A stretch of DNA of 64,000 bases, taken from Anthostomella pinea (Eukaryota; Ascomycota; Sordariomycetes; Xylariales; Xylariaceae). The stretch is from the NCBI GenBank assembly GCA_963556695.1, contig CAUWAG010000012.1, forward strand, positions 1 to 64,000, in the 5' to 3' direction. Positions within the stretch are counted from its first letter, which is position 1, and each line of letters starts with the position of its first letter. Both the position numbers and the translations under genes were made by a program. Under the pieces are notes generated by a model that was not told the DNA's origin, did no database searches, and saw only the letters and a list, made by a program, of their open reading frames with translations. This document shows, in pieces, positions 1-64,000 of this stretch.

Positions 1-240
1 AACCCTAACCCTAACCCTAACCCTAACCCTAACCCTAACCCTAACCCTAACCCTAACCCTAACCCTAACCCTAACCCTAACCCTAACCCTAACCCTAACC
101 CTAACCCTAACCCTAACCCTAACCCTAACCCTAACCCTAACCCTAACCCTAACCCTAACCCTAACCCTAACCCTAACCCTAACCCTAACCCTAACCCTAA
201 CCCTAACCCTAACCCTAACCCTAACCCTAACCCTAACCCT
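1..240. repeat. Telomere, (CCCTAA)40
   Basis: Forty perfect copies of AACCCT fill the first 240 bases with no variant unit, so this is a chromosome end with the C-rich strand running 5' to 3' inward. TTAGGG on the other strand is the usual telomere unit of filamentous fungi. The array stops abruptly at 240/241 and the next base belongs to a retroelement reading frame. Read in frame 1 the array encodes Asn-Pro repeats without a stop, in the same frame as the adjoining reverse transcriptase. Confidence 0.99.
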
Positions 241-1644
241 GACGTTCTTAATCCAAACTGGCAAGAGATCCAACAGTATCTTAACGAGAAGCAGTACCTT
301 GTAAAGATCACTGACAAAAATCTAGGACTGAGCGTCATATCTATAGACTGGTATAGAGAACAAGTGCAGAATCACCTGAATAACAGTGTTGCTTATGAGC
401 TTCATCCTGTGGACTTTAGGATTCTAAATCTAGAACTAGAAGACATCTATAACCTCACAAACCTACCATTACAAATACGAGAGTATCTGCAGGGTAGTTT
501 CAGGGTGGTACCCCGGCTTCATGTGATTCCCAAGATTCACAAGCAGCCGTGGAATTCACGCCCCATCATCCCCAGCCACAGCTGGATCACCTCAAGGGTG
601 GCAAAGGTTATAGATTGGGCACTTCAACCCCTTCTCTCCAACTATCCCTCTGTGCTTACCAGCACAAAGGATCTGATCACGGGCATCAGGAATATAGAAG
701 GGCCTCTGGACAATCTTTGGCTGGTATCAGGCGATGTAAGCGCCATGTATACTAATATACCAAAGGAGGACGCGATGCAAGCAATTGACAACATCCTTCC
801 TCCGGTCCAGAGAAGACTGAAGAAATGGTGGATAAGAAAGATGATGGAATACGTCTTGTCCAACAACTTCTTCGAGTACCAAGGAGCTACATACAAGCAG
901 AGATCAGGACTGGCAATGGGAGTGGCCTGCGCCCCCATCATTGCCAACCTGTTCTGTGCTATATATGAAAAAGGCCAATTTAAATATCGCAATAAGCATG
1001 TCAAGTACTACGGTCGCTACATTGATGATATCTTCATGGTCTTCCAAGGTACAGAAACCGAAGTGAAATCCTTTATCCAAGGGTGGAAGTTCCCAAACCT
1101 CACGGTACACTGGGAGTACTCTCGCACCTTGGTCTCTTTTCTTGATGTAGAAATAATTGTTCATGACAGAATAATAGTTACAAAATTATTCGAGAAAGCT
1201 TTAAATAAGCATCAATATATTCCCTTCTCATCAGCTCATCCGTTAACCGTCAAACGGGGCTTTGTTAAAGCCGAGCGCATGAGATATCGTATTATCTGTA
1301 GTCGGGATACCGACCGCCTACATGCAGAAGACAGATTATACTACAACCTCTTACGGCGTGGATACCCAGTGAGAGAATTGGATCAGTGGTTCAGCGAAAG
1401 TCTTGAGGATAAAACCGAAAGGACAGAGCCCAAATTTATTCTACCATCAGAATATAATCCAATATGGGAATATATCCGTATAGGGCCCGTCAAGGAAATA
1501 TTGCTACGATATTCCCGAGGTGAACTTCCAGGTATCAATGACCTGGTCACCTCGCTGAAACGGGATAGGAATATGTATGATCATATAAACCTACATAATT
1601 TAACACTGTTAGAAGTGCTAGAAACCTCAGAGAATAATACCTAG
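241..1644 (+). CDS. Penelope-like reverse transcriptase, 5'-partial, no GIY-YIG
   Basis: The frame is open from the telomere junction at 241 to the TAG at 1642-1644 (467 codons before the stop). The first usable GTG is at 364, so the natural start has been lost. Penelope-type landmarks are an N-terminal DKNLG with downstream WY (about 316-354), RLHVIPKIHK (about 508-543), catalytic motif A SGDVSAMYTNIP (about 727-762), GLAMGVACAPIIANLF (about 907-954) and the catalytic YIDD at 1018-1029, followed by SFLDVEI. The C-terminus ends soon after the thumb and shows no GIY-YIG endonuclease. No internal stop or frameshift interrupts the frame, in contrast to the LINE and helicase relics further in, which suggests a young insertion. 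Whether it is expressed is unknown. Only the N-terminal part upstream of the RT core is missing. Confidence 0.9.
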   Translation, partial: DVLNPNWQEIQQYLNEKQYLVKITDKNLGLSVISIDWYREQVQNHLNNSVAYELHPVDFRILNLELEDIYNLTNLPLQIREYLQGSFRVVPRLHVIPKIHKQPWNSRPIIPSHSWITSRVAKVIDWALQPLLSNYPSVLTSTKDLITGIRNIEGPLDNLWLVSGDVSAMYTNIPKEDAMQAIDNILPPVQRRLKKWWIRKMMEYVLSNNFFEYQGATYKQRSGLAMGVACAPIIANLFCAIYEKGQFKYRNKHVKYYGRYIDDIFMVFQGTETEVKSFIQGWKFPNLTVHWEYSRTLVSFLDVEIIVHDRIIVTKLFEKALNKHQYIPFSSAHPLTVKRGFVKAERMRYRIICSRDTDRLHAEDRLYYNLLRRGYPVRELDQWFSESLEDKTERTEPKFILPSEYNPIWEYIRIGPVKEILLRYSRGELPGINDLVTSLKRDRNMYDHINLHNLTLLEVLETSENNT

Positions 1645-1656
1645 GTGAGCCATGAA

Positions 1657-1709
1657 CTCCCCGCTTGCGGGAGGGCGTCAGCAGCCTAGGTGAAAACTGG
1701 GTGTGCTGA
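1657..1709 (+). other. Candidate structured RNA just 3' of the PLE ORF
   Basis: Thirteen bases after the stop codon there are two successive hairpins. The first is 1657-1673, CTCCC...GGGAG with inner GC/GC closing a TT loop and one bulged C. The second is 1678-1709, outer stem TCAGCA/TGCTGA and inner stem CCTAG/CTGGG around a GTGAAAA loop. The motif CCTAGGTGA occurs at the stop codon (1640-1648) and again at 1685-1693. Penelope-like elements are known to carry hammerhead ribozymes, but I see no CUGANGA core here, so this is only a candidate fold. Confidence 0.4.
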
Positions 1710-1917
1710 GAATTAGAATATTCTTAGCGGTTTGTTCTGTTGTAACCATGGCGCCGCAATGCGCTATGGGAAATAGTACTCTCACCGTCTTTTCTCTGAG
1801 ACTATAGCATTATCTTGCAAGATTCCCTATATATATACACTTTGTTTATTGTTCTTCTACTTAAAGAAAAACAAGGGTGGTTTCACTGTTCAAATATTGG
1901 TTTAGAAAAAGGTTCAA

Positions 1918-1985
1918 ACCCTTTATCCTAACCCTATACTATCCCGACCCTAACCCTAGCCACCCTAACCCTATCCATAGGGTGT
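1918..1985 (+). repeat. Degenerate interstitial telomere repeats at PLE 3' end
   Basis: Several CCCTAA-like units, some exact and some altered (CCTAACCCTATAC, CCCGACCCTAACCCTAG, CACCCTAACCCTATCC), lie directly after the AT-rich PLE tail. They have the same orientation as the terminal telomere. They are best read as the old chromosome end onto which the element was attached. Confidence 0.85.
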
Positions 1986-2427
1986 AGAAAGACAAGCACA
2001 AAGAAAGAGACATACTAGCACAAGTCATGTGTCATGGTGTATCCATGACATACCTTATGAAACTAGGAATATCTTGTGTATACACAAACATGAGAATGGA
2101 TTATCAAGCTCTCTTGCCTCTGCTATGCCGCGAACTTGAGGAGAATATGCTTGGTAATCCGGGGGGTTGTCTCTCTGGGTTGGTAAGCAGCGGGGTATTA
2201 GACTATCCGAGCTGAGTCGTTCAAGACGGTATTAGAAATCAAGTTCTAAAAGCCGAAGCGCGATATCTCCTATCTCCATGTATGTACCTTTCTTCTGACA
2301 ATATATATCAAAAGAATTTCGCTATACAGAGTCCCTGAAGAGCCATAGGCGAAACTATTGTCACGACGGTAGTTGGACTCCTTTGCTCTTAGAATTCAAC
2401 GCTGCTCACTCGCGCTTCGCGCTCGTT
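1986..2427. other. Subtelomeric sequence without recognisable gene
   Basis: About 440 bases between the two internal telomere-repeat blocks. A short open frame at 2027-2215 has no recognisable motif. I see nothing else I can support. Confidence 0.5.
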
Positions 2428-2450
2428 CCTAACCCTAACCCTAACCCTAT
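2428..2450 (+). repeat. Interstitial telomere repeat
   Basis: Three and a half consecutive CCTAACCCTAA-type units, in the same orientation as the chromosome end, immediately precede a subtelomeric repeat whose second copy at 4.8-5.0 kb also has a TTAGGGTTAGG tract at the matching side (5073-5083). Confidence 0.9.
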
Positions 2451-2630
2451 GCAGACAGCACGGCTAGATTCGCCGTCTCGTCTTTTCTATATACCCGTTG
2501 ACGCCGACCGGATTTTCGCCCGGAAACCAAATCAACTCTACCCCCCTTGTCACCATGCACGCGCCAGCTCGCGCCACGTGCGGGTCCGTGCGCAAATCAA
2601 CTCTACTAGAGTTGATTTGGGAATGACGCT
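2451..2630 (+). repeat. Subtelomeric repeat, copy A (inverted partner at 4829-5035)
   Basis: This ~180-bp stretch is closely similar to the reverse complement of 4829-5035: shared segments include AGATTCGCCGTCTCGTCTT, GGGTCCGTGCGCAAATC and the palindrome. Copy A contains a perfect palindrome at 2594-2618 with 12-nt arms AAATCAACTCTA around a single C. Copy A lacks about 26 nt present in copy B and differs mainly by C/T and G/A changes (CGGCTC versus CAACTC), as expected from RIP. It could be a miniature element or part of a larger telomere-associated repeat. Confidence 0.8.
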
Positions 2631-2742
2631 TAGGATGATCGCTGTGAGGTTCAAGCAGCAAAAGATTTAAACTTCCTTTTGCAAGAAAATATTTAGAAAG
2701 CTAGGTTAAATGAGAGAATTTGCCGTGTAGATAGCTGTTATA

Positions 2743-2925
2743 AGTGAGTGTAGCTGGTTGGCCCTGTCTAATCCGCGCCTATACCACCTCCCGTTTGTAA
2801 CTCCTTCGGCATCAAAAGATGCCCTTTAGCGCAAGTGAGTGTAGCTAGTTGGCCCTGTCTAAATCCGTGTCTATACCACCTCCCGTTCATAATTCCTTCG
2901 GCATTACAAGATGCCCTTGAGCGCA
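2743..2925 (+). repeat. 91-bp tandem duplication
   Basis: Two adjacent copies (2743-2833 and 2834-2925) start with AGTGAGTGTAGCT and end with GCGCA. Each contains TTGGCCCTGTCTAA, CTATACCACCTCCCGTT and TTCGGCAT...AAGATGCCCTT. The copies differ at scattered positions and by one base in length. The inner TCGGCAT/ATGCC part can form a short hairpin. Confidence 0.85.
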
Positions 2926-2986
2926 AATTGCATTGCCCTTTCCAAGCCGGCACTTTCTTAGCCTCGAGTCGTAAAACCTTAAGTCT

Positions 2987-3541
2987 CTAACTCTTTCCAG
3001 AGAATATAAGGCGCACCCCCGCTTGAGGCTCGTGGTCCTTTTTAAGGAACCCGGTCATAGTTGCAGCCGAAAGTTTCTGGCGAAGGGCGAACAATGTCCT
3101 GAGAACATCCTTATGCAGATCATTATCCCCAACGTCCTTGAGGTCTGCGCGACCAGCCTTCTGCAACTTAAGAAAGAGGTTAGATTCTTTGCCTTCCTCC
3201 TGGACTTCTACAGTTTCCTCTTCGGAATCTTTCCACCCCTGCAAGAGTTTGTCCGTGACGTCCGACCTGAGTTCCGTCTCCAAACTCATCATGACCACGT
3301 GATGTACCGTCACCTCGAGGGTCCAGCTGTCTTTATCAAAAACATTGGCAGCGTAAACCCTGTTTAATCCCGACCCCTGGGAGGTGATTTTCAGATTCTT
3401 CACGTCATCGTCGAGGTCCCTGCGGCTGTTTATCGCTGTCTTGGCAGCTAGAGCGTCGGTTGCTGTTGGCTGCGAGATGGTGGAAGAAATGAGCATAGAC
3501 ACAAGGGCCAGGCTGTGAAGCAGGAAGGATTTGATAGTCAT
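2987..3541 (-). CDS. Small predicted secreted protein (effector-like)
   Basis: An intronless frame of 184 residues, taking the ATG at 3541; a longer in-frame ATG at 3655 would place 38 polar residues before the signal peptide and is less likely. Residues 1-24 look like a signal peptide: MTIKSFLLHS then a leucine/valine/serine-rich core and a cleavable SQPTA. The mature part is charged (Asp/Glu and Lys/Arg rich), has no cysteine pair, and contains RRDLDDDVK, an amphipathic stretch around DVTDKLLQGW, and an acidic DSEEETVEVQEE. I do not recognise the family. It sits 3 kb from the chromosome end between internal telomere repeats and a degenerate repeat, a common setting for fungal effector candidates. 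That role is inference from location, size and secretion signal only. Confidence 0.6.
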   Translation of the reverse strand: MTIKSFLLHSLALVSMLISSTISQPTATDALAAKTAINSRRDLDDDVKNLKITSQGSGLNRVYAANVFDKDSWTLEVTVHHVVMMSLETELRSDVTDKLLQGWKDSEEETVEVQEEGKESNLFLKLQKAGRADLKDVGDNDLHKDVLRTLFALRQKLSAATMTGFLKKDHEPQAGVRLIFSGKS

Positions 3542-4017
3542 GGCTAGGTCGGTTGCGGTCGAGCTGATTGAGACGGGATGTTCAAAGGTAATGCGATGTC
3601 GTATATGCTTGACTGGTTTTTGGATGTGATGGCAAAGTGTATGAAGGTTGCACATCTGAAAGACATAGACTTCTTTATATACACTTCTGATTTCCGATCA
3701 GCGATACACTAGCCATATAGGATTATACCTACACGCCTCCCGGCTGGTGGCATTCATACCTGGTCTACTCGTAGACCGAAGAGAGTAGTTAGCTGACCGA
3801 GATATCCACTGCTACTTGCTGTGCCACCAACTTGTGGAACCCTAGGACGCTCCATCTCATGTAACTAGTTGTCGCCACAGAGTTCTTTCTTCTTTACCGA
3901 GCAAGCGTGCTTCCTTAACCAAGCCAATGTTCTAACAGGCTTCCTTGTGCCTGTAAAGTAATCATAGAGGGACCATAACCCTGTTCTCTCCCTGGACTGC
4001 AACGCCAGATCGCCACC
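3542..4017. other. Intergenic, nothing recognised
   Basis: Upstream region of the secreted-protein gene. A TATATACAC tract near 3675-3685 could be a TATA-like element for that gene. No other coding or repeat signal is visible. Confidence 0.4.
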
Positions 4018-4530
4018 ATGGAGCATGACACCAAGACGCGTAAGCTACCGAGTCTGCATTTACTGACCGCCGTGCGTCATTCCATACATGTAGCTCTGTA
4101 CTTGACAAGTGAAAGACGTCCTTTGCTTACATTTCGGCTCGGGACCGATGGCCCATCATCCTTGTCAGTTAGCTATGCCTCCCGTTCTCGCCCGTTCTAT
4201 CCCAGGAACCCTTACTAACTACGCGTTAGACTGGCGCCATTGACGACTTCTATCGCTCGATATCCAAGTGCGACGATGCCGCCAAGCAGGACGAAGGGAA
4301 GAAGATCGTAGAAGAGCTCGTGTGCTTGAAATACGAACTCCAACTTGACCGAAACCTCACGTCCGTATCTCCCGGGTACCTAGGTGGAATCCTGCGTGTT
4401 GACCCATACCAGACCTATACGAGACGACGGCGGGGCCAACGTAACCCTGTACAACCTTGAACAAGAGAAGCTTGGGACACCGAGCTGGTTTAGCATCCCC
4501 TGGCTCTATTGCGAGTGCTATTTATATAGG
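4018..4530 (+). pseudogene. 5' fragment of an ARMT1/DUF89 damage-control phosphatase
   Basis: Pieces of a DUF89 (ARMT1-like, metal-dependent phosphatase) N-terminus are spread over different frames. MEHDTKTRK starts at 4018; an in-frame TAG at about 4227 precedes TGAIDDFYRSIS; EEL...LKYELQLDRNLT follows; then, in another frame, GANVTLYNLEQEKLGTPSW and PWLYCECYLYR, where the coding similarity ends. The order and spacing match the family's N-terminal domain, so this is a genuine gene relic with frameshifts and no catalytic C-terminal domain. It breaks at 4530, immediately before two small back-to-back inverted repeats (4538-4570, 4573-4589). Identification is from memory of the family signature LKYELQxDRPLTP and PWLxxECYLYRR. 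Confidence 0.65.
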
Positions 4531-4537
4531 TATTGTT

Positions 4538-4589
4538 GGATCCACGCGATTCCCATGCCAATGTGGATCCATCCACTGGTATTCAGTGG
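4538..4589. repeat. Two adjacent hairpin-forming inverted repeats
   Basis: GGATCCAC (4538-4545) pairs with GTGGATCC (4563-4570), and CCACTG (4573-4578) pairs with CAGTGG (4584-4589) around a five-base loop. They begin where the ARMT1 fragment stops, so they may mark a breakpoint or a miniature element edge. Confidence 0.5.
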
Positions 4590-4828
4590 TCTCCACTGTC
4601 TTCTAGGGGTTGTCCCATCGAAGGTTGCCCGGAACAATGCCCAAAGCAAAAGGTACCTTTCAGCTGTACTTTAGGTATATATGTCCTTTCGCACCATCCT
4701 TGCGGCAGCCCACACTTCCAGCAGCAGCTGTATTCTCTAAATTGGACCTTTTGCCGCCACGCTACGTACTCCTGTATCCGCATTGTGCTGCATTCCCTTG
4801 CCGTGTGCTTGTACCGCTTTTCCCTAGG

Positions 4829-5035
4829 TATCATTCCCAAATCGGTTCTACTAGAGCCGATTTGCGCACGGACCCGTACGTAGCGCAAGCGGGCGCGTGC
4901 ACGGTGACAGGGGGGGGGAAGAGCCGATTTGGAGACGAGGGGGGTAGAGCCGATTTGATTCCCGGGCAAAAATTCGGTCAGCGTTGACAGATATATAGAG
5001 AAGACGAGACGGCGAATCTGGCCATACTGTCTGTA
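4829..5035 (-). repeat. Subtelomeric repeat, copy B (inverted partner of 2451-2630)
   Basis: The reverse complement matches copy A over its length. It has an almost perfect palindrome at 4839-4863 (AAATCGGTTCTA / TAGAGCCGATTT, one mismatch) and two further GAGCCGATTT motifs near 4923-4953. TTAGGGTTAGG at 5073-5083 lies on the side corresponding to the telomere repeat beside copy A. Copy B keeps CG-rich versions of positions that read CA/TG in copy A, so it is the less mutated copy. Confidence 0.8.
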
Positions 5036-5419
5036 TGTCGCTGCGACCGTTGGAAGGGGGCTTCTTCTATCAGTTAGGGTTAGGAGGAAGTTTGGCTGGA
5101 AGGTGGGAAGCGGGCGGGATGCCAAGCGAGCGGGACCCGGGTTCGGTAAAGGGTCAGACAGCAGGTTAGGATTAGACACCACCTGTCATTATCGCAGAGC
5201 CCGATAGCCAAGCAGCTTGTCTCTATAACACCCACTCCTGCGAGGTTTTCCCCTTGTGGTTTCCCTCACCAGCAGATAACAAACACCTGCTTCATCCACC
5301 AATGCGACATATATCGAACGGCTACTGGAACGATGTGTCCACCTGAGGACTGAGGTCCACTGGTCATTTTGTCTCTGGACAGGAGGTTTTTCTGACGAAA
5401 TCGTGCTTGGGTATTGACT

Positions 5420-5604
5420 AAAACCATCTAGACACTCCAGGTTGGTACCGCTACAGCGAGGATGGGCTCGTGCGCAGATCTGAATGTATCTAGACTGACA
5501 CCTCTACAACCTTGCGATGCAATGGCTCTGGGAGGCGTGATTTGCCCTGTTGAGGGACTGCACCCACGATAAATACAATCAATCAATCAATCATTCAATC
5601 ATAG
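5420..5604 (+). mobile_element. Possible 3' remnant of a Tad-like LINE
   Basis: The short reading ending in GVICPVEGLHPR, a stop, and an (AATC)n tail (5575-5602) resembles the ...GLHPR(Y/Q)IQSINQS carboxy-terminus and simple-repeat tail seen at the 3' ends of Tad-type fungal LINEs. Only ~180 bp can be argued and no reverse transcriptase or RNase H motif remains here, so the call is weak. Confidence 0.3.
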
Positions 5605-6024
5605 TAGAAGATGCATATCGACTTGGTGGTTGTTTCGGCGAGTTAGCCCCAGGATAGACGCTTATGACTGGAGGTCATGCCACTCATCGGTTTGGTTGAT
5701 CGCAATCAGTATTCGCTCTTGACTGCCACGAAGTAGGTGTGCAAGAAGTTTGAGCGCCTGTCTCCCGGACTCATACGACCAATGTGATTGACTCTTGTTC
5801 AAGTCCTCCGCAAGTCGTCTACCTGTTCCCCGCCCATTCAACATGATGCTCCTCCAAGCCTTACGTGATGTTACTGCGGAGTTGTGTCTTCAATATCCCA
5901 GTTGGTGCCGTTGTCAATTGCAATGTCAAGAAAAGATTGAATTGGTAGCATACTAGGATATGTTTATTGAAAATACCTTTCAATTGTTACAATGAAAACC
6001 TGGCAACTAAGAGAAATGACTTAT
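5605..6024. other. Intergenic / 3' flank of diterpene synthase relic
   Basis: A 60-codon minus-strand frame (5662-5844) has no recognisable motif. Nothing else is seen. Confidence 0.4.
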
Positions 6025-9000
6025 CTAACCCGCTGTTCCGACCGTCAAACGGCTTCCAATATCACGGAGGACATAGATCTGCCCGAACAGATCCGTCACG
6101 TTGTAAAACAGGCGCCAGATTTCCATCTGGGGAGACTTCCTCGCCCGCGCTTCCACCGAGCTCGCCTCTGCCGAGTGCCCCTCTAGTCGTCTAAATGCCT
6201 CCTCCAGACAACTGCGCTCGTACTGGGCGATCTCAAACAGTTGGTCCTTCTTAGCGGCAAGGTCGTCGCCACTATTGCTGCTCCCTCCACAGGCGCCGCT
6301 TTGGGCCTCAAACTCGGGGAAGTCGACCGAGTTCAAATTGCCCTCGTCACGATCGCGCACAGCTGAGCCGTGGTCGTTATACATGCGACACATGGCCGCC
6401 AGATGCTGGCACGCGGCGGCGGCGTAGTACTTCTCCGTGGGAGAGGAGAAGCAGTCTCGACCGTTCTCGATCCACGAGCCCAGCAGGCAGCTTACGAAGT
6501 TGAAGGTGTACGTGGCCGAGGTATGGTCCGCCGACGTCGTGCGCACCCAGCGGAAAAAGTGCTCCCTCATCACGCCGTTGCTGAACTGGTGCCGTTTCAG
6601 CAGCTCGTTGTCCTCATTCTGCGTGACGTGCGTCTGGAAGTAGATCCGCAGCTCGCATGTGACGTTCTTGCGGTCCCACGCGCTCGCCGAGAGCACCGCC
6701 GGGTGCTTTAAAGCGCGGGTGACGAACTTGCGCAAAGGTACCAGAACCTCCTGCCTTTTTGCCTCTTCAACGTTCGGTGGATCGCCAATGGGATCCTAAG
6801 CAAGTTGCGAACCGTCCGCCAAGCCAGTCACACCGTTCGTTGGAGTATCATTACAGCCAGTATGGTCCAGGTCATTGGCGCCGCGTGAGTTGCTGACAGA
6901 GTCGATCACGTGGTCGATGAGTTGGCGAAGTTCCGGAACCCGTCCGGCGTAGTTGACTCCGGCAACCGCCTCCATGAACTCGTCGACTTGATAATTCAGG
7001 AGAGCGGCCATCATGCCCTCAAATAAGAAGGCTGGTGGGGCGAAGGTGCGCGTGCGATTGCTACACGTTGGCCACGCCAGTGGGATGACGTCGAAGTACT
7101 TGTCTTCTTCCACGCCCTTCCGCGTGAAGACGCTCAGCCTCCGTTCTCGGACTATTGGTCGGAACAGGGTCCCTTCGACCATGGACGCCCGAATCTCCCA
7201 CTCGGGAGTTTTCGAGAAAAGGGGGGTCCCTCGCCAGAGTTTCGAAAGTCTGGGTATGATAGATGTATCTCCGCGCAGGCTTGATCCCACATGAAAAGCC
7301 GGTGGGATAGTCGAGGCCTTGAGGGCGGCGAGCCTGTAGGCCTCGGCCAGGAATGGGGAGGTGTAGCTGACCTTCTCAATCCAGAGGCACTGTGGACGTC
7401 TGCCCTCGGGAGACTGAATGAATACGACAGCTCGGCGAACGGCTGAACTGAGCTGCTCATCGAAATCCCGCCAAATATCCAGTCGCCGTGCTTCGCAGAG
7501 TACAAGGGTTCCGTAAGCTGTCTCTTCGACTGACTTGTTCAAAGAGTCATCCTCGCTTTGGTCCAGAAGTGTCCTGTAGCATGCTTGGTAGAGGCAGATA
7601 GTAATCCTAGAACGCAGGACCTCATCGGAGAAAGCAGAAAGTTCACCCTTCTCGATGAGATCCACAAGCTTCGTAAACCCCTGCACAAGCAGAAGCGTAG
7701 GGTATAGAGTGGAAAGGTTCTGGTGACATTCTCTTAGTGGCTGTCAAGTGCGTGAACGTGGGACAACTTACCCATTTATCCTGTATCTTCGAGACGGCAG
7801 ACCACCAAGTATCACAAAGGAAAGCCACAGCCTTGGTTATCTGGGGTAGACAGTGCTGTGGTGAATTCTGGCAAAGAAGTGCCACCAAGGCGTTGCAGTT
7901 TGCGCTGGAACTGGGGTTCCTCTCCTTTGGATAGGTCTTGAAGTAATCCTCTGCCTCGAACATGTTGATCATCTTCTCTGGGCGAGCATTTCTGCCGAGA
8001 AGTTTCAGACAAGTCAGGGTTTTCGCCGTATCGTCCACGTCGGCCATGAAAGAGGAGGCTGAGAGGGAGGTCAGGACATGGGCTTCTGAAGAAAAGACGG
8101 ATCTGTCGTACCAAAACCGATAGTACCTCCTTCATCTATAAGAGCCTGAGAAAGGGCTTCTACCATCTTATTCAAGCCTGGACACTGGAGATCCACGGGC
8201 GAGAATCCTGAGGCAAGCAAGGTAGACAGAGCCTAGAAGCAGAAGTCAGGTACCGGAATGGCCGAGTGACGGTGTCGAGAACTCACCCAACTGGATTCAA
8301 AATATGTAGAGGGGTGTTACGGTATTACATAATACCTCCACATATTTATGTACATATATACCCCTAGCTTCCCCTTTCTTTTCCGACATTGCCTCTTCTT
8401 CCTTAGATATCGTTGAATCTAGATATTTCAACCCATCAGCTCTGACCAGCGCAGCTGCAGGCCTGATTGTCACAAGGGGTAAGCACTGGGAACACCACCA
8501 CTAGCTTTACCGGCGGCATTTTCGACAACATCTTTGAGATACGGCTCGGCCTCGTCGTCCCAGCGGGATGCTTTCATTAAATATGCCGATGTTGATGATG
8601 GCGACCCCATCATGGATCCAAATGTTGTGTGGTGGGCAATCCTGTCAAAGTCTATCTTGTCCATGAATGCTTCAAGGGAGTGGAAAACAGTCGATCGCAT
8701 GTTGCCGTACAGATCATCGGGCCTGAAATGCGACAGTTTCTGTGCATTGATCTTCATCAACTGATGGAACCCATCAAATTGGAAATCGAGCGATGGGTCT
8801 TCCCTGACGAGAAGACCAATCAGGGCTGGGACAGTGACCTCGAAGCCAACCTGAACAGTGGACCCGACAGCCCACGATCGCAGCATGGAACGCAGAGAGC
8901 TAACGGCCCTCTCAATGCGGTCCCCGAGACCCATGGTGTCCACATGTTCAAGCTGTAGCGGTTGAGCTCGATGGCGTAGGAGGGACAGGAGCGCCGCAGC

Positions 9001-9309
9001 AGTGCTCAAGATGCCATCGACTTGCGATGCGGTTTCGCCCCAACTTCCTTCCTCCGACTGACTGTCTAGGAGATAGTCGAAGCACCTGGGAAGAAGCCAC
9101 TGGCACTTCCCGTCAATGACCTTGGTCACCAAAGAAACAAAGGCTGTGTCATAAATGGAACAGCTCATCGACCCGAACCTGAAAACTCCGTCGGTAGCAC
9201 CTACGCTACTCTGGAGCAGTGAACGCGCCGCGGCATCTAGCTCATCGGTCCGGAGTGTCGAAGGCCCATTGTCGTTGGTAGCATGGGATGAAGATACACG
9301 TCGCTCCAT
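6025..9309 (-). pseudogene. Bifunctional diterpene synthase (CPS/KS type), LTR-disrupted
   Basis: This encoded a fungal bifunctional terpene cyclase of the copalyl diphosphate/kaurene synthase type, which cyclises geranylgeranyl diphosphate in a class II step and then ionises the product in a class I step. Visible landmarks are SCSIYDTAFVSLV near the N-terminus, the class II acid motif DVDDTA (about 8025-8042), the class I motif DEFME (about 6975-6988) and an NSE-like NDxxSxxxDxxE (about 6340-6375). Introns with good borders are 8233-8286 and 7681-7771. A solo LTR sits in the coding sequence at 8315-8474; ignoring it and one target-site copy, the frame continues directly into the family's TYFE.SW segment. 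An in-frame TAG occurs at 6796-6798 (consistent with CAG to TAG). Near 8085-8125 the frame changes across a GT-AG interval of only 26 or 41 nt, which may be a deleted intron or an indel. Product (gibberellin-type or other) cannot be told. A start at 9357 is also possible. Confidence 0.88.
8315..8474 (+). mobile_element. Solo LTR, 160 bp, TSD AGGGG
   Basis: Begins TGTTACGG and ends TGTCACA. It is flanked by the 5-bp duplication AGGGG at 8310-8314 and 8475-8479. Copies of the same element occur at 59310-59469 (opposite strand) and 60069-60235, each with its own 5-bp duplication, so this is a bona fide LTR family and the internal region has been lost by recombination. Near its 5' end GGTATTA/TAATACC (8321-8336) forms a hairpin. 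It disrupts the diterpene synthase coding sequence. Confidence 0.93.
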
Positions 9310-10526
9310 AATGATGTGGTTTGAATACATAGCTTGGGTACCCAGATAGGAGACCAAAGAATGGCTTTGCGTAATTATACCTGTCGAAGCATAGCGACCG
9401 ACAAACCAAAGGCTCAGCAGGGCTTTATGAGCGGTGCGTTACAGGTATATCTCAACATCTAGTCTGCTTGCATTGCTCGAATTGGACATGGGCCTACTCG
9501 TCTTGCTCTGTCGGGTAAGTTAACCCCGAATGTAGAACACGGCAAGCTTGAATCGGATCAGCCCTGTACGAAGAGAGAATATCGTGGTTTGGCTGTGTGT
9601 GAGTTTTCCTAACATCCTCACGAGCGTTGTTCGCACTGGGTGTGATCGTGTTGATTCTGATGGTGTCGACCTTGATTGTGCCACTGGAAGTGCCGAGGCA
9701 GTGCATGCAATGTAAGCGATGACTACAGGCTAATCTATCGTGCGAGACACGCGTAGGTCACCCAATGACATCGCCAGAGGGGGGGGTTCCCTGCCTCCCG
9801 CCCCAAAGTACCTTGCATTACGGTCCGAAGCGAAGTGGCTACGGGATGAAAAATAACATGTTACACCGATGGACGACGACCCCGTATTCCGACGTAGTAG
9901 TGCATACATATGCAGTGGGCTAGGTGCTACACCCTATAAGTGTTAAGGGACAAGATGCCGCCGTTGCATTTTGGGTGCCGCCCGTGGTGCCAATCGAACA
10001 TTGTCGCATACGCAGTTGGCTGGGCCGCGTGGGGGCTATTGGGGGCTATTGGGCCACCCGTCACGTCGTCAAGGTCCAAGTTCACTCTTCCCTTTACTTG
10101 CTCCATCATGTCAACCGAAAAGACGGTTCTGCCGCGTAGGCTTCTGCCAGGCACAGGCATGAGCAATCTATCGAGTGCAACCCCTTTGGCGGTTGGGTAA
10201 CATGATGGCATGATGGTTAGGACCGTTAATACCCCCTTCTAAATGAAACGGGAATCATGCCGCCAATGAATCCTTCCGTGAATCCGTCTACCGCAGTCAG
10301 CCAATGTTACCCACCATTGGACCTCACCGCTTCGGGGGGAAGCTGCATGGCACATTCTTTGCTTATCCCGCAAGCTCTTCTCGGGACTTTCAAATGATGC
10401 CCCTCTTGATCCAAACGATTCTTTCCCCCTCACTGGCTTACGCTTCATCGTCGCCCTGCCGCCTACCTTGCTCTTGTTTTCGTTACTAGAAGCGTTGCCA
10501 ATTGTCCTCGGAGTCCTCCCCCATCA
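9310..10526. other. Intergenic, no supported gene
   Basis: Upstream region of the diterpene synthase relic and then about 900 bp with only short overlapping frames on both strands around 9.9-10.5 kb. A direct repeat of GGGGGCTATT occurs at about 10031-10050. No cluster partner such as a P450 or GGPP synthase is seen. Confidence 0.4.
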
Positions 10527-10985
10527 TGTCCACCATCTCAATACCGGCATATGAAGGGTTTGGCATCACTCTGATTATCCTTACTGCCGCATGTGTCTGC
10601 ATCCGATTCTTTATGAACTCCCACACTAAGCTAGGCATTGATGACTGTGCGTTGATATCCATCTTGTTGGCACGGTGAGCGGCTAATGATTTGAAGATCT
10701 ATCCATCGTCGGCCTGTGCTTCTTGATCACGACGTTCGCAGTATTTGATGTTCTCGCACCCGGTAGGAATTCCCAGACTGTTGGTTTCATAACAAGCTTT
10801 CAGTAGGCTAACATTCTACCAGTGTTTTTGGGTCTCACGGCGCCGGATTTGGTGTGGCTGCAGAAGGTAAAGACCCCGCTTCGCTCTTAGCTTCTCGCCA
10901 TTGTATTAATCTCGAGCTCCCATAGATTTCCGTCGTGATCATTATCTTGGTCCAAGGCACCTTGTGGTTCACCAAGGCACCTGTC
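10527..10985 (+). pseudogene. 5' fragment of a rhodopsin-domain (PTH11-like) receptor
   Basis: An ATG at 10527 opens a frame reading STISIPAYEGFGITLIILTA and then a Cys/Arg/Phe-containing helix and LGIDDCALISILLAR, typical of the first transmembrane segments of the fungal rhodopsin-domain membrane proteins. A GTGAGC donor follows at about 10677. Later pieces in other frames, including an HGAGFGVAAE-like loop and a helix ending LWFTKAPVTTLA (about 10925-10985), fit the next segments. The similarity stops where LINE sequence begins at about 10990, so the LINE seems to have cut the gene. No matching 3' half is found beyond the LINE. An intact relative lies at 25.2-26.6 kb. Confidence 0.55.
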
Positions 10986-11124
10986 ACCACACTTGCCAAA
11001 AACAATTATTTTTCTTGGCGCCCCGCTGTTAGGGTGCAACCTCGATTCCTGCGTTAAAGCAGGCACTTCTTTCAGTAATTGACTATCTTTGTTAAGACAA
11101 AAGAAAAAATTTCTCACAAGCCAG

Positions 11125-12703
11125 ATGGCACCCTTCCATGACGGGCCCCCAAATACGCCCGTGGCCGTCCCAAAGACGACCACCGGCGGCGTGCTCAAAT
11201 CCCTGGCCCCTAGAAAGACATACGGCCTGACAACTCCGAGCAGGCTCCGCCAGGCGCTGCTTGGCAACATCAGCAACAGCCCGTCACAGGTCTCTGAGGC
11301 TGACTTTCATCGTTATTTCCCCTCTAAAAAGAAAATCCCGAAATATCAATGACAACAGCATCACTGGAATGAAACAACCTCAATTGAATGAAATCTCGAC
11401 AGACCAAGCCATTACATACGATATAAAGAATAAAACCTCCTCCTCAGAGTGCCAGGACCAAGTTGCCAGAATACTGGCTAAAAACAAGCACCTTTATAAA
11501 GCCAGGATAACAATGTTTTAAGAGTGTGCTACAGTGGTTGATAAGACACTTGAGAAAGCTGGAACCGAACTATACTCTCATGCCAAGGAGTTCAGCACTT
11601 TCTTCTTTAAAGGTCTGAGCGAGTGGCTGGAAACCCGAGATCCGCCCAAAAGGAAGACCATCCTTGGGGGGATAGGGATGGTAAAGCCCACCATGACCTT
11701 TGCCCAAGCTGTCTCCTCTAGCCAACGACAGCATCCACGGACAATCAACACTACCATAAAGAAAACACAGCCTGGTGCCTGTATCACTGCCAACCAACTG
11801 AAGAAGAAACAGGATAATCTCTGGGTCTTTGTCCGCATAGATAATAGCCACCTAGAGCCTTACAAAATAAAGTCTACACTGAACAGAAGACTTAAGCTCC
11901 ACCCTCAAGAGCTTAGAGAAGTGACCCGGTGCCCCTCCGGATTTACCTTATACCCAAGGGACAAGCCAACTCAGGCTAAGCTCCTGGCCTTCCAAGAAGA
12001 AATCACCAATATTCTTAAGGCAGAAAAGATCGAGACCTACACGATCTGGCATCACTATAAGGTCAATGGATGCCCAAGAAAGGTCATCAATACAGAAGGA
12101 TTGATAATCGATATTACCAACATTACTATTGCTGATGAAGTTGAAGCCCAAACAGGTGACAGACCTTTAAGGTATATATTCTCAAAGAACACAGTTGATT
12201 CTGATCCAGAGACCACATGGGTGATCTCTCTGCCCCGTGCAGCAAAAAAACCATTCATGCTTTTTGCTCATTTAATGACCTCAAGGCACATTCAATACTC
12301 CCCCAAGGTTCATCAGTATGCGAGCTGCTTCAGATACCATGGTGATAACTACCGATATGAAAAGCAAGTATGTGCATGTTGCGCCAGTACAATACACTAG
12401 TGGGAATGCAAAAAACCAATCCCAAAATGTGTCAACTACAAAGAACCTCATGTTGCCAACTTCGACAAATGCCCTGCACGCCCCAAGGTTGTGAAAGGCA
12501 TCATCCATAAGCACACATGGGAGCAAATCCAGGAAATAAGGCTGGCCGAAGAAAGAGCCAGATCCAGGGCCTTTAATGAAACAGGCAGAAACCAAGCTGG
12601 GTCAACACCTAACAATAATAACAAAGACACTACAATACAAATCGACACAACAGATACAGCTCATCCTAAGGATGCCGACACCATTGTCGTCAGTCAATGC
12701 TAG
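11125..12703 (+). pseudogene. LINE ORF1 (gag-like), frameshifted
   Basis: Starts MAPFHDGPPNTPVAVPKTTT at 11125. A frameshift occurs around 11335-11350, a TAA at 11519-11521, and the main remaining frame runs 11534-12400. That frame carries a basic stretch TRDPPKRKTILGG, a KKKQDNLWVFVRID segment and a final cysteine-rich CFRYHGDNYRYEKQVCACC zinc-knuckle-like region. After a TAG a further knuckle-like CVNYKEPHVANFDKC and a low-complexity tail follow up to 12703. The protein would be the nucleic-acid-binding component of the LINE RNP. It is not functional as it stands. Confidence 0.75.
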
Positions 12704-12739
12704 GTACATCAAATGAAACACATCGACACGGGCATCTAG

Positions 12740-15700
12740 TCATCCATTCTGTAAATGCAGCAGGAGGACAAAAGAGTGCAGGCCCTACAAAGTTAGCCAT
12801 TAACCTGGCTGACTACAAAGGAAAACAAGCAGACATCATTGTGATGCAAGAGCCCTAGGTTGGCATACCACCAGGCAGGAGAATGGGAGTAAAGACACAC
12901 CCCAATTACAATATATACTCCCCAATGGATTCCTGGGACAGTGATAGTACACGGCCCAGATCTCTCATCTATGTGAGAAAACACCTTTAAACAGATCAAC
13001 TTCGGCCCTATGCTACACAAGACATCACCTGGGTCAAGGTACAAGGCATTATATTTGCCAATGTCTACCGGCCATGTGACAACCCACAGGAAATGGATGA
13101 TATTCTAGAAGTATGGACTCCACCTTTTGGCTGTGTTATAGCTGGGGATTTCAATGCTGACGACACATCCTGGGACTCGAGCAATCCAGGATATCATGGT
13201 GGTGTCATACTTGCACAGACTATGGCAGACCATGGACTGGATCTGATTTCTGAACCAAATGTCCCAACACATGATGACGGAAATGTACTAGACCTGGTGT
13301 TCTCAGATGTCCCCATGGCCGAAGCCTCAGTGAATGATGCACTCTAGTGCACTTCAGATCATAAGACATTACGAATAGTTGTCCCAATTCAGGGAGATCT
13401 AGACCGAGTCCCCAAGGCCAATCATTGGATAGTACCGGATAATAAACTACAAGAGCTGGCAGACAATGTCCAAACCAGGATTCATGAACTCCCCCGGCTG
13501 GGTGTATCCCCTGGCCAGGTAGATACCTTTACACAAAGCTTGATCAACATGATCCAAGGCTGTATCAGGACAGTGGGCAAGAAGCCCCGTCAATCTAGGC
13601 CCACTGCTTGGTGAAATGATGACTGCAAAGCAGCTGTTCAGACATACAGGGTCCTTTCTAAATAGACTACAAGCCAAGAAGGGCGGAATTCAGCCCGACA
13701 GGAATTTCGCCGCGTGGCTCGGAAAGCTAGGAGAGAGTACTGGCAGACTCTAATTGATTCAGCAATTGAGCCAAAGGACCTATACAGAATCATCTCTTGG
13801 CACAAGCTATCAGCAGAATTGCGTTCCCCTCCAATCATCATAGGAGACCAAATATTCGAGTCATAAGAGAGCAAGGCAAATGCATTACGCTCAGCCACGC
13901 TTGAATGAAGTACCTCAGACAACGATATTATCGACCCCTGGTCTGCTCAGATCACACAAGCCAAGCCATACATCCCCCTTGAATACTTTGTCGGACTAGA
14001 AGAGGCTTAAGGGTGCACTATAGGGACCAAGAGCAACTCCCCGGGAGTAGACACCCTCACAGTACGAATTCTGAAAGCTTGCTGGCCAGTCATTGGGGAA
14101 CATATCAGAGCCCTTTTCCAGACCTGTCTATAGATTGGACACCACCCTAAACCATTCAAAATAGCTGAAGTAGTGATGATCTCAAAACCAGGCAAGACAG
14201 ACTACTCCAATCCTCGGGCCTACAGACCAATATTGCTACTGTCATGTCTTGGCAAAGGCCTAGAACGATTCATCGCAAAAAGAATCACCTGGTTTGTTAT
14301 CAAACTTGGAATTCTAGCTCCACAACATTTTGGAGCTCTACCAAAGCGCTCTGCCACTGACCTGGTAGCTGCACTCATATACAATATTGAGCAGGCCCTC
14401 GACCAAGGCCTCGTTGCAACAGTAGTCACGTCAGATGTGAAAGGGGCCTTTGATGCTGCCCTAATGGGACGGCTGGTGGTTCGTATGAGAGAACAGGGCT
14501 GGCCGGGCTTTCTCATAAGATGGGTCCAGTCATTTATGTCCAAGTGGTCCGCAAGGGTTTGGTTTGAAGGTATTGTGACCGATATAAAAGCTCTCACTTG
14601 TGGGCTATCACAAGGCTCACCAGCCTCTCCAATCCTTTACATGCTGTATACAGAGCCAATCTGTGTCCGACTTGGTATAAAAAAGAGACGCTTTGGATAT
14701 GCAGACGACCTAGCGACTCTCTGCATTGGAAAGAACCTTGAGGAAACAGCTACAGAGGCTTCTGAAAATCTTTATTTGTTTAATTGATAGGGACATAACA
14801 ACGCTATTCAATTTAATCCCGACAAAACTAAGATCATGCACTTCTTAAAGAAAAAGAACTCAGACAACCCTCCAGTCCGCCACGGGACAATGAACAAAAT
14901 AGCCAAGGTTTCCATGCAATAGCTAGGTGTCCTTCTGGATAGAAAACTAAACTTTAAAAATCATGTTTCTCACTGAGCTAAGAAAGCTAGTAAGGTAACA
15001 AATCACCTTTGAGGACTATGCAACACAATCAAAGGACTCCCAATAAAGTCAACCAGGAGGGCTGTGAAAGCTTGTGTTATTCCTATTCTTACACATGGCT
15101 TAAAGGCCAGGTACCCAGGAATCAAAAAAATCAGGAGCTCAGGTGAGACATCAGCATGTCATATTAAGGGGCTTCTTGGAACAATAGATGCTGTACTACG
15201 AACAGCGATCAGGGCTACCCTGCCGGTCTAGAAAACACACCCTGGACATATCCTATACTTTGAATCACAGATTCCTCCAGCAGGAGTTCTTGCGGAGGCA
15301 ATAAGACGGCGTCACGGCCTACGACTCGGACGTTTAGACTAAAGACACCCTCTTGTTGGCAGGCTCCAAATACAAGCTCGCAAGAATCCAACAAGGCTAC
15401 AAAGGAGCTTCCAGCTAGTCCCTGACTTTTAGAGACCAACACTTACCAGGCCATTATGAAAGAAGCCCCCAATATATAAAGACAAAGACAAAGAAACAGA
15501 GCTCTTTAAGCAATGGCTACAAGAGAGAAACGTGAACACTGACCTTGTCATCTATTCAGATGGATCATAATTGGACGACCAAGGCATAACCCGCACTGGA
15601 TAGGGTTATATCATCAGGAAAGGCGGCACTACACAAGAAGTATACCGGGGAAAGGGCAGACTTCTCCAAGCAGAAGTAATAGATGCTGAAGTCCATGGTG

Positions 15701-16020
15701 CTCTCCAAGGTCTCGCAGCAGCCAGGGCAATTGGACACAGAAAACAGCTATATGTCTGCCTGGACAACACGTCAGTGGTAGATGGGCTCAATGGGACTCC
15801 ACCCAAGACATCACAGAACATTTTTCTACGATTTTAAGAACTTGCCATAGCACACACTCCTGGAGTGACCGTCAAGTGGATTCCTAGACACAGAGATATT
15901 GATAGTAACGAAGCTGCCGATACACTAGCAAAAGAGGGTGCCATGCTAGAAACAGACACAATAAACCTTCCTACAATCTCTTGGGTCAAGAGATATCTCA
16001 AAAGAAAGGGCAAGAAAGTG
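12740..16020 (+). pseudogene. LINE ORF2: endonuclease, reverse transcriptase, RNase H
   Basis: Endonuclease traces: ADIIVMQEP (about 12830), GDFNADDTSW (13145-13174), LDLVFSDVP and TSDHKTL (about 13295-13370). Reverse transcriptase: MISKPGKTDYSNPRAYRPI (from 14176), DVKGAFDAA (14434-14460), GLSQGSPASPILY (14602-14640), and the catalytic FGYADDLATL (14692-14721). RNase H: LVIYSDGS (about 15546), AEVHGALQGLAAARAIG, and the C-terminal TVKWIPRHRDIDSNEAADTLA (about 15870-15930) with conserved His and Asp. At least ten in-frame stops interrupt it; the longest clean stretch is 14173-14787. Stops often replace Trp or Gln, for example PTAW followed by TGA at 13614. Confidence 0.85.
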
Positions 16021-16215
16021 TCACAGCGAGCGTACTGAGGAGCTGGGACATGGCCGGCCGCAAGCAGCTATTACTCTATTGACGAGAATATCAAGACTAG
16101 AGAGGAAAGGAAGAGAGAGAAAGATAGGTACAGCGGGAGGTTGTCACTTTAAGGGGATCCTCTGGTCAGATCCTTCCCTTATTAGGAGGTATCGGTTTGT
16201 TATGTAGGAAGGTCC
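16018..16215 (+). repeat. Displaced fragment of telomere-linked helicase, inverted copy of 19.2-19.4 kb
   Basis: From TGTCAC(A/G)GCGAGC onward this stretch matches the reverse complement of about 19190-19375 inside the TLH gene, coding for RAYWGAGTWPAASSYYSIDE and ENIKTREERKRE, and continues through AAGGGGATCCTCTGGTCAGA to GGAAGGTC(C/T)GT, where the match ends. It carries TGG-to-TGA and similar changes. It is joined to the LINE exactly at a TGTCAC microhomology. Confidence 0.85.
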
Positions 16216-17029
16216 GTAATTATTACGAGAAAAGGTATAAATTCAATGCTTCACCTACCAGATCATAGGCGAGCCCCATGCAGTTCTACCTGGACGCTCG
16301 TCCTGATATTATCCGATAAAGCGCGTTTCGATACGTTAGGTTCTTCCTAGTCACAACGGGTAAAATCCTAAAGGGGCCCACAATCTGACACTGGTTCGAC
16401 AATAGCTACAACTATCTTGGGCTGGTTTTTTCCCAGGCAAGGTTAAGGCAGCTGAGGCTAGGGTTAGCCGGGTCATATGGGTAGTCCAGTCATTGGAAGC
16501 TCAGTTGATACCAACCACGGAGCAGATCGCCGATGAAGAACTATCTGAAGAACCTCTTACACTAAGCCTGAGAGATCGCGACGCCTGGCCTTCACCCGGA
16601 AGAGATCCGAAGAGCCGGAAGGCACGCCAACAGTCAGTATTCAATCTGGCGGGACGCGTCAGACCCCAATATGTCTGACGACTTGTCGTCAGATTCAGAG
16701 TCCGATTCATCTGTTCGAGAGAGAGACAAAGAAGGCCCAAAAGAAGAGGATATTCTCAAGATATGAGCATCCACAGAGCCCATCAGAACCAGCGCGTCTA
16801 GATAGGAGAAGTTCAAGTTGACGCCGTCGAAGGAAACCTTCCTCCGAGGCAGCGAGAATTGGTCCTTGTCCAAGGACGCCCTACTCCTTCCCCTGTACAA
16901 GATTGGCTGGGAAGAGGGTGGCGAGGCCAGTCGGGAGGGCGACCTCACGATCGCGGAGGCCATCATTAACCCTTGCAAGGCTAGTCCCCTCAACCTCATC
17001 TCCGGCCTGACCGGAGGAGCCAATATGAT
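16216..17029. other. Subtelomeric sequence, unassigned
   Basis: Between the TLH fragment and the main TLH relic. Open frames on both strands (for example 16634-17089 minus, 16818-17093 plus) lack recognisable motifs. GCTAGGGTTAGCC at about 16460 contains a telomere-like unit. The minus-strand frame is in phase with the helicase C-terminus and may be its downstream tail. Confidence 0.4.
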
Positions 17030-20000
17030 CAGCTGTGGGGAGCGATGGGGAGCAGTGGGGAGCAGTGTAGCTGCCAACGGCGGGGGCATGTAGTTGGACA
17101 GCCCCTAAGTTGCAATGCCACTTGATGTAGCACACCCACACTTGCCCTCCACCTCTTGTAGCCATCTGTGTAAATGCTGAATCTCCCGGTATTGCTTTTT
17201 GTGACGCTCTTTAAGCCGGTTTGCCGGCTCCCCTTCTCCTTCCTCCTCTCCTTCCTCCTCTCCTTCTTCCTCTCCTTCTTCCTCTCCTTCTTCCTCTCCT
17301 TCCTCCTCTCCTTCCTCCTCTCCTTCCTCCTCTCCTTCTTCTTCCCACTCCACCCCCTCCGCTTCTTTAATGCCCCTTTCTTTGAAACAACCTCTCTTAT
17401 CGCCCCCGTCCCAACCCCCCGTCTGCTTCTGGCAGCGGTCACACCACTCGCCACCCACCTCCTCACAGTCTTTTCCTACCCCGTCTATGAACACCCCCAG
17501 CGCCACCCGCCGCCGGCAGTCCGCCCCTTACACGAACCACGCCATCGCCTGCCGGTTGAGCTGCTCCACTTCATTGCCCTGCTCGTTGTGCCACCCCGCC
17601 CGTCTGTCACGGGTACGTACCTAGGTACGTACCGTGCCACCCTATGTGTATATAACCAGGTCTGGACCCCCAGCTACTTGTTTTCCTTCCTCTTCCTTCT
17701 TTAACAGCTACAATATACATTGGTCTACATATCAAGCTCTTCGGGTTCATCCCTTAGACCTTGTTCGTTACACCGTCCGTCCGTCACGATCACCGACTCT
17801 ACCACCTTGCCCGCCCGCCGCAAGCCTCGCCCCGTCTGCTGCGCAAAGTCCACCAATCCCTACTACGGCTGCTCTACATGTATCACCGCCACGAGCCCCT
17901 GAATATCTATCCCTATCCCGAGCCCCGTTGTCGCCACTACTTGTTGTATCTCTCTTTTTCCTTTTGTCCACTTTTTTAGCACTATTTTTTATGCCTTGTT
18001 GGCCATATTGTTGTGATAAAATGCACACCCTAGCTTTTCTGTTAGCGCCTCGTATTTATTTTTTGATCGGCAGTATACCACTCCTTTCTGCCCCGTATGC
18101 ATCACTTTCTCCATCCGCACGACCGTCTGGACCACCTCTTCCTCTACCATGCCCTTGCCCGCTTTGACCTCTGCCACCCCGTACCGGGTATTCCGCTTGA
18201 CCGTCGCCGCCCGTACCATCGCCGCGTCCTCCGCCACCATCGCTTGCCGGAACCACCGTTCCAGCCGCACTGGCAGCGTTGCCATTAGCAGTACTACCGG
18301 GCAGTCGAACCGGTACAGCCCTTATAGCCCCACTAGCTTAGCCCGGTACCCAGTGTCCATGATGATTATGTGGCACTTGTCTATAAAGATCCATCGTAAC
18401 AGATCCCGCGCCCGCAGCCCGTCCGCGTATGTTATGAACTCATTACTGCTGGCAATGTCCACGCTGACCACCACCAGCTGTGCCTCCCGCTAGGACTCGT
18501 CCCGCCCTGTCTGTGCCGCCGTCTGCCATCGCAGACTGTCCACCCTAAAGTCCCGTGCCCGCGCCGCCAGATCGTCCATCAGCGCTATAAACAGCACCAT
18601 TACTACCGTCGTTCCTGTCTTCTCTGTCACTGCTGGCAGCATGAAGAGAATGCTCTTCCTGCCACCTGTCGGCAGCACCACGATAAGTGCCTGTCTGCCC
18701 TTCGTTGCCATCACCTTTGTCATCGCTGCCTGCTGTTCCTCTGTCTTCCAGCAGGCATCGATTCCTAGTAACCTGCGCAGTCCGTTGTCTATCCCGGTCT
18801 CGCAGCTCTCCTTGTTGCTGCTGTTATCAGTGTTGTCCTTGCCACCGTCCTTCTCCGTAGCCCCCGGCTTAGATCTATCGTTGCCCACCTTCCTTTTCTT
18901 GCCGCCTCTGTTATTTCTGTCCTTGTCCCCGCCCCTGCCCCTGTCTGCTGCCTTGGCTTGTCTCTTCTTGTCCTTGCTGGCGCTCTTGTAATCATCGTCT
19001 TGACCCTGATCGCCGCCGCTGCCGCTCGGCTGCAAGTACCCGTGCCATAACCGGCTGATTTCCTGGTAGTTTGCTATCATCTGTGGCTGCAGCTGCCCTG
19101 GGAATCGTACGTCGAGCGCGTAATGCTGCCGTGCTATCGCGCTGCCGTGCGTCGCCTGCAGATCCTGTGACGGCCTGCACAGACCTTCCCACATGACAAG
19201 CGGATACTTCCCAATAGGGGAAGGATCTGACCAGAGGATCCCCTTAAAGGGGCAACCTCCCACTGTACCTATCTCTCTCTCTCTCTTCCTTTCCTCTCTA
19301 GTCTTGATATTCTCGTCAATAGAGTAATAGCTGCTTGCTGCCGGCCATGTCCCAGCTCCCCAGTATGCTCGCCGTGACAGATCCCAGATGGACTCTGTCT
19401 TCTGTTGCTCCCGCGTCTCGCCCGTCACCGGATCTTCACGTCCCGGTCCCCCGCCGCCTCTAATGTCATCCTGTTCGGCTGTCCCGATATCCACCTCAAG
19501 CTGCCGTATCACCAGACCCCGGATCTTCCGCCCCAGCTCAATCGTTACGTGTCGATAGTCTGCCACCGTTAGTTCCACCCCGATATGTTGCCCTGCCAGC
19601 GCCGCTAGCTGCTTGCTTAGCTCCGCCGTCTCCCATTGTCCCTTCTGTCCGTCCTTCTATAGCCACTCGTCCAGAGCGGCCGACAGCACTCGTCTGCCTA
19701 CTGCCCCGCCCGCCTGCGTGTACAGCATCTTCTCAAACGGCAGCACCCACGTTATGTACGCTATCAGCATCTTGCCCACATGTGCCGGCAGAAACCACGC
19801 CACCTTGTGCCCAATGCCCCGGATCGCCTTGTTCTTGTCCCGGTCTGTCACGAGCAGCATGTCCCCGTCAAACACAAACATGTTCTGTAGCAGCTGCTGC
19901 ATGTCGCAGTGCCGCATCATCATGATCTCCGGCCCGCACCCCGGTTGCCCTCCCCAGATGGGCATATACGCCAGAAACGCCCGCCTGAACTCCTGTGCCC

Positions 20001-21954
20001 GGGCCGCCCACTCTGCCACCTGCTTGCCGCGCTATTGGCCCTTCTGCGCGTCCCATAGCCTGCCGGTCTTGAGTGCCAGTTCCGCTATTCGGCGGTACCC
20101 GGGCCGCAGCCAGTCATTCTTGCTGCCCGTCGTAAACGACCGTTCTGGCCCCTTGTATATCATGCTATCAACGATCCGGCTTGTGTCGACCGACGCCTGC
20201 GCCTCTGCCCACCGCTGAAAGAACAGCCCGTCCATCAGCCGCTTGGCCTCGCGCCCCGGCTTGCACTGCGCCCCTGAACTCCTGTACTGTGATCCGCTGT
20301 CGCAGATATCGCAGTGCTTGCCCGCCCTCCTCCCACGCAATCCGTGCTGTGCCACCCTCCTTCTGCCGGTGTCCCTTGCCGTACGACATCCACCGGATCA
20401 TCGTGCTGAACGGGCTGTTTGACCCGTCTGCCAGCCACTGCCGATATTCCTCCTTGAACTGCTCGGCCACCTCTATGTCCATCTCGCTCGGGTCTTCCGG
20501 CTGGTCCTCAAAAACGTGCTCCAATATGAGTAGCCGCCCGCACCACATGATCCCGGCAAGCTGGCCCGTGTAGTCCTTTGCCTGTTTCCATGCCTGTCGC
20601 GGCCTGTCGATCCCTAGCACAGCGGCAAAGTGAAGCAGTGGGTTGACATATACATCGAACGCTATCTTCTGTTTAAGTGAGCTGATACAGAAAAGAAAGA
20701 CTAGCCGGTCTAGCGCATGTGCCTGTTTTTTAGCTTCGTTGTTATCCTCTTCTTCCATGTCGGCGACAACACCGACATTATTGGCAACGTTCTCCAGTAG
20801 CTGAGCGACCGCCTCCAGCCGGTCCCACTGTGCGTCAGAAAATCGTACCCCGTGCTGCGCTGCTGCCTCCTCCCGCCCCAGCTGCCGCGTCTGTACGCAG
20901 TAGCACAGATACCGCTTCCAGTATCCCTTATACTGGTCCATTGAGCTGGCGTGTTCTTTGACGCCGAATGGCCGCCCGGCCGGCTTACCCGGGTCGATGC
21001 TTGCCAGCCACTGCAGCGTCTCGTGCGGCACCAGCTCCAGCCGTGCCGTGCACCGCGCCACCTCCCGGTCAAAGCTCTCGCCGAGCCGTGTCAGCTGCTG
21101 CTGTTTGTCCCTTGCTGCTGTGTCACGTAGCCTTGCCAGCGCGTCCCTCAACAGCGGGCCCAAGCTGGCGTCGTGCAGCACCACCAGATCCTTGCCCTCG
21201 AGATGCCTGGCCCAGCCCATCTCCTGCACCCATGTTGAGTCTGTGTCAATGCCGCCGGGCCCGTCCGCCTCCCGCCGACGCTCCTCCTCTTCTGTTGCCA
21301 GTTTGGTGTCGTATGCTGCTAGCATGAGCTGCCACGTGTTGCTGTTAGTGCTGTTGCTGTCGGTGCTGCTGCTGTTGCTGCTACTGCTGCCGCCTGTTCC
21401 TGCATTGGTTCCGGCGATCGCAGTCTGCCTGCTCGATGGCCGTTCTACCTCAAACCAGCCGCTTGCCGCCCGCCTGGAAAACAAGCGCTGGCAGCGGACC
21501 TGTGTACGTCACGGCAGACCTATGTCATCCCCTTGTCCTTTTTTCTTTTTTGTCGCTGCTGAGCCCGGGCCTTGAAACGAGCCGGCCGGCCTCCCCGGAT
21601 ACGCGGGTTAACCTATGAATGCTCTTTTTAGTAGTGCTCTTTTATCAGCTTCTCGGCCCGGCAGACGTACCGACACGACCGGCAAGCCAACCTGTCCTCC
21701 ACTGGTGGCTGTAAGAACGGATTCGCTGCCCAGTCCGGTTCTGGGAACGTAAACGTCTCTTGAAGCTGCTGCTGGGAGCATATAATGCCGTCCAGCTGCT
21801 GTACGGCCTCTGCAACCAATTTCCGCTGCTGCGCTGTTCTCGACACATGTCCAGCCGCTTTGAGATGGGACTGTACTTCGTTAGCAATACAGCCAAAGCC
21901 GCATTCCTTACATAATAGTACCCGAAGCTGGGTGGGATAGATGAATGGTTCCAT
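17030..21954 (-). pseudogene. Telomere-linked RecQ-type DNA helicase (TLH), degenerate
   Basis: A ~4.9-kb relic of a subtelomeric RecQ-like helicase. The N-terminus from ATG 21954 has a paired Cys2His2-like zinc region (LLCKECGFGC...HLKAAGH and LACRSCRYVC). The large central part (20168-21484, then other frames to 19657) matches the long linker of fungal TLH proteins. The helicase core shows LPTGGRKS for the Walker A motif (about 18660-18690), FIDKCH for the DECH box (about 18375-18392), ATLP for motif III (about 18270) and VVYCRSKNKYEAL (about 18060). The C-terminal CRRRVLGVFIDG and EWCDRC zinc-like segment is near 17440-17520. Two key residues are altered (GGGKS to GGRKS, DECH to DKCH), both explainable by G-to-A. 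Stops and at least two frameshifts (about 20290 and 17130) make it inactive. Living relatives are telomere-associated genes in many fungi. Confidence 0.88.
17232..17345. repeat. 12-bp CTCCTTC(C/T)TC-type minisatellite in TLH
   Basis: About nine tandem units of a pyrimidine-rich 12-mer. On the helicase strand it encodes Glu-Glu-Glu-Gly repeats, linking the zinc-like C-terminus to a basic tail. On the opposite strand it makes a spurious Leu/Ser/Phe-rich open frame. Confidence 0.9.
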
Positions 21955-22007
21955 AGCGCAAGTTGTAATATGGCATACAATGAACAAAGTATAATACAAA
22001 GTAAATT

Positions 22008-22355
22008 TTGTTCTGTTTTTCTTTACTGCTTATATACGCTGCTGCCACCGCTAGTCTGTGCGCGTCCCTGTCTGGCGTTGCGTATCCCGGTCGGTGGCCT
22101 CTTACCCTAACTTACCCTGGCCGATGCGCGTCCTTCCCGCCGCTGCACCGGGTCGCTAGCGGTACCATTAGAATCGCCGGATCGAGCTCTGTACTGGAGC
22201 GTGTTGCATGTCCTCTTTTACGGCGCGGTCATAAAAGCAGTCTACACGATGTCGGGAAAATGCAGTCTACAAGGAAGAGCACGCCGCACGGGCCGCACAG
22301 CGCACCTGGCGGGCGTCGGAGGCCCGAGCTTTAAATGCAGTCTACTTCAATTCCT
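22008..22355. other. TLH upstream region with GCAGTCTAC triplet motif
   Basis: The 9-mer GCAGTCTAC occurs at 22237, 22262 and 22337 in one orientation, spaced 25 and 75 bases apart and each preceded by an A-rich stretch. This marks the border between the TLH repeat and the carboxylesterase gene. It could be part of the TLH promoter or the end of a repeat unit. No gene is supported here. Confidence 0.5.
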
Positions 22356-24166
22356 TTAACAATAATGCCTAGGGCACTGCGCCTCAATCCAGCCAAACTC
22401 TGAATCGACAGCCGGTTCGCCGGAATCCTGGCTCCCAAACTGCCGTACAACATCAGTCGAGGCGTTATACGGGGTCCACGGTGCCGCACCCCTCAAAAAG
22501 GCCACCCACTCGTCCTGCATAGCCTGGCTCGTAGCCGTCTCAAAGTCGGTCGACGCGCCCCATTCTGCGCTGTAGAGCCCGTACGTGCCGAAGAGCATCG
22601 GCAGCTCCGTTGCGTGCCAGGCACCCAACCACGGCTTCGGCGAGATGTTGCTCCAGTTGCCGGAGTACATGTATCGGTAGACGGAAGCATCGGGATTTGC
22701 TGCCAGCCGGATGCTGTTGATTGCCCCATAAGTGAGTGAGTGCGCCTCGCTGGGGCTGCCTGATCGGATGGAAAACCTACGTTGCTGATTTCCAACTTGG
22801 ACAGAACATGGCTTGGAGTGTCCCCTCCCACGCCAAAGTCTTGTTCACCCCATCAGGGCTGTAAGGAACGAAAGGAATGTCGTCGTCGAAGTTTGAGCCG
22901 ACGACTGTAGGCTGAGGCTCATGTTTCAGTTCTCGGTGTCCGATCAAAAAAAGGGGCATCGCTGGCTTACGAGTGTAGAGATTCTCCCCTGCTGGGCGAG
23001 ATCGGACCAATTTGAGAAGACAATTTTCTCGTCTATTATGGGCGTGAACTTGATCACAGGGCTAGAGCCGGCGTCTTGACGCTCCTGTATGAAATCCTCT
23101 ATGGCCTTGGCATCCTGGCTCTGCATGCACTCCAGCTCCGCACTCGGGTTGGACGTGTCGCAACCAAAATGGGCCGCTACGAAGCTGAAGAACGAATGTG
23201 TCGAGTCATTCGTGGTTCTGTCTACGAATTCCGTCCCGCTGTCCATGACGAATGAGCTGACGATGGGGTCGTCGAAGTATGCATACGAGTAGTACCCGGC
23301 AGATATGCCGCCGGCGCTCTGACCCCATAATGTAACTGCAACACGTGTGAGTACTGAGCGTACAATTGACAAAGGTACTGCAGGCCGCAAAGTTGGCAGG
23401 CCCTTGTGGACTGACCACCTTGTCCGTGAAGATCATTGATTGGAAGGCTAAGCAAGCAAGGACTGGGGGTTGACTTACTACGGCTCGTGTCTCCGCCAAA
23501 GGCCTCGATATTATCGCGAACCCACTCGATGGCGCGACGCTGGTCCATCAATCCAACATTCTGGCTCGTGGTAGCAAGGCCGGCCGCATTTGGATACCCA
23601 AAGATATTCAACCGATAATTCGGGATGACGACAATGTGTGCTTGGCTTCTCTGGACCCAGTCAGACGGCTGCAGGTACGGTTCGCCCTGGCCGCCCCATA
23701 TGAAGCCGCCTCCGTGGAGAAAGACGACCACGGGCAACGACTGGTTGCTACCGCTTGCACTGGGGGCATACACGCTCAGGGTCAGACAGTCTTCGCTGAG
23801 GTGGCTCGAGGTGTGGTTCAGCCCGTCGATGTTGAAGCCGAGGTTCTCGCGCGTCCACACCGAGGCGTTATTTGTTAGGTACTGCATGCAGCTCGGCGGA
23901 AACACCTTAGCCGCAAGCTCGCCGCCAGGGAACGCATCTGCCGGCTCCGGAGGCATGAAGCGAAGACTGCCCACGGGTGGCTTGGCATAGGGGATGCCGA
24001 GGAACTGGCGCACGTCTGGCGTTGCCTCATCTGCCGTGCCGATGACCGTACCGTTGACCAGTTGCACCGCGGGGTCGGCAGCGGCGCGTGAGTTGGTCAC
24101 GACAGACGAGGCCGCCACAGCCAGACATAGCCACATTGTAAGTGCGGCCGGTGTGAGGACAGGCAT
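22356..24166 (-). CDS. Secreted type-B carboxylesterase/lipase
   Basis: Predicted alpha/beta-hydrolase of the carboxylesterase type B family, hydrolysing ester bonds outside the cell. Residues 1-29 form a signal peptide, followed by VQLVNGTVIGT and QFLGIPYAKPPVGSLRF, EDCLTLSVYAP, the oxyanion-hole HGGGFIWGG, and the nucleophile elbow GQSAGG. That elbow is created by splicing exon 1 (23479-24166) to exon 2 (22971-23335) with a GTAAGT donor and GCAG acceptor. Exon 3 starts at 22911 (GTAAGC...CCTCAG). The C-terminal block, with YSGNWSNISP and GAWHATELPMLFGTY (catalytic His), ends at 22356. Between 22745 and 22815 the frame changes: a 43-nt interval (22760-22802) with a poor GTCCAA donor would restore phase, otherwise this is a frameshift and the gene is recently broken. 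About 521 residues if spliced so, normal for the family. Confidence 0.85.
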
Positions 24167-25210
24167 GATTTCGCGAAGACAGAGCCCGTGTTTCTAATAC
24201 CCGCACCACTGGTGAGACATGTGGCATGAAATTGGGGGAGTCGTTGAGGTCACCGTGATAGTTGACGAGAGGCCAAGGACAAAAGCACGGCTTACCGACT
24301 TAGAGTACCGAGAGGAGGCAGAGGAGGCTGGGGTAGCCGACCCCTGGGCAGAGAGGATCATGGATCATGCGGGGAAGACCAACTCGACCGCTTGACCGGC
24401 ATGCCGTCTGAGAAAAGCCAAGAGGCCGGGAAGGCCGAGTCAGGGGGCCCGGTCTCGTGCATGAGCATACAATCTTGCCGTCTGCCGCATTCCGTCATAA
24501 AGCAACGGGCCAGCCGGGCCGGGCCAACGGCTCTCGAGTTTCACGACCAGGGGCCTGGCCTATAGACCAGGCTATAGTACGGCGTCGGGGCAGTACAGCC
24601 AATCAACATTCTCATCACCCAGATCACCAGGGAAGAAGGGGCCCGAGCGTGACCGAGGAACGTTTTCAAGAGGTAATTCTACACGAAGGATGGAGATGGG
24701 CTCCACCGAGGTCAGTGGAGGAGCGCAGGGGATGTTTCTTCAGTAGGGACTCGGGAGCACAGGGGCTGCGAGGGGCTACTGTGATCAGACCAAATCGTCC
24801 GAGCCGAGGTGCGAGGGGGCATCGCGTGGACGGGATATTCTCAACATCTAGAAAGTGTTGCTGGACCCGCAAGAAATCATCCGGCTTCGTCAATTCATCC
24901 GGAAACCCCCTTATAACTGCATCTTGGAGTTGCAGTGGGTTAAACGAGAGGGGAGTCCGGGAACCGCGTTTCTCGCAATGTGACACCATATCGGGTAGCT
25001 GGGGTATATGTATGGTGTACGCAGGGGTGCGTGATAAGTGGTGTGTCAGGCATCTTGCCACTTTCCAAGATCGATTCCGATTCTGCTTGTACATGCCGCG
25101 TCGGATTCGTCGAGCTACATGTATATGTTCCCTCCTCTGTGCAACAACAATCCAATTTCTCACTTGCCTGTACTTACCACCCGATCGCACGGCGCGACGC
25201 AAAGCTCTCG
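24167..25210. other. Intergenic, no supported gene
   Basis: Divergent upstream region shared by the carboxylesterase (minus) and the receptor gene (plus). Long open frames exist on both strands (24457-25410 plus, 24666-25202 minus) but none shows a family motif, and the plus one overlaps the start of the receptor in another frame. Confidence 0.4.
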
Positions 25211-26631
25211 ATGTCTTTACACGCGGAGAGCCAGCAGCCCATGATCGTCACAGCAGTAGCTGTGACCCTCCCAATCACCGTCGCCAGTTTCGTGCTTCGG
25301 CTGTTATGTCGCAAACTCACCAAGCATACGCACTGGCTGTCAGATGCATTTGCGCTCGTTGCCTTTGTGAGTCTGCTGGGCAGTTCCGAGTCCTGGGTGC
25401 GCGGGATTAATGAGCAATGGCCCTTCAGTTGTTTTGCATCGGCCTCAATACGTCCAAGCTCATCTGTACGTCGTCTGTTCTTATATCGTATCGTTGTCGG
25501 CCTCCACCCTACTTATGGCACTGGACATAGACCACATGGCAGGCTATGCTTGATTATGTGTGCAAATGGTCCCTGATAGCCGACGTGGTTAACATCGGGT
25601 TTGCTCTAGCCTTAAGAACCGACGGCCTCGGGCAACACATCTACGATCTCGATCTTCCAGTCGACGAGGCAGTGTATAGAACGCAAGTCCCGTACATGGT
25701 TGCTCGCTTCGTCTATATCGGGTCAATATATTTCTCGCAGATGGCCCTCCTCTGTCTTTACCGACGGGTATTCGGAGTCAATGCAGCATTCAACATCTGC
25801 ATATACCTCATGATGGCCTACTCGACCGCGTGGTTCCTGGCGATCGTACGTGCATGGCACCCTCGGGCGTGCAGTCTTATCACAGCGATCGGTGCTAATA
25901 TGACCATTTTACAAGTTCTTCGCCAACCTCCTCCAGTGCTATCCGGTCCAGAAGGCGTGGAACTCACAGATCCCCGGCCACTGTAGCCAAAACCAATACG
26001 CCCTGTTCTTCACCATGATACTGGGGCATACCGTATTAGACGTCGCCATGGTCGTAGCGCCCATCTCCAAGATCCGGCATTTGAGCCTCCGGCGCGCCCA
26101 CAAGATCGGGTTGACTCTGCTTTTCGCCTGCGGAGTGCTTGTCTGCGCGTGTTCCGTTCCGGCCATGGTCGCAAACATCACGACTAAGGACCCGAAGGAC
26201 GTCACTTGGTAAATCACTGTCCGGATGCATCGACTACGATGAACTGCACGCTAATGATTTTCCCTTGCAGGAATGTCGGGAAGACAACGTTCTGGACGGT
26301 AATAGAAGTGAATCTCGGTCTCGTGACGGGTACGTCGCGTCTTGTTCCCGAGCGTTTCGATCCACGGATGCGACAGGCGTCCAGATGGTGTGTAGTTGCT
26401 GACATGGAATTAGCCAACATGCCTATGACACGTGCAGGCTTTCAGGAGATATCAAACCATATTCCATGGATCTCCAGTAATCCAGCGTCCAACTCCTCGG
26501 CGCATGAGCTAGCAGCTCCCAGCCAAGAGGCAAGCTTGCGAACACTATCGCTGAAACCCAAGTCAGAAGCTTCGTCGCAGTCTGTACGTCGGCTCGTGTC
26601 TCCATCCGCGGATGATCTACCAGACTTGTAG
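25211..26631 (+). CDS. Rhodopsin-domain (PTH11-like) integral membrane protein
   Basis: A seven-helix membrane protein of the fungal rhodopsin-domain family (often called PTH11-like or SAT4), putative GPCR-type surface sensor. Exon 1 starts at ATG 25211 with a helix TVASFVLRLLCRKL and WLSDAFALVAF. Splicing at GTGAGT to a site before 25543 leads to the frame with GLGQHIYDLDLP and helix regions to WFLAI. A GTACGT intron (about 25846-25915) leads to FFANLLQCYPVQKAWN, GHCSQNQYALF, a conserved DVAMVVAPI helix and RRAHKIGLTLLF. A GTAAAT intron rejoins at GAATGTC giving TWNVGKTTFWTVIEVNLGLV. A last GTACGT...TTAG intron gives the family's TANMP motif. The polar tail ends in DDLPDL at 26631. All phases agree, so the gene appears intact. 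Its ligand is unknown. A truncated relative lies at 10.5 kb. Confidence 0.8.
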
Positions 26632-26890
26632 GGCCGTTGATAGTATCGCCAGTGACTCTTAGTACTTGCATGTGCGAGTCAAAAGATGGCGGTAAGCGAG
26701 TGAGCTCGGCATCAGCTGTCAGGAGGGAATGGAGGCGTTGAAGGTTATTGCCGATGTCAACCTTAAGGGGCACCAGGGGCAAACCCTGTATGTTCTAGTG
26801 CAGTCCTGCGCTCACAAGTTCGCGACTCCACTGGATTATTGTCCGCTTGTAATTTCTGTCTTTCAAGTTGTCGCAGTTGTCACAGCTGTC

Positions 26891-28231
26891 ATGCCAGCGA
26901 AATGCAAAATTCGCGAGCGCATCGCGGCCTCCAACGGAGGGAGCGTTCCCGCACTCCCTGTGGGCGCCGTACGTGGCTACCGGTGCTTCCGCTGCTTCGA
27001 GACCTCCGACAAGATCCTAATTAGCTCTGCTTGCAAGCGCGCGTACTACCGCTCCAAAGAATGCAAGAGGCTCGACTGGTCTCTTAAGCACAAGAAGCAT
27101 TGCGGTGCATTCAGCCTGATCGACTTGCATGACACGGACTTGCATTTCATTATCCAAGCACAAGCGTATTGCGCATCCTGTCGTCGTACAGCCGTTCAAC
27201 TGGCAGACCGCAAGACGGCACTCATCCCCTGCGACAAATGCCGCCTGGTGTACTCTTGCGCCGATTGCTCCTCGTCGCCCGAGCATTCGCCTGCCATCTG
27301 CGCGGCGTACCAGGACCACGCCCAGTTCGAGGACTTCCAGATCGGTTTCTTTGAAGACAACGGGACCGTATCTCCCGCAGCATGCACTGAGTTCCCACGC
27401 GAGACACGGAAGCTTCTTGCGGACGCGGCCGGCTGGTATGATTACTGGGTTAATATATCCAATGCGCCAGGGGTCGCAGGTGTCGTCAAGCCCGACTTCA
27501 CAGACCTCGAGGAGCAAGTGCTTCGACTTGCTAGTGAGGATGAGAGGGTTGAAGCCGAGGGAATGCGCATGTTCTTTGCCTGCGCAAGCAACACGGCCAC
27601 CATGTCTCTGACCATCCTCTCAGCCCTCGAAGACATTAGCTGGGAGGCACCGCAGTTGCGCCTCCACATCGTCGGCGCCACTGGCCGTGAACTAACTGCC
27701 CTCGCCAGCTTCGAAGAGATACTTCACCTCACACCCAGTCTGCGCGGTCTGCACATCACGGCTGTCGGGCCTGGTCTTCCTTCGGTTCTAGATAATGGAA
27801 GGAATGGACACCATTATATGCCTAAGAGCGATCTCGAATGCTGCCCCGCTTGCACAGCAGACGGCCGCACACGTTCCGTGTCCATGTACCAAGGCCTCTA
27901 CCACGAGTTTGCCAAGACGGGCGACTACGAGAAGCCTGACCTGGTTGTTCTTTTCAACAGCGGCTGGGTGGACGGCGACGACGCTTTGTCAGACTGGGAG
28001 CCAACGATCCAGGGGCTGGTCGAGGACAATGTCCCGGCGCTGTTCACGACGTATAACGCCGGGGAAGCACAAAACGAGCAGATGAGAATGAGGGCGTTGG
28101 GTGCGAAGTTCTTGGTGGAGGTTGCGGAGGACAAGTGGAAGGGGTTGGTGCCGGAGCCAGAGTTCATCGACGAGGAGTATGGAATGTGGCATTACAATGC
28201 TTATCGGTATGTTATTCAGGGAAAGAAGTAG
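26891..28231 (+). CDS. MYND zinc-finger protein with Mss51-like C-terminal domain
   Basis: Intronless, 446 residues from ATG 26891 (an upstream in-frame ATG at 26729 adds 54 residues of no obvious function). Residues ~25-65 hold a MYND-type finger CFRC...C...YYRSKECKRLDW...HKKHC; the usual Cys after YY is Arg, so one zinc ligand is missing or replaced. Residues ~95-145 hold a second Cys cluster CASC, CDKC, CADC. The remainder matches the C-terminal domain shared with mitochondrial splicing suppressor 51 (Mss51), with LHIVGATGRE, LHITAVGPGLP, and PDLVVLFNSGW. Yeast Mss51 activates COX1 translation, but fungi have many paralogues with this architecture and unknown roles, so no mitochondrial function is claimed. 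Codon use and frame are clean. It follows the receptor gene by 260 bp on the same strand. Confidence 0.85.
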   Translation: MPAKCKIRERIAASNGGSVPALPVGAVRGYRCFRCFETSDKILISSACKRAYYRSKECKRLDWSLKHKKHCGAFSLIDLHDTDLHFIIQAQAYCASCRRTAVQLADRKTALIPCDKCRLVYSCADCSSSPEHSPAICAAYQDHAQFEDFQIGFFEDNGTVSPAACTEFPRETRKLLADAAGWYDYWVNISNAPGVAGVVKPDFTDLEEQVLRLASEDERVEAEGMRMFFACASNTATMSLTILSALEDISWEAPQLRLHIVGATGRELTALASFEEILHLTPSLRGLHITAVGPGLPSVLDNGRNGHHYMPKSDLECCPACTADGRTRSVSMYQGLYHEFAKTGDYEKPDLVVLFNSGWVDGDDALSDWEPTIQGLVEDNVPALFTTYNAGEAQNEQMRMRALGAKFLVEVAEDKWKGLVPEPEFIDEEYGMWHYNAYRYVIQGKK

Positions 28232-29129
28232 GGATGGCCATTGTATTACAACATTGTTGCTTGCCGATGGACCAAACACAAAGGTCGTCAGAGATCGACC
28301 ATTACTTCCTACATCTCGAGTTCAAACCCGCCGCAGGCTTCTGTCACTCTTATACGCCCTAATGTTCCTCTTTCGCTGCTAGTCCGGCTACCAAGGTTGC
28401 AGACCTTAGGCATCATGATCATGCTGTAAAAGTCCCCCGAGCTGTGTACGCGAGCTGTTCGATGGCCTAACCTGAGCCACCCTTTTGACAAGTCGTAGTA
28501 CAAGCTTTTTGCGCTTGGCACAAATGAGTCTCTTTAAGGACCAGTTGGGTGCTTCATCGGTCGGCAGATTGAGACTGATCTTGCCTAGTCTACGAACTGA
28601 CTCGAGGAGTGTCAAGTGCTGGGCAAGGAGACTTTCGCTACACCATGGTCCAGTGTGCCTCGGCATGTCAAGGCGAGCAGCAAGGGAGGAGGCGCACGTT
28701 CTCACTTGCGAACTCCGCCCGCTGCGTCACGCCCGCCCACGTTACAGGCGTCTCTGGATATATCTGTAGTGAAAGGCGCATGCAGGAGAGCGCTCATGTA
28801 GGTGTGCTCATGACCTGTATGGGGCTACAGGCTTTTTCGGCAATGCGAGTCCGTGTTCCGGGACCGCATTTGGTTCCATCCACGTAAGATGCTGCAATAC
28901 AGCCCTGGGATTTCTACAGGATAGCAGACAGATTGGGCCATGACAATACAACTTATCCGCCTGTCATTCAGCCGCATAGAATGGCAACTCCCCACGATCC
29001 TTTAGAAACAAAGTATGTGCTAAATTACCCTTCAAGCCTTGAGGTGAATGATTTTGGGAAGTGGCTTGTATCTATATGAATGTAATTTTCTACTCTGGAT
29101 CACCTAGAACCAGAGGTTCTATCGTCATC
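28232..29129. other. Intergenic, nothing supported
   Basis: Overlapping short frames on both strands around 28.4-28.8 kb (99 codons minus, 94 codons plus) lack recognisable motifs. Confidence 0.4.
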
Positions 29130-29720
29130 GGCAATACCGCGAGCCCCAGCAGGGGACGCTGAATGCCAGTGGATAGACGAAGCAGGTTGATCAAGACCTG
29201 GACTGAGAGGAGTAGGGTCCATGGGGTGATCTCAATGCGTTTTCTAGATCGCTTTCAGTCAACAGGACTTCTACCATGTGTCTGGACATGCTCAGCGGCC
29301 TCAGCCCCTCTGGTTGGAAGACGCCCATAAATCGGTACCTCTCTCCCACGGACTCGGTAATTGGTGAAGAGTCTTACGGAGTGAGATCAGTATCCATTGC
29401 TTCATTGCCGTACATAACCATGTACGGTATATCTTGCGAGCTGGCGTAAACCGGAAATTCCCCCAGGCGAACAGAGTACAATCTTCTGGGAAGGACTTCA
29501 TTATCTCTTCCTGGAGTCTCCGAATGGATTTGCTTCTTCCTCTGTACAGTAGCGCCATGTTTATGTCGATTATACCTAGTAGTGAGTATGCAATATCCTC
29601 GCTTCGCGTCGTGTCCGTGGAGCAGACCAAGCCAACGTCATCTATATCGGTAACTGAAGAAAGCACCTCATTAAAATCTTGTGTTGTCGGCAGAAGCGGC
29701 TACTTACGTGCTGCCTCTAC
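29130..29720 (-). pseudogene. HET-domain protein fragment
   Basis: Heterokaryon-incompatibility (HET) type proteins carry TTRxEDIAYxLLGIF.VNMPLLYGEG. Here DTTRSEDIAYSLLGIIDIN, NMALLYRGRSKSIRRLQEEI and KSFPEDCTLFAWG are seen at 29420-29625, preceded by LPTTQDFNEVLSSVTDID. After FAWG the frame is lost and the later ERYRFMGVFQPEGLRPLSMS segment is in another frame (about 29260-29330). The N-terminal catalytic-like HET core is absent. It is a gene relic, not a functional incompatibility gene. Confidence 0.7.
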
Positions 29721-31862
29721 CGTTACCCCTTCCTTGATGGGTGTGTGTGGCTAGTGGAGGGCTGGAGGCGTGTGTGTACTTTAGTTCCGGCTACGTAGCG
29801 AGTGATGAGTATATCGTAGAAGACTTGACAGTGATGGGATACTGGATTGCATCACTGCGGAGTCTTCCTCCCACTAGGAGGGTGAGCGGGCGAGGAGTGT
29901 CAGCTGCACTACAGCGGCGAGAAAGGGGTGTACAGGATGCGTAAGCATAGAGGAGCAGAGGTTATGGGCCGTATGTGTAGTTCAGTAGAAGGTGACAAGA
30001 GCGGAAGTCTAGTAGTTGATCTTTCGAGGAGTGGTGCCTTTCATGGAAAACAAGGAGACAGCGGTGGCATTCCCAGGTTCTTGAACGGAACAGTAAAAAG
30101 GTAAGTGTACAGTACATTCAAGAGATGCTCATGTCAATCCCCATAAAGACTGGATGGCTTTAAGTTCATTCAAGACGTCTCAACCGGCTCACTTGAGCAT
30201 ACCACTTATACCGGTTGTATCAAACCCTAGAACAAGCATTTGCTATATAAAATATGCATACACCGATGTTGATCTGCACCACTGACAACCACTGCTGAGT
30301 GCTAGACAGTGGGATTGAAGGAACCGACTACACATGAAGCTTGAGATCTACTGAGCGATCGCTGACGGCCAAAGCCTGGGAAGATGATGTGGAGAATGCG
30401 TACAGGCGCGGTTGAGGTGGTGAGGGCAGCCGCTTGATGATTCGCCCGTCAACTGACGGTGTGGCTACACCGTGCAGGTGAACAAGCTAGGGAATGTGGC
30501 TTATAATCTTACTCGATCCCGAATAACCTCCCTTGCTGTACATCGCCGGGGCGATTGATGACGACAAATTCAACTTACGAGCTCGCCGGAGCTTTTACAT
30601 CCGGAGACGCAGTTTGCAATGCTATGGATGACGTGATACGAGTCCTCGCAGGTGACACCTCCCGTCGGCGAACAGCCAAGATAGTGCCTGTTAACACGTG
30701 GTTCAGACGTCCAGCTCGTTAGACTGTACCCAAGTGCGGCCCTCGTTTTGCGGACCGCTGATAGTGCCGTCGGGCGAGGATGAGTTGGTTCACGATATCC
30801 AAAAAGAGCCAAGGGCTGGTCTTCTTGCAATACCATGGCGTGCCCGCCTATCGACTACACGTCTGCAAACCTCCACAGTCCTTAGGAGTCGTGTGAGCGG
30901 AGCTTGCCAAAGGGCTGACAGATGGCGGCGAAGCTGGCAAGGTGGGTTGGGCACAGCCAGTAAAGTGAGAGTCTAGACTAGCGAAGTAACCGCGAGGGTT
31001 CCAATGAAGACGGCTTCGCACATCTACAAGCGGACAGATCAGCACTGACATGAAGCCCGCGAGGGCTGATAGGAGAGTCCGGTTTTTGGGTGGGACGTAT
31101 GTGGGAGCTCTGACACATGAGCCTGCATTTTCAGGTCTCTCCATCCTGAAGCCAATCCCGTCAACACCACTGACTCACGCAACATCCGCTCTGTTTGCTC
31201 ATCTACATGGTCTTACGGTCATGCTTGATCCTACAAATGCACCGACAATTGCCTCTTCCCCCTGGGCTCCTGGAGGTTTACCGCAAGAGTCAGCCACTCT
31301 GATTGCACGACCAAATGGCACGAGAATCAAGCAACGTAGTAGTCACAGGCCCTGAGATAGTCATTAGTGACTGGAGGGCGCGAGAATTCTCCCCTGCCTT
31401 CAATCTCACCTCATCACCTCCAGTAGTCAGAACATTTGTCCCTTCACTGATCTGAATACTGACCCGAGAAGAATTTTGACTGCGATTGGCGCTTGTTCTG
31501 CCCAGTCTGACAAGTCACTGACTGACTGGTAATATGGAGTAACCTCGCCAGTACGAGCTGCATCTGATCCCGCAGGGAGAGGACTATGGTCCTCATAACA
31601 ATACTGGGGAGTACATCAAGGAGTGGTAAGAGGCCCTTAATTAGACATATACTATAGCAGCTAACAAGGGAGCATACAGGATGTCTGACTTCGACCACGT
31701 TAATCCTATCAATGGGTCCTCAGGAACGTTGGAAGTATTGGCCCCATTTGCCACGCCTGCTGGGCGATCAACCTAGACGCTGGATTGGAGGCTGCGGATT
31801 CCATCTTATCGTGCGCGAGAGAATGAGCCTAGTCCCCTTCTATGCTCAGGGGCTCTCCAACA
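29721..31862. other. Intergenic, at most fragments
   Basis: No gene can be supported. One minus-strand frame (30570-30836) ends with a cysteine-spaced CSPTGGVTCEDSYHVIHS...NCVSGCKSSG that could be part of a small secreted protein, with a possible upstream exon near 30.85-31.14 kb. The family is not recognised and no signal peptide can be placed. Confidence 0.3.
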
Positions 31863-32358
31863 ATGCACGCGCTAATTAAGCTAGCCGAGCAACTTTACGA
31901 TCATGATGGTTTGTTTAAGTCGTCGGTATGGGCCGTCGACCCGGACAAAGGTACAGGTGTATAGAACTCCGAGGTCGACAAATGCGTTATTATGTATATC
32001 GCGAGCCTACGTATCGAGCCCGATTTCCGTAACCAAGGCATCGGCAAGAGATTCATGCAAGTCCTCTTGGACAAGATCACCCAGCTGACGTCGGGATCTG
32101 TTTGTCGTCACTCTTCCTGACGGCGACATACAAGACATTGAGCGCGAGATGGGCATGACCCTAGATGGGGATATATCCCACGACGTTTCAGTTCGGGCAG
32201 AGAGGATCAGGCAGCGCGGCATAGCAGACTCGATGCGGTATTACCGGGCGCTAGGCTTTCGCCGTGTGGGCACGTCGGGCTATTTTGCCTGGATCTCAGC
32301 CGCCGACCACGCAAGCAAGGCCTTGGAGGCGAAGGACGATTACGATCCGCCGGTTTAA
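31863..32358 (+). pseudogene. GNAT-family N-acetyltransferase, frameshifted
   Basis: From ATG 31863 the frame reads ALIKLAEQLYDHDGLFK and SSVWAVDPDKGTG, then an in-frame TAG (31962-31964), then IASLRIEPDFRNQGIGKRFM, which is the acetyl-CoA-binding motif A (R-x-Q-G-I-G). About 32090-32110 the frame shifts and continues as VVTLPDGDIQDIEREMGMTL and RYYRALGFRRVGTSGYFAW (motif B region, YYxxLGFxRVG) to a stop at 32358. The early TAG could lie in an unrecognised intron, but the frameshift has no good splice sites, so a pseudogene is preferred. Substrate unknown. Confidence 0.65.
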
Positions 32359-35300
32359 GACCCAGGGTTGACTGTCTAAAGCCAAGAATTCAGGGGCAGA
32401 GTGCTGACGACGCCGCTAATGATGCCAATGAGGTCAATACTCCAAGCACAAAGCGAACATGGACGTTTTGGAAAGCGTGAACATACGTAGAACGCGGCAG
32501 TCTGGCAGGAAAAGACGTGTGGTGAGCCTTCTCTGGCTTGGGGCCATTATAGGCATATATAGATCGCCGAGGCTTTGGGCCAGCAGGCAAGTCAACGCTG
32601 CGGTCAAAAACAATGTAGCGGATAGTGGTGTTTGGAAGGCGTTGACGAGAGAAGTACTCACAGGGAACAAAACAACGCCTTAGACAAGAATACTAGTAGC
32701 TCTCGGACGAGGCTCACCCTCCAGACAGTCCAGACGCTGCCAGCTCTGACGGCGGAGAGGAACCGAGTCGTGGGTGCGCGGTCTTGGTCTTCGTCATGCC
32801 TGCTGGTTCTGGAGTCCCTATTGCTCATGGTTGCACTCGCGATCACTACTGTTTCTGTCGTCGCCGTGGTCCTTGTGGTCGACGTGGTCGTCGTTTATGA
32901 TGTCGTGTACGGTGTCCCGCTGCTTGTCACAAACAAAACTACCATCACGCTGCCAGTTAGTGAACCGACCGATGTACGCGGCGCCTGCGATCGCGTGCAT
33001 CAAGGGGAAGCGCAGTGCTCTGGTTAAGGGGATTATGGGGTATGCGGATAGCGAGTACGTCGCGTACCTGGAGAACATCAGCTTGTTTCGCGGGGTGGAG
33101 AGTCGGCCTGTTACGCCTGTGCCGGAGGCGAATGGAGCGAGTGAGGCAGGGACTAGTCGGGTGTAGGGTATAGGCTAGGACGAAGCTTGGTCTCTAGATG
33201 CTGAGAGCTGGGACGAGCGTGATCCATGGCTAGCATTGTATTTTGAAATGGCGTTTGCGTCGGAAAAGGGGAGAGTCTACACTGTTAGCAGGGGTTTAAT
33301 ATCATTTATAGAACATCGTACGTTTACACGTAGACTCAGCTTAAATCCGGTTTAGTCGAAGTCAGGTCTGATTTTCCAACATCCATGCATTCCATTATAA
33401 TGAAGAGTAAACTAGCGGCGCGTGATCAGAGTAGACGAGCTACATTGACAGATAAGAACATCCTTTGATACAACCTGGGTGGTTGGATAGTTGCAAACTT
33501 GTATTTGGCAAGCTGGAACAGGGGCTTCAGATGGGTAGGAGGTGGGGGAGATGACATGAAAGGATGATATACTCGGGACGTGGGAAAAGACTACATGTAC
33601 GTCTTGGCCTACCACTGCTATCCTCTCCGTGTCGATCATCAAGCGCACCAGCCTTCGGGTGCAGTGGCGGACGGCCCTATCATATAGAGATGTGGTCGCC
33701 TCCGGCGCCCTGCACTGTAGGATGTCCCCATTGGTGCTGTCAAGGGTGCCGGCACTTGGGACGATCAGTCCGGGACCCGGTACCCGGGAAGCGGATGCGG
33801 AATGTCGTGCGACGGATACCTTCCATGATGATACACCTTGCCAGGCGGCAAGTGCCGCCTTGTTGCAGTTGCCGCTCTGCTTCGATCTGATTGAGGAGGC
33901 GGAGGAGCAGGAGAGATGTTGTGTCAGCCGGTAGGTGGTCTGGTGACGACTAACATGATGGCGACGGACGGGGCCACTCGTGGGTCCAGACTCTTGAAGG
34001 GCGGCTGGGTGATCATGCAGTCGAAAGCCGGTTGGTCTAGTGGATGCGTCGATGGCCCTGCAGACAGAATAGGCCTTGGGGACATGTATGGCATAATGGA
34101 GTGGGTGTGAAGGAGGTGGAATAGTAGACATGTGACGGCACCTTGTGGTGCCACCTAGACTACCTGTCAGAACCCGCATGATCTGACGCTGGGACACGGA
34201 GAAGCAAGGAGTGATGATTTGTTTATCGTGAAGTCTTGAAGACCCGCGGATCTGGCGGTCTGCTGGGGCAGTGACGCTAAAAAGCCTCAGCCACTCCACT
34301 GCCCGAGTACAGGGGATTACAGGGAGCGCCACAGCGGGCTACACAAGCCACAAACCGTCCGCTGCTGGACTCAGGGGTTCGTTCAAAGCTTGCTCGAGGT
34401 CTTGACTGTACGACCCGGAGTACGACATGCTGCCAGTCCGTGGCTTGTGCCGAAGCCTCGACAAGCTCACCTATCTTTATAAGAAATGCCATCCCAATGG
34501 ATCACTGATGCTTCTGCATCGAAAGCCCAATTTTGACGTCCATGGAGCTTGGATGAAGCTTGTCGCCTTTTTGGTCGAACCCGCAAACATCGTCCACCGA
34601 CCCACAGCCGCCGTTCGATCAGACAGCATCGCTGAAGTATATTAGCTTGGTGATTATATTGCGTGCGGTTCGACCGAAAATTGCAGCGGCTCTCCTTAAC
34701 CGGGTTTGGCGATGATGACAAACGACCGGTCTGGGGGACTGAGACATGATGTACAGAAGGGATGTTCTCATGTCTCATATATCTTCATCATCACAAGGTG
34801 AGACATGGATGCACTACCTGAGCTGAACTCGGTCACTGCCACCAGCCTTACATACTGGCACTTGGCTTGGCAGCACGGCCTCACCATCTTCTACACTAAG
34901 TATCTGCTTATCCATTCTTGGTGTCTCAACTTTGAGGGCAGTCAGTAACTTCTTAGAGGCGGCGTAATGATTACCTAGGTACTGCCCTCGTGACGAAAAC
35001 CTCGGCTGAAAAGCTGGCATCGGCCGACAAAACTATACAATTAGTATACAATTTGCTATCCTCAGGGGAACTCTGGGGGGTCTACCTGCCCGCTTGTGGG
35101 ACAGTCTCGCCAACCCGTCTTGCCGGTTGGCTTCCTACACAAGCACGGGATAGACGGGACCGGCGACGTTGAAGGGCTCGGCCCCGCCCAATCGCCATGT
35201 GTAAGTGGGCTTCGTTCCATCAGCGGGGTTTGATAAAGGGGTCCAACGGACAGAAGTCGGACATCGTCAAAGTAAACTTGGCTTCGGCCTACAACAGACA

Positions 35301-37637
35301 GAAGCACCCAGGTTGTTGCATCGCTTGTAGTTAACTACATGATTTGCCAGCATCACATCTCCCCCATTCCTGTATCGGTCTGGCCACTTCTGAAGCATTC
35401 AATTCGGCATCCCTCACACTTATTGGATGCCACCCACCCGTATTCAAGGGATATAATAAGACCAATTGTTAGGTTCCCGTGAGACAGCTTCTCGTATGTA
35501 CAACTACACCTTACCCAGCCAGCCGCCTCCTAACCACGGTATTGGTTGCCGATTCTCCTTTCGACGTTCAACTCCCAGCCAATCGAACTGTTGTTAGTGG
35601 CTCAGGGCGACAAATCAGGCCGCCGACTTGATCCCAGAAAGTTCAGCCCAACTCGTACGATCGCCTTTCACTTGAGATGCGCCGCAGTCGAACTGGCAAG
35701 CGCCTCAATTGTCGACAACTACATACCTACCTAGGTAGGCAAGTTGTCTATCTCACAACTACTACCTTATTATTACACACGAACACCCACGGCAAGCAGT
35801 TGATTCACCAGCGTCATTGGTGGGCCTTTCCAGTCCCGTCGCTTAGTTACAAGGTGAGGATTCGAGCGCAGAAGATATAGATAAGACAAGATATAGTCGC
35901 GGTAGTTGCCCTCCGCATCGTTATTCGAGAGAGAGTGTAGGACTCAACGTTCAAGTGTGTTTCAAAGTCGATCTCGATAAACCCCCACGCGCCCACGCCT
36001 CCTGCTTACAAGCCAGATGACCCTGGACAGGCAGCTCCAAAAGGGTCGGTCCTAAAGACGAGGCCTGGGAAGTTCACAGATTGAAGCCTCCCAGGCTACC
36101 CAGCCAAGACCCTCAACCGGACTGCCTGCCATGATCCATCGAGTGCTGTCTGACAAACAGTTGATCACCCTATGCCTACTTGAGACTCGAAGCAGATGAC
36201 CGAGGCAAGTCACTTGCATTCCCGTAGTAGTTTTAAGGGACTGGACGCTTGTCTTAGGTCTTGATCGATCTGGTAAACTACTGCATACGAGCTTTACACG
36301 AGATCAGCTTGTCTCAGCCGAGCTCGACAATCAGCATTCGAGCTTGGTCTATTCCTCTACCGTGCCGGCTGCCTTGGGTATATATTCAGTCGAAAGACTC
36401 CGGCATTACATACCTCTTATTTATATATGGTACAATAGACGACGACGAAAAACACGCGAATAAGAGTCTATTAGTTGCTACTACAAGGAGGTGACTATCT
36501 CCAATGGTGACCTGTGCTGGATGCAACGTCGAACCCTGTGATGGGCGAACACGACCTGTAGGCAACCTGTGACCTCCTGCAACCTTGACAAGCTCCTCTC
36601 CTCCTACGCTTGTTTCCTATCTACCTGCCGAATGACGGCAGTCATTGGCTTCAAACTACTTCTTCTTCTGCCACCACTACTTCGACCACCAGCCCGGTCC
36701 AAGACCGGATATCCAGTATTTCCCCGCAGGTATTGTTTCCCCGTTCTAGAGCAAAGCACATTCAATTCAGGAATCGGTATGTTGTTGACCCCTTTCACTT
36801 GTTGGTGTTCTTTCTCCTGTACCACCTCTTCCATCCTATCACGCAGAATCCGCATCCATGTTCCCTCTGCCCCTCCTTTCCCCTCTGCAGCTCCTTTAAG
36901 ATTTCCATGATCCATGTGAGACGAGACGAGACGAGACGAAGCCAAAATTCCATGTTCAAATGATGACGGCTCGCAATGCCAATTGAGGGCATACATATTG
37001 CCATCTACCTACCCTCACCTCACACCAGTTCGCCCTTGTCATTCTCACCACCCTCTCCGGCACCCACACCACCCGCCCCCCTTCCCCCCCACCTTGCGGA
37101 TACCTATCGCAAAGCTGTGCATGACCCCTCCAGCCCCTCCCTCCCTGCTGCGAATAACCGTCATGAGACACGCGTAGCACCCGCCATGTGGTTTTCCTTT
37201 CCTTTGTTCCAGTTGGACAACAGCGTTAACAATCCAATTTCATCTGTACAGACTCGGCTTCGAGCACTCACAATACACCGCTGCACTGCCTAAGTACATA
37301 CAGCCCCTCCAACCGCCACCGCCCAGCACTTAGGAGGTACCTAGGCTAGGGGTGCGTTGGTGCTGGATCGGTGCATGTGGGAAAAACAGGAGCGATAAGA
37401 GAAAGAGAAACTCGGTCTTATCGGCTCCCCTCCTCAAGCTGCGCCCGGGTACTCCTCATCTCACCTCCAGCTATCAATCCCATCCCGCCACCTCCGTTCA
37501 CGTTCACGAATCACCACCATCCGCTCTCCACGCTGTTGCCGCCTCGTCCCCGACATCACCGACATCACCGACATCGACTTTTGCAGTGACCACGACCACG
37601 AACTCGACCTCTGGCGGCCGCATCTCTCCTCCCCGCC
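32359..37637. other. 5.3-kb region without supported gene; accessory/core boundary
   Basis: Only short, overlapping or motif-free frames occur. The longest (33412-34332, minus, 306 codons) is rich in His, Ser, Arg and Thr with no domain or codon-use signal and is judged chance. A (GAGAC)4 microsatellite is at about 36916-36937. The last kilobase is pyrimidine-rich and is likely the promoter/5' leader of the CCCH gene. ACATCACCG repeats lie at 37552-37580. Confidence 0.5.
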
Positions 37638-39477
37638 ATGTCTGAATATCGCCATGTGCGGTCGGGGAGCCTGAACATTCCGTCTCAGGCGAACGCCATG
37701 AGCCCCGTAGCGCAGTCACACAGCCGTTTTGACGGCCCGAGGAGTCCACCGAGTAAGTCTATACTCTGTTATTAAGGGTCGCACTCTGCTAACCTCAATG
37801 CGCCCCCAATGACAGACACCTCCCATGTGCCGTGCAAGTTCTTTCGACAGGGCGCCTGCCAGGCTGGTTCTGCCTGCCCCTTCAGCCATGATCTCGGCTC
37901 TGCTGCCGAGACGGTATGCAAGTACTTCGCCAAGGTACGTTAATCACATGCCTCGCCTTCGAGTACCTTATGGTTACCGAACTGACTAGATCTTCCCATC
38001 ACAGGGCAATTGCAAGTTCGGTCCCAAATGCGCCAATGTCCACGTCCTCGCCGACGGCCGCCGCATCAACTACAGCAAGAGCGGCATCACCATCGGCCAG
38101 CCTCTTCACCTCGGAAACCGCGTCAGCCCGGCCGCCTACAACAACTCCAACAGCGCCTTGACCAATTCTTTCATGCGCGGCGACTCCTACGGCTACCCCG
38201 TCTCGCCTAGCGAGCCCTACCAGACCATTGATCGTCGACCGAGCCTCGAGAACGTCCCCACCATCGACACCACATACTCCCACACGAGCTCTCAGTACGG
38301 CTCCCCCCGCGAAGAGGATCCGTCACGGCTCGGCCTCGGACTTTCGCCCGTAGCTGGGAAGGGTCTGTCGGTGCTCGACGCCCCCTTGCCGGCTTCTTTC
38401 GACTCGAATGGAATCTCGAACGCCGCCCTGTACCCGGGAGGCCCTTGGCCTTCATCCGTACCCTCGCAGTTCGGTATCGAGTCGCCTTCGCCGTCCCTAA
38501 ACGCCGCCAAGGAGTCACGCACATCCGAGGCCCTGAAACTTCTGCACCATTCCGCCTTTGGCAGCAACGAGCGCTTGTCCGCCACCGTCACCGGCTCCTC
38601 ACCGCCGACTCAGCCCTCTGACGAGTACTTTGGTAGACGCCAGATGCATTCGAGCCGCTATGCTAAGCCTAAGATGCTCAGCAGCAGTGCACCTCGCGCC
38701 ATCGTAGGGGCCATCGATCGAGACTGGGAATCCGAGTTTCCCTTCACCGAGGAAGACTATCTGCCGGACAACCTCAAGGAACTTTTGACACCGGCAGAGA
38801 AGGCCCGGCGTGGCTCGCGAGCCACCGATGATGAAGTCAGCGGTTTGAGGACGAACGGCACGAGCGGCACAGGCACGCCCAACGCCGAGCCATCCTCCAA
38901 GATTGGAAGCCCCTTGGCATCAAGCCCAAGTCGTTGGGGGCCTCTGTTTCAGCGTCAGCATGAGGAACATGAGGCCAAGAAGCATGCTATAGCCGCAAGC
39001 GCCGGAGTGTTTGGCCACGTCGGCAGCCCTCTGCGACAGTCCAGTCTTAGTGCCGACGTGGTGCGACCGCACACAGCTGGCCGACCGGGCAGCATCGAAG
39101 GTCTCAGTGTACTCACTCAGCAGCTCCAGCGCACCCGTATCGACGGCAACGGAAGCGGAGGCGAGTCACCTTTATTGCACCCGCATGCGCATGTCTCGCG
39201 ACCTTCCAATGGACGCAATGGCGAGCGGCACATCAGCAGCGGCTCCGTCAGCTCGAGTGCCCGATACACGACGCCTATCGGCGAGGAAGATGGCGAGTTC
39301 GTCTTCAGCATGGATGAGGATGGAGATCGGGACACCACCATAAGAGCGAGGCAGCGAACCTCGGGCGTAGGCACTGTCATGGGCGCCTGGGGCTCTAGCT
39401 ATGCTGGTGTCGCCGCTGGTCCTGGCAAGAAAGATGATGGTGGCGCAAGGGTTGTCGATCGTGTTGGCGGCCGATGA
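37638..39477 (+). CDS. Tandem CCCH zinc-finger protein
   Basis: RNA-binding type zinc-finger protein. Three exons: 37638-37753, 37816-37934, 38005-39477, with GTAAGT...ACAG and GTACGT...ACAG borders and an ACTGAC branch in the second intron. About 568 residues. The two fingers lie at roughly residues 43-95: CKFFRQGACQAGSACPFSH and, across the second splice site, CKYFAKGNCKFGPKCANVH, both C-x7-C-x5-C-x3-H. This arrangement resembles yeast Lee1-like proteins. The rest is Ser/Pro/Gly-rich, probably disordered, with a WESEFPFTEEDYLPDNLKEL helix-like block and an acidic FVFSMDEDGDRD near the end. It is the first conserved single-copy gene inward from the telomere. Target RNAs unknown. Confidence 0.88.
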
Positions 39478-40853
39478 GCAATCGACCTTGCTGCATCTGA
39501 CACCCCGCTGTGAGGACGCTCCCGAGAGACCTCGCAACCTTTTGCCGGACAGGAATTGCGCAGATTATGTTCTGATCGCGCTTTTTGGCGGCTCCTGTTG
39601 GAAACACATACATGTCTTTCCATTTACGACTCACGAGCCACGAGCCACGAGCCACGACTGCTATTTGGCATAGCACCTTGGATGCCAGTCTCCGCTCGCT
39701 TCTCGGGTGTCGCTACGACGACCATCCGAAGTCCCGACGACCGAGTGAGAAGATGAAACGGACCTGCATGGCAGAGATGGAAGAACGGGATACTGTCATC
39801 CCACTCGTGCATTGTGTTGGCATATCCGGCTGGCAAAAATAAACAGGCGGCAAGCTGGCAACACGATACATGTTGAATGCGGCCAGGACCGGAGTTGGTT
39901 GGCAAAAGCTTCACATTGACGACTTCTTGTTTATGTTCTTGCCCAACCCCTGAGGTAGGGGCTGGGCGTGTTGGAGATCCCTACCGAGTCGGCATTCTTT
40001 GCCTGTTGCGGAACATATCTGAGCTTTTACCTGGCTTGTCATGCTTGGATCTGACGAACTTGCCTTACGAGGCCCACACACGCGAAAGATCAATTGGACT
40101 GAAGAGATCTCACTCCTCTCAACTACCGACCTGCCGAATTCTATAGTCCATTTGTGTCCCGAGCACCCTATGGCAAACATCATAGCGTTGCGGACGAACT
40201 TGCTTTTGAAGGTGCATCACATAGCAGATAGTATAATTAGCAGGCAAGTCATCATCATCATCATCCTGATCATCGTCCGTGGCTCTGGTGTTGTCGCCCC
40301 ATATGAGCCGCCCGACACGTTCATGACGAATGTACCTGCTCGGACACGACGGGGGATGGCCAGACAGCTCACTGTTCTCCAAGCAACGCGAGTTACGGGC
40401 TTCCTCCTGGTACAGTTCTATGAAGCCTTCATCCCGAGACAGGCACTCACGATGGGCTGAGAATCGGTACTCTTTGTTTTTTTTCGTTCAACCCTTGTGC
40501 TTGGTCTTCCTGGCAGTCGTACTTCGTGCCACCTAAGGATCACTATTTGCAGCAAGTCCCACCTGGTTCCCACCAAATGTGCCCCCTTTTCCATGGTCGA
40601 CTATCAGTCCGTTGGCTAATGGGCCTTGCCCGTCACCCAAGTCCACCAATCGCCCACATAGTCCCCCCAACTGGGTTTCAGGAGGAGAACCCCATCAGTG
40701 AAGCCATTCCGTTCATGGAATTTGGATATCTCTGCAGGCGATCTGCCCGCTGCCGTCCACTCATCCAACGGCGGGAAGGGCGACCTGTCAAACGTGAGGC
40801 GATGTGCATGCCTGCAATTGGGCGCATTCCGGTAGAGGCCAGAGTCGGAGTCT
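39478..40853. other. Intergenic, no supported gene
   Basis: Contains a short CGAGCCAC tandem (39631-39656) and an (ATC)n tract at about 40252-40265. A 139-codon plus frame (40041-40460) has no motif. Confidence 0.4.
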
Positions 40854-41316
40854 CTATATACGCCGAGCTCGAACCTGCCTCGTTCGAGGCGGACAATTGA
40901 ATTTCTTGGGCCTGAAAGCTTTCTTGCGGACAAATTTGTCGTTCAAATAAAAGTGCCGTGGAGGACGGCGTGAGAAGCGAATCTCAATGTCGAATTGTCC
41001 GAGAAGGGTCGTGCATCCGGGATTTGCGCTGAGGTTCACGACATAGTCAACAGCTTCTGGACTGGGCAGCTTCCAGTCGAATTCGGCGCAGTAGTAGATG
41101 GTGAGACCACCACCGCAGCAGAGCTTTGTGGTTTCAGTCAGCCGTGTGAGCTTGCACTTGTCGTTTGAGAAGCCAAGGTAGATAGGAAAAGCATACGTAG
41201 CCTGTGTCATCCCTATCGAAGCGGATTGCAGTCATACCTATGCCATCCCAATTCCATGCAGAATCATGTGTGTTGCAGAGGATAGAGAGTAAGTCAGTTC
41301 GCGTCTGTATCGCCAT
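40854..41316 (-). CDS. Small conserved fungal hypothetical protein
   Basis: Two exons, 41197-41316 and 40854-41123, joined over a 73-nt intron with a GTATGC donor, a GCTGAC branch site and an AAAG acceptor, in phase. The product is ~129 residues. Exon 1 encodes WNWDGIGMTAIRFDRDDTGY and exon 2 LCCGGGLTIYYCAEFDWK, LLGQFDIEIRFSRRPP and a basic C-terminus. Alternation of short beta-like segments and the WxxDGxGMxxIRFxxDxTG...AEFxWK pattern recalls a family of small fungal proteins of unknown function that I have seen but cannot name. No signal peptide. The splice model is mine and rests on frame continuity. Confidence 0.6.
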
Positions 41317-44300
41317 GGCTGTCAGGGTCGGCTTGCCGCTGCGATGTGATTGACGTTGATGTGTACGTCGGAATGTTTAGTTGTCTGGTGAGGCTGGAGG
41401 AGTTGGATAAACCAATAGAGTGAAATTCATCCAGCTTTGCTGCCCCTACAGAAGTCTAACCCAGGGCTGTGCCCAGCTGCAGTTGGCTTCAAAAAATAAT
41501 TGGAATGCAAACTGACAGGTCCTATCGCTTGTCCTGCACCGCCACCTTGGTCGTCAAAGTAACAAATCGAGTCTATGGGGCACAGCAGCGATGATCTGAC
41601 TTGGCATAACACCGTGATTGGCTTCGCCCCCGGACAGGTCGACACTGGCAGTCAGCTTGATCCGTCGGGTTGTGTACGAGAACGGGGTGCGGCTTTCGAA
41701 ATCTGCCCCCTTTTTCGGAACAGCCAATGGCAACAATGCTCAATACTCTAGCTGGCTGACCTGGCTGACTTCACTGAAACTACCAAGTAGAGCACATAGG
41801 ATATATCAGGGCTCTAAAGGAGGAAGCCAAGATTTTCGCAAGAGCATTGAGGAGGAGGCTGCCAAGCTTCCCAACCAGCCCGGACTTAGCCCCGGCCCCT
41901 GGCATAGCCGCCTTGTCCATATCCAATGTAATAATCTTATTTTCTGGCTTGATTCCTCCCGCCTAACCAAGTTTGACTGCCAGTCGTCTGTCGAAAAACA
42001 CGTCCTATGATAGCCCCTTGAGTTGGTGCTACCGGAAGGAACCCTTTATCGTTCCCAGAGTCCGCGGAGCTGATGGGCCTATTACATAGTGCATCAGTCC
42101 AAGGACTATGTCTTGCAATCGAATTCATGCTCATCCTGTCGCGTTTGATCCTCACCCCTTTCTTGCCGTCAGAGTAAGATATCGCCACCCTGTGACTCTT
42201 GGCTGGACTTCACTTTTCGAATGACAGCAACGTGTGGTCGCTGGATCGGGGGGTGGAAACGTTGTTCGTTGTGCTGTGCATGGTCCCAGTGGCACAGACG
42301 TTGCATTCTCGGACGACATTCCGCATGACTTCGTGGCTGCATGACGCCCCGGCAACACGGAGGCTCAGAACGAGCATGAATCACATAATTACGTCACTCG
42401 GCATTGTAGCTCAACTGTGTCTTCTGTGAATGTGTGGGCGTATGACTTATGGACCGAGGCCTAAGGCTGGTCCTCCTGCTGCCTCTTCATCGCTAATAAC
42501 CACGGTCCATGGTCCAGACCTCGAGGGTGAGTCCAGATGTTTGACGCCAACTATGGATGACAAGCTTTGGAGTACACCGATCTTGTGGAGTGAATAATGT
42601 ATCAGACAACGTCCAATTCTGGCTCAAAGAGGAAGGGTCGTATCCAGCTCCTCTCAGCCGTCTCGCTTACGACCCCTATTCTTCAGGAGCAGGAAGTGTA
42701 CTGCAAGTGTTTTGCCTCCGAGAACATCGTCAACGTAAGCAGGTGCTACGTTGGTTTATCGCAATGTTCCCAGAAGCTGGCAGTCTTCTGTGGCTTATAG
42801 TTACCAGAGTAAATTTGACATCGTGAGGCGCTATGCATGAAGTTCCGCTTGGCTGCAAGGACCTATCATCGGACGACAGCCGATCCTGCTTCTGAGATAA
42901 GTAGCATACTGTCCGTAGGTAGGTGGCACATATGCATATACAAGCCTCCCATGACGATGGTGGTCCTTCCCCTGTGCTGATTATCACAGTTGTCGTCGCC
43001 ATACCCGTCTCGTCAGCCAGGTCAGCAGGCCTTCGCCGCCCATTTTTCGAAAATTACTATTTTGCGTGACGTCCATGCCGTTTCCGAGGTTCGGCTCGCG
43101 TATTTAACAGGCGCTCACGCTGACCGACGAAATTTTAGCGACCTTGAGATCGCCATGGCCAGTCTCGAGGATGACAGACTCGGATCTCCTTGGTATGTTC
43201 TGAGCTTTTGGGAAGATGACGTCTCACCTACTGGAGTCGTCAAGCTCCCATTGTATAAAATACAGCACGGGGGCTCTGCTTTTTGTTGTCTTTTGGTGTA
43301 TTTGAGTATGGCTCCTCCCTTCCGGTCGAAGAGCTTAAATTAAAATAAATCGAGGACAGACATACATCCACTGCTTTTTTCCAGCACAAAACGACACAAT
43401 AGTATCAAGATCTTTATACACTACCTCAACTGCATGATACCCAACTCAGACAAGCTCTACATTACTTCGTCACTACGGGCAGAATCTCTCAGCTTGAACT
43501 TCACGATCGTACTCAATAGTACCTTGTTCAAACTCGCAGCCTTGGCCCTTTTGGGCTCTGCTACAACCCCTACCTTTCTGGGATGCCACTATACCATCCA
43601 TGCATTCATGAATTTGTCGGCAGACGGCAGTGCGGTGTCAGTCGGAGCGTTGAAGCCATGGGCTGCGAAGGCGAGGATGCGAGCCAGATGTAGCATAGTT
43701 TCCTATAACTTAACACGTTTCTATTTAATCTGGCTGGGCGAATCCTTGACTCTTCTTCCTCAACAAGCTCTGGATTTGGTCCGTGGTCTGTTCAGGGGTA
43801 CTTCGTCGAAACTAGGGTAAGTTAACCAATGTGATTGTCACTAGACGTACGACCAGCTTGGACCAGCTGCCCCTAAAGTTCAAGTAAGGCAGACCCAATA
43901 TCTCTATACATACACAGAGGGGCTGTCCAACTTGTTACAGCGAGGCTTAGTTGACCGGACAAGTGGAGATGTATTAGCAATGAGCGTGGAACCTCTGTCT
44001 CCGTAGTCTCGAAAATGTTGACGTTGATCTGTTCATAATGGAAGACCAAGTGGCACCAGGTCGATATTGGTTGCAATCCACGGTAGACGACGCTCGATCA
44101 TATGACCCTGTTGTTAGCTGAAGAGTCATAACCCATCACTGACAGCACACCACTCGTATGCTCCCGAGTGGCGTAGCTTCATTTATATCGGCGTCGCTGG
44201 CAGACGGCTTCGTTGCGTCGGAGTTTTCAGCCATCAAGCAAGATGTCAATGGTAATGGTGGCCTCGAAGGAAACCTATGTGTCTGTATCTAAGTAGTAAA

Positions 44301-44605
44301 CCCCTGCCGTGCCCATTGAGTCAAAGCTTTGGCCTCCTGTGGCGGCTCAGCCCAGCGTGATTACCCCTGAACAGTATGAAATGGCTGTTCGTCGCGTGAC
44401 TGGGATTGGGGTCAAGCGTATTCGCACAAGCGATGACTTGGTACATTGCACGGTGATTAGTCTGTGGAGATGTAGATGCTGAAGTTCTCAATGTTGTAGA
44501 GGGTGACCTCGAATGGCCTTTCTCCTGGTATATGTACAATGCCACCACACCTGCCGAATTCGGTTCAAGTATCATACGAATCCTCGGTACCCTCCAGGGC
44601 ATTTT
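41317..44605. other. 3.3-kb region without supported gene
   Basis: Several 90-130-codon frames on both strands have no motif. A minus-strand reading just downstream of GRIM-19 ends with FEVTLYNIENFSIYISTD and a stop at about 44457 and could be a gene remnant. Nothing else is seen. Confidence 0.4.
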
Positions 44606-45560
44606 CTATTTCGTTGTGTTGGTCGGCGTAACAGCGTATGTCGGTCTCACGTATCTGCCCAAGCAACGTCAGTACATCCGACCACCCAATTGAACCCGCC
44701 TAGGGAACATACCTGTCGGAGTTGTAGACCTTGAAGTTCTCGCCCATCAGCTCCTTCTCTCTCGCCTGGTCTGCCAAATGTCTTCGAACGAGATCGCGGT
44801 CTTCTTCGGCTTGTAGCAGGGGAATCAGGTGAATGCGGGACCACATCTTTTCCCGGGCAAGCTCACTGGACGGGTAAAGCCCAATTGTTATCAGTCTCGC
44901 TCGCACTCAGTCTACTCAAAGCGACTGCACTTCGACATGGGGGAAAGTGACGGGCGACGCAGGTGGACGTACTTCTGCTCCTTGATACCTTGGCCCAGCT
45001 TGTAGAACCCGTAAACCATGACGGCACCCATTCCAACGAGCAGTGTCGCTGGACGGAATCCGCTTGCGGGAAGATTGCGCTGTTGAAAGTGGCCATTAGC
45101 CTCGCTCCACAGTCCAGTATCATAGTCTCGTTTTGCCCAGCTCTCATCCTTCCGGTCGCCTAGCTGCTCTCTGCTCTGAGGGCATTCCCGGCGGATCGGG
45201 ATCGAAGTGGTTGGCTTAGGGTAGTGGAGAGGACGACGTCCGAACAGTACGCGCGTCGTGAAGTCCTACTCGAGAAGGCCGCGGGAACCGATCGGCCTGG
45301 TGCCTTCATATTTGGAGTCGTCCAGCTGGACCGTCTTCGTGCCAATTGATCAATGATTCCCCCGATCGAGGTTTCGCCAGCCGCCCACATCGCGGAAACC
45401 CAACTACGACACGACGTAGTCGAAACCACCCGGCGGCCCAGGGTATTCCAAGGTTCCTCCCATGCCAGGGCGCATCAACAACGGAGAAAATGGCTCTCAC
45501 CTTGTATTGCACAGGGCCGTAGCCCCCAACGGGGGGCATATCCTGCGGCATGGCGGGCAA
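44606..45560 (-). CDS. Complex I subunit GRIM-19/NDUFA13
   Basis: Accessory subunit of mitochondrial NADH:ubiquinone oxidoreductase in the inner membrane. Four exons with clean borders: 45501-45560, 44973-45079, 44713-44865, 44606-44654, giving 122 residues, the usual fungal length. Exon 1 is MPAMPQDMPPVGGYGPVQYK; exon 2 RNLPASGFRPATLLVGMG then the single transmembrane helix and FYKLGQGIKEQ; exon 3 NELAREKMWSRIHLIPLLQ, AEEDRDLVRR; exon 4 RYVRPTYAVTPTNTTK. Each matches the GRIM-19 order. The first intron is about 421 nt, long for this organism, and holds a spurious open frame. The next gene inward, FCP1, is on the same strand 600 bp away. Confidence 0.95.
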
Positions 45561-46163
45561 TCGACGATCGCAAAACTCGTTTGTTTCGCCGGTTCGGTGG
45601 AGGTGGATGTCGTAGAGTCGATTGGGGGAGGAGCTTGTTCGTTCGTGTTGGTGACAGCCCTGGAGTGCTATGGACTTCCCTTACCTTATGCATGTGGTCG
45701 GGCGCAGGTCCCACATGGGTGGGGGCTCGGTGCATATTACATAAGCTCGTATCACGTGAGCCCCCTGAGAGGCTCTGCTCCCTACCTTTCCACGTACTGT
45801 ATGCCGTACAAGGGAGATCTCGTGTTTAGACAAGGTTGTGGGTAGATGGGTAAGATCGTATCACCAATGACTCTTCATTTGCACAGTTTGGGCGTGGAAC
45901 CCAGGAGCAGCAAGAGTCCAGGCAACTCGGCCAAGAGGACAATAAAGATTCGAAACGCCTGACTATCGCTATGCAGCCAAAACTGACCTGCCGGTATCAT
46001 GCCTGCCAGCCTGCCTACTTGCTTGCTCGCTAAACGCCTCGAGGAACATGTCCACGACCACCGAGCAAATGTATTCCAGAGATCCAGGCCTATCCCGATC
46101 ACATACTCCTGTACATATACATACACAACCCCGCACCTCCCCGATGCCGTGGTGTCGTCAAAC
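45561..46163. other. Intergenic between GRIM-19 and FCP1
   Basis: About 600 bp, presumably GRIM-19 promoter and FCP1 3' end. Short frames only. Confidence 0.5.
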
Positions 46164-48620
46164 TTAACCTTCAGCGTCTAGTTCGGCTTCAAGTTCTGCT
46201 TCAATATCGAAGCCATCCCCGTCGTCATCATCTCCTTCGCCGAGATCATCGCCTCCATTCGCCTCGTGGGCCGTATCCTCGGGTGTAGGTAGACCGTCAG
46301 CATCCTCCTCGCCGGCATTCTTCACATTGCGCAAGCCCGTAGTCCTAGCCTTGGCGATACGCTGTTTCTTAGCCAAGGCGCTCCCGTCGTCGGCGTCGTC
46401 GGCGTCATTCGCTTTCCGCTTCTGGCCCCTCGGCTCATCCGTATCTGTGTCCATGCCTCCTTGGTCCGTGCCCTGGGAACTTTCGAGGTCGGAATCCGCA
46501 TCCGAGCCCATGAACTCCTTGAACTCATCGTCCACATCGGCCCATGCCTTCTTATCCATGTCGCCGACGGGACTGACCTCGCCGTCTCGGAGCTCAGATG
46601 GCATCACATTATACCTGTCTTGGTATTCACCGTCGTCGTCTTCATCCCTGTCACCGTCATCATCATCGTCTTCGTCTTGGCCAGAATCATCCGCGTCGCC
46701 ACGATCGGCAGCGTCGTTGTCCTGCGTTCCTCCCACCACTTGCTGTCCGGACTGGACGATGGTGATCCTGGGCCATGGGGGCGAGGTTGACCCGTCCTCC
46801 CCGGGCGTCTGAGCATCACGGTCTGAGGGATGAACATGTATGAGGTAAGGCGTCTCGTCGACTTTGGCCCATTGCGTCAACGAGTCGGCTAGCCAGTTTT
46901 GGTTCACGATCTTGATCGAGGGGTAGCGTGCAGCCTGCCGGACCTTTTGCGTTCGCGGTCGCGAACTGCTGATCACCAGGTGCGTGATGTCCTCGGTCAC
47001 TCGTGTGTGTACTTCGGCCCCGAAACTCTCGGCGTGTATTCCAATCTCAGACTTGCGCACGTTGGTGTTGAGTGGGACAAGGCCTGACATGACAATCCGC
47101 GTGCCCCGGAGTACCTGAGATTTGAGAAAGCCAAGTGTCGCTCCCACGTCCGGTATGACACCAGGCGCAATCTCGGCCGGACGCCGCCTAGCGGCCCGCG
47201 CGTCGTATTGCTCGTAGAATGCGTGATGTAAGCTGCTGAGATGTTGCTCTAAGTATTTGAGCTCCTGGTCATCGTCGCGCAAGAGATTGTGCCGTTGATG
47301 TGACGGGGACTCGGAATGTCCGTTGGGTCTGGGCTCCGGACTGTCGCTACTATCGGCTGACGACTTCTCGGCCTGCTCGTCCTCCCTGTCCAGTTCTTCC
47401 TGCAAATGAAGAAGCGGGCGATCCTTGAGCTGTTTCTCCAACGCCCGCTCTTGCTCCTCGGCTTGCAACTGTAGGATGGCGTTCTCGTCAGCACTATTTG
47501 CTACAGCCGCGTCGGGCACAGAGGCGGCAGTAGCTGTCTCCCCGCCACTGGTGCTACTTTGCACGGTCCGGCCGGTGACCGGTTGTGGAGGTGGTCCCGG
47601 TCTGGCTGCTATGATGTCTTCGCGTTTGGGCAAGAAGCTAGAATTGATATCGCCAATCCCCTTGAAGAAATCGTACGGCGTGACCTTGATGAGATTGGAT
47701 CTGTTCCGAGGCCACACGTCGGCGCGATCATCGATGACCACCACCATATTTGTGCTGACGGGGAAGAGGCGCTGCAGGCTCTTGGCGGTCATGCTGCCAT
47801 TCTCGTCTCGACTTATCACTCGGTTGCCGAAGAGCTTCTGTGTAGGATCGACGATCTTGGCAATGTTCAGAGCGTATGCGCGGGTCCCCATGGTGTAGAC
47901 GTGGAGTTCGAAGATGTCGGCAACCTTCTCGAGAAACTCGGCCAGACCCGGGCGCATCTTGATGTAGTACCAACAGCCACTGGCCAAGCCGCGCGGGCCG
48001 TCGTCGAGTTGGAAGCTCCGCACGTCCTTGACAGCGTCGTAGTTGGGGTTTGAAGGGTCCCGCTGCCACTCGCCAATGGTTGGCTCTATACATGCGTGGA
48101 TGATCGTCTGATCCAGGTCAACCACCAGACTGAGCTTGCGGTCCTTCAACAGCCGTCGCTGGAGTTGCATCTCGGCGCGTTCGGCTTGATGTTGGCTGAC
48201 GGTGAGCGCGACGTTATCGTGGACCATGGCGACTGTGGCGCGTTCAGTGTCGAGGACCTCGCTAGCCCAGTTTTGCTCCTTCATGTCCTTCCCGCAGACG
48301 GCGCAGAGGCCGGCGTATTGTATCTCGTGGCCGCATGTCTCCTCGATGACAACAAGGTCTTGGTTGGCGTTGATGACTTGTCCTTCCTTGACCCGCCATG
48401 ATTTGACGCTGCCCTCGACCGGGCTGTCCCAGTCTGCGATGCCGGTCTCGTGGATGATGCGCTCCTCGTTGAGGTCTGGGTCGCCAATCTTCCGCTCGAA
48501 CTTGAAGGTGTACTGTAGTATGGGTTCCTGCTTGGTGACCTTGTCGCCCTGTTTCTTGAATATCTTCGATACGGTTATGGGGTAGCGAAGGCGCTGTCCG
48601 AATTTGAGAGTCTTGGCCAT
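46164..48620 (-). CDS. FCP1: RNA polymerase II CTD phosphatase FCP1
   Basis: Nuclear phosphatase that removes phosphate from the Pol II C-terminal domain to recycle the polymerase. Intronless, 818 residues from ATG 48620 (MAKTLKFGQRLRYP). An in-frame ATG at 48662 would add 14 residues. An N-terminal beta-rich/lipoyl-like segment (GDKVTKQEPILQY) is followed by the FCPH phosphatase domain with DLDQT (DxDxT) near residue 165, HVYTMGTRAYA, FGNRVISRDE and VVVIDDRADVW. A BRCT domain at about residues 510-610 has VMSGLVP and an ITHLVISS segment followed by KIVNQNWLADSL. The C-terminus is extremely acidic (DDDDDGDRDEDDDGEY and EGDDDDGDGFDIEAELEAEL), as in FCP1 proteins that bind TFIIF. No defects seen. 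Confidence 0.95.
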   Translation of the reverse strand: MAKTLKFGQRLRYPITVSKIFKKQGDKVTKQEPILQYTFKFERKIGDPDLNEERIIHETGIADWDSPVEGSVKSWRVKEGQVINANQDLVVIEETCGHEIQYAGLCAVCGKDMKEQNWASEVLDTERATVAMVHDNVALTVSQHQAERAEMQLQRRLLKDRKLSLVVDLDQTIIHACIEPTIGEWQRDPSNPNYDAVKDVRSFQLDDGPRGLASGCWYYIKMRPGLAEFLEKVADIFELHVYTMGTRAYALNIAKIVDPTQKLFGNRVISRDENGSMTAKSLQRLFPVSTNMVVVIDDRADVWPRNRSNLIKVTPYDFFKGIGDINSSFLPKREDIIAARPGPPPQPVTGRTVQSSTSGGETATAASVPDAAVANSADENAILQLQAEEQERALEKQLKDRPLLHLQEELDREDEQAEKSSADSSDSPEPRPNGHSESPSHQRHNLLRDDDQELKYLEQHLSSLHHAFYEQYDARAARRRPAEIAPGVIPDVGATLGFLKSQVLRGTRIVMSGLVPLNTNVRKSEIGIHAESFGAEVHTRVTEDITHLVISSSRPRTQKVRQAARYPSIKIVNQNWLADSLTQWAKVDETPYLIHVHPSDRDAQTPGEDGSTSPPWPRITIVQSGQQVVGGTQDNDAADRGDADDSGQDEDDDDDGDRDEDDDGEYQDRYNVMPSELRDGEVSPVGDMDKKAWADVDDEFKEFMGSDADSDLESSQGTDQGGMDTDTDEPRGQKRKANDADDADDGSALAKKQRIAKARTTGLRNVKNAGEEDADGLPTPEDTAHEANGGDDLGEGDDDDGDGFDIEAELEAELDAEG

Positions 48621-50339
48621 TGCAGTTGGCTTGGGCGATGCGCAATGGTGATCATCGCACACCCACGCGCAAGTTGCAAGTCCAGTCTGAAGTCAAGCAC
48701 GAGCCGTCAATTTCGTGAGAGTTTCCGCGTATTCTGCAGAGTGCAGTGAACAGCGCGATGGTTCAGGTCGGTGGTGCGAATGGGTGAGTCGTCAGTGAAG
48801 ATGGCTTTGGTGGTTCGAGTCTGGAAGTATAGTGTTGCGTGCGCGTTGTTGACCAGGCAGAGGGAGATAGGAGGCAGCGGTTCGGAGTCCAATGTGTGGA
48901 TAGTCGTCGAGCCTGCCTCAATGAATGACAATTGTTAGTCGCGGTTCTATTATGTATCAATCCGGTTACAGCTGGGGGTGTCCGCGTGAGAAGGTGTATC
49001 AAGGTGAGGAGGTAGGTAATAAGAGGAAAGTTATCGGCGCATAGGGTCACGGGTGGCGCAACGGAGGTGGGAACGGGAACGGGCACCTGCGGGCGGCGGC
49101 GCACCGGCACTTGACGGTTTTCCAAGACTCGGACCGGCCAATTGGACGGAGCACGGGCTGTTCGCATCCAGTACCTCCCTCTCGGGTCAAGGTGGCCGCA
49201 GCATGGACAAGCAGATAGGCAGATGGTGAATCATATAAAGGGAAAGGGGAAAGGGGTGTGCAGCAAGGGGTGCTACCTACAGAGTCATGTATGTCATGTA
49301 GGCAGCCGGGGCTCAAGCCTGGAGTAGTGTGAGGAACCGAGGCGGAGGAATGGCTCTGTTCGGGGATCAAAGAGGAAGATGAAAGATAGGGTGCAGCTGT
49401 CAATGGGCTACATCGCAATATTCCAAGTGTCTGGGGAAGGTCTTGTATTTGTATGCCGACATGCCGTAGACTGGGCGATGCGATGCATGTGGGTCATCGC
49501 CAGGGTGAATATGAAGGTGAAGCGCAAAGAGCCCAGAGTTAAAGGTAAAGATACACTGGACGACTGAAGACGATGATGATGCAAATAAAACTGGTGATAC
49601 GTACCAAAGCGGAAACATGCGACAAAATACTGTATTGTTTGTACGTACTGGAGAGATACGGTAGGGTGCGGTACATACGGTACGGTAGGACGCGTTCAGC
49701 TTGCTTGGAGGCTCCCCCGTCCGCCCAAGAGGATCGCTTGGGGCGAGGCGAGGGGGCCCCTTTTGTACCCTTCGGGTCACGCTAATAAAAGGTTGCACGC
49801 CTGTTGCCCAATTCCTTGGGCCTTGTCCGTTTGCGGGGAGCTCCAAGGGAGCTTGGGCCTCTTTTCTGCACGTCTTGGAATGTGGCTGACATGACTGGAA
49901 ATCCCAGGCCTGCGTCTGCAAGCCACAATGACTCAATCCGTACCCGTGACGCGTATCTAAACCCTGGCTGGTATAAATACTTCCCAGAAAATTTAGCAGC
50001 TCCAGCAGCACAGCATTCCAAGCATGTCGAGCACGATGAGTAAGTCGTTACCGATAGATGAAGTGACAACATGAAGTTTGGGGGAGTCGGCTTCAAATTG
50101 TCGATAGTTTGCGCATACTGCTTGCTTCCATACATACAACACAACACATTGGCGACAGATTAGGGACCTCGACTATGGTCTGCCTCACTCCGCATTGTTG
50201 AGATGATACTGAAGCGGCACAGCCAGAAGAGGCGTGTCTGCAGTCTGGAGCGCCGCCAGAGGTGTCACTATATATAGTAGTCCATTATCCGTGGATGATT
50301 CATAAAACAGGCATGGGTGTCCAGGAGAAGTCTATCGCA
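48621..50339. other. 1.7-kb intergenic region between FCP1 and CHL1
   Basis: Contains the FCP1 promoter side. A run of short GGTAC/GTACGG repeats lies at 49635-49690. Frames such as 49400-50011 (minus, 203 codons) have no motif or coding-like composition. Confidence 0.4.
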
Positions 50340-53168
50340 TTATGACTGCTTGCTCCGGAAAAAGCTGCTCAGTCTACCCATCATCTGCCCGAGACCCCCA
50401 CTCTCGCTGCCTTCCACGAGGCCTCCCCGGATCCAGGCTGGCAACTTGGCCCGGATCTTCTCGGTACCAAACCTCCTGTCGATCAAGATGATTGCCGCGT
50501 AGTCGTTCATATGCCGGATTGCTCTGCCAATGCTCTGGTTGACGGCACGCATGCACGCATTCTCGTAGAAGTCACGAGCTGCCTGCTTTGCAGCTGCTAA
50601 TGCCTCGTGCCTGGGCATCTTCACATCGCCCTCCGTCAATCTCTTGAGCGCCGTCGACTCGATGTATTCTATGCGCGCTTTCCAGTCCGGCGAGGTGATG
50701 TTTGGATACGGAAGCCCGACGATGATGACACACCGGCCCAGGCGGTCCGAGAAATTGATGCCTTCGCTCATCTTCCCGCCCACAACGCTGAGAAGCAAAG
50801 CACCCCGAGTCTGACTGGATGATGGGCCGGTTTTCTTTGCCGCCTCCTTTTCGTCGCCTAGGATGGCCTTACTGTATTGTTCCAAGACCTCGTCACTGGA
50901 TCCACCCTTCGACTCTCTGAAAACAGACTTCTTGGCTTCAAGGCGTTCCCAGATCGATTTGGGTTGGGAGGCACTCTTCTCGCTCCATGCCGCCACAACC
51001 TCGTCCAGGTATCCGTAGCTGGGGAAGAATACGACAACACCGTCTGGGACCGCTGTGCAGGCATTGAGAATTGCGATCCCCAGTTCACGTATCATTGCCT
51101 TGTCGCTCCGTTTCTGGAAACTGAACTCGAAGTCAATGCCACTGCCTTCGTCTTTGGGCTTGGGAGCCGCCAATGTCCAGACACAGAGGTTTGACGCTGG
51201 AATAACGTGGCCGCAGCTGAGAGTGGTGACCTTTTTGGTATCAAGATCTGGAAAAAGGTGCGACGTATAATCTTCGAACGGCGACATGGTGCCACCAGCA
51301 AGGATAACTGCTCGGGCGCTGGATGTGATTGACGAGAAGGCATGGGTAGGGGATAAGAGGAGGTACGAGAGTTTGATGTCCTGGCTGTCCTTGTTGAGCA
51401 TCTTGTGAAAGAAGATGCGGCCTTCGGAGCTAAGATTATTCAGGGACACGAGGAAGGAGATCAGGGTGTGGAGAACGGGCGTTGACAAGGAGGCAGTATG
51501 TGACGAGTGAGGATCGCCTTGCGCCTCGGCTTGTGCCACGTAGCCCTCAATCTTGTAGGCTAGCTTGGAGCCCTGGACATACTGGATGAGCTTGTACATG
51601 TTGATCTGGTCGATGCCCTTGGATTTAAGTAAGGCATTGGGATCGACGATGCCCTGATCTGCCTATGTAAGTCGTCAACGAATGGGAACCCTCAGCTGGT
51701 CAGGCAGGAGTTTGTTACTTTGAGGTTCAGGGCATTATCCAACCATCCGCTCAGGCCATCCACGACCCGGGCGACTTGGGCCACCCTGACTCGGTTCTCT
51801 CCTTTGAGTTTCTTGCCGAACTTCTTCACGTAAACGCCAAGCATCTGTCTCGCGCGCCTTAGTTCGCTCAGACTGATCCCGGACGCATACACGTTCGCAA
51901 CAGCATCCATGATATTATGGGCCTCGTCGATGATGACCACATTGCCTTCGAGCTTGATACCTAGTGCGTCTCTGGCAGTCTTCTGTAGGAGGAGAGGATA
52001 CGGAAGAGTGATGATCTCTGCCCCTGGTATTGCTGTTCTCGAGGCGTAGTACGGGCATATCTGAAGCTTCTTGCCAAGCCCAAAGAGGTCTTCAATGTCA
52101 GGCAGAGTAGCGAGTGCGTTGTCCCGGAATTGGTGGGTCAGATGGAGGTTGTCCGCATTCGGTACGAACTGGCAATTATCTTTCGACTTCGCTTGTTGGA
52201 GCTCGGCGCAGCGGTCGTTGATGGCTGACAGGGACCCTAGACGCGACACGGATGGATTAATACACAGCCGCTGCCGAGAAGACAACGGCAGGTGCTTGAC
52301 GCCCTCCTTTGCTGTGGTCGAGTCCTCATCAAGCAGTGCAGTGGGGATAGAAGGCGGAAACACGGGTCGGCGCAGCTCTGCGATGAATTGTGTCAATTGA
52401 GAATGTGTTCTTGAGGTGTAGTATATCTAGAGAAAGTTAAAAAGGGATATATGAGACGGTTGGAATCCATCAAGCTCGCACCTGACTTCCTTTACATACC
52501 TTGACTTCGTTCCCTCCAACATCCCCCACCTCATCTTCCTCTTCTTTTCGAAGGGGTCCCAGCCCAAGTTTCTTCATCAGTTCCTTCGACTCCCTGCTCA
52601 GACTGGAAGAGGCATCCTGGCCAAGTGTGTCCTCGTCGTCTGCCAATCCCAGTAACCACTGGTCGTCGTCGTCGTCGTCGTTGTCCTCGGAGACGTTGCC
52701 CGCTTTTCCATCGCCGCGGGTTTCAATTCTTCTTCTCTTGCTTCCCCTTCCCTCCAGTAGCCTCTCCTTGTCTCTTATGTCTTTCAGTCGTGCTTCTCTG
52801 TTTTCCCATTGCTTGACAAGCTCTTCCCGCTTCCTCTTGAGCATCTGCTCCACGATCCAATCTGGCTCATCTTTGAAGGCCTTGGCTGCATCTGCAACGG
52901 AGCCCTCATGACTGTCTCGCTTGTGATCACGCAGCCATGTCAAAGCCGCACAAATCAAGGAAAGAGATTTTCCCTAGGATGGTCAGCATATCATCAATAA
53001 GGAGACCTGGACGCTTACGGTGCCAGTAGGGCTTTCCAGAATGCCGACCTGTCCCTCTCCCTTCTGAAGCACATTATGGACTGTCGACATGAATTGATCT
53101 TGCACATCGTAGGGGGTATATGGATGATGGAAGTCAATCCTTCTAATATCGTCGGCTAATTCGTCCAT
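50340..53168 (-). CDS. CHL1: Fe-S DNA helicase CHL1 (DDX11/FANCJ family)
   Basis: 5'-to-3' superfamily 2 helicase of the XPD/Rad3 class needed for sister-chromatid cohesion. Four exons: 53019-53168, 52500-52973, 51719-52426, 50340-51662, all in phase; 884 residues, normal length. The Walker A motif SPTGTGKS is completed by the first splice. An acidic/basic insert rich in Asp and Lys/Arg (residues ~90-190) precedes [10 protein letters not shown]. The cysteines expected for the 4Fe-4S cluster are [19 protein letters not shown] and ICPYYASR. The DEAH box is VVIIDEAHN. Motifs V and VI are [16 protein letters not shown] and [20 protein letters not shown], followed by [16 protein letters not shown]. 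The third intron is short (56 nt). Divergent from RPL28 with a 791-bp shared upstream region. Confidence 0.95.
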
Positions 53169-53959
53169 GTCTGCGGCCGGCTCCTATGGATGAGGCGGCA
53201 CTATCCGAGTTCCGTAATTGACGTTTTCATGTGTCTTCTACTGAGCACACTCTCCTCCTAAAGGCCTGCGCAGGGAATGCAGTTGTTCCCTCGCTTCCTC
53301 TTGGCCCGAGCCCACGACAGGTTGCGAAGGGCCCTTTACACTTGTACGGAATAGGGAAAGACAGCCATAGGACGGCACCGAGAGAATCAATTAGCGTGAC
53401 AACAAACGAAACTTCTTTACCGTCGAAGCCTAACTCTGAAATGAGTAGAGCAGGAACCTGTGTGGGTACAGCTGAATATCAGGAGGCTCGTCGCCTATGC
53501 AGCCGCGTCTCACAGCTTCAGGAGTATCCAAGCTGTCTGGCTGTCGACCTGAATTGACTTTTGGACAGCAGGAAGCAAAAGCGTCTGTGTGGTGGAGGCT
53601 ACAATTTTCAGAAGTGCGACCAAGATATTTCACCTCGGGGTGTCAGGTGCATCATGGCCTATGTCGGGGCTTCAATTGATAAGTTTTTGATTGCTTCCTT
53701 TGATCAAGACGAAGAGACTCCAGTCGCAGCTGCAGGTGAGAGACTGGAGTGTGTGGCTGGTGGGAGTGCAGCAAGCAGTTGATGTGGCTGATGTATTGTA
53801 GTGGATCATTGAAGTGGCTCGTGCCGGGCAAGCCCGCACACTGGAAAAAATTAAACGAAATTCACAAACTCCCGTCTCGAACATCTCTCCAAAACCCCAC
53901 CACCGCGAGTAGGCGAACAACTCCCATCAACAACACACAACCTCATCAATCCTCTCGCC
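53169..53959. promoter_or_regulatory. Shared divergent upstream region of CHL1 and RPL28
   Basis: The two genes are transcribed away from each other with 791 bp between start codons. No supported gene lies between. The RPL28 leader near 53880-53955 is rich in CAAC/CATC pyrimidine-containing sequence, as usual before fungal ribosomal protein genes. Specific factor sites were not identified. Confidence 0.5.
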
Positions 53960-54993
53960 ATGCCTACCCGTTTGAGCAAGACGAGAAAGCAGTACGTTCT
54001 ATACACCTCCCTCGTTCCCTCCTCGAGGCTCGTCCCGTCCAATTCTCCGCGCATCGATCGTTCATCTTGTCGTGGTTCTACCGTGCTCGGGCAGCGCGCA
54101 TAGGAAAGCTGTCGGGCCAATCGAGAAACAGCACACATGACATGGCAGGCAGGCAGGAAAGCATCGACCAGGCGAAAGGGAAGATGATGACCGACAGCGC
54201 GATGAACGGGACTGGCCTCGAATGCTCAATGCATATGTTCGGATTTTGACGTAGGGAGGATGGGCTGACTTTTTTCTCACAGCCGCGGCCATGTGTCGGC
54301 CGGTAAGGGTCGTGTTGGCAAGCACCGCAAGCATCCCGGTGGTCGTGGTATGGCCGGTGGTCAGCACCACCACCGAACCAACATCGACAAGTACCATCCC
54401 GGTTACTTCGGTAAGGTTGGTATGAGGTCAGTATCCAACACCCTTTCCTCCACCAGGCGCCTGTCATGAGCATTCCGCTTTTGATTTGGTTGCCAAGTGT
54501 TCCTCTCAGCTCAGAATGTACTGACTCGTCAACGTAGACATTTCCACCTGCAACGAAACCACTACTGGAAGCCCGTCATCAACCTCGACAAGGTACGAAA
54601 CTCCTCATCCCTTTTCGCCCCGACCTTTTCCGCATAACCCGTCACTCTGGACCCTTTCCGTGTCCTCTATTCCACCTCTTGACTACACGGTGGCCGGCGA
54701 TGATGCACCGCGCGACTCTCGGGCACAGCTCTTGTCTTTCGTGGAGGTCTGATTGCTGATCAATCGTCTTGCAGCTTTGGTCGCTCGTCCCCGCCGAGAC
54801 CCGTGACGCCTACCTAGATGGTTCGAAGAAGGACACCGTTCCCGTCATCGACCTCCTCCCTCTCGGATACTCCAAGGTCCTCGGCAAGGGCCGCCTCCCA
54901 GAAGTACCCTTTGTTGTCCGAGCCAGATGGGTCAGCAAGCTGGCAGAGAAGAAAATCACCGAAGCTGGTGGTGTCGTTGAGCTGGTCGCATAA
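53960..54993 (+). CDS. RPL28: 60S ribosomal protein L28 (uL15, L27a)
   Basis: Large-subunit ribosomal protein. Four exons: 53960-53991, 54283-54426, 54538-54592, 54775-54993, giving 149 residues, the same length as the yeast protein. [11 protein letters not shown] is split after the 32-nt first exon; exon 2 has [32 protein letters not shown] and [12 protein letters not shown]; exon 3 [18 protein letters not shown]; exon 4 [28 protein letters not shown] and a C-terminal [10 protein letters not shown]. The first intron (291 nt) immediately after a short 5' exon is typical of ribosomal protein genes. No defects. Confidence 0.97.
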
Positions 54994-56445
54994 GGAGGTT
55001 ACCACTGGGGGAGTTTCTCTTTGCGGATCATGGGCACGGATACCTGACGACTTGGGATGGTTGTTACGCGCATACCTGCACATACAGTAGCAGGCTTCGA
55101 GTTTCTCGAGCAGAGCACTGTGGTCAGCTTCTACGAAAAGGAGTTCTGCTGAATAAAGATGCTTTTGACCAACATCCAACTTGCGCGGCGACGCGATAAC
55201 AAGTGAAAATACATCTTCTCGTATGCTCTGGACACGCCGCCTCTGGCTTGCATTGGTTTGAGCTCATGGCGCTGCAACCATGCCCGGTACAGCCAACACA
55301 TTCGTGACATCTTTTCATGGTGACATTTTTGCCAACTTGGAATGCCACTGCGGAATTCAACTCCCAGTGCAACTGCCCATTTGTTTGCCCAACTGCCAAC
55401 CGGGACTTACATTGGATATCTGCACAATATCACACTTTGGCGGTCATTGCTAATTACCTACTTCCATTGCTCCATGATCATCCAACTTGCAACGCAACCA
55501 CCCAACATCAGCTTCATTCGTCTCTTACACATACCAAATCAATCCACCTGCTTCGCAAAACACAATCTTCGCGCTCAGAATGCCAGAAATGATCCCAATC
55601 GACCCCGAAAGCGACTTGGAAGACGTCGAAGGCGACGTCGACGACGTGCGAATTCCAGGGCCATCACAACCCACCTGACCACCACTGCGGCTACAGGGCT
55701 ACCTTTGAAGTATCCAGGATCTCACGACGAGCCTGATAGAGTACCGCCACTACCTATAACATTGACTCGTCCTCGTCAATAAGCCACCAGTTTCGCATGG
55801 CTCCCGGGCAACTAATGGTTGCATCGCGAGCAACGGCATCAACTATGAGCAGCCCGAGACCGAGAAGGAACTCGTGAGTAGCGGCCCGGAGCAGGACGCC
55901 AGCCCCGAGGAGGTGCACGCCTTGTAGGCGCCGTACCCGGGTCACTGGGCGGAGGACTGGGTTTATTCAAAGCAGACCAAACTCCTCTGTACACACAGAG
56001 GTAATGTTCAACTTGATATAGATGAGCTTAGAGGTTTGTGACGGGGCCCATGAGTTTTTCGTAATTTCCTACCGTGGTTGTCGAGTCAGGAGTGTGGCGT
56101 CTTGTATCTACCTTACTCAGCCTCGAGTACCCCAATTATTCCTAAACAACGTTGAATGGCTGCTCATCAAGTGGGTGGAATCAATAAACTAGAAAGTTCA
56201 TATCAAGGAACCGACTGATACTCTGCTTTGCGTCTCCACCACGCAGACGGTCAGAATGGTGTTGCACCTCGAAGTGGTGAACGGGACAAACCAACAAGAG
56301 ACAATGTTTCTCGGTTGAGCGGCTTGAAAAGACAAAGGACCGGAGAACAAGATGGAACGTTGCGCGTATCAAGGATGATCGCTCTAGCCATTACTTCGGC
56401 TTCCTGGTTGGATGAACTCGTTTATTCAGGCGTGGGCCGTCTCAT
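54994..56445. other. Intergenic; possible truncated ORF at 55580
   Basis: A small frame 55580-55678 encodes an acidic peptide MPEMIPIDPESDLEDVEG..., which looks like the N-terminus of a longer protein, but the reading breaks at once and later in-frame pieces (to about 55925) are interrupted by stops. It is perhaps a gene remnant; no family recognised. Confidence 0.35.
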
Positions 56446-57321
56446 TTATATGTATTGCTTCTCCGGGTCCATCTTATCCATAAACTCCATAGCCTTCTCG
56501 TACATGGTAAAGACAATGCCGCCGCTCAGCACCAATCTCGCCAATCTTGGAAGTGCGCCACTCCAGAAGGTCAGAACGCCCTCCTGCTTGAATATCAGAG
56601 CGGCACAGTGGAAGCTGTTTCTGTAGACCTGGCGTGCCTCTATGCTCTGCATGCGCGTCTTGATGGTGTCGAGCGGCTGGGTCACGGCCACAGTTATGGC
56701 ACCGGCGACGCTTCCGATTCCGAAGGTTGCGACAGTGCCTAACTTCTCGCCCGGCGCAGTGTACGACTCGGCGAGCTGCTTGAGGGAGGTGTAGGAGCCG
56801 AAGCGCACGGCACTGTTGGCCGACTGTCGCGCGGCGGTGGGTACCAGTCCTTGGAAGAAGCCGCGCAGGCCTCGTTCCCTCGCGATTATGGGGACGGCGT
56901 GCAGGAAGCCCCGCATGCGCGGGTTGGGCGACTTGCGGTCGTCGATGAGGGTGGTCTTGATGGACTCGGTGGGCGTGACGGCCAGCAGCGACTCGGTCAC
57001 GCCGGCACCGAAACCGGCAATGACATTCCGCGGACCCGAGACCTTGCCGTTCTCGTCGGCGAGGAGTCGCTTGTACTGTTCGAAGGAAACGAAGCGGATG
57101 GCGGCCTTGGCCGAGTTGCCGATGATCAGCGTGGTGCAGCCGGCGTACCACTGGCTACCAAAGGGCGGCCACGGCAGCTTCTGACCCTGGGCGAGCCTGC
57201 GGTTGAGCTGTGTCCTCGTCTTGGCAAACTCGGCGGGATATGTGATGGCTATCTCGATGGCACCGGCGGTTGCGCCGGCTATGATGGACCGCACCGGGCT
57301 GGGCTTCTCTGCTGTCGACAT
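56446..57321 (-). CDS. CTP1: Mitochondrial tricarboxylate (citrate) carrier
   Basis: Mitochondrial carrier family member that exchanges citrate across the inner membrane. Intronless, 291 residues from ATG 57321 (MSTAEKPSPVRSIIAGATAG). A longer in-frame start at 57411 adds 30 Ser/Thr/His residues and is not preferred. Three carrier repeats carry PAEFAKTRTQL, PTESIKTTLIDDRK and PLDTIKTRMQ in place of the generic Px[DE]xx[KR] signature, and FGIGSVAGAITVAVTQ starts the third repeat. The second-repeat PTESIKTTLI and the SAVRFGSYTSLKQL segment are typical of citrate carriers. No defects. It is the last core gene before the 4.9-kb accessory pocket. Confidence 0.93.
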   Translation of the reverse strand: MSTAEKPSPVRSIIAGATAGAIEIAITYPAEFAKTRTQLNRRLAQGQKLPWPPFGSQWYAGCTTLIIGNSAKAAIRFVSFEQYKRLLADENGKVSGPRNVIAGFGAGVTESLLAVTPTESIKTTLIDDRKSPNPRMRGFLHAVPIIARERGLRGFFQGLVPTAARQSANSAVRFGSYTSLKQLAESYTAPGEKLGTVATFGIGSVAGAITVAVTQPLDTIKTRMQSIEARQVYRNSFHCAALIFKQEGVLTFWSGALPRLARLVLSGGIVFTMYEKAMEFMDKMDPEKQYI

Positions 57322-58463
57322 GGTGGTGCAGGTGTGGTGGTGTGCTGGTGTGCTGCTGCTCGCCGACGCCTCGGTCCTCGAGTGTGACGTAAGCAGGACC
57401 CTCTCTAGCAACCGACCATCCGTGTTGTCGTCGTCGTTGTCGTCGTCGTTGTCGGTGATTGCAGGTACTGCAGAGTACGGCTGGGGAAGGAGGCGGCGCG
57501 CATGTGATTATTGTCTGGGTGTCTGTTCGCAAAATGATGCGGTCTTGTGTCTCTGGCGAGTCACAGGCGCAGAATCATTGAACCCTGTCATTCTGGCAAG
57601 TGCCGCTCTGTGGGGGTCACCGGCATGGCCGCTGTAGGTACCTAGGTACATAAAATATATAGCCTTGGCCCACATTCTGCTACAGTCCTTCCAATCAAAG
57701 CTCGCCAACGGAACACCTCACTCGGCGGTGTTGAGGAAATCAGTCTCCAGGAAGCCCGGTCTCCCGATTATGTAACCAATGCATTAGCTCTTCTGTAGTT
57801 GATGTTTTCTTCCATGTTACGAGTCGCTTTCAAAGTCCATGTCAAAACAGACCACAATGATGCATCCCGGTGCAGTGGGGCAGGGAAACCCCTTTCTCTT
57901 CGCCTTTCGCCCCTTTCCTCTTTCGCCCCTTTTCCAGAACGATCGCGCTGGATGAGGTAGACTATGTGGACTACGCTTTGACCGGTCTCGCGTGTATCTG
58001 TTAGCACACGCTCTCGGCTGTACGTATCATCCACATAAGCGCCCCTTTTGCCCCGGAATGGTTTTGTTACCATGTCATACCTCGTGGCCAATGTCTGATA
58101 CGTACCAACCCAGTCGAGGTGTAGGTAAGCTGCAGATATTGGTGTCTTGGGGAAAACTCAAGTGCTTGGAGTCTGTTCGGATCGAGCCGAGTCCACCGGG
58201 CAGACATATCACTATCCCGCGTATTACTATGAACTTGATATTTGGTAGATACAGTTCTTGGAGTCTAGTAGAGTTTACTTAAGTACAGATGATTCCCTTG
58301 AGTGCTCCACGATGTTGCTTGTGGTCCACGTCGTGTGTCTTCTTGTTGATGTAACCTATCCGTAACGTGGTGTCCTCTAGAGTTTATATTACAGGATCAC
58401 GTTCTCTCGAAGCGGCGCAAACCTCAATGTGGTATCCTCAACCCATCGTGTTTCTTGAGACGT
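57322..58463. other. Intergenic upstream of CTP1, no supported gene
   Basis: A (CGTCGTTGT)n short repeat lies at 57427-57460 in the CTP1 upstream region. The rest holds only short frames. The AGGTACCTAGGTAC palindromic string occurs at 57634-57648. Confidence 0.4.
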
Positions 58464-58680
58464 ACTTACAGGTCGACCCCTGGAATAATGAACCGTGGGT
58501 CGGGTTCGACAAGGAGCCCTGCCAATACCAGTATATGTAGATTCTCACTCCCCCGTGCGAAGAAAAAGAATTCAGGTTTCTTCTTGTTGAAACAGGAAGT
58601 CAGAGTATCTTATCGTATCCAGAGATACGACGGCAGTGACCGGCCCACGGTTCATTATGTCAGGGGTCGACCTGTCAAGT
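58464..58680. mobile_element. MITE with ~40-bp terminal inverted repeats
   Basis: The left end 58464-58503 and right end 58640-58680 are inverted copies sharing AGGTCGACCCCTG and ATAATGAACCGTGGG with only a few differences. The 217-bp element has no coding capacity. The TA at 58463-58464 may be half of a TA target-site duplication, but the right flank reads TT, so the duplication is decayed or the border is off by a base. Long-TIR miniature elements of Tc1/mariner-pogo (Fot1-like) type are common in Sordariomycetes. Confidence 0.8.
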
Positions 58681-59309
58681 TGTGCATTACGACCGGCTGG
58701 TGATCTTCTAGTGGTCCTGACTTGAAACCTCCACCCAGAGAAAATGGAGAAATGGGAACAAGTAAAGAATCATCAAGATCCAGCATATATTACGAACACC
58801 CGCATTTGGCGTGGCTCAGATATATTACCATTGTCTATCTCGATCTGATGCTGTAAGTCATGGATTTCCCTTCATACCTAACAGACCACCATCTCTCTGC
58901 TTTGGGCAGGCTTGAAGCGGCATTTCTGATCCGCAGTTTACGGGACATTCTGCCAAATCTCACAGGCCTCGGCTGGAACGCCCGAGTGTGACACCTGACA
59001 ACAACAAAGATGATGCTTTGAAGTCTAATAACCGACAGATCCTGCACATGGTGATCGCCCAGACCATCTCGGGTCTCGAGGTTCCCGCTGGTAACAACAC
59101 CAACAACCATGAGGCATGAACAGCCACAGGCGGGCCTACCCTCGACGAAGCTGGAAGCTGTTGTGGACAAAGATTCAACCCCTTTCACGAGATAGCTCGC
59201 TCACCAGGACTTCAAGGGCATGTTGAATTGGTGCCTAGGACCATGTTCACAGGCCAAAACTTGCATTCGGAAGTTGGCAAGGTACACCAAGCCGTGGGGT
59301 CTTACTGGA
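58681..59309. other. Accessory pocket, no supported gene
   Basis: A 117-codon minus-strand frame (58835-59188) has no recognisable motif. Confidence 0.4.
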
Positions 59310-59469
59310 TGTGACAATCAGGCCTGCAGCTGCGCTGGTCAGGACTGATGGGATGAAATATCTAGATTCAACGATATCTAAGGAAGAAGAGGCAAGGCCA
59401 GAAGAGAAAGGGGAAGCTAGAGGTATATATGTACATAAATATGTGGAGGTATTATGTAATACCGTAACA
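59310..59469 (-). mobile_element. Solo LTR, 160 bp, TSD CTGGA
   Basis: Reverse-oriented copy of the LTR at 8315-8474, the same length and nearly identical, ending in ...CCGTAACA. It is flanked by CTGGA at 59305-59309 and 59470-59474. High similarity between copies 50 kb apart points to recent activity of the parent element. Confidence 0.93.
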
Positions 59470-60068
59470 CTGGAGATCTCAATCACAGCCGATTACTCAA
59501 GTGCATACCAACAAGTTGATGTCCCCCCTCTGACCGCATAGGCAATATATCTCGTTATCGTCGATTGTCCCTCTTCCTGAATCAATAATAGCAACCTGCG
59601 ATAACCGCCGAACTATCCAAAAGGACTCCCACCGCCTTCTTCGGCGAAAATGCACCCGCACATCCCACCCGGTCTTCAAAAAAAAAAATTTCCCATATAC
59701 ATCATTAGTCAACTTCGAGGACACTTGAGAGGCATTTCTGCGTTCGACGATGCCATCACGAAGATCATGGCTGGGAACAAGAGAACAGCCAGTGGACCAT
59801 GTCCAATGGTCGGGGTCGATTGGCACCAGCACGCTTGCTTCAAGCTTACACGTCGGTTCCAAGTCGCACATGGGCCCCTATATTCGACGTCTTCGATAAG
59901 TTGAAGATACCGGCAATGGTCCACCTGGCCCCGGACCAGAATCGTTCCCTATCTTGGAACTTCAGTAACACCACCGCTCAGGGTGGCACCATGGAGTTTA
60001 GGCGAATCCCCGTCCGAGTCCGATCTACGACTGAGCTGAAGCACTGGGCGGGCTTCACGCTCGCGTTC

Positions 60069-60235
60069 TGTTACGGTACAAGTACATTGTACCTCCACAT
60101 GTACCTATATATGGGAGGCCCACCTCCCACCTGAAGCGGCCTTCCTTCTCCCTTCTTCCTTCTTCATAGATCGTTGAATCTAGCTTTATCTATCCATCAG
60201 TCCTGACCAGTTGTACTGCAGGCCTGATCGTCACA
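60069..60235 (+). mobile_element. Solo LTR, 167 bp, TSD CGTTC
   Basis: Third, more diverged copy: starts TGTTACGG, ends CGTCACA, flanked by CGTTC at 60064-60068 and 60236-60240. Its 5' hairpin is GGTACAA/TTGTACC (60075-60093), differing in sequence but not in pairing from copies one and two. It interrupts an open frame reading RVRSTTELKHWAGFTLAF whose identity I do not know. Confidence 0.9.
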
Positions 60236-60599
60236 CGTTCGTGGCCCAGGCCATAGTGTAGGGCTACACTGTCCAGGGTGGGCTGTAGTTGAAGGTGTTC
60301 TCGGTGGCTATCGATCTTACAAGGTACATATGTAACCAATCTGTGGCATCTCTAAGCCCGCTCTTAATAGTCCTTTGTCCCCGTCCTCGACCTGTCATGC
60401 ATAGACTCTCATTTATTCTCGCGGTTGCGAAATGAATCGATGCTCTATCTTTAAAACCGGCTCACCCATATTCCTGTAAGTCCTCCGCAAGGCGGGACGT
60501 CCACGTGGCGATAGCCTTCGCTTCCAAACCTCTGGTCAAAGAGTGCCGCCTCTACAGGATCGCGGGAAAAAGTGGCAAATGTTTGGTTAGCATTGTGGT

Positions 60600-61170
60600 A
60601 GAATTCTACCACGGCGCTGGTACGCTGGAACAGCTCTCGACAATTCTCGCGATTGAACTCCGCGGGGAACAGCTCCAGCGGCTGCTTTCACACGACCTGG
60701 AACCACCAGGAGTTACGGTCGTGGTGACCGGCGTGGTCTTGAACGATATCGTTGAGCATGTACCTGCGCAAACCCGAGGACTGATGCCCCGCGCCGGTCT
60801 CGAAAGAAGTTGTCGAAACCCCCTTGGGATCAGTGAGCTTCTTGGTCGTCTTCGGCAGCCAAGTAAGCGAGAAAACGCGGAGGCGGTTGGGACACCAGCA
60901 TCCGCGACCAGCGCGCTTCCTTGCGCATGATTTTCCTACTAGCTGCATGTGGTGCCGGACTTTTTTAAGAGGACATTATCGCCGACGTCGAAGAAAGCGC
61001 CTTCAAACTGCTTCACTGGGTTGGCAGTATGAGGCGTGCTGGATCGTACTGGAATGGACGCCTCCATAACGGCATGCCAGCTTCTGATACAGGCAGTGTG
61101 ACCATGTCGAGATGAAGCAAGATGGCCTCGAGCAGCTCTGGCATCGAGAACACAATGTTCATTTGTTCCC
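60600..61170 (-). pseudogene. F-box protein gene relic
   Basis: VFSMPELLEAILLHLDMVTL (61095-61155) is a typical N-terminal F-box helix as found in the expanded fungal F-box families. Downstream pieces in other frames follow the same families' pattern: RWSRMLVSQPPPR (about 60880-60920), then KLTDPKGVS and GLRRYMLNDIVQDHAG with a WWFQVV end (about 60690-60790). Frameshifts and stops separate the pieces, so it is broken. F-box proteins link substrates to SCF ubiquitin ligases. Confidence 0.6.
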
Positions 61171-62252
61171 TCCCGATCAGAAGAATCGAGGCGCGTCTCT
61201 TGGACTCCTCCAGTTGCATGTGGATGATGTTCATTGTTTGAACCTGGGCCTGAAGGTGGAGAGCTGCCGAACACATGCGTACAAGTACATGTTTGTACAT
61301 TCAGCGGAGTCAGCGCTACTGGTCGGCCCACACTTCACACTCCGCCTGACACACCCCACGTCATCCATGGATCCGCGCCTCGGCTGGCGCTAGCTGACTG
61401 CGGCGTATCTTATCGATAAGCTAGCCAGTCAATCACAGGGCTGCATACAGCGACAGTCATGGACCGCGGTCGGCAGCAGGGGACTTCCAGGGTTCAACAC
61501 CAGTCACTCCAGTTGTCCGATCTCCAGGCTGCCTCCACCTGCTGTCAACCTGACCTTGACGAACCGGTATCACCGGTATCACCCAGTCATCCAGTCACCA
61601 ACGAGGTACCTTATCTATTCTACACCTCATGTATCCGCATCCCGAAGGTGCAGTCCCGTATGGACCTATATGAATACATTCGACTCTTTGACTCTTCAAC
61701 TACAGCCGTCTCTGTCTCTGAACCCTTTCTACCTAACCTAGGTACTCAGCTCCCATAGCAACGTCATATCCAGAAGAGCATACCTACCTACCTTGCCAGT
61801 TCTGTCGTATCCCCCTTTGAAGATAGACAAACTGCTGTCGACATGTCGTCGTTGTCACCCCTACTTCTATACTCTGTCAACTGATCCGAGCCCTGCTTCC
61901 GGTTCCAGGAGTGGTCGTCGGCCTATCCATCCATCGTTCTATCGTTCTATCGTTCTAAACCCACCCTCAACCGTGCTGTCTTGCTCTCGCTCTCGCCGCT
62001 GACCGCCGCGCGCCTCGATGCAACGTTGAGCGCTTCGCATCTGCCGCAACCATATTCTCAGCCACGCAAGGTTGCCTTGTCTATCTAGGCCCTCAGCTAA
62101 CGCTGCCTTTCGTGCTCACTCTCCCATTAGACTTCGCGCCCTGCCTGGTGGCTGCGCGCGAACCACTGAATCCGCAAACCTAGACCGAACTCGACAGTGC
62201 CTTATCCTTATCCCGCGTGAACGAGCCGACAGGCGCAGCCTTCCCACGAACC
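61171..62252. other. Upstream region of ATG26
   Basis: No supported gene. Pyrimidine-rich sequence and repeated CTATCGTTCTATCG near 61930-61955 precede the ATG26 start, consistent with a promoter and 5' leader. Confidence 0.4.
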
Positions 62253-64000
62253 ATGGCCCCTCCAGCGGAGGAAGAGGCTTCCCCGCGGCGTGTGATCAAG
62301 AAACTCTTGAAGAAACAGAAAGAGGGCCACCGCCCAACTATGGAACTGCCCGATCGCTTCAAGGACTATGCCGATGACGCCGACGAAGATGTCCTACCTC
62401 CCCATCAAGGTCCTCACATGTTCATGAACATGAACCAGTCCATCTTCGGCTTGCTCGCAGCTGCCGGCTCCAACGTCGACTTCAACGATCGTTTCGAGGG
62501 CCAGTCCAGCGACGAGGACGACGCCGGTACTCAGGACGGGAGGGGCGCCAGAGGAAAGCAACCAGAGCAGGTTGCAAGGACTACTATTTTGAAGAAGAGC
62601 TCATCCGGTAGCTCATCCGGCAAGGAAAAGGTCGAGAAGCATCGCCGGAGATTGTCCGGGCAGCTTCTCCGGTCGTTGCCTCAGCTTCCACGCCTTGCGA
62701 GTCGGTCGCTGTCGAAACACTCCAAGCTGAGGAACTCCCAGCCCCCTGAATCGCCTATAGAAAGTGAAAGCGAAGACCCGAGCTCTACAGCCGTCGACTC
62801 ACCATCCTCCACTGTCGACGTTACCAAGACTGATCGTGAAGGAAGACTCGCGCCAGTCATGAGTCGCATGTTGGAGGCAAAAGCTGAGATGTCCTCAAGG
62901 CCGAGCTTCGACCTCGAAAGGCTATCAGGAGACCACGGAACAAGTGAAGGTGGAGATGCAGGTCCTAGCGCCCTGGCACGAAAGCTCAAAGAGATCTTTG
63001 AACTCGACCACGCCGAGGAGGTTATAGAAGGTATTATTTTCCCCGTCATTCCTAGGCTGCGTGACTGACTTATTGCTCAGAATATCCATGCTGGTTACTG
63101 CAGAGTGTCCTCCTTCAGGGATATTTGTATATTACCTCAAAGCATATCTGCTTCTACGCGTACCTGCCGAAGAAAGCTGTAAGACCTTGTTCTCAATGGC
63201 CCCATGACCTGAGGGCCCTGCTAACTCCAAATGTAGCGGGAGGTTGCAAAGTCCGGGTATCTATCCAAGAGCGGCAAGAGGAATCCTGCGTACAACAGAT
63301 ACTGGTTCCGTCTCAAGGGAGACGTGCTGGCGTATTATCGCGATGCGTCCAATCTCTATTTCCCCCATGGACAGATCGACCTGCGTTACGCCATCTCGGC
63401 GAATGTCACGGACAAGGATAAGGACGGTGTTCAGTTCTCGGTTGTCACACATCACCGTACATACAACTTTCGAGCTGATAGTGCACCCAGCGCCAAGGAA
63501 TGGGTAAAGAGCCTGCAGAGGGTTATCTTCCGATCCCATAACGACGGCGACAGTGTAAAGATTTCCATACCGATCGAGAATGTGCTGGATGTCGAAGACA
63601 GCCAGATGATCGAGTTTGCGGATACGTGCAAAGTCCGGGTCATCGACAATGATGAGACCTATGCAATCGATGAGGTGAGGCTCCAGCTCACCATTCCAGA
63701 ACCATGACGACTGATAAGCCCCAGTATTTTTTCTCGTTCTTCAGCTTCGGTAGGGAGGCGATCAACGTCCTCAAGATCCTGATTGAGGATGCATCTAACC
63801 CACATCCCAATGCTACGGACTCAAGCCTACCCGCTGAAGACTCCCCTCGGCAGAGCTCTGTGAGCGTCAGGCGAAAGGATAGCACCGTCGGTGGTGAGCC
63901 CAGGTCGCCGAAGCTTCGCGAAACGGTCAAGGCAACTTTGGCCCCATTTTCAGCTCACAGTCCTCGCGAGCCGAATCCTGGCCTTAGTGGTGATTTGACT
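62253..64000 (+). CDS. ATG26: Sterol 3-beta-glucosyltransferase ATG26, 5' part (cut by window end)
   Basis: UDP-glucose:sterol glucosyltransferase; in several plant-pathogenic fungi and methylotrophic yeasts it is needed for pexophagy. Exons 62253-63030, 63081-63178, 63237-63674 and 63725 to beyond 64000 are all in phase (530 codons visible). The start is taken at ATG 62253 ([19 protein letters not shown]); 62217 is a possible upstream ATG. Visible parts are a disordered N-terminus, a GRAM domain ([10 protein letters not shown] joined to [18 protein letters not shown] and [13 protein letters not shown]) and a PH domain ([44 protein letters not shown]), then the second GRAM-linked region. The catalytic glycosyltransferase domain lies outside the window. 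Confidence 0.93.

Follow-up and report, generated by a model that had tools for sequence, protein, structure and literature searches.

The telomere at the start of contig C9 caps a 5'-truncated retroelement with a reverse transcriptase (RT) of the Penelope type, and the far end of this element is joined directly to a subtelomeric repeat that has lost its outer side. We think it probable that this order of telomere, element and broken repeat arose through endonuclease-less reverse transcription primed at the exposed end of a broken or eroded chromosome, followed by capping by telomerase. The findings suggest that such elements, and then telomerase, can patch damaged chromosome ends in this ascomycete. 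The junctions on broken repeats are the most interesting part of the system, and lie outside the region that the original prediction covered.

The window analyzed here covers the opening 64 kb of contig C9 (G000:C9:1-64000), in a genome of 53.7 Mb assembled into 16 contigs. It opens with an exact terminal telomere, (AACCCT)40, at 1..240 on the forward strand, and the telomere meets the element at 240/241, where the RT frame begins, just as had been predicted. The host belongs to the Xylariales and is perhaps close to Biscogniauxia: a conserved phosphatase encoded in the window is 73% identical to its best listed relative, from Biscogniauxia sp., and its nearest listed relatives are from the Xylariales. 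Elsewhere in the window, a minus-strand frame at 18493-19656 that weakly matches a DEAD helicase (E=6e-4, under the cut-off) is probably the telomere-linked helicase named in the original prediction, and several adjacent minus-strand frames at 6028-9438 may resemble a diterpene synthase, with no Pfam match in the four that were scanned. Pfam gave no match in six of the nine other window frames scanned.

The RT frame (241..1644, forward strand) encodes 467 amino acids followed by a stop codon and corresponds to the C-terminal half of the protein. It contains an RVT_1 domain above the Pfam cut-off (E ~1e-8), and its AlphaFold model has a pLDDT of 87.5. The motifs GDVSAMY (730..750) and YIDD (1018..1029), whose Asp and Asp-Asp we take to be the catalytic residues, are present, as is a TDKNLG motif (310..327) that relatives conserve. 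TDKNLG begins at residue 24 here versus residue 481-511 in seven longer relatives of ~920-975 amino acids, so ~460-490 N-terminal residues, about half of the protein, are missing, and the RT core is not intact as had been claimed. The first methionine of the frame is residue 169, and the fragment in the C9 copy probably makes no working enzyme. The frame is indeed open from 1 to 1644, across the junction, as predicted, but this is weak evidence of a fusion, since (CCCTAA)n is free of stop codons in two of its three forward frames; we therefore rejected the open frame as proof, the chance of reading open being 2 in 3.

Several lines of evidence bear on the class of this RT. The structure model finds its best match in TERT. 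A PDB search with the single sequence gave weak retron matches alone, and one with a profile gave weak matches to group II RTs first and also to retron, other bacterial and telomerase RTs; NCBIfam yielded weak RT matches far under their cut-offs. Pfam detected no GIY-YIG domain in the surviving frame, the missing N-terminal half being out of its reach, and the domain was absent from all six relatives scanned. No GIY-YIG turned up behind the frame either, at 1645-2427, where the longest stop-free stretch is 75 codons. An endonuclease-less, telomerase-like RT of the Penelope type is thus supported by structure and architecture, and the original prediction of such an RT at an ascomycete telomere stands.

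Named relatives of the RT include basidiomycete and mucoromycete proteins with 27-35% identity, and the name “Penelope” did not occur among the relatives' names shown in two lists of matches. We placed 66 proteins in an unrooted tree, where the RT of the window groups with unnamed metagenome proteins (100% ultrafast bootstrap support) and this group joins powdery-mildew proteins (Podosphaera, Blumeria) with 82% support. The named basidiomycete, mucoromycete and remaining ascomycete proteins all fall on the other side of a branch with 99% support. A scan of viral contigs found no relative. The 36 metagenome relatives (P0242-P0278 without P0270; 919-1016 amino acids) lie on contigs of very even size with a median of 3.8 kb, perhaps because the assemblies break at telomeric repeats that flank the unit on both sides.

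We searched the whole genome at the DNA level with window positions 241-2700 and obtained 32 matches: two copies with RT, five copies of the 3' part only, two older fragments in the interior of C4, and 23 matches to the neighboring repeat alone (2448 onward). The second RT copy is at the start of C4, and both RT copies lie at contig starts. The C9 element spans 241..2449 on the forward strand, in sense away from the telomere, and is collinear with C4:49-2293 at 96% identity. Collinearity with the C4 copy continues up to window position 2444, beyond which the two are unrelated, and the other five copies share this end point; the element does not stop at 1985, as had been thought. The RT proteins of the two copies are 98% identical, in line with the predicted recent insertion. 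We rejected the idea that C4 and C9 are a single duplicated end, since their flanks are unrelated, their junctions are 7 bp apart and they share no derived change in the 3' region. The two older fragments (G000:C4:4704194-4705795) are diverged pieces of the 3' part (84% and 95% identity), ~70 kb from the contig end, separated by ~1.35 kb and with no telomere array nearby.

Each of the seven copies is found just inward of a telomeric array, and all have the 5' side turned towards the telomere. Each is 5'-truncated and telomere-capped, and there is no full-length copy in which the direct or inverted pseudo-LTRs expected around a complete unit would be visible. The 5' ends vary, falling at 241 in the C9 copy, 7 bases further out in the C4 copy, at ~1963-1980 in four copies and at ~2227-2230 in the C2 copy. 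Under uniform truncation, finding four of seven 5' ends in a 70-base tract has P ~3e-5, or P = 6e-4 when the related C5-end and C14 copies are counted once, both for a tract that was picked post hoc. The 3' end is constant in all seven, with 0-6 extra telomeric bases followed by seven different flanks. The two truncated telomeric RT copies and five 3' fragments set the element apart from the cellular rvt genes of fungi, which are single-copy RT genes, intact, chromosomal and not mobile.

Inspection of at least the outermost 0.8 kb at all 32 contig ends showed that ten begin with telomeric arrays. A further array lies 1.2 kb inside C14 and two lie head-to-head in C2. The element underlies seven of these 13 arrays and six are element-free, the internal arrays being those among the matches listed. 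The head-to-head arrays (G000:C2:4266029-4266398), TTAGGG and then CCCTAA inside an 8.9-Mb contig, mark either chromosomes fused end to end or a join made in scaffolding. The ~1.2 kb outward of the C14 array (G000:C14:5427402-5428629), AT-rich by eye, was either joined on later or misassembled. The predicted RT-based end extension alongside telomerase is supported only in part: more than half of the arrays have the element beneath them, but telomeric repeats cap each copy, element-free telomeres occur, and the genome has a telomerase gene, recognized by a PF12009 domain at C2:7148294-7148754.

The DNA that follows the RT frame is ordered as ~280 bases, a telomere-like tract, ~350 bases, a hammerhead and a telomeric tail. 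The tract (1927..1973, forward strand) is degenerate and contains three CCTAACCCTA words, versus a chance expectation of 0.06 per window, and four other copies have their 5' end inside it or a few bases off. It had been taken for an older telomere abutted by the 3' side of the element; we rejected this because the tract lies within the unit shared by the C9 and C4 copies. The actual telomeric tail, at 2428..2449 on the forward strand, abuts a cut repeat. Its first 17 nt (2428-2444) are found in all seven copies, with one base different in C14, and the C9 copy has an additional CCCTA; in all seven the tail consists of reverse-complement telomeric repeats.

Just before this tail lies a predicted type I hammerhead ribozyme (2330..2379, forward strand; predicted cleavage at 2374/2375), identified by Rfam RAGATH-1, its fold and a strict descriptor. 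The RAGATH-1 match at 2330-2379 has E=0.008, and there is a match in each of the seven copies, every one of them under the gathering score. The minimum free energy fold of a 56-base stretch is the hammerhead, unlike that of a 141-base stretch, which is not a hammerhead and is no better than shuffles. The strict descriptor gave one match in the window versus none in 40 random 64-kb sequences, and its core is kept in six of the seven copies. In the copy at the start of C2 (L039:332-396), the core GAAA reads AAAA, which makes it a natural candidate for an inactive ribozyme, judging from the sequence. No covariation was found across the copies, because they are too alike. Neither RAGATH-1 nor the descriptor detected a hammerhead in 1645-1916.

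What lies on the chromosome side of the element is informative about the state of the target. In C9 the target is a subtelomeric repeat (2449..2634, forward strand) whose outer side is cut, as other genomic copies go on outward: this was the case for 15 of the 15 other repeat loci shown (two of which overlap, with the C5 start uncounted). The repeat belongs to a dispersed, mostly subtelomeric family represented at window 2449-2634 and 4823-5036 and at 17 further places, and in those copies that were shown a CCTAACCC-like motif is present ~45 bases outward of the 2449-2634 stretch. The C5-start copy is joined to the same repeat family, at the family's own telomere-like motif. For the other flanks, we compared 4-5 fetched repeat copies each, out of many listed. 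All five fetched copies extend outward for C4 (four sharing at least 60 bases, one ~7) and for C7. For C14, four of five do so, with a shared inward stretch of just 52 bases, and for C2 all five do, for roughly 10-20 bases only. The C5-end flank is unique. Left out of the comparison were C9-flank loci that align further inside the repeat (L050) and a C14 locus unaligned at the junction (L105). Overall, the target was cut or eroded within a repeat at six of the seven junctions (two of the six on weaker evidence). Since other copies of these repeats extend outward, the ends that received the element were broken or eroded ones and not old telomeres. The number of bases at the junction that match the tail was 1 (C9), 11 (C5), 1 (C4), 4 (C7), 0 (C14) and 1 (C2).

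We envisage a route of four steps. First, the chromosome end broke or eroded inside a repeat, as the comparison with other repeat copies shows. Second, element RNA, which would terminate with a hammerhead fold and then a short CCCTAA tail, would meet the exposed 3' end, and RT supplied in trans by an unseen full-length source copy would start copying from the tail. We infer such tail-primed copying from the constant 3' end, the lack of an endonuclease and the little or no target homology. Third, an early stop of synthesis may have produced the observed variable 5' ends. Fourth, telomerase, for which a gene is present, would add TTAGGG repeats.

A possible but doubtful extension of this route is that the element serves as a two-ended telomere adapter for broken chromosomes. 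The 3' tail would prime at almost any exposed end, and the internal tract, ~0.5 kb upstream, would provide the cDNA with a TTAGGG-like end for telomerase; short caps would then be a regular healing route, leaving capped ends inside transposons.

The start of four caps in or near the same internal tract fits a rival reading in which telomere-plus-element caps spread between ends by recombination or break-induced replication, without new reverse transcription. The two derived changes shared by the C5 end and C14 end and the 11 matching bases at the telomere-like motif of the C5-start junction fit such spread as well. However, five of the six testable junctions have just 0-4 matching bases, yet all seven copies start at the element's tail. 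The 3' regions of the copies are 96.7-99.6% identical with mostly private differences, no derived change is shared by C9 and C4, tree support in this region is low, and 5' ends vary among copies. We regard spread by recombination as unlikely.

Similarly improbable is that two elements are nested here, an RT element ending at ~1916-1976 on top of a short hammerhead element (~1977-2444), with 1927-1973 as a true old telomere. The tract does resemble a decayed telomere, five copies consist of the 3' part only, and those at the C7 start, C5 end and C14 end begin a few bases apart, right after the tract. Yet in both cases where the RT part is present it is accompanied by the 3' part, and the two parts keep their collinearity at two ends whose flanks differ. 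The rotifer-type markers, hammerhead and tail, occur solely in the 3' part, with the RT side (1645-1916) devoid of a hammerhead, and the 3.8-kb median contigs of the 36 relatives fit, indirectly, one unit that includes the 3' part.

It is very improbable that the RT fragment is a host enzyme for chromosome-end extension. The open frame and the motifs conserved in both copies agree with such a role, but so much of the N terminus is missing, with no methionine before residue 169, and a telomerase gene is present. Moreover, 17 codons differ between the C9 and C4 RTs, 8 silently and 9 nonsynonymously, and this fraction (9/17) versus the expected 0.68 gives P=0.15, so that constraint is not demonstrated. 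An assembly artefact at the contig end is hardly credible, despite the oddities at C2 and C14, because the two RT copies differ in their junctions and another five copies show the same architecture at other ends.

The preferred route of priming at broken ends can be set beside the element-free arrays, three of whose six flanks were searched. At the start of C3 (G000:C3:1-902, L069), the telomere sits directly on the inside of a high-copy transposon with no element present. Four fetched copies match the flank without a difference over 299 bases, all of them going on outward, and the end is apparently a very recent healed break. In the C16-end flank, similarity to a high-copy repeat sets in at the second base; in the C16-start flank, similarity to a few places sets in at the fifth. 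Telomerase alone can thus apparently heal ends, as a telomere caps a transposon interior at C3, so the element is not required for healing, and junctions inside repeats are not peculiar to the element. The chromosome-side DNA can be compared with other repeat copies, which makes the broken-end route directly testable in a telomerase-bearing ascomycete, and raises the question of whether such elements protect genomes or merely exploit accidents.

Among known systems, fungal endonuclease-deficient elements of the Coprina type share with ours a fungal host and the basidiomycete and mucoromycete relatives noted above, and differ in that our RT group is set apart from the named proteins of those fungi by the 99% branch of the unrooted tree. 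MoTeR1 is presumably a non-LTR element with another endonuclease. By description, MoTeR1 of Pyricularia oryzae is likewise a fungal telomeric retrotransposon, according to excerpts of PMC10088271. Excerpts of PMC7473861 say that chromosome ends of Agaricus bisporus bear Penelope-like elements. An ascomycete host is not itself new, because putative telomeric Penelope-like elements are reported from the ascomycete Mycosphaerella graminicola in excerpts of PMC4522978. In those excerpts, the putative family 4 resembles ours as an ascomycete RT element with truncated copies and with a 3' end that faces away from the telomere and bears 1-3 telomeric hexamers. It differs in having 34 full-length copies versus none here, and, compared by description, neither a hammerhead nor broken-repeat junctions are described in those parts of PMC4522978. 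The titles and abstract openings listed in our searches, in a collection lacking most subscription papers, gave no report of fungal junctions on broken repeats.

Close parallels come from Athena and the terminons of bdelloid rotifers. Excerpts of PMC3846280 are cautious on where endonuclease-deficient elements begin copying, naming deprotected telomeres or double-strand breaks as the sites at which they “apparently” prime, and describe telomeric repeats as added to the truncated 5' end. Excerpts of PMC6431247 describe rotifer terminons with a hammerhead and then reverse-complement telomeric repeats at the 3' end. As far as these parts of the two papers go (PMC3846280, PMC6431247), the likeness thus extends to an RT protein without an endonuclease, telomere-capped 5'-truncated copies, and the 3' hammerhead with its telomeric repeats. 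Unlike Athena, the element found here is compact and low in copy number, shows no accessory genes in its truncated copies, and carries CCCTAA and not rotifer repeats. Compared by description, it further differs in that several of its copies begin at a telomere-like tract within the element and that its junctions lie directly on broken repeats.
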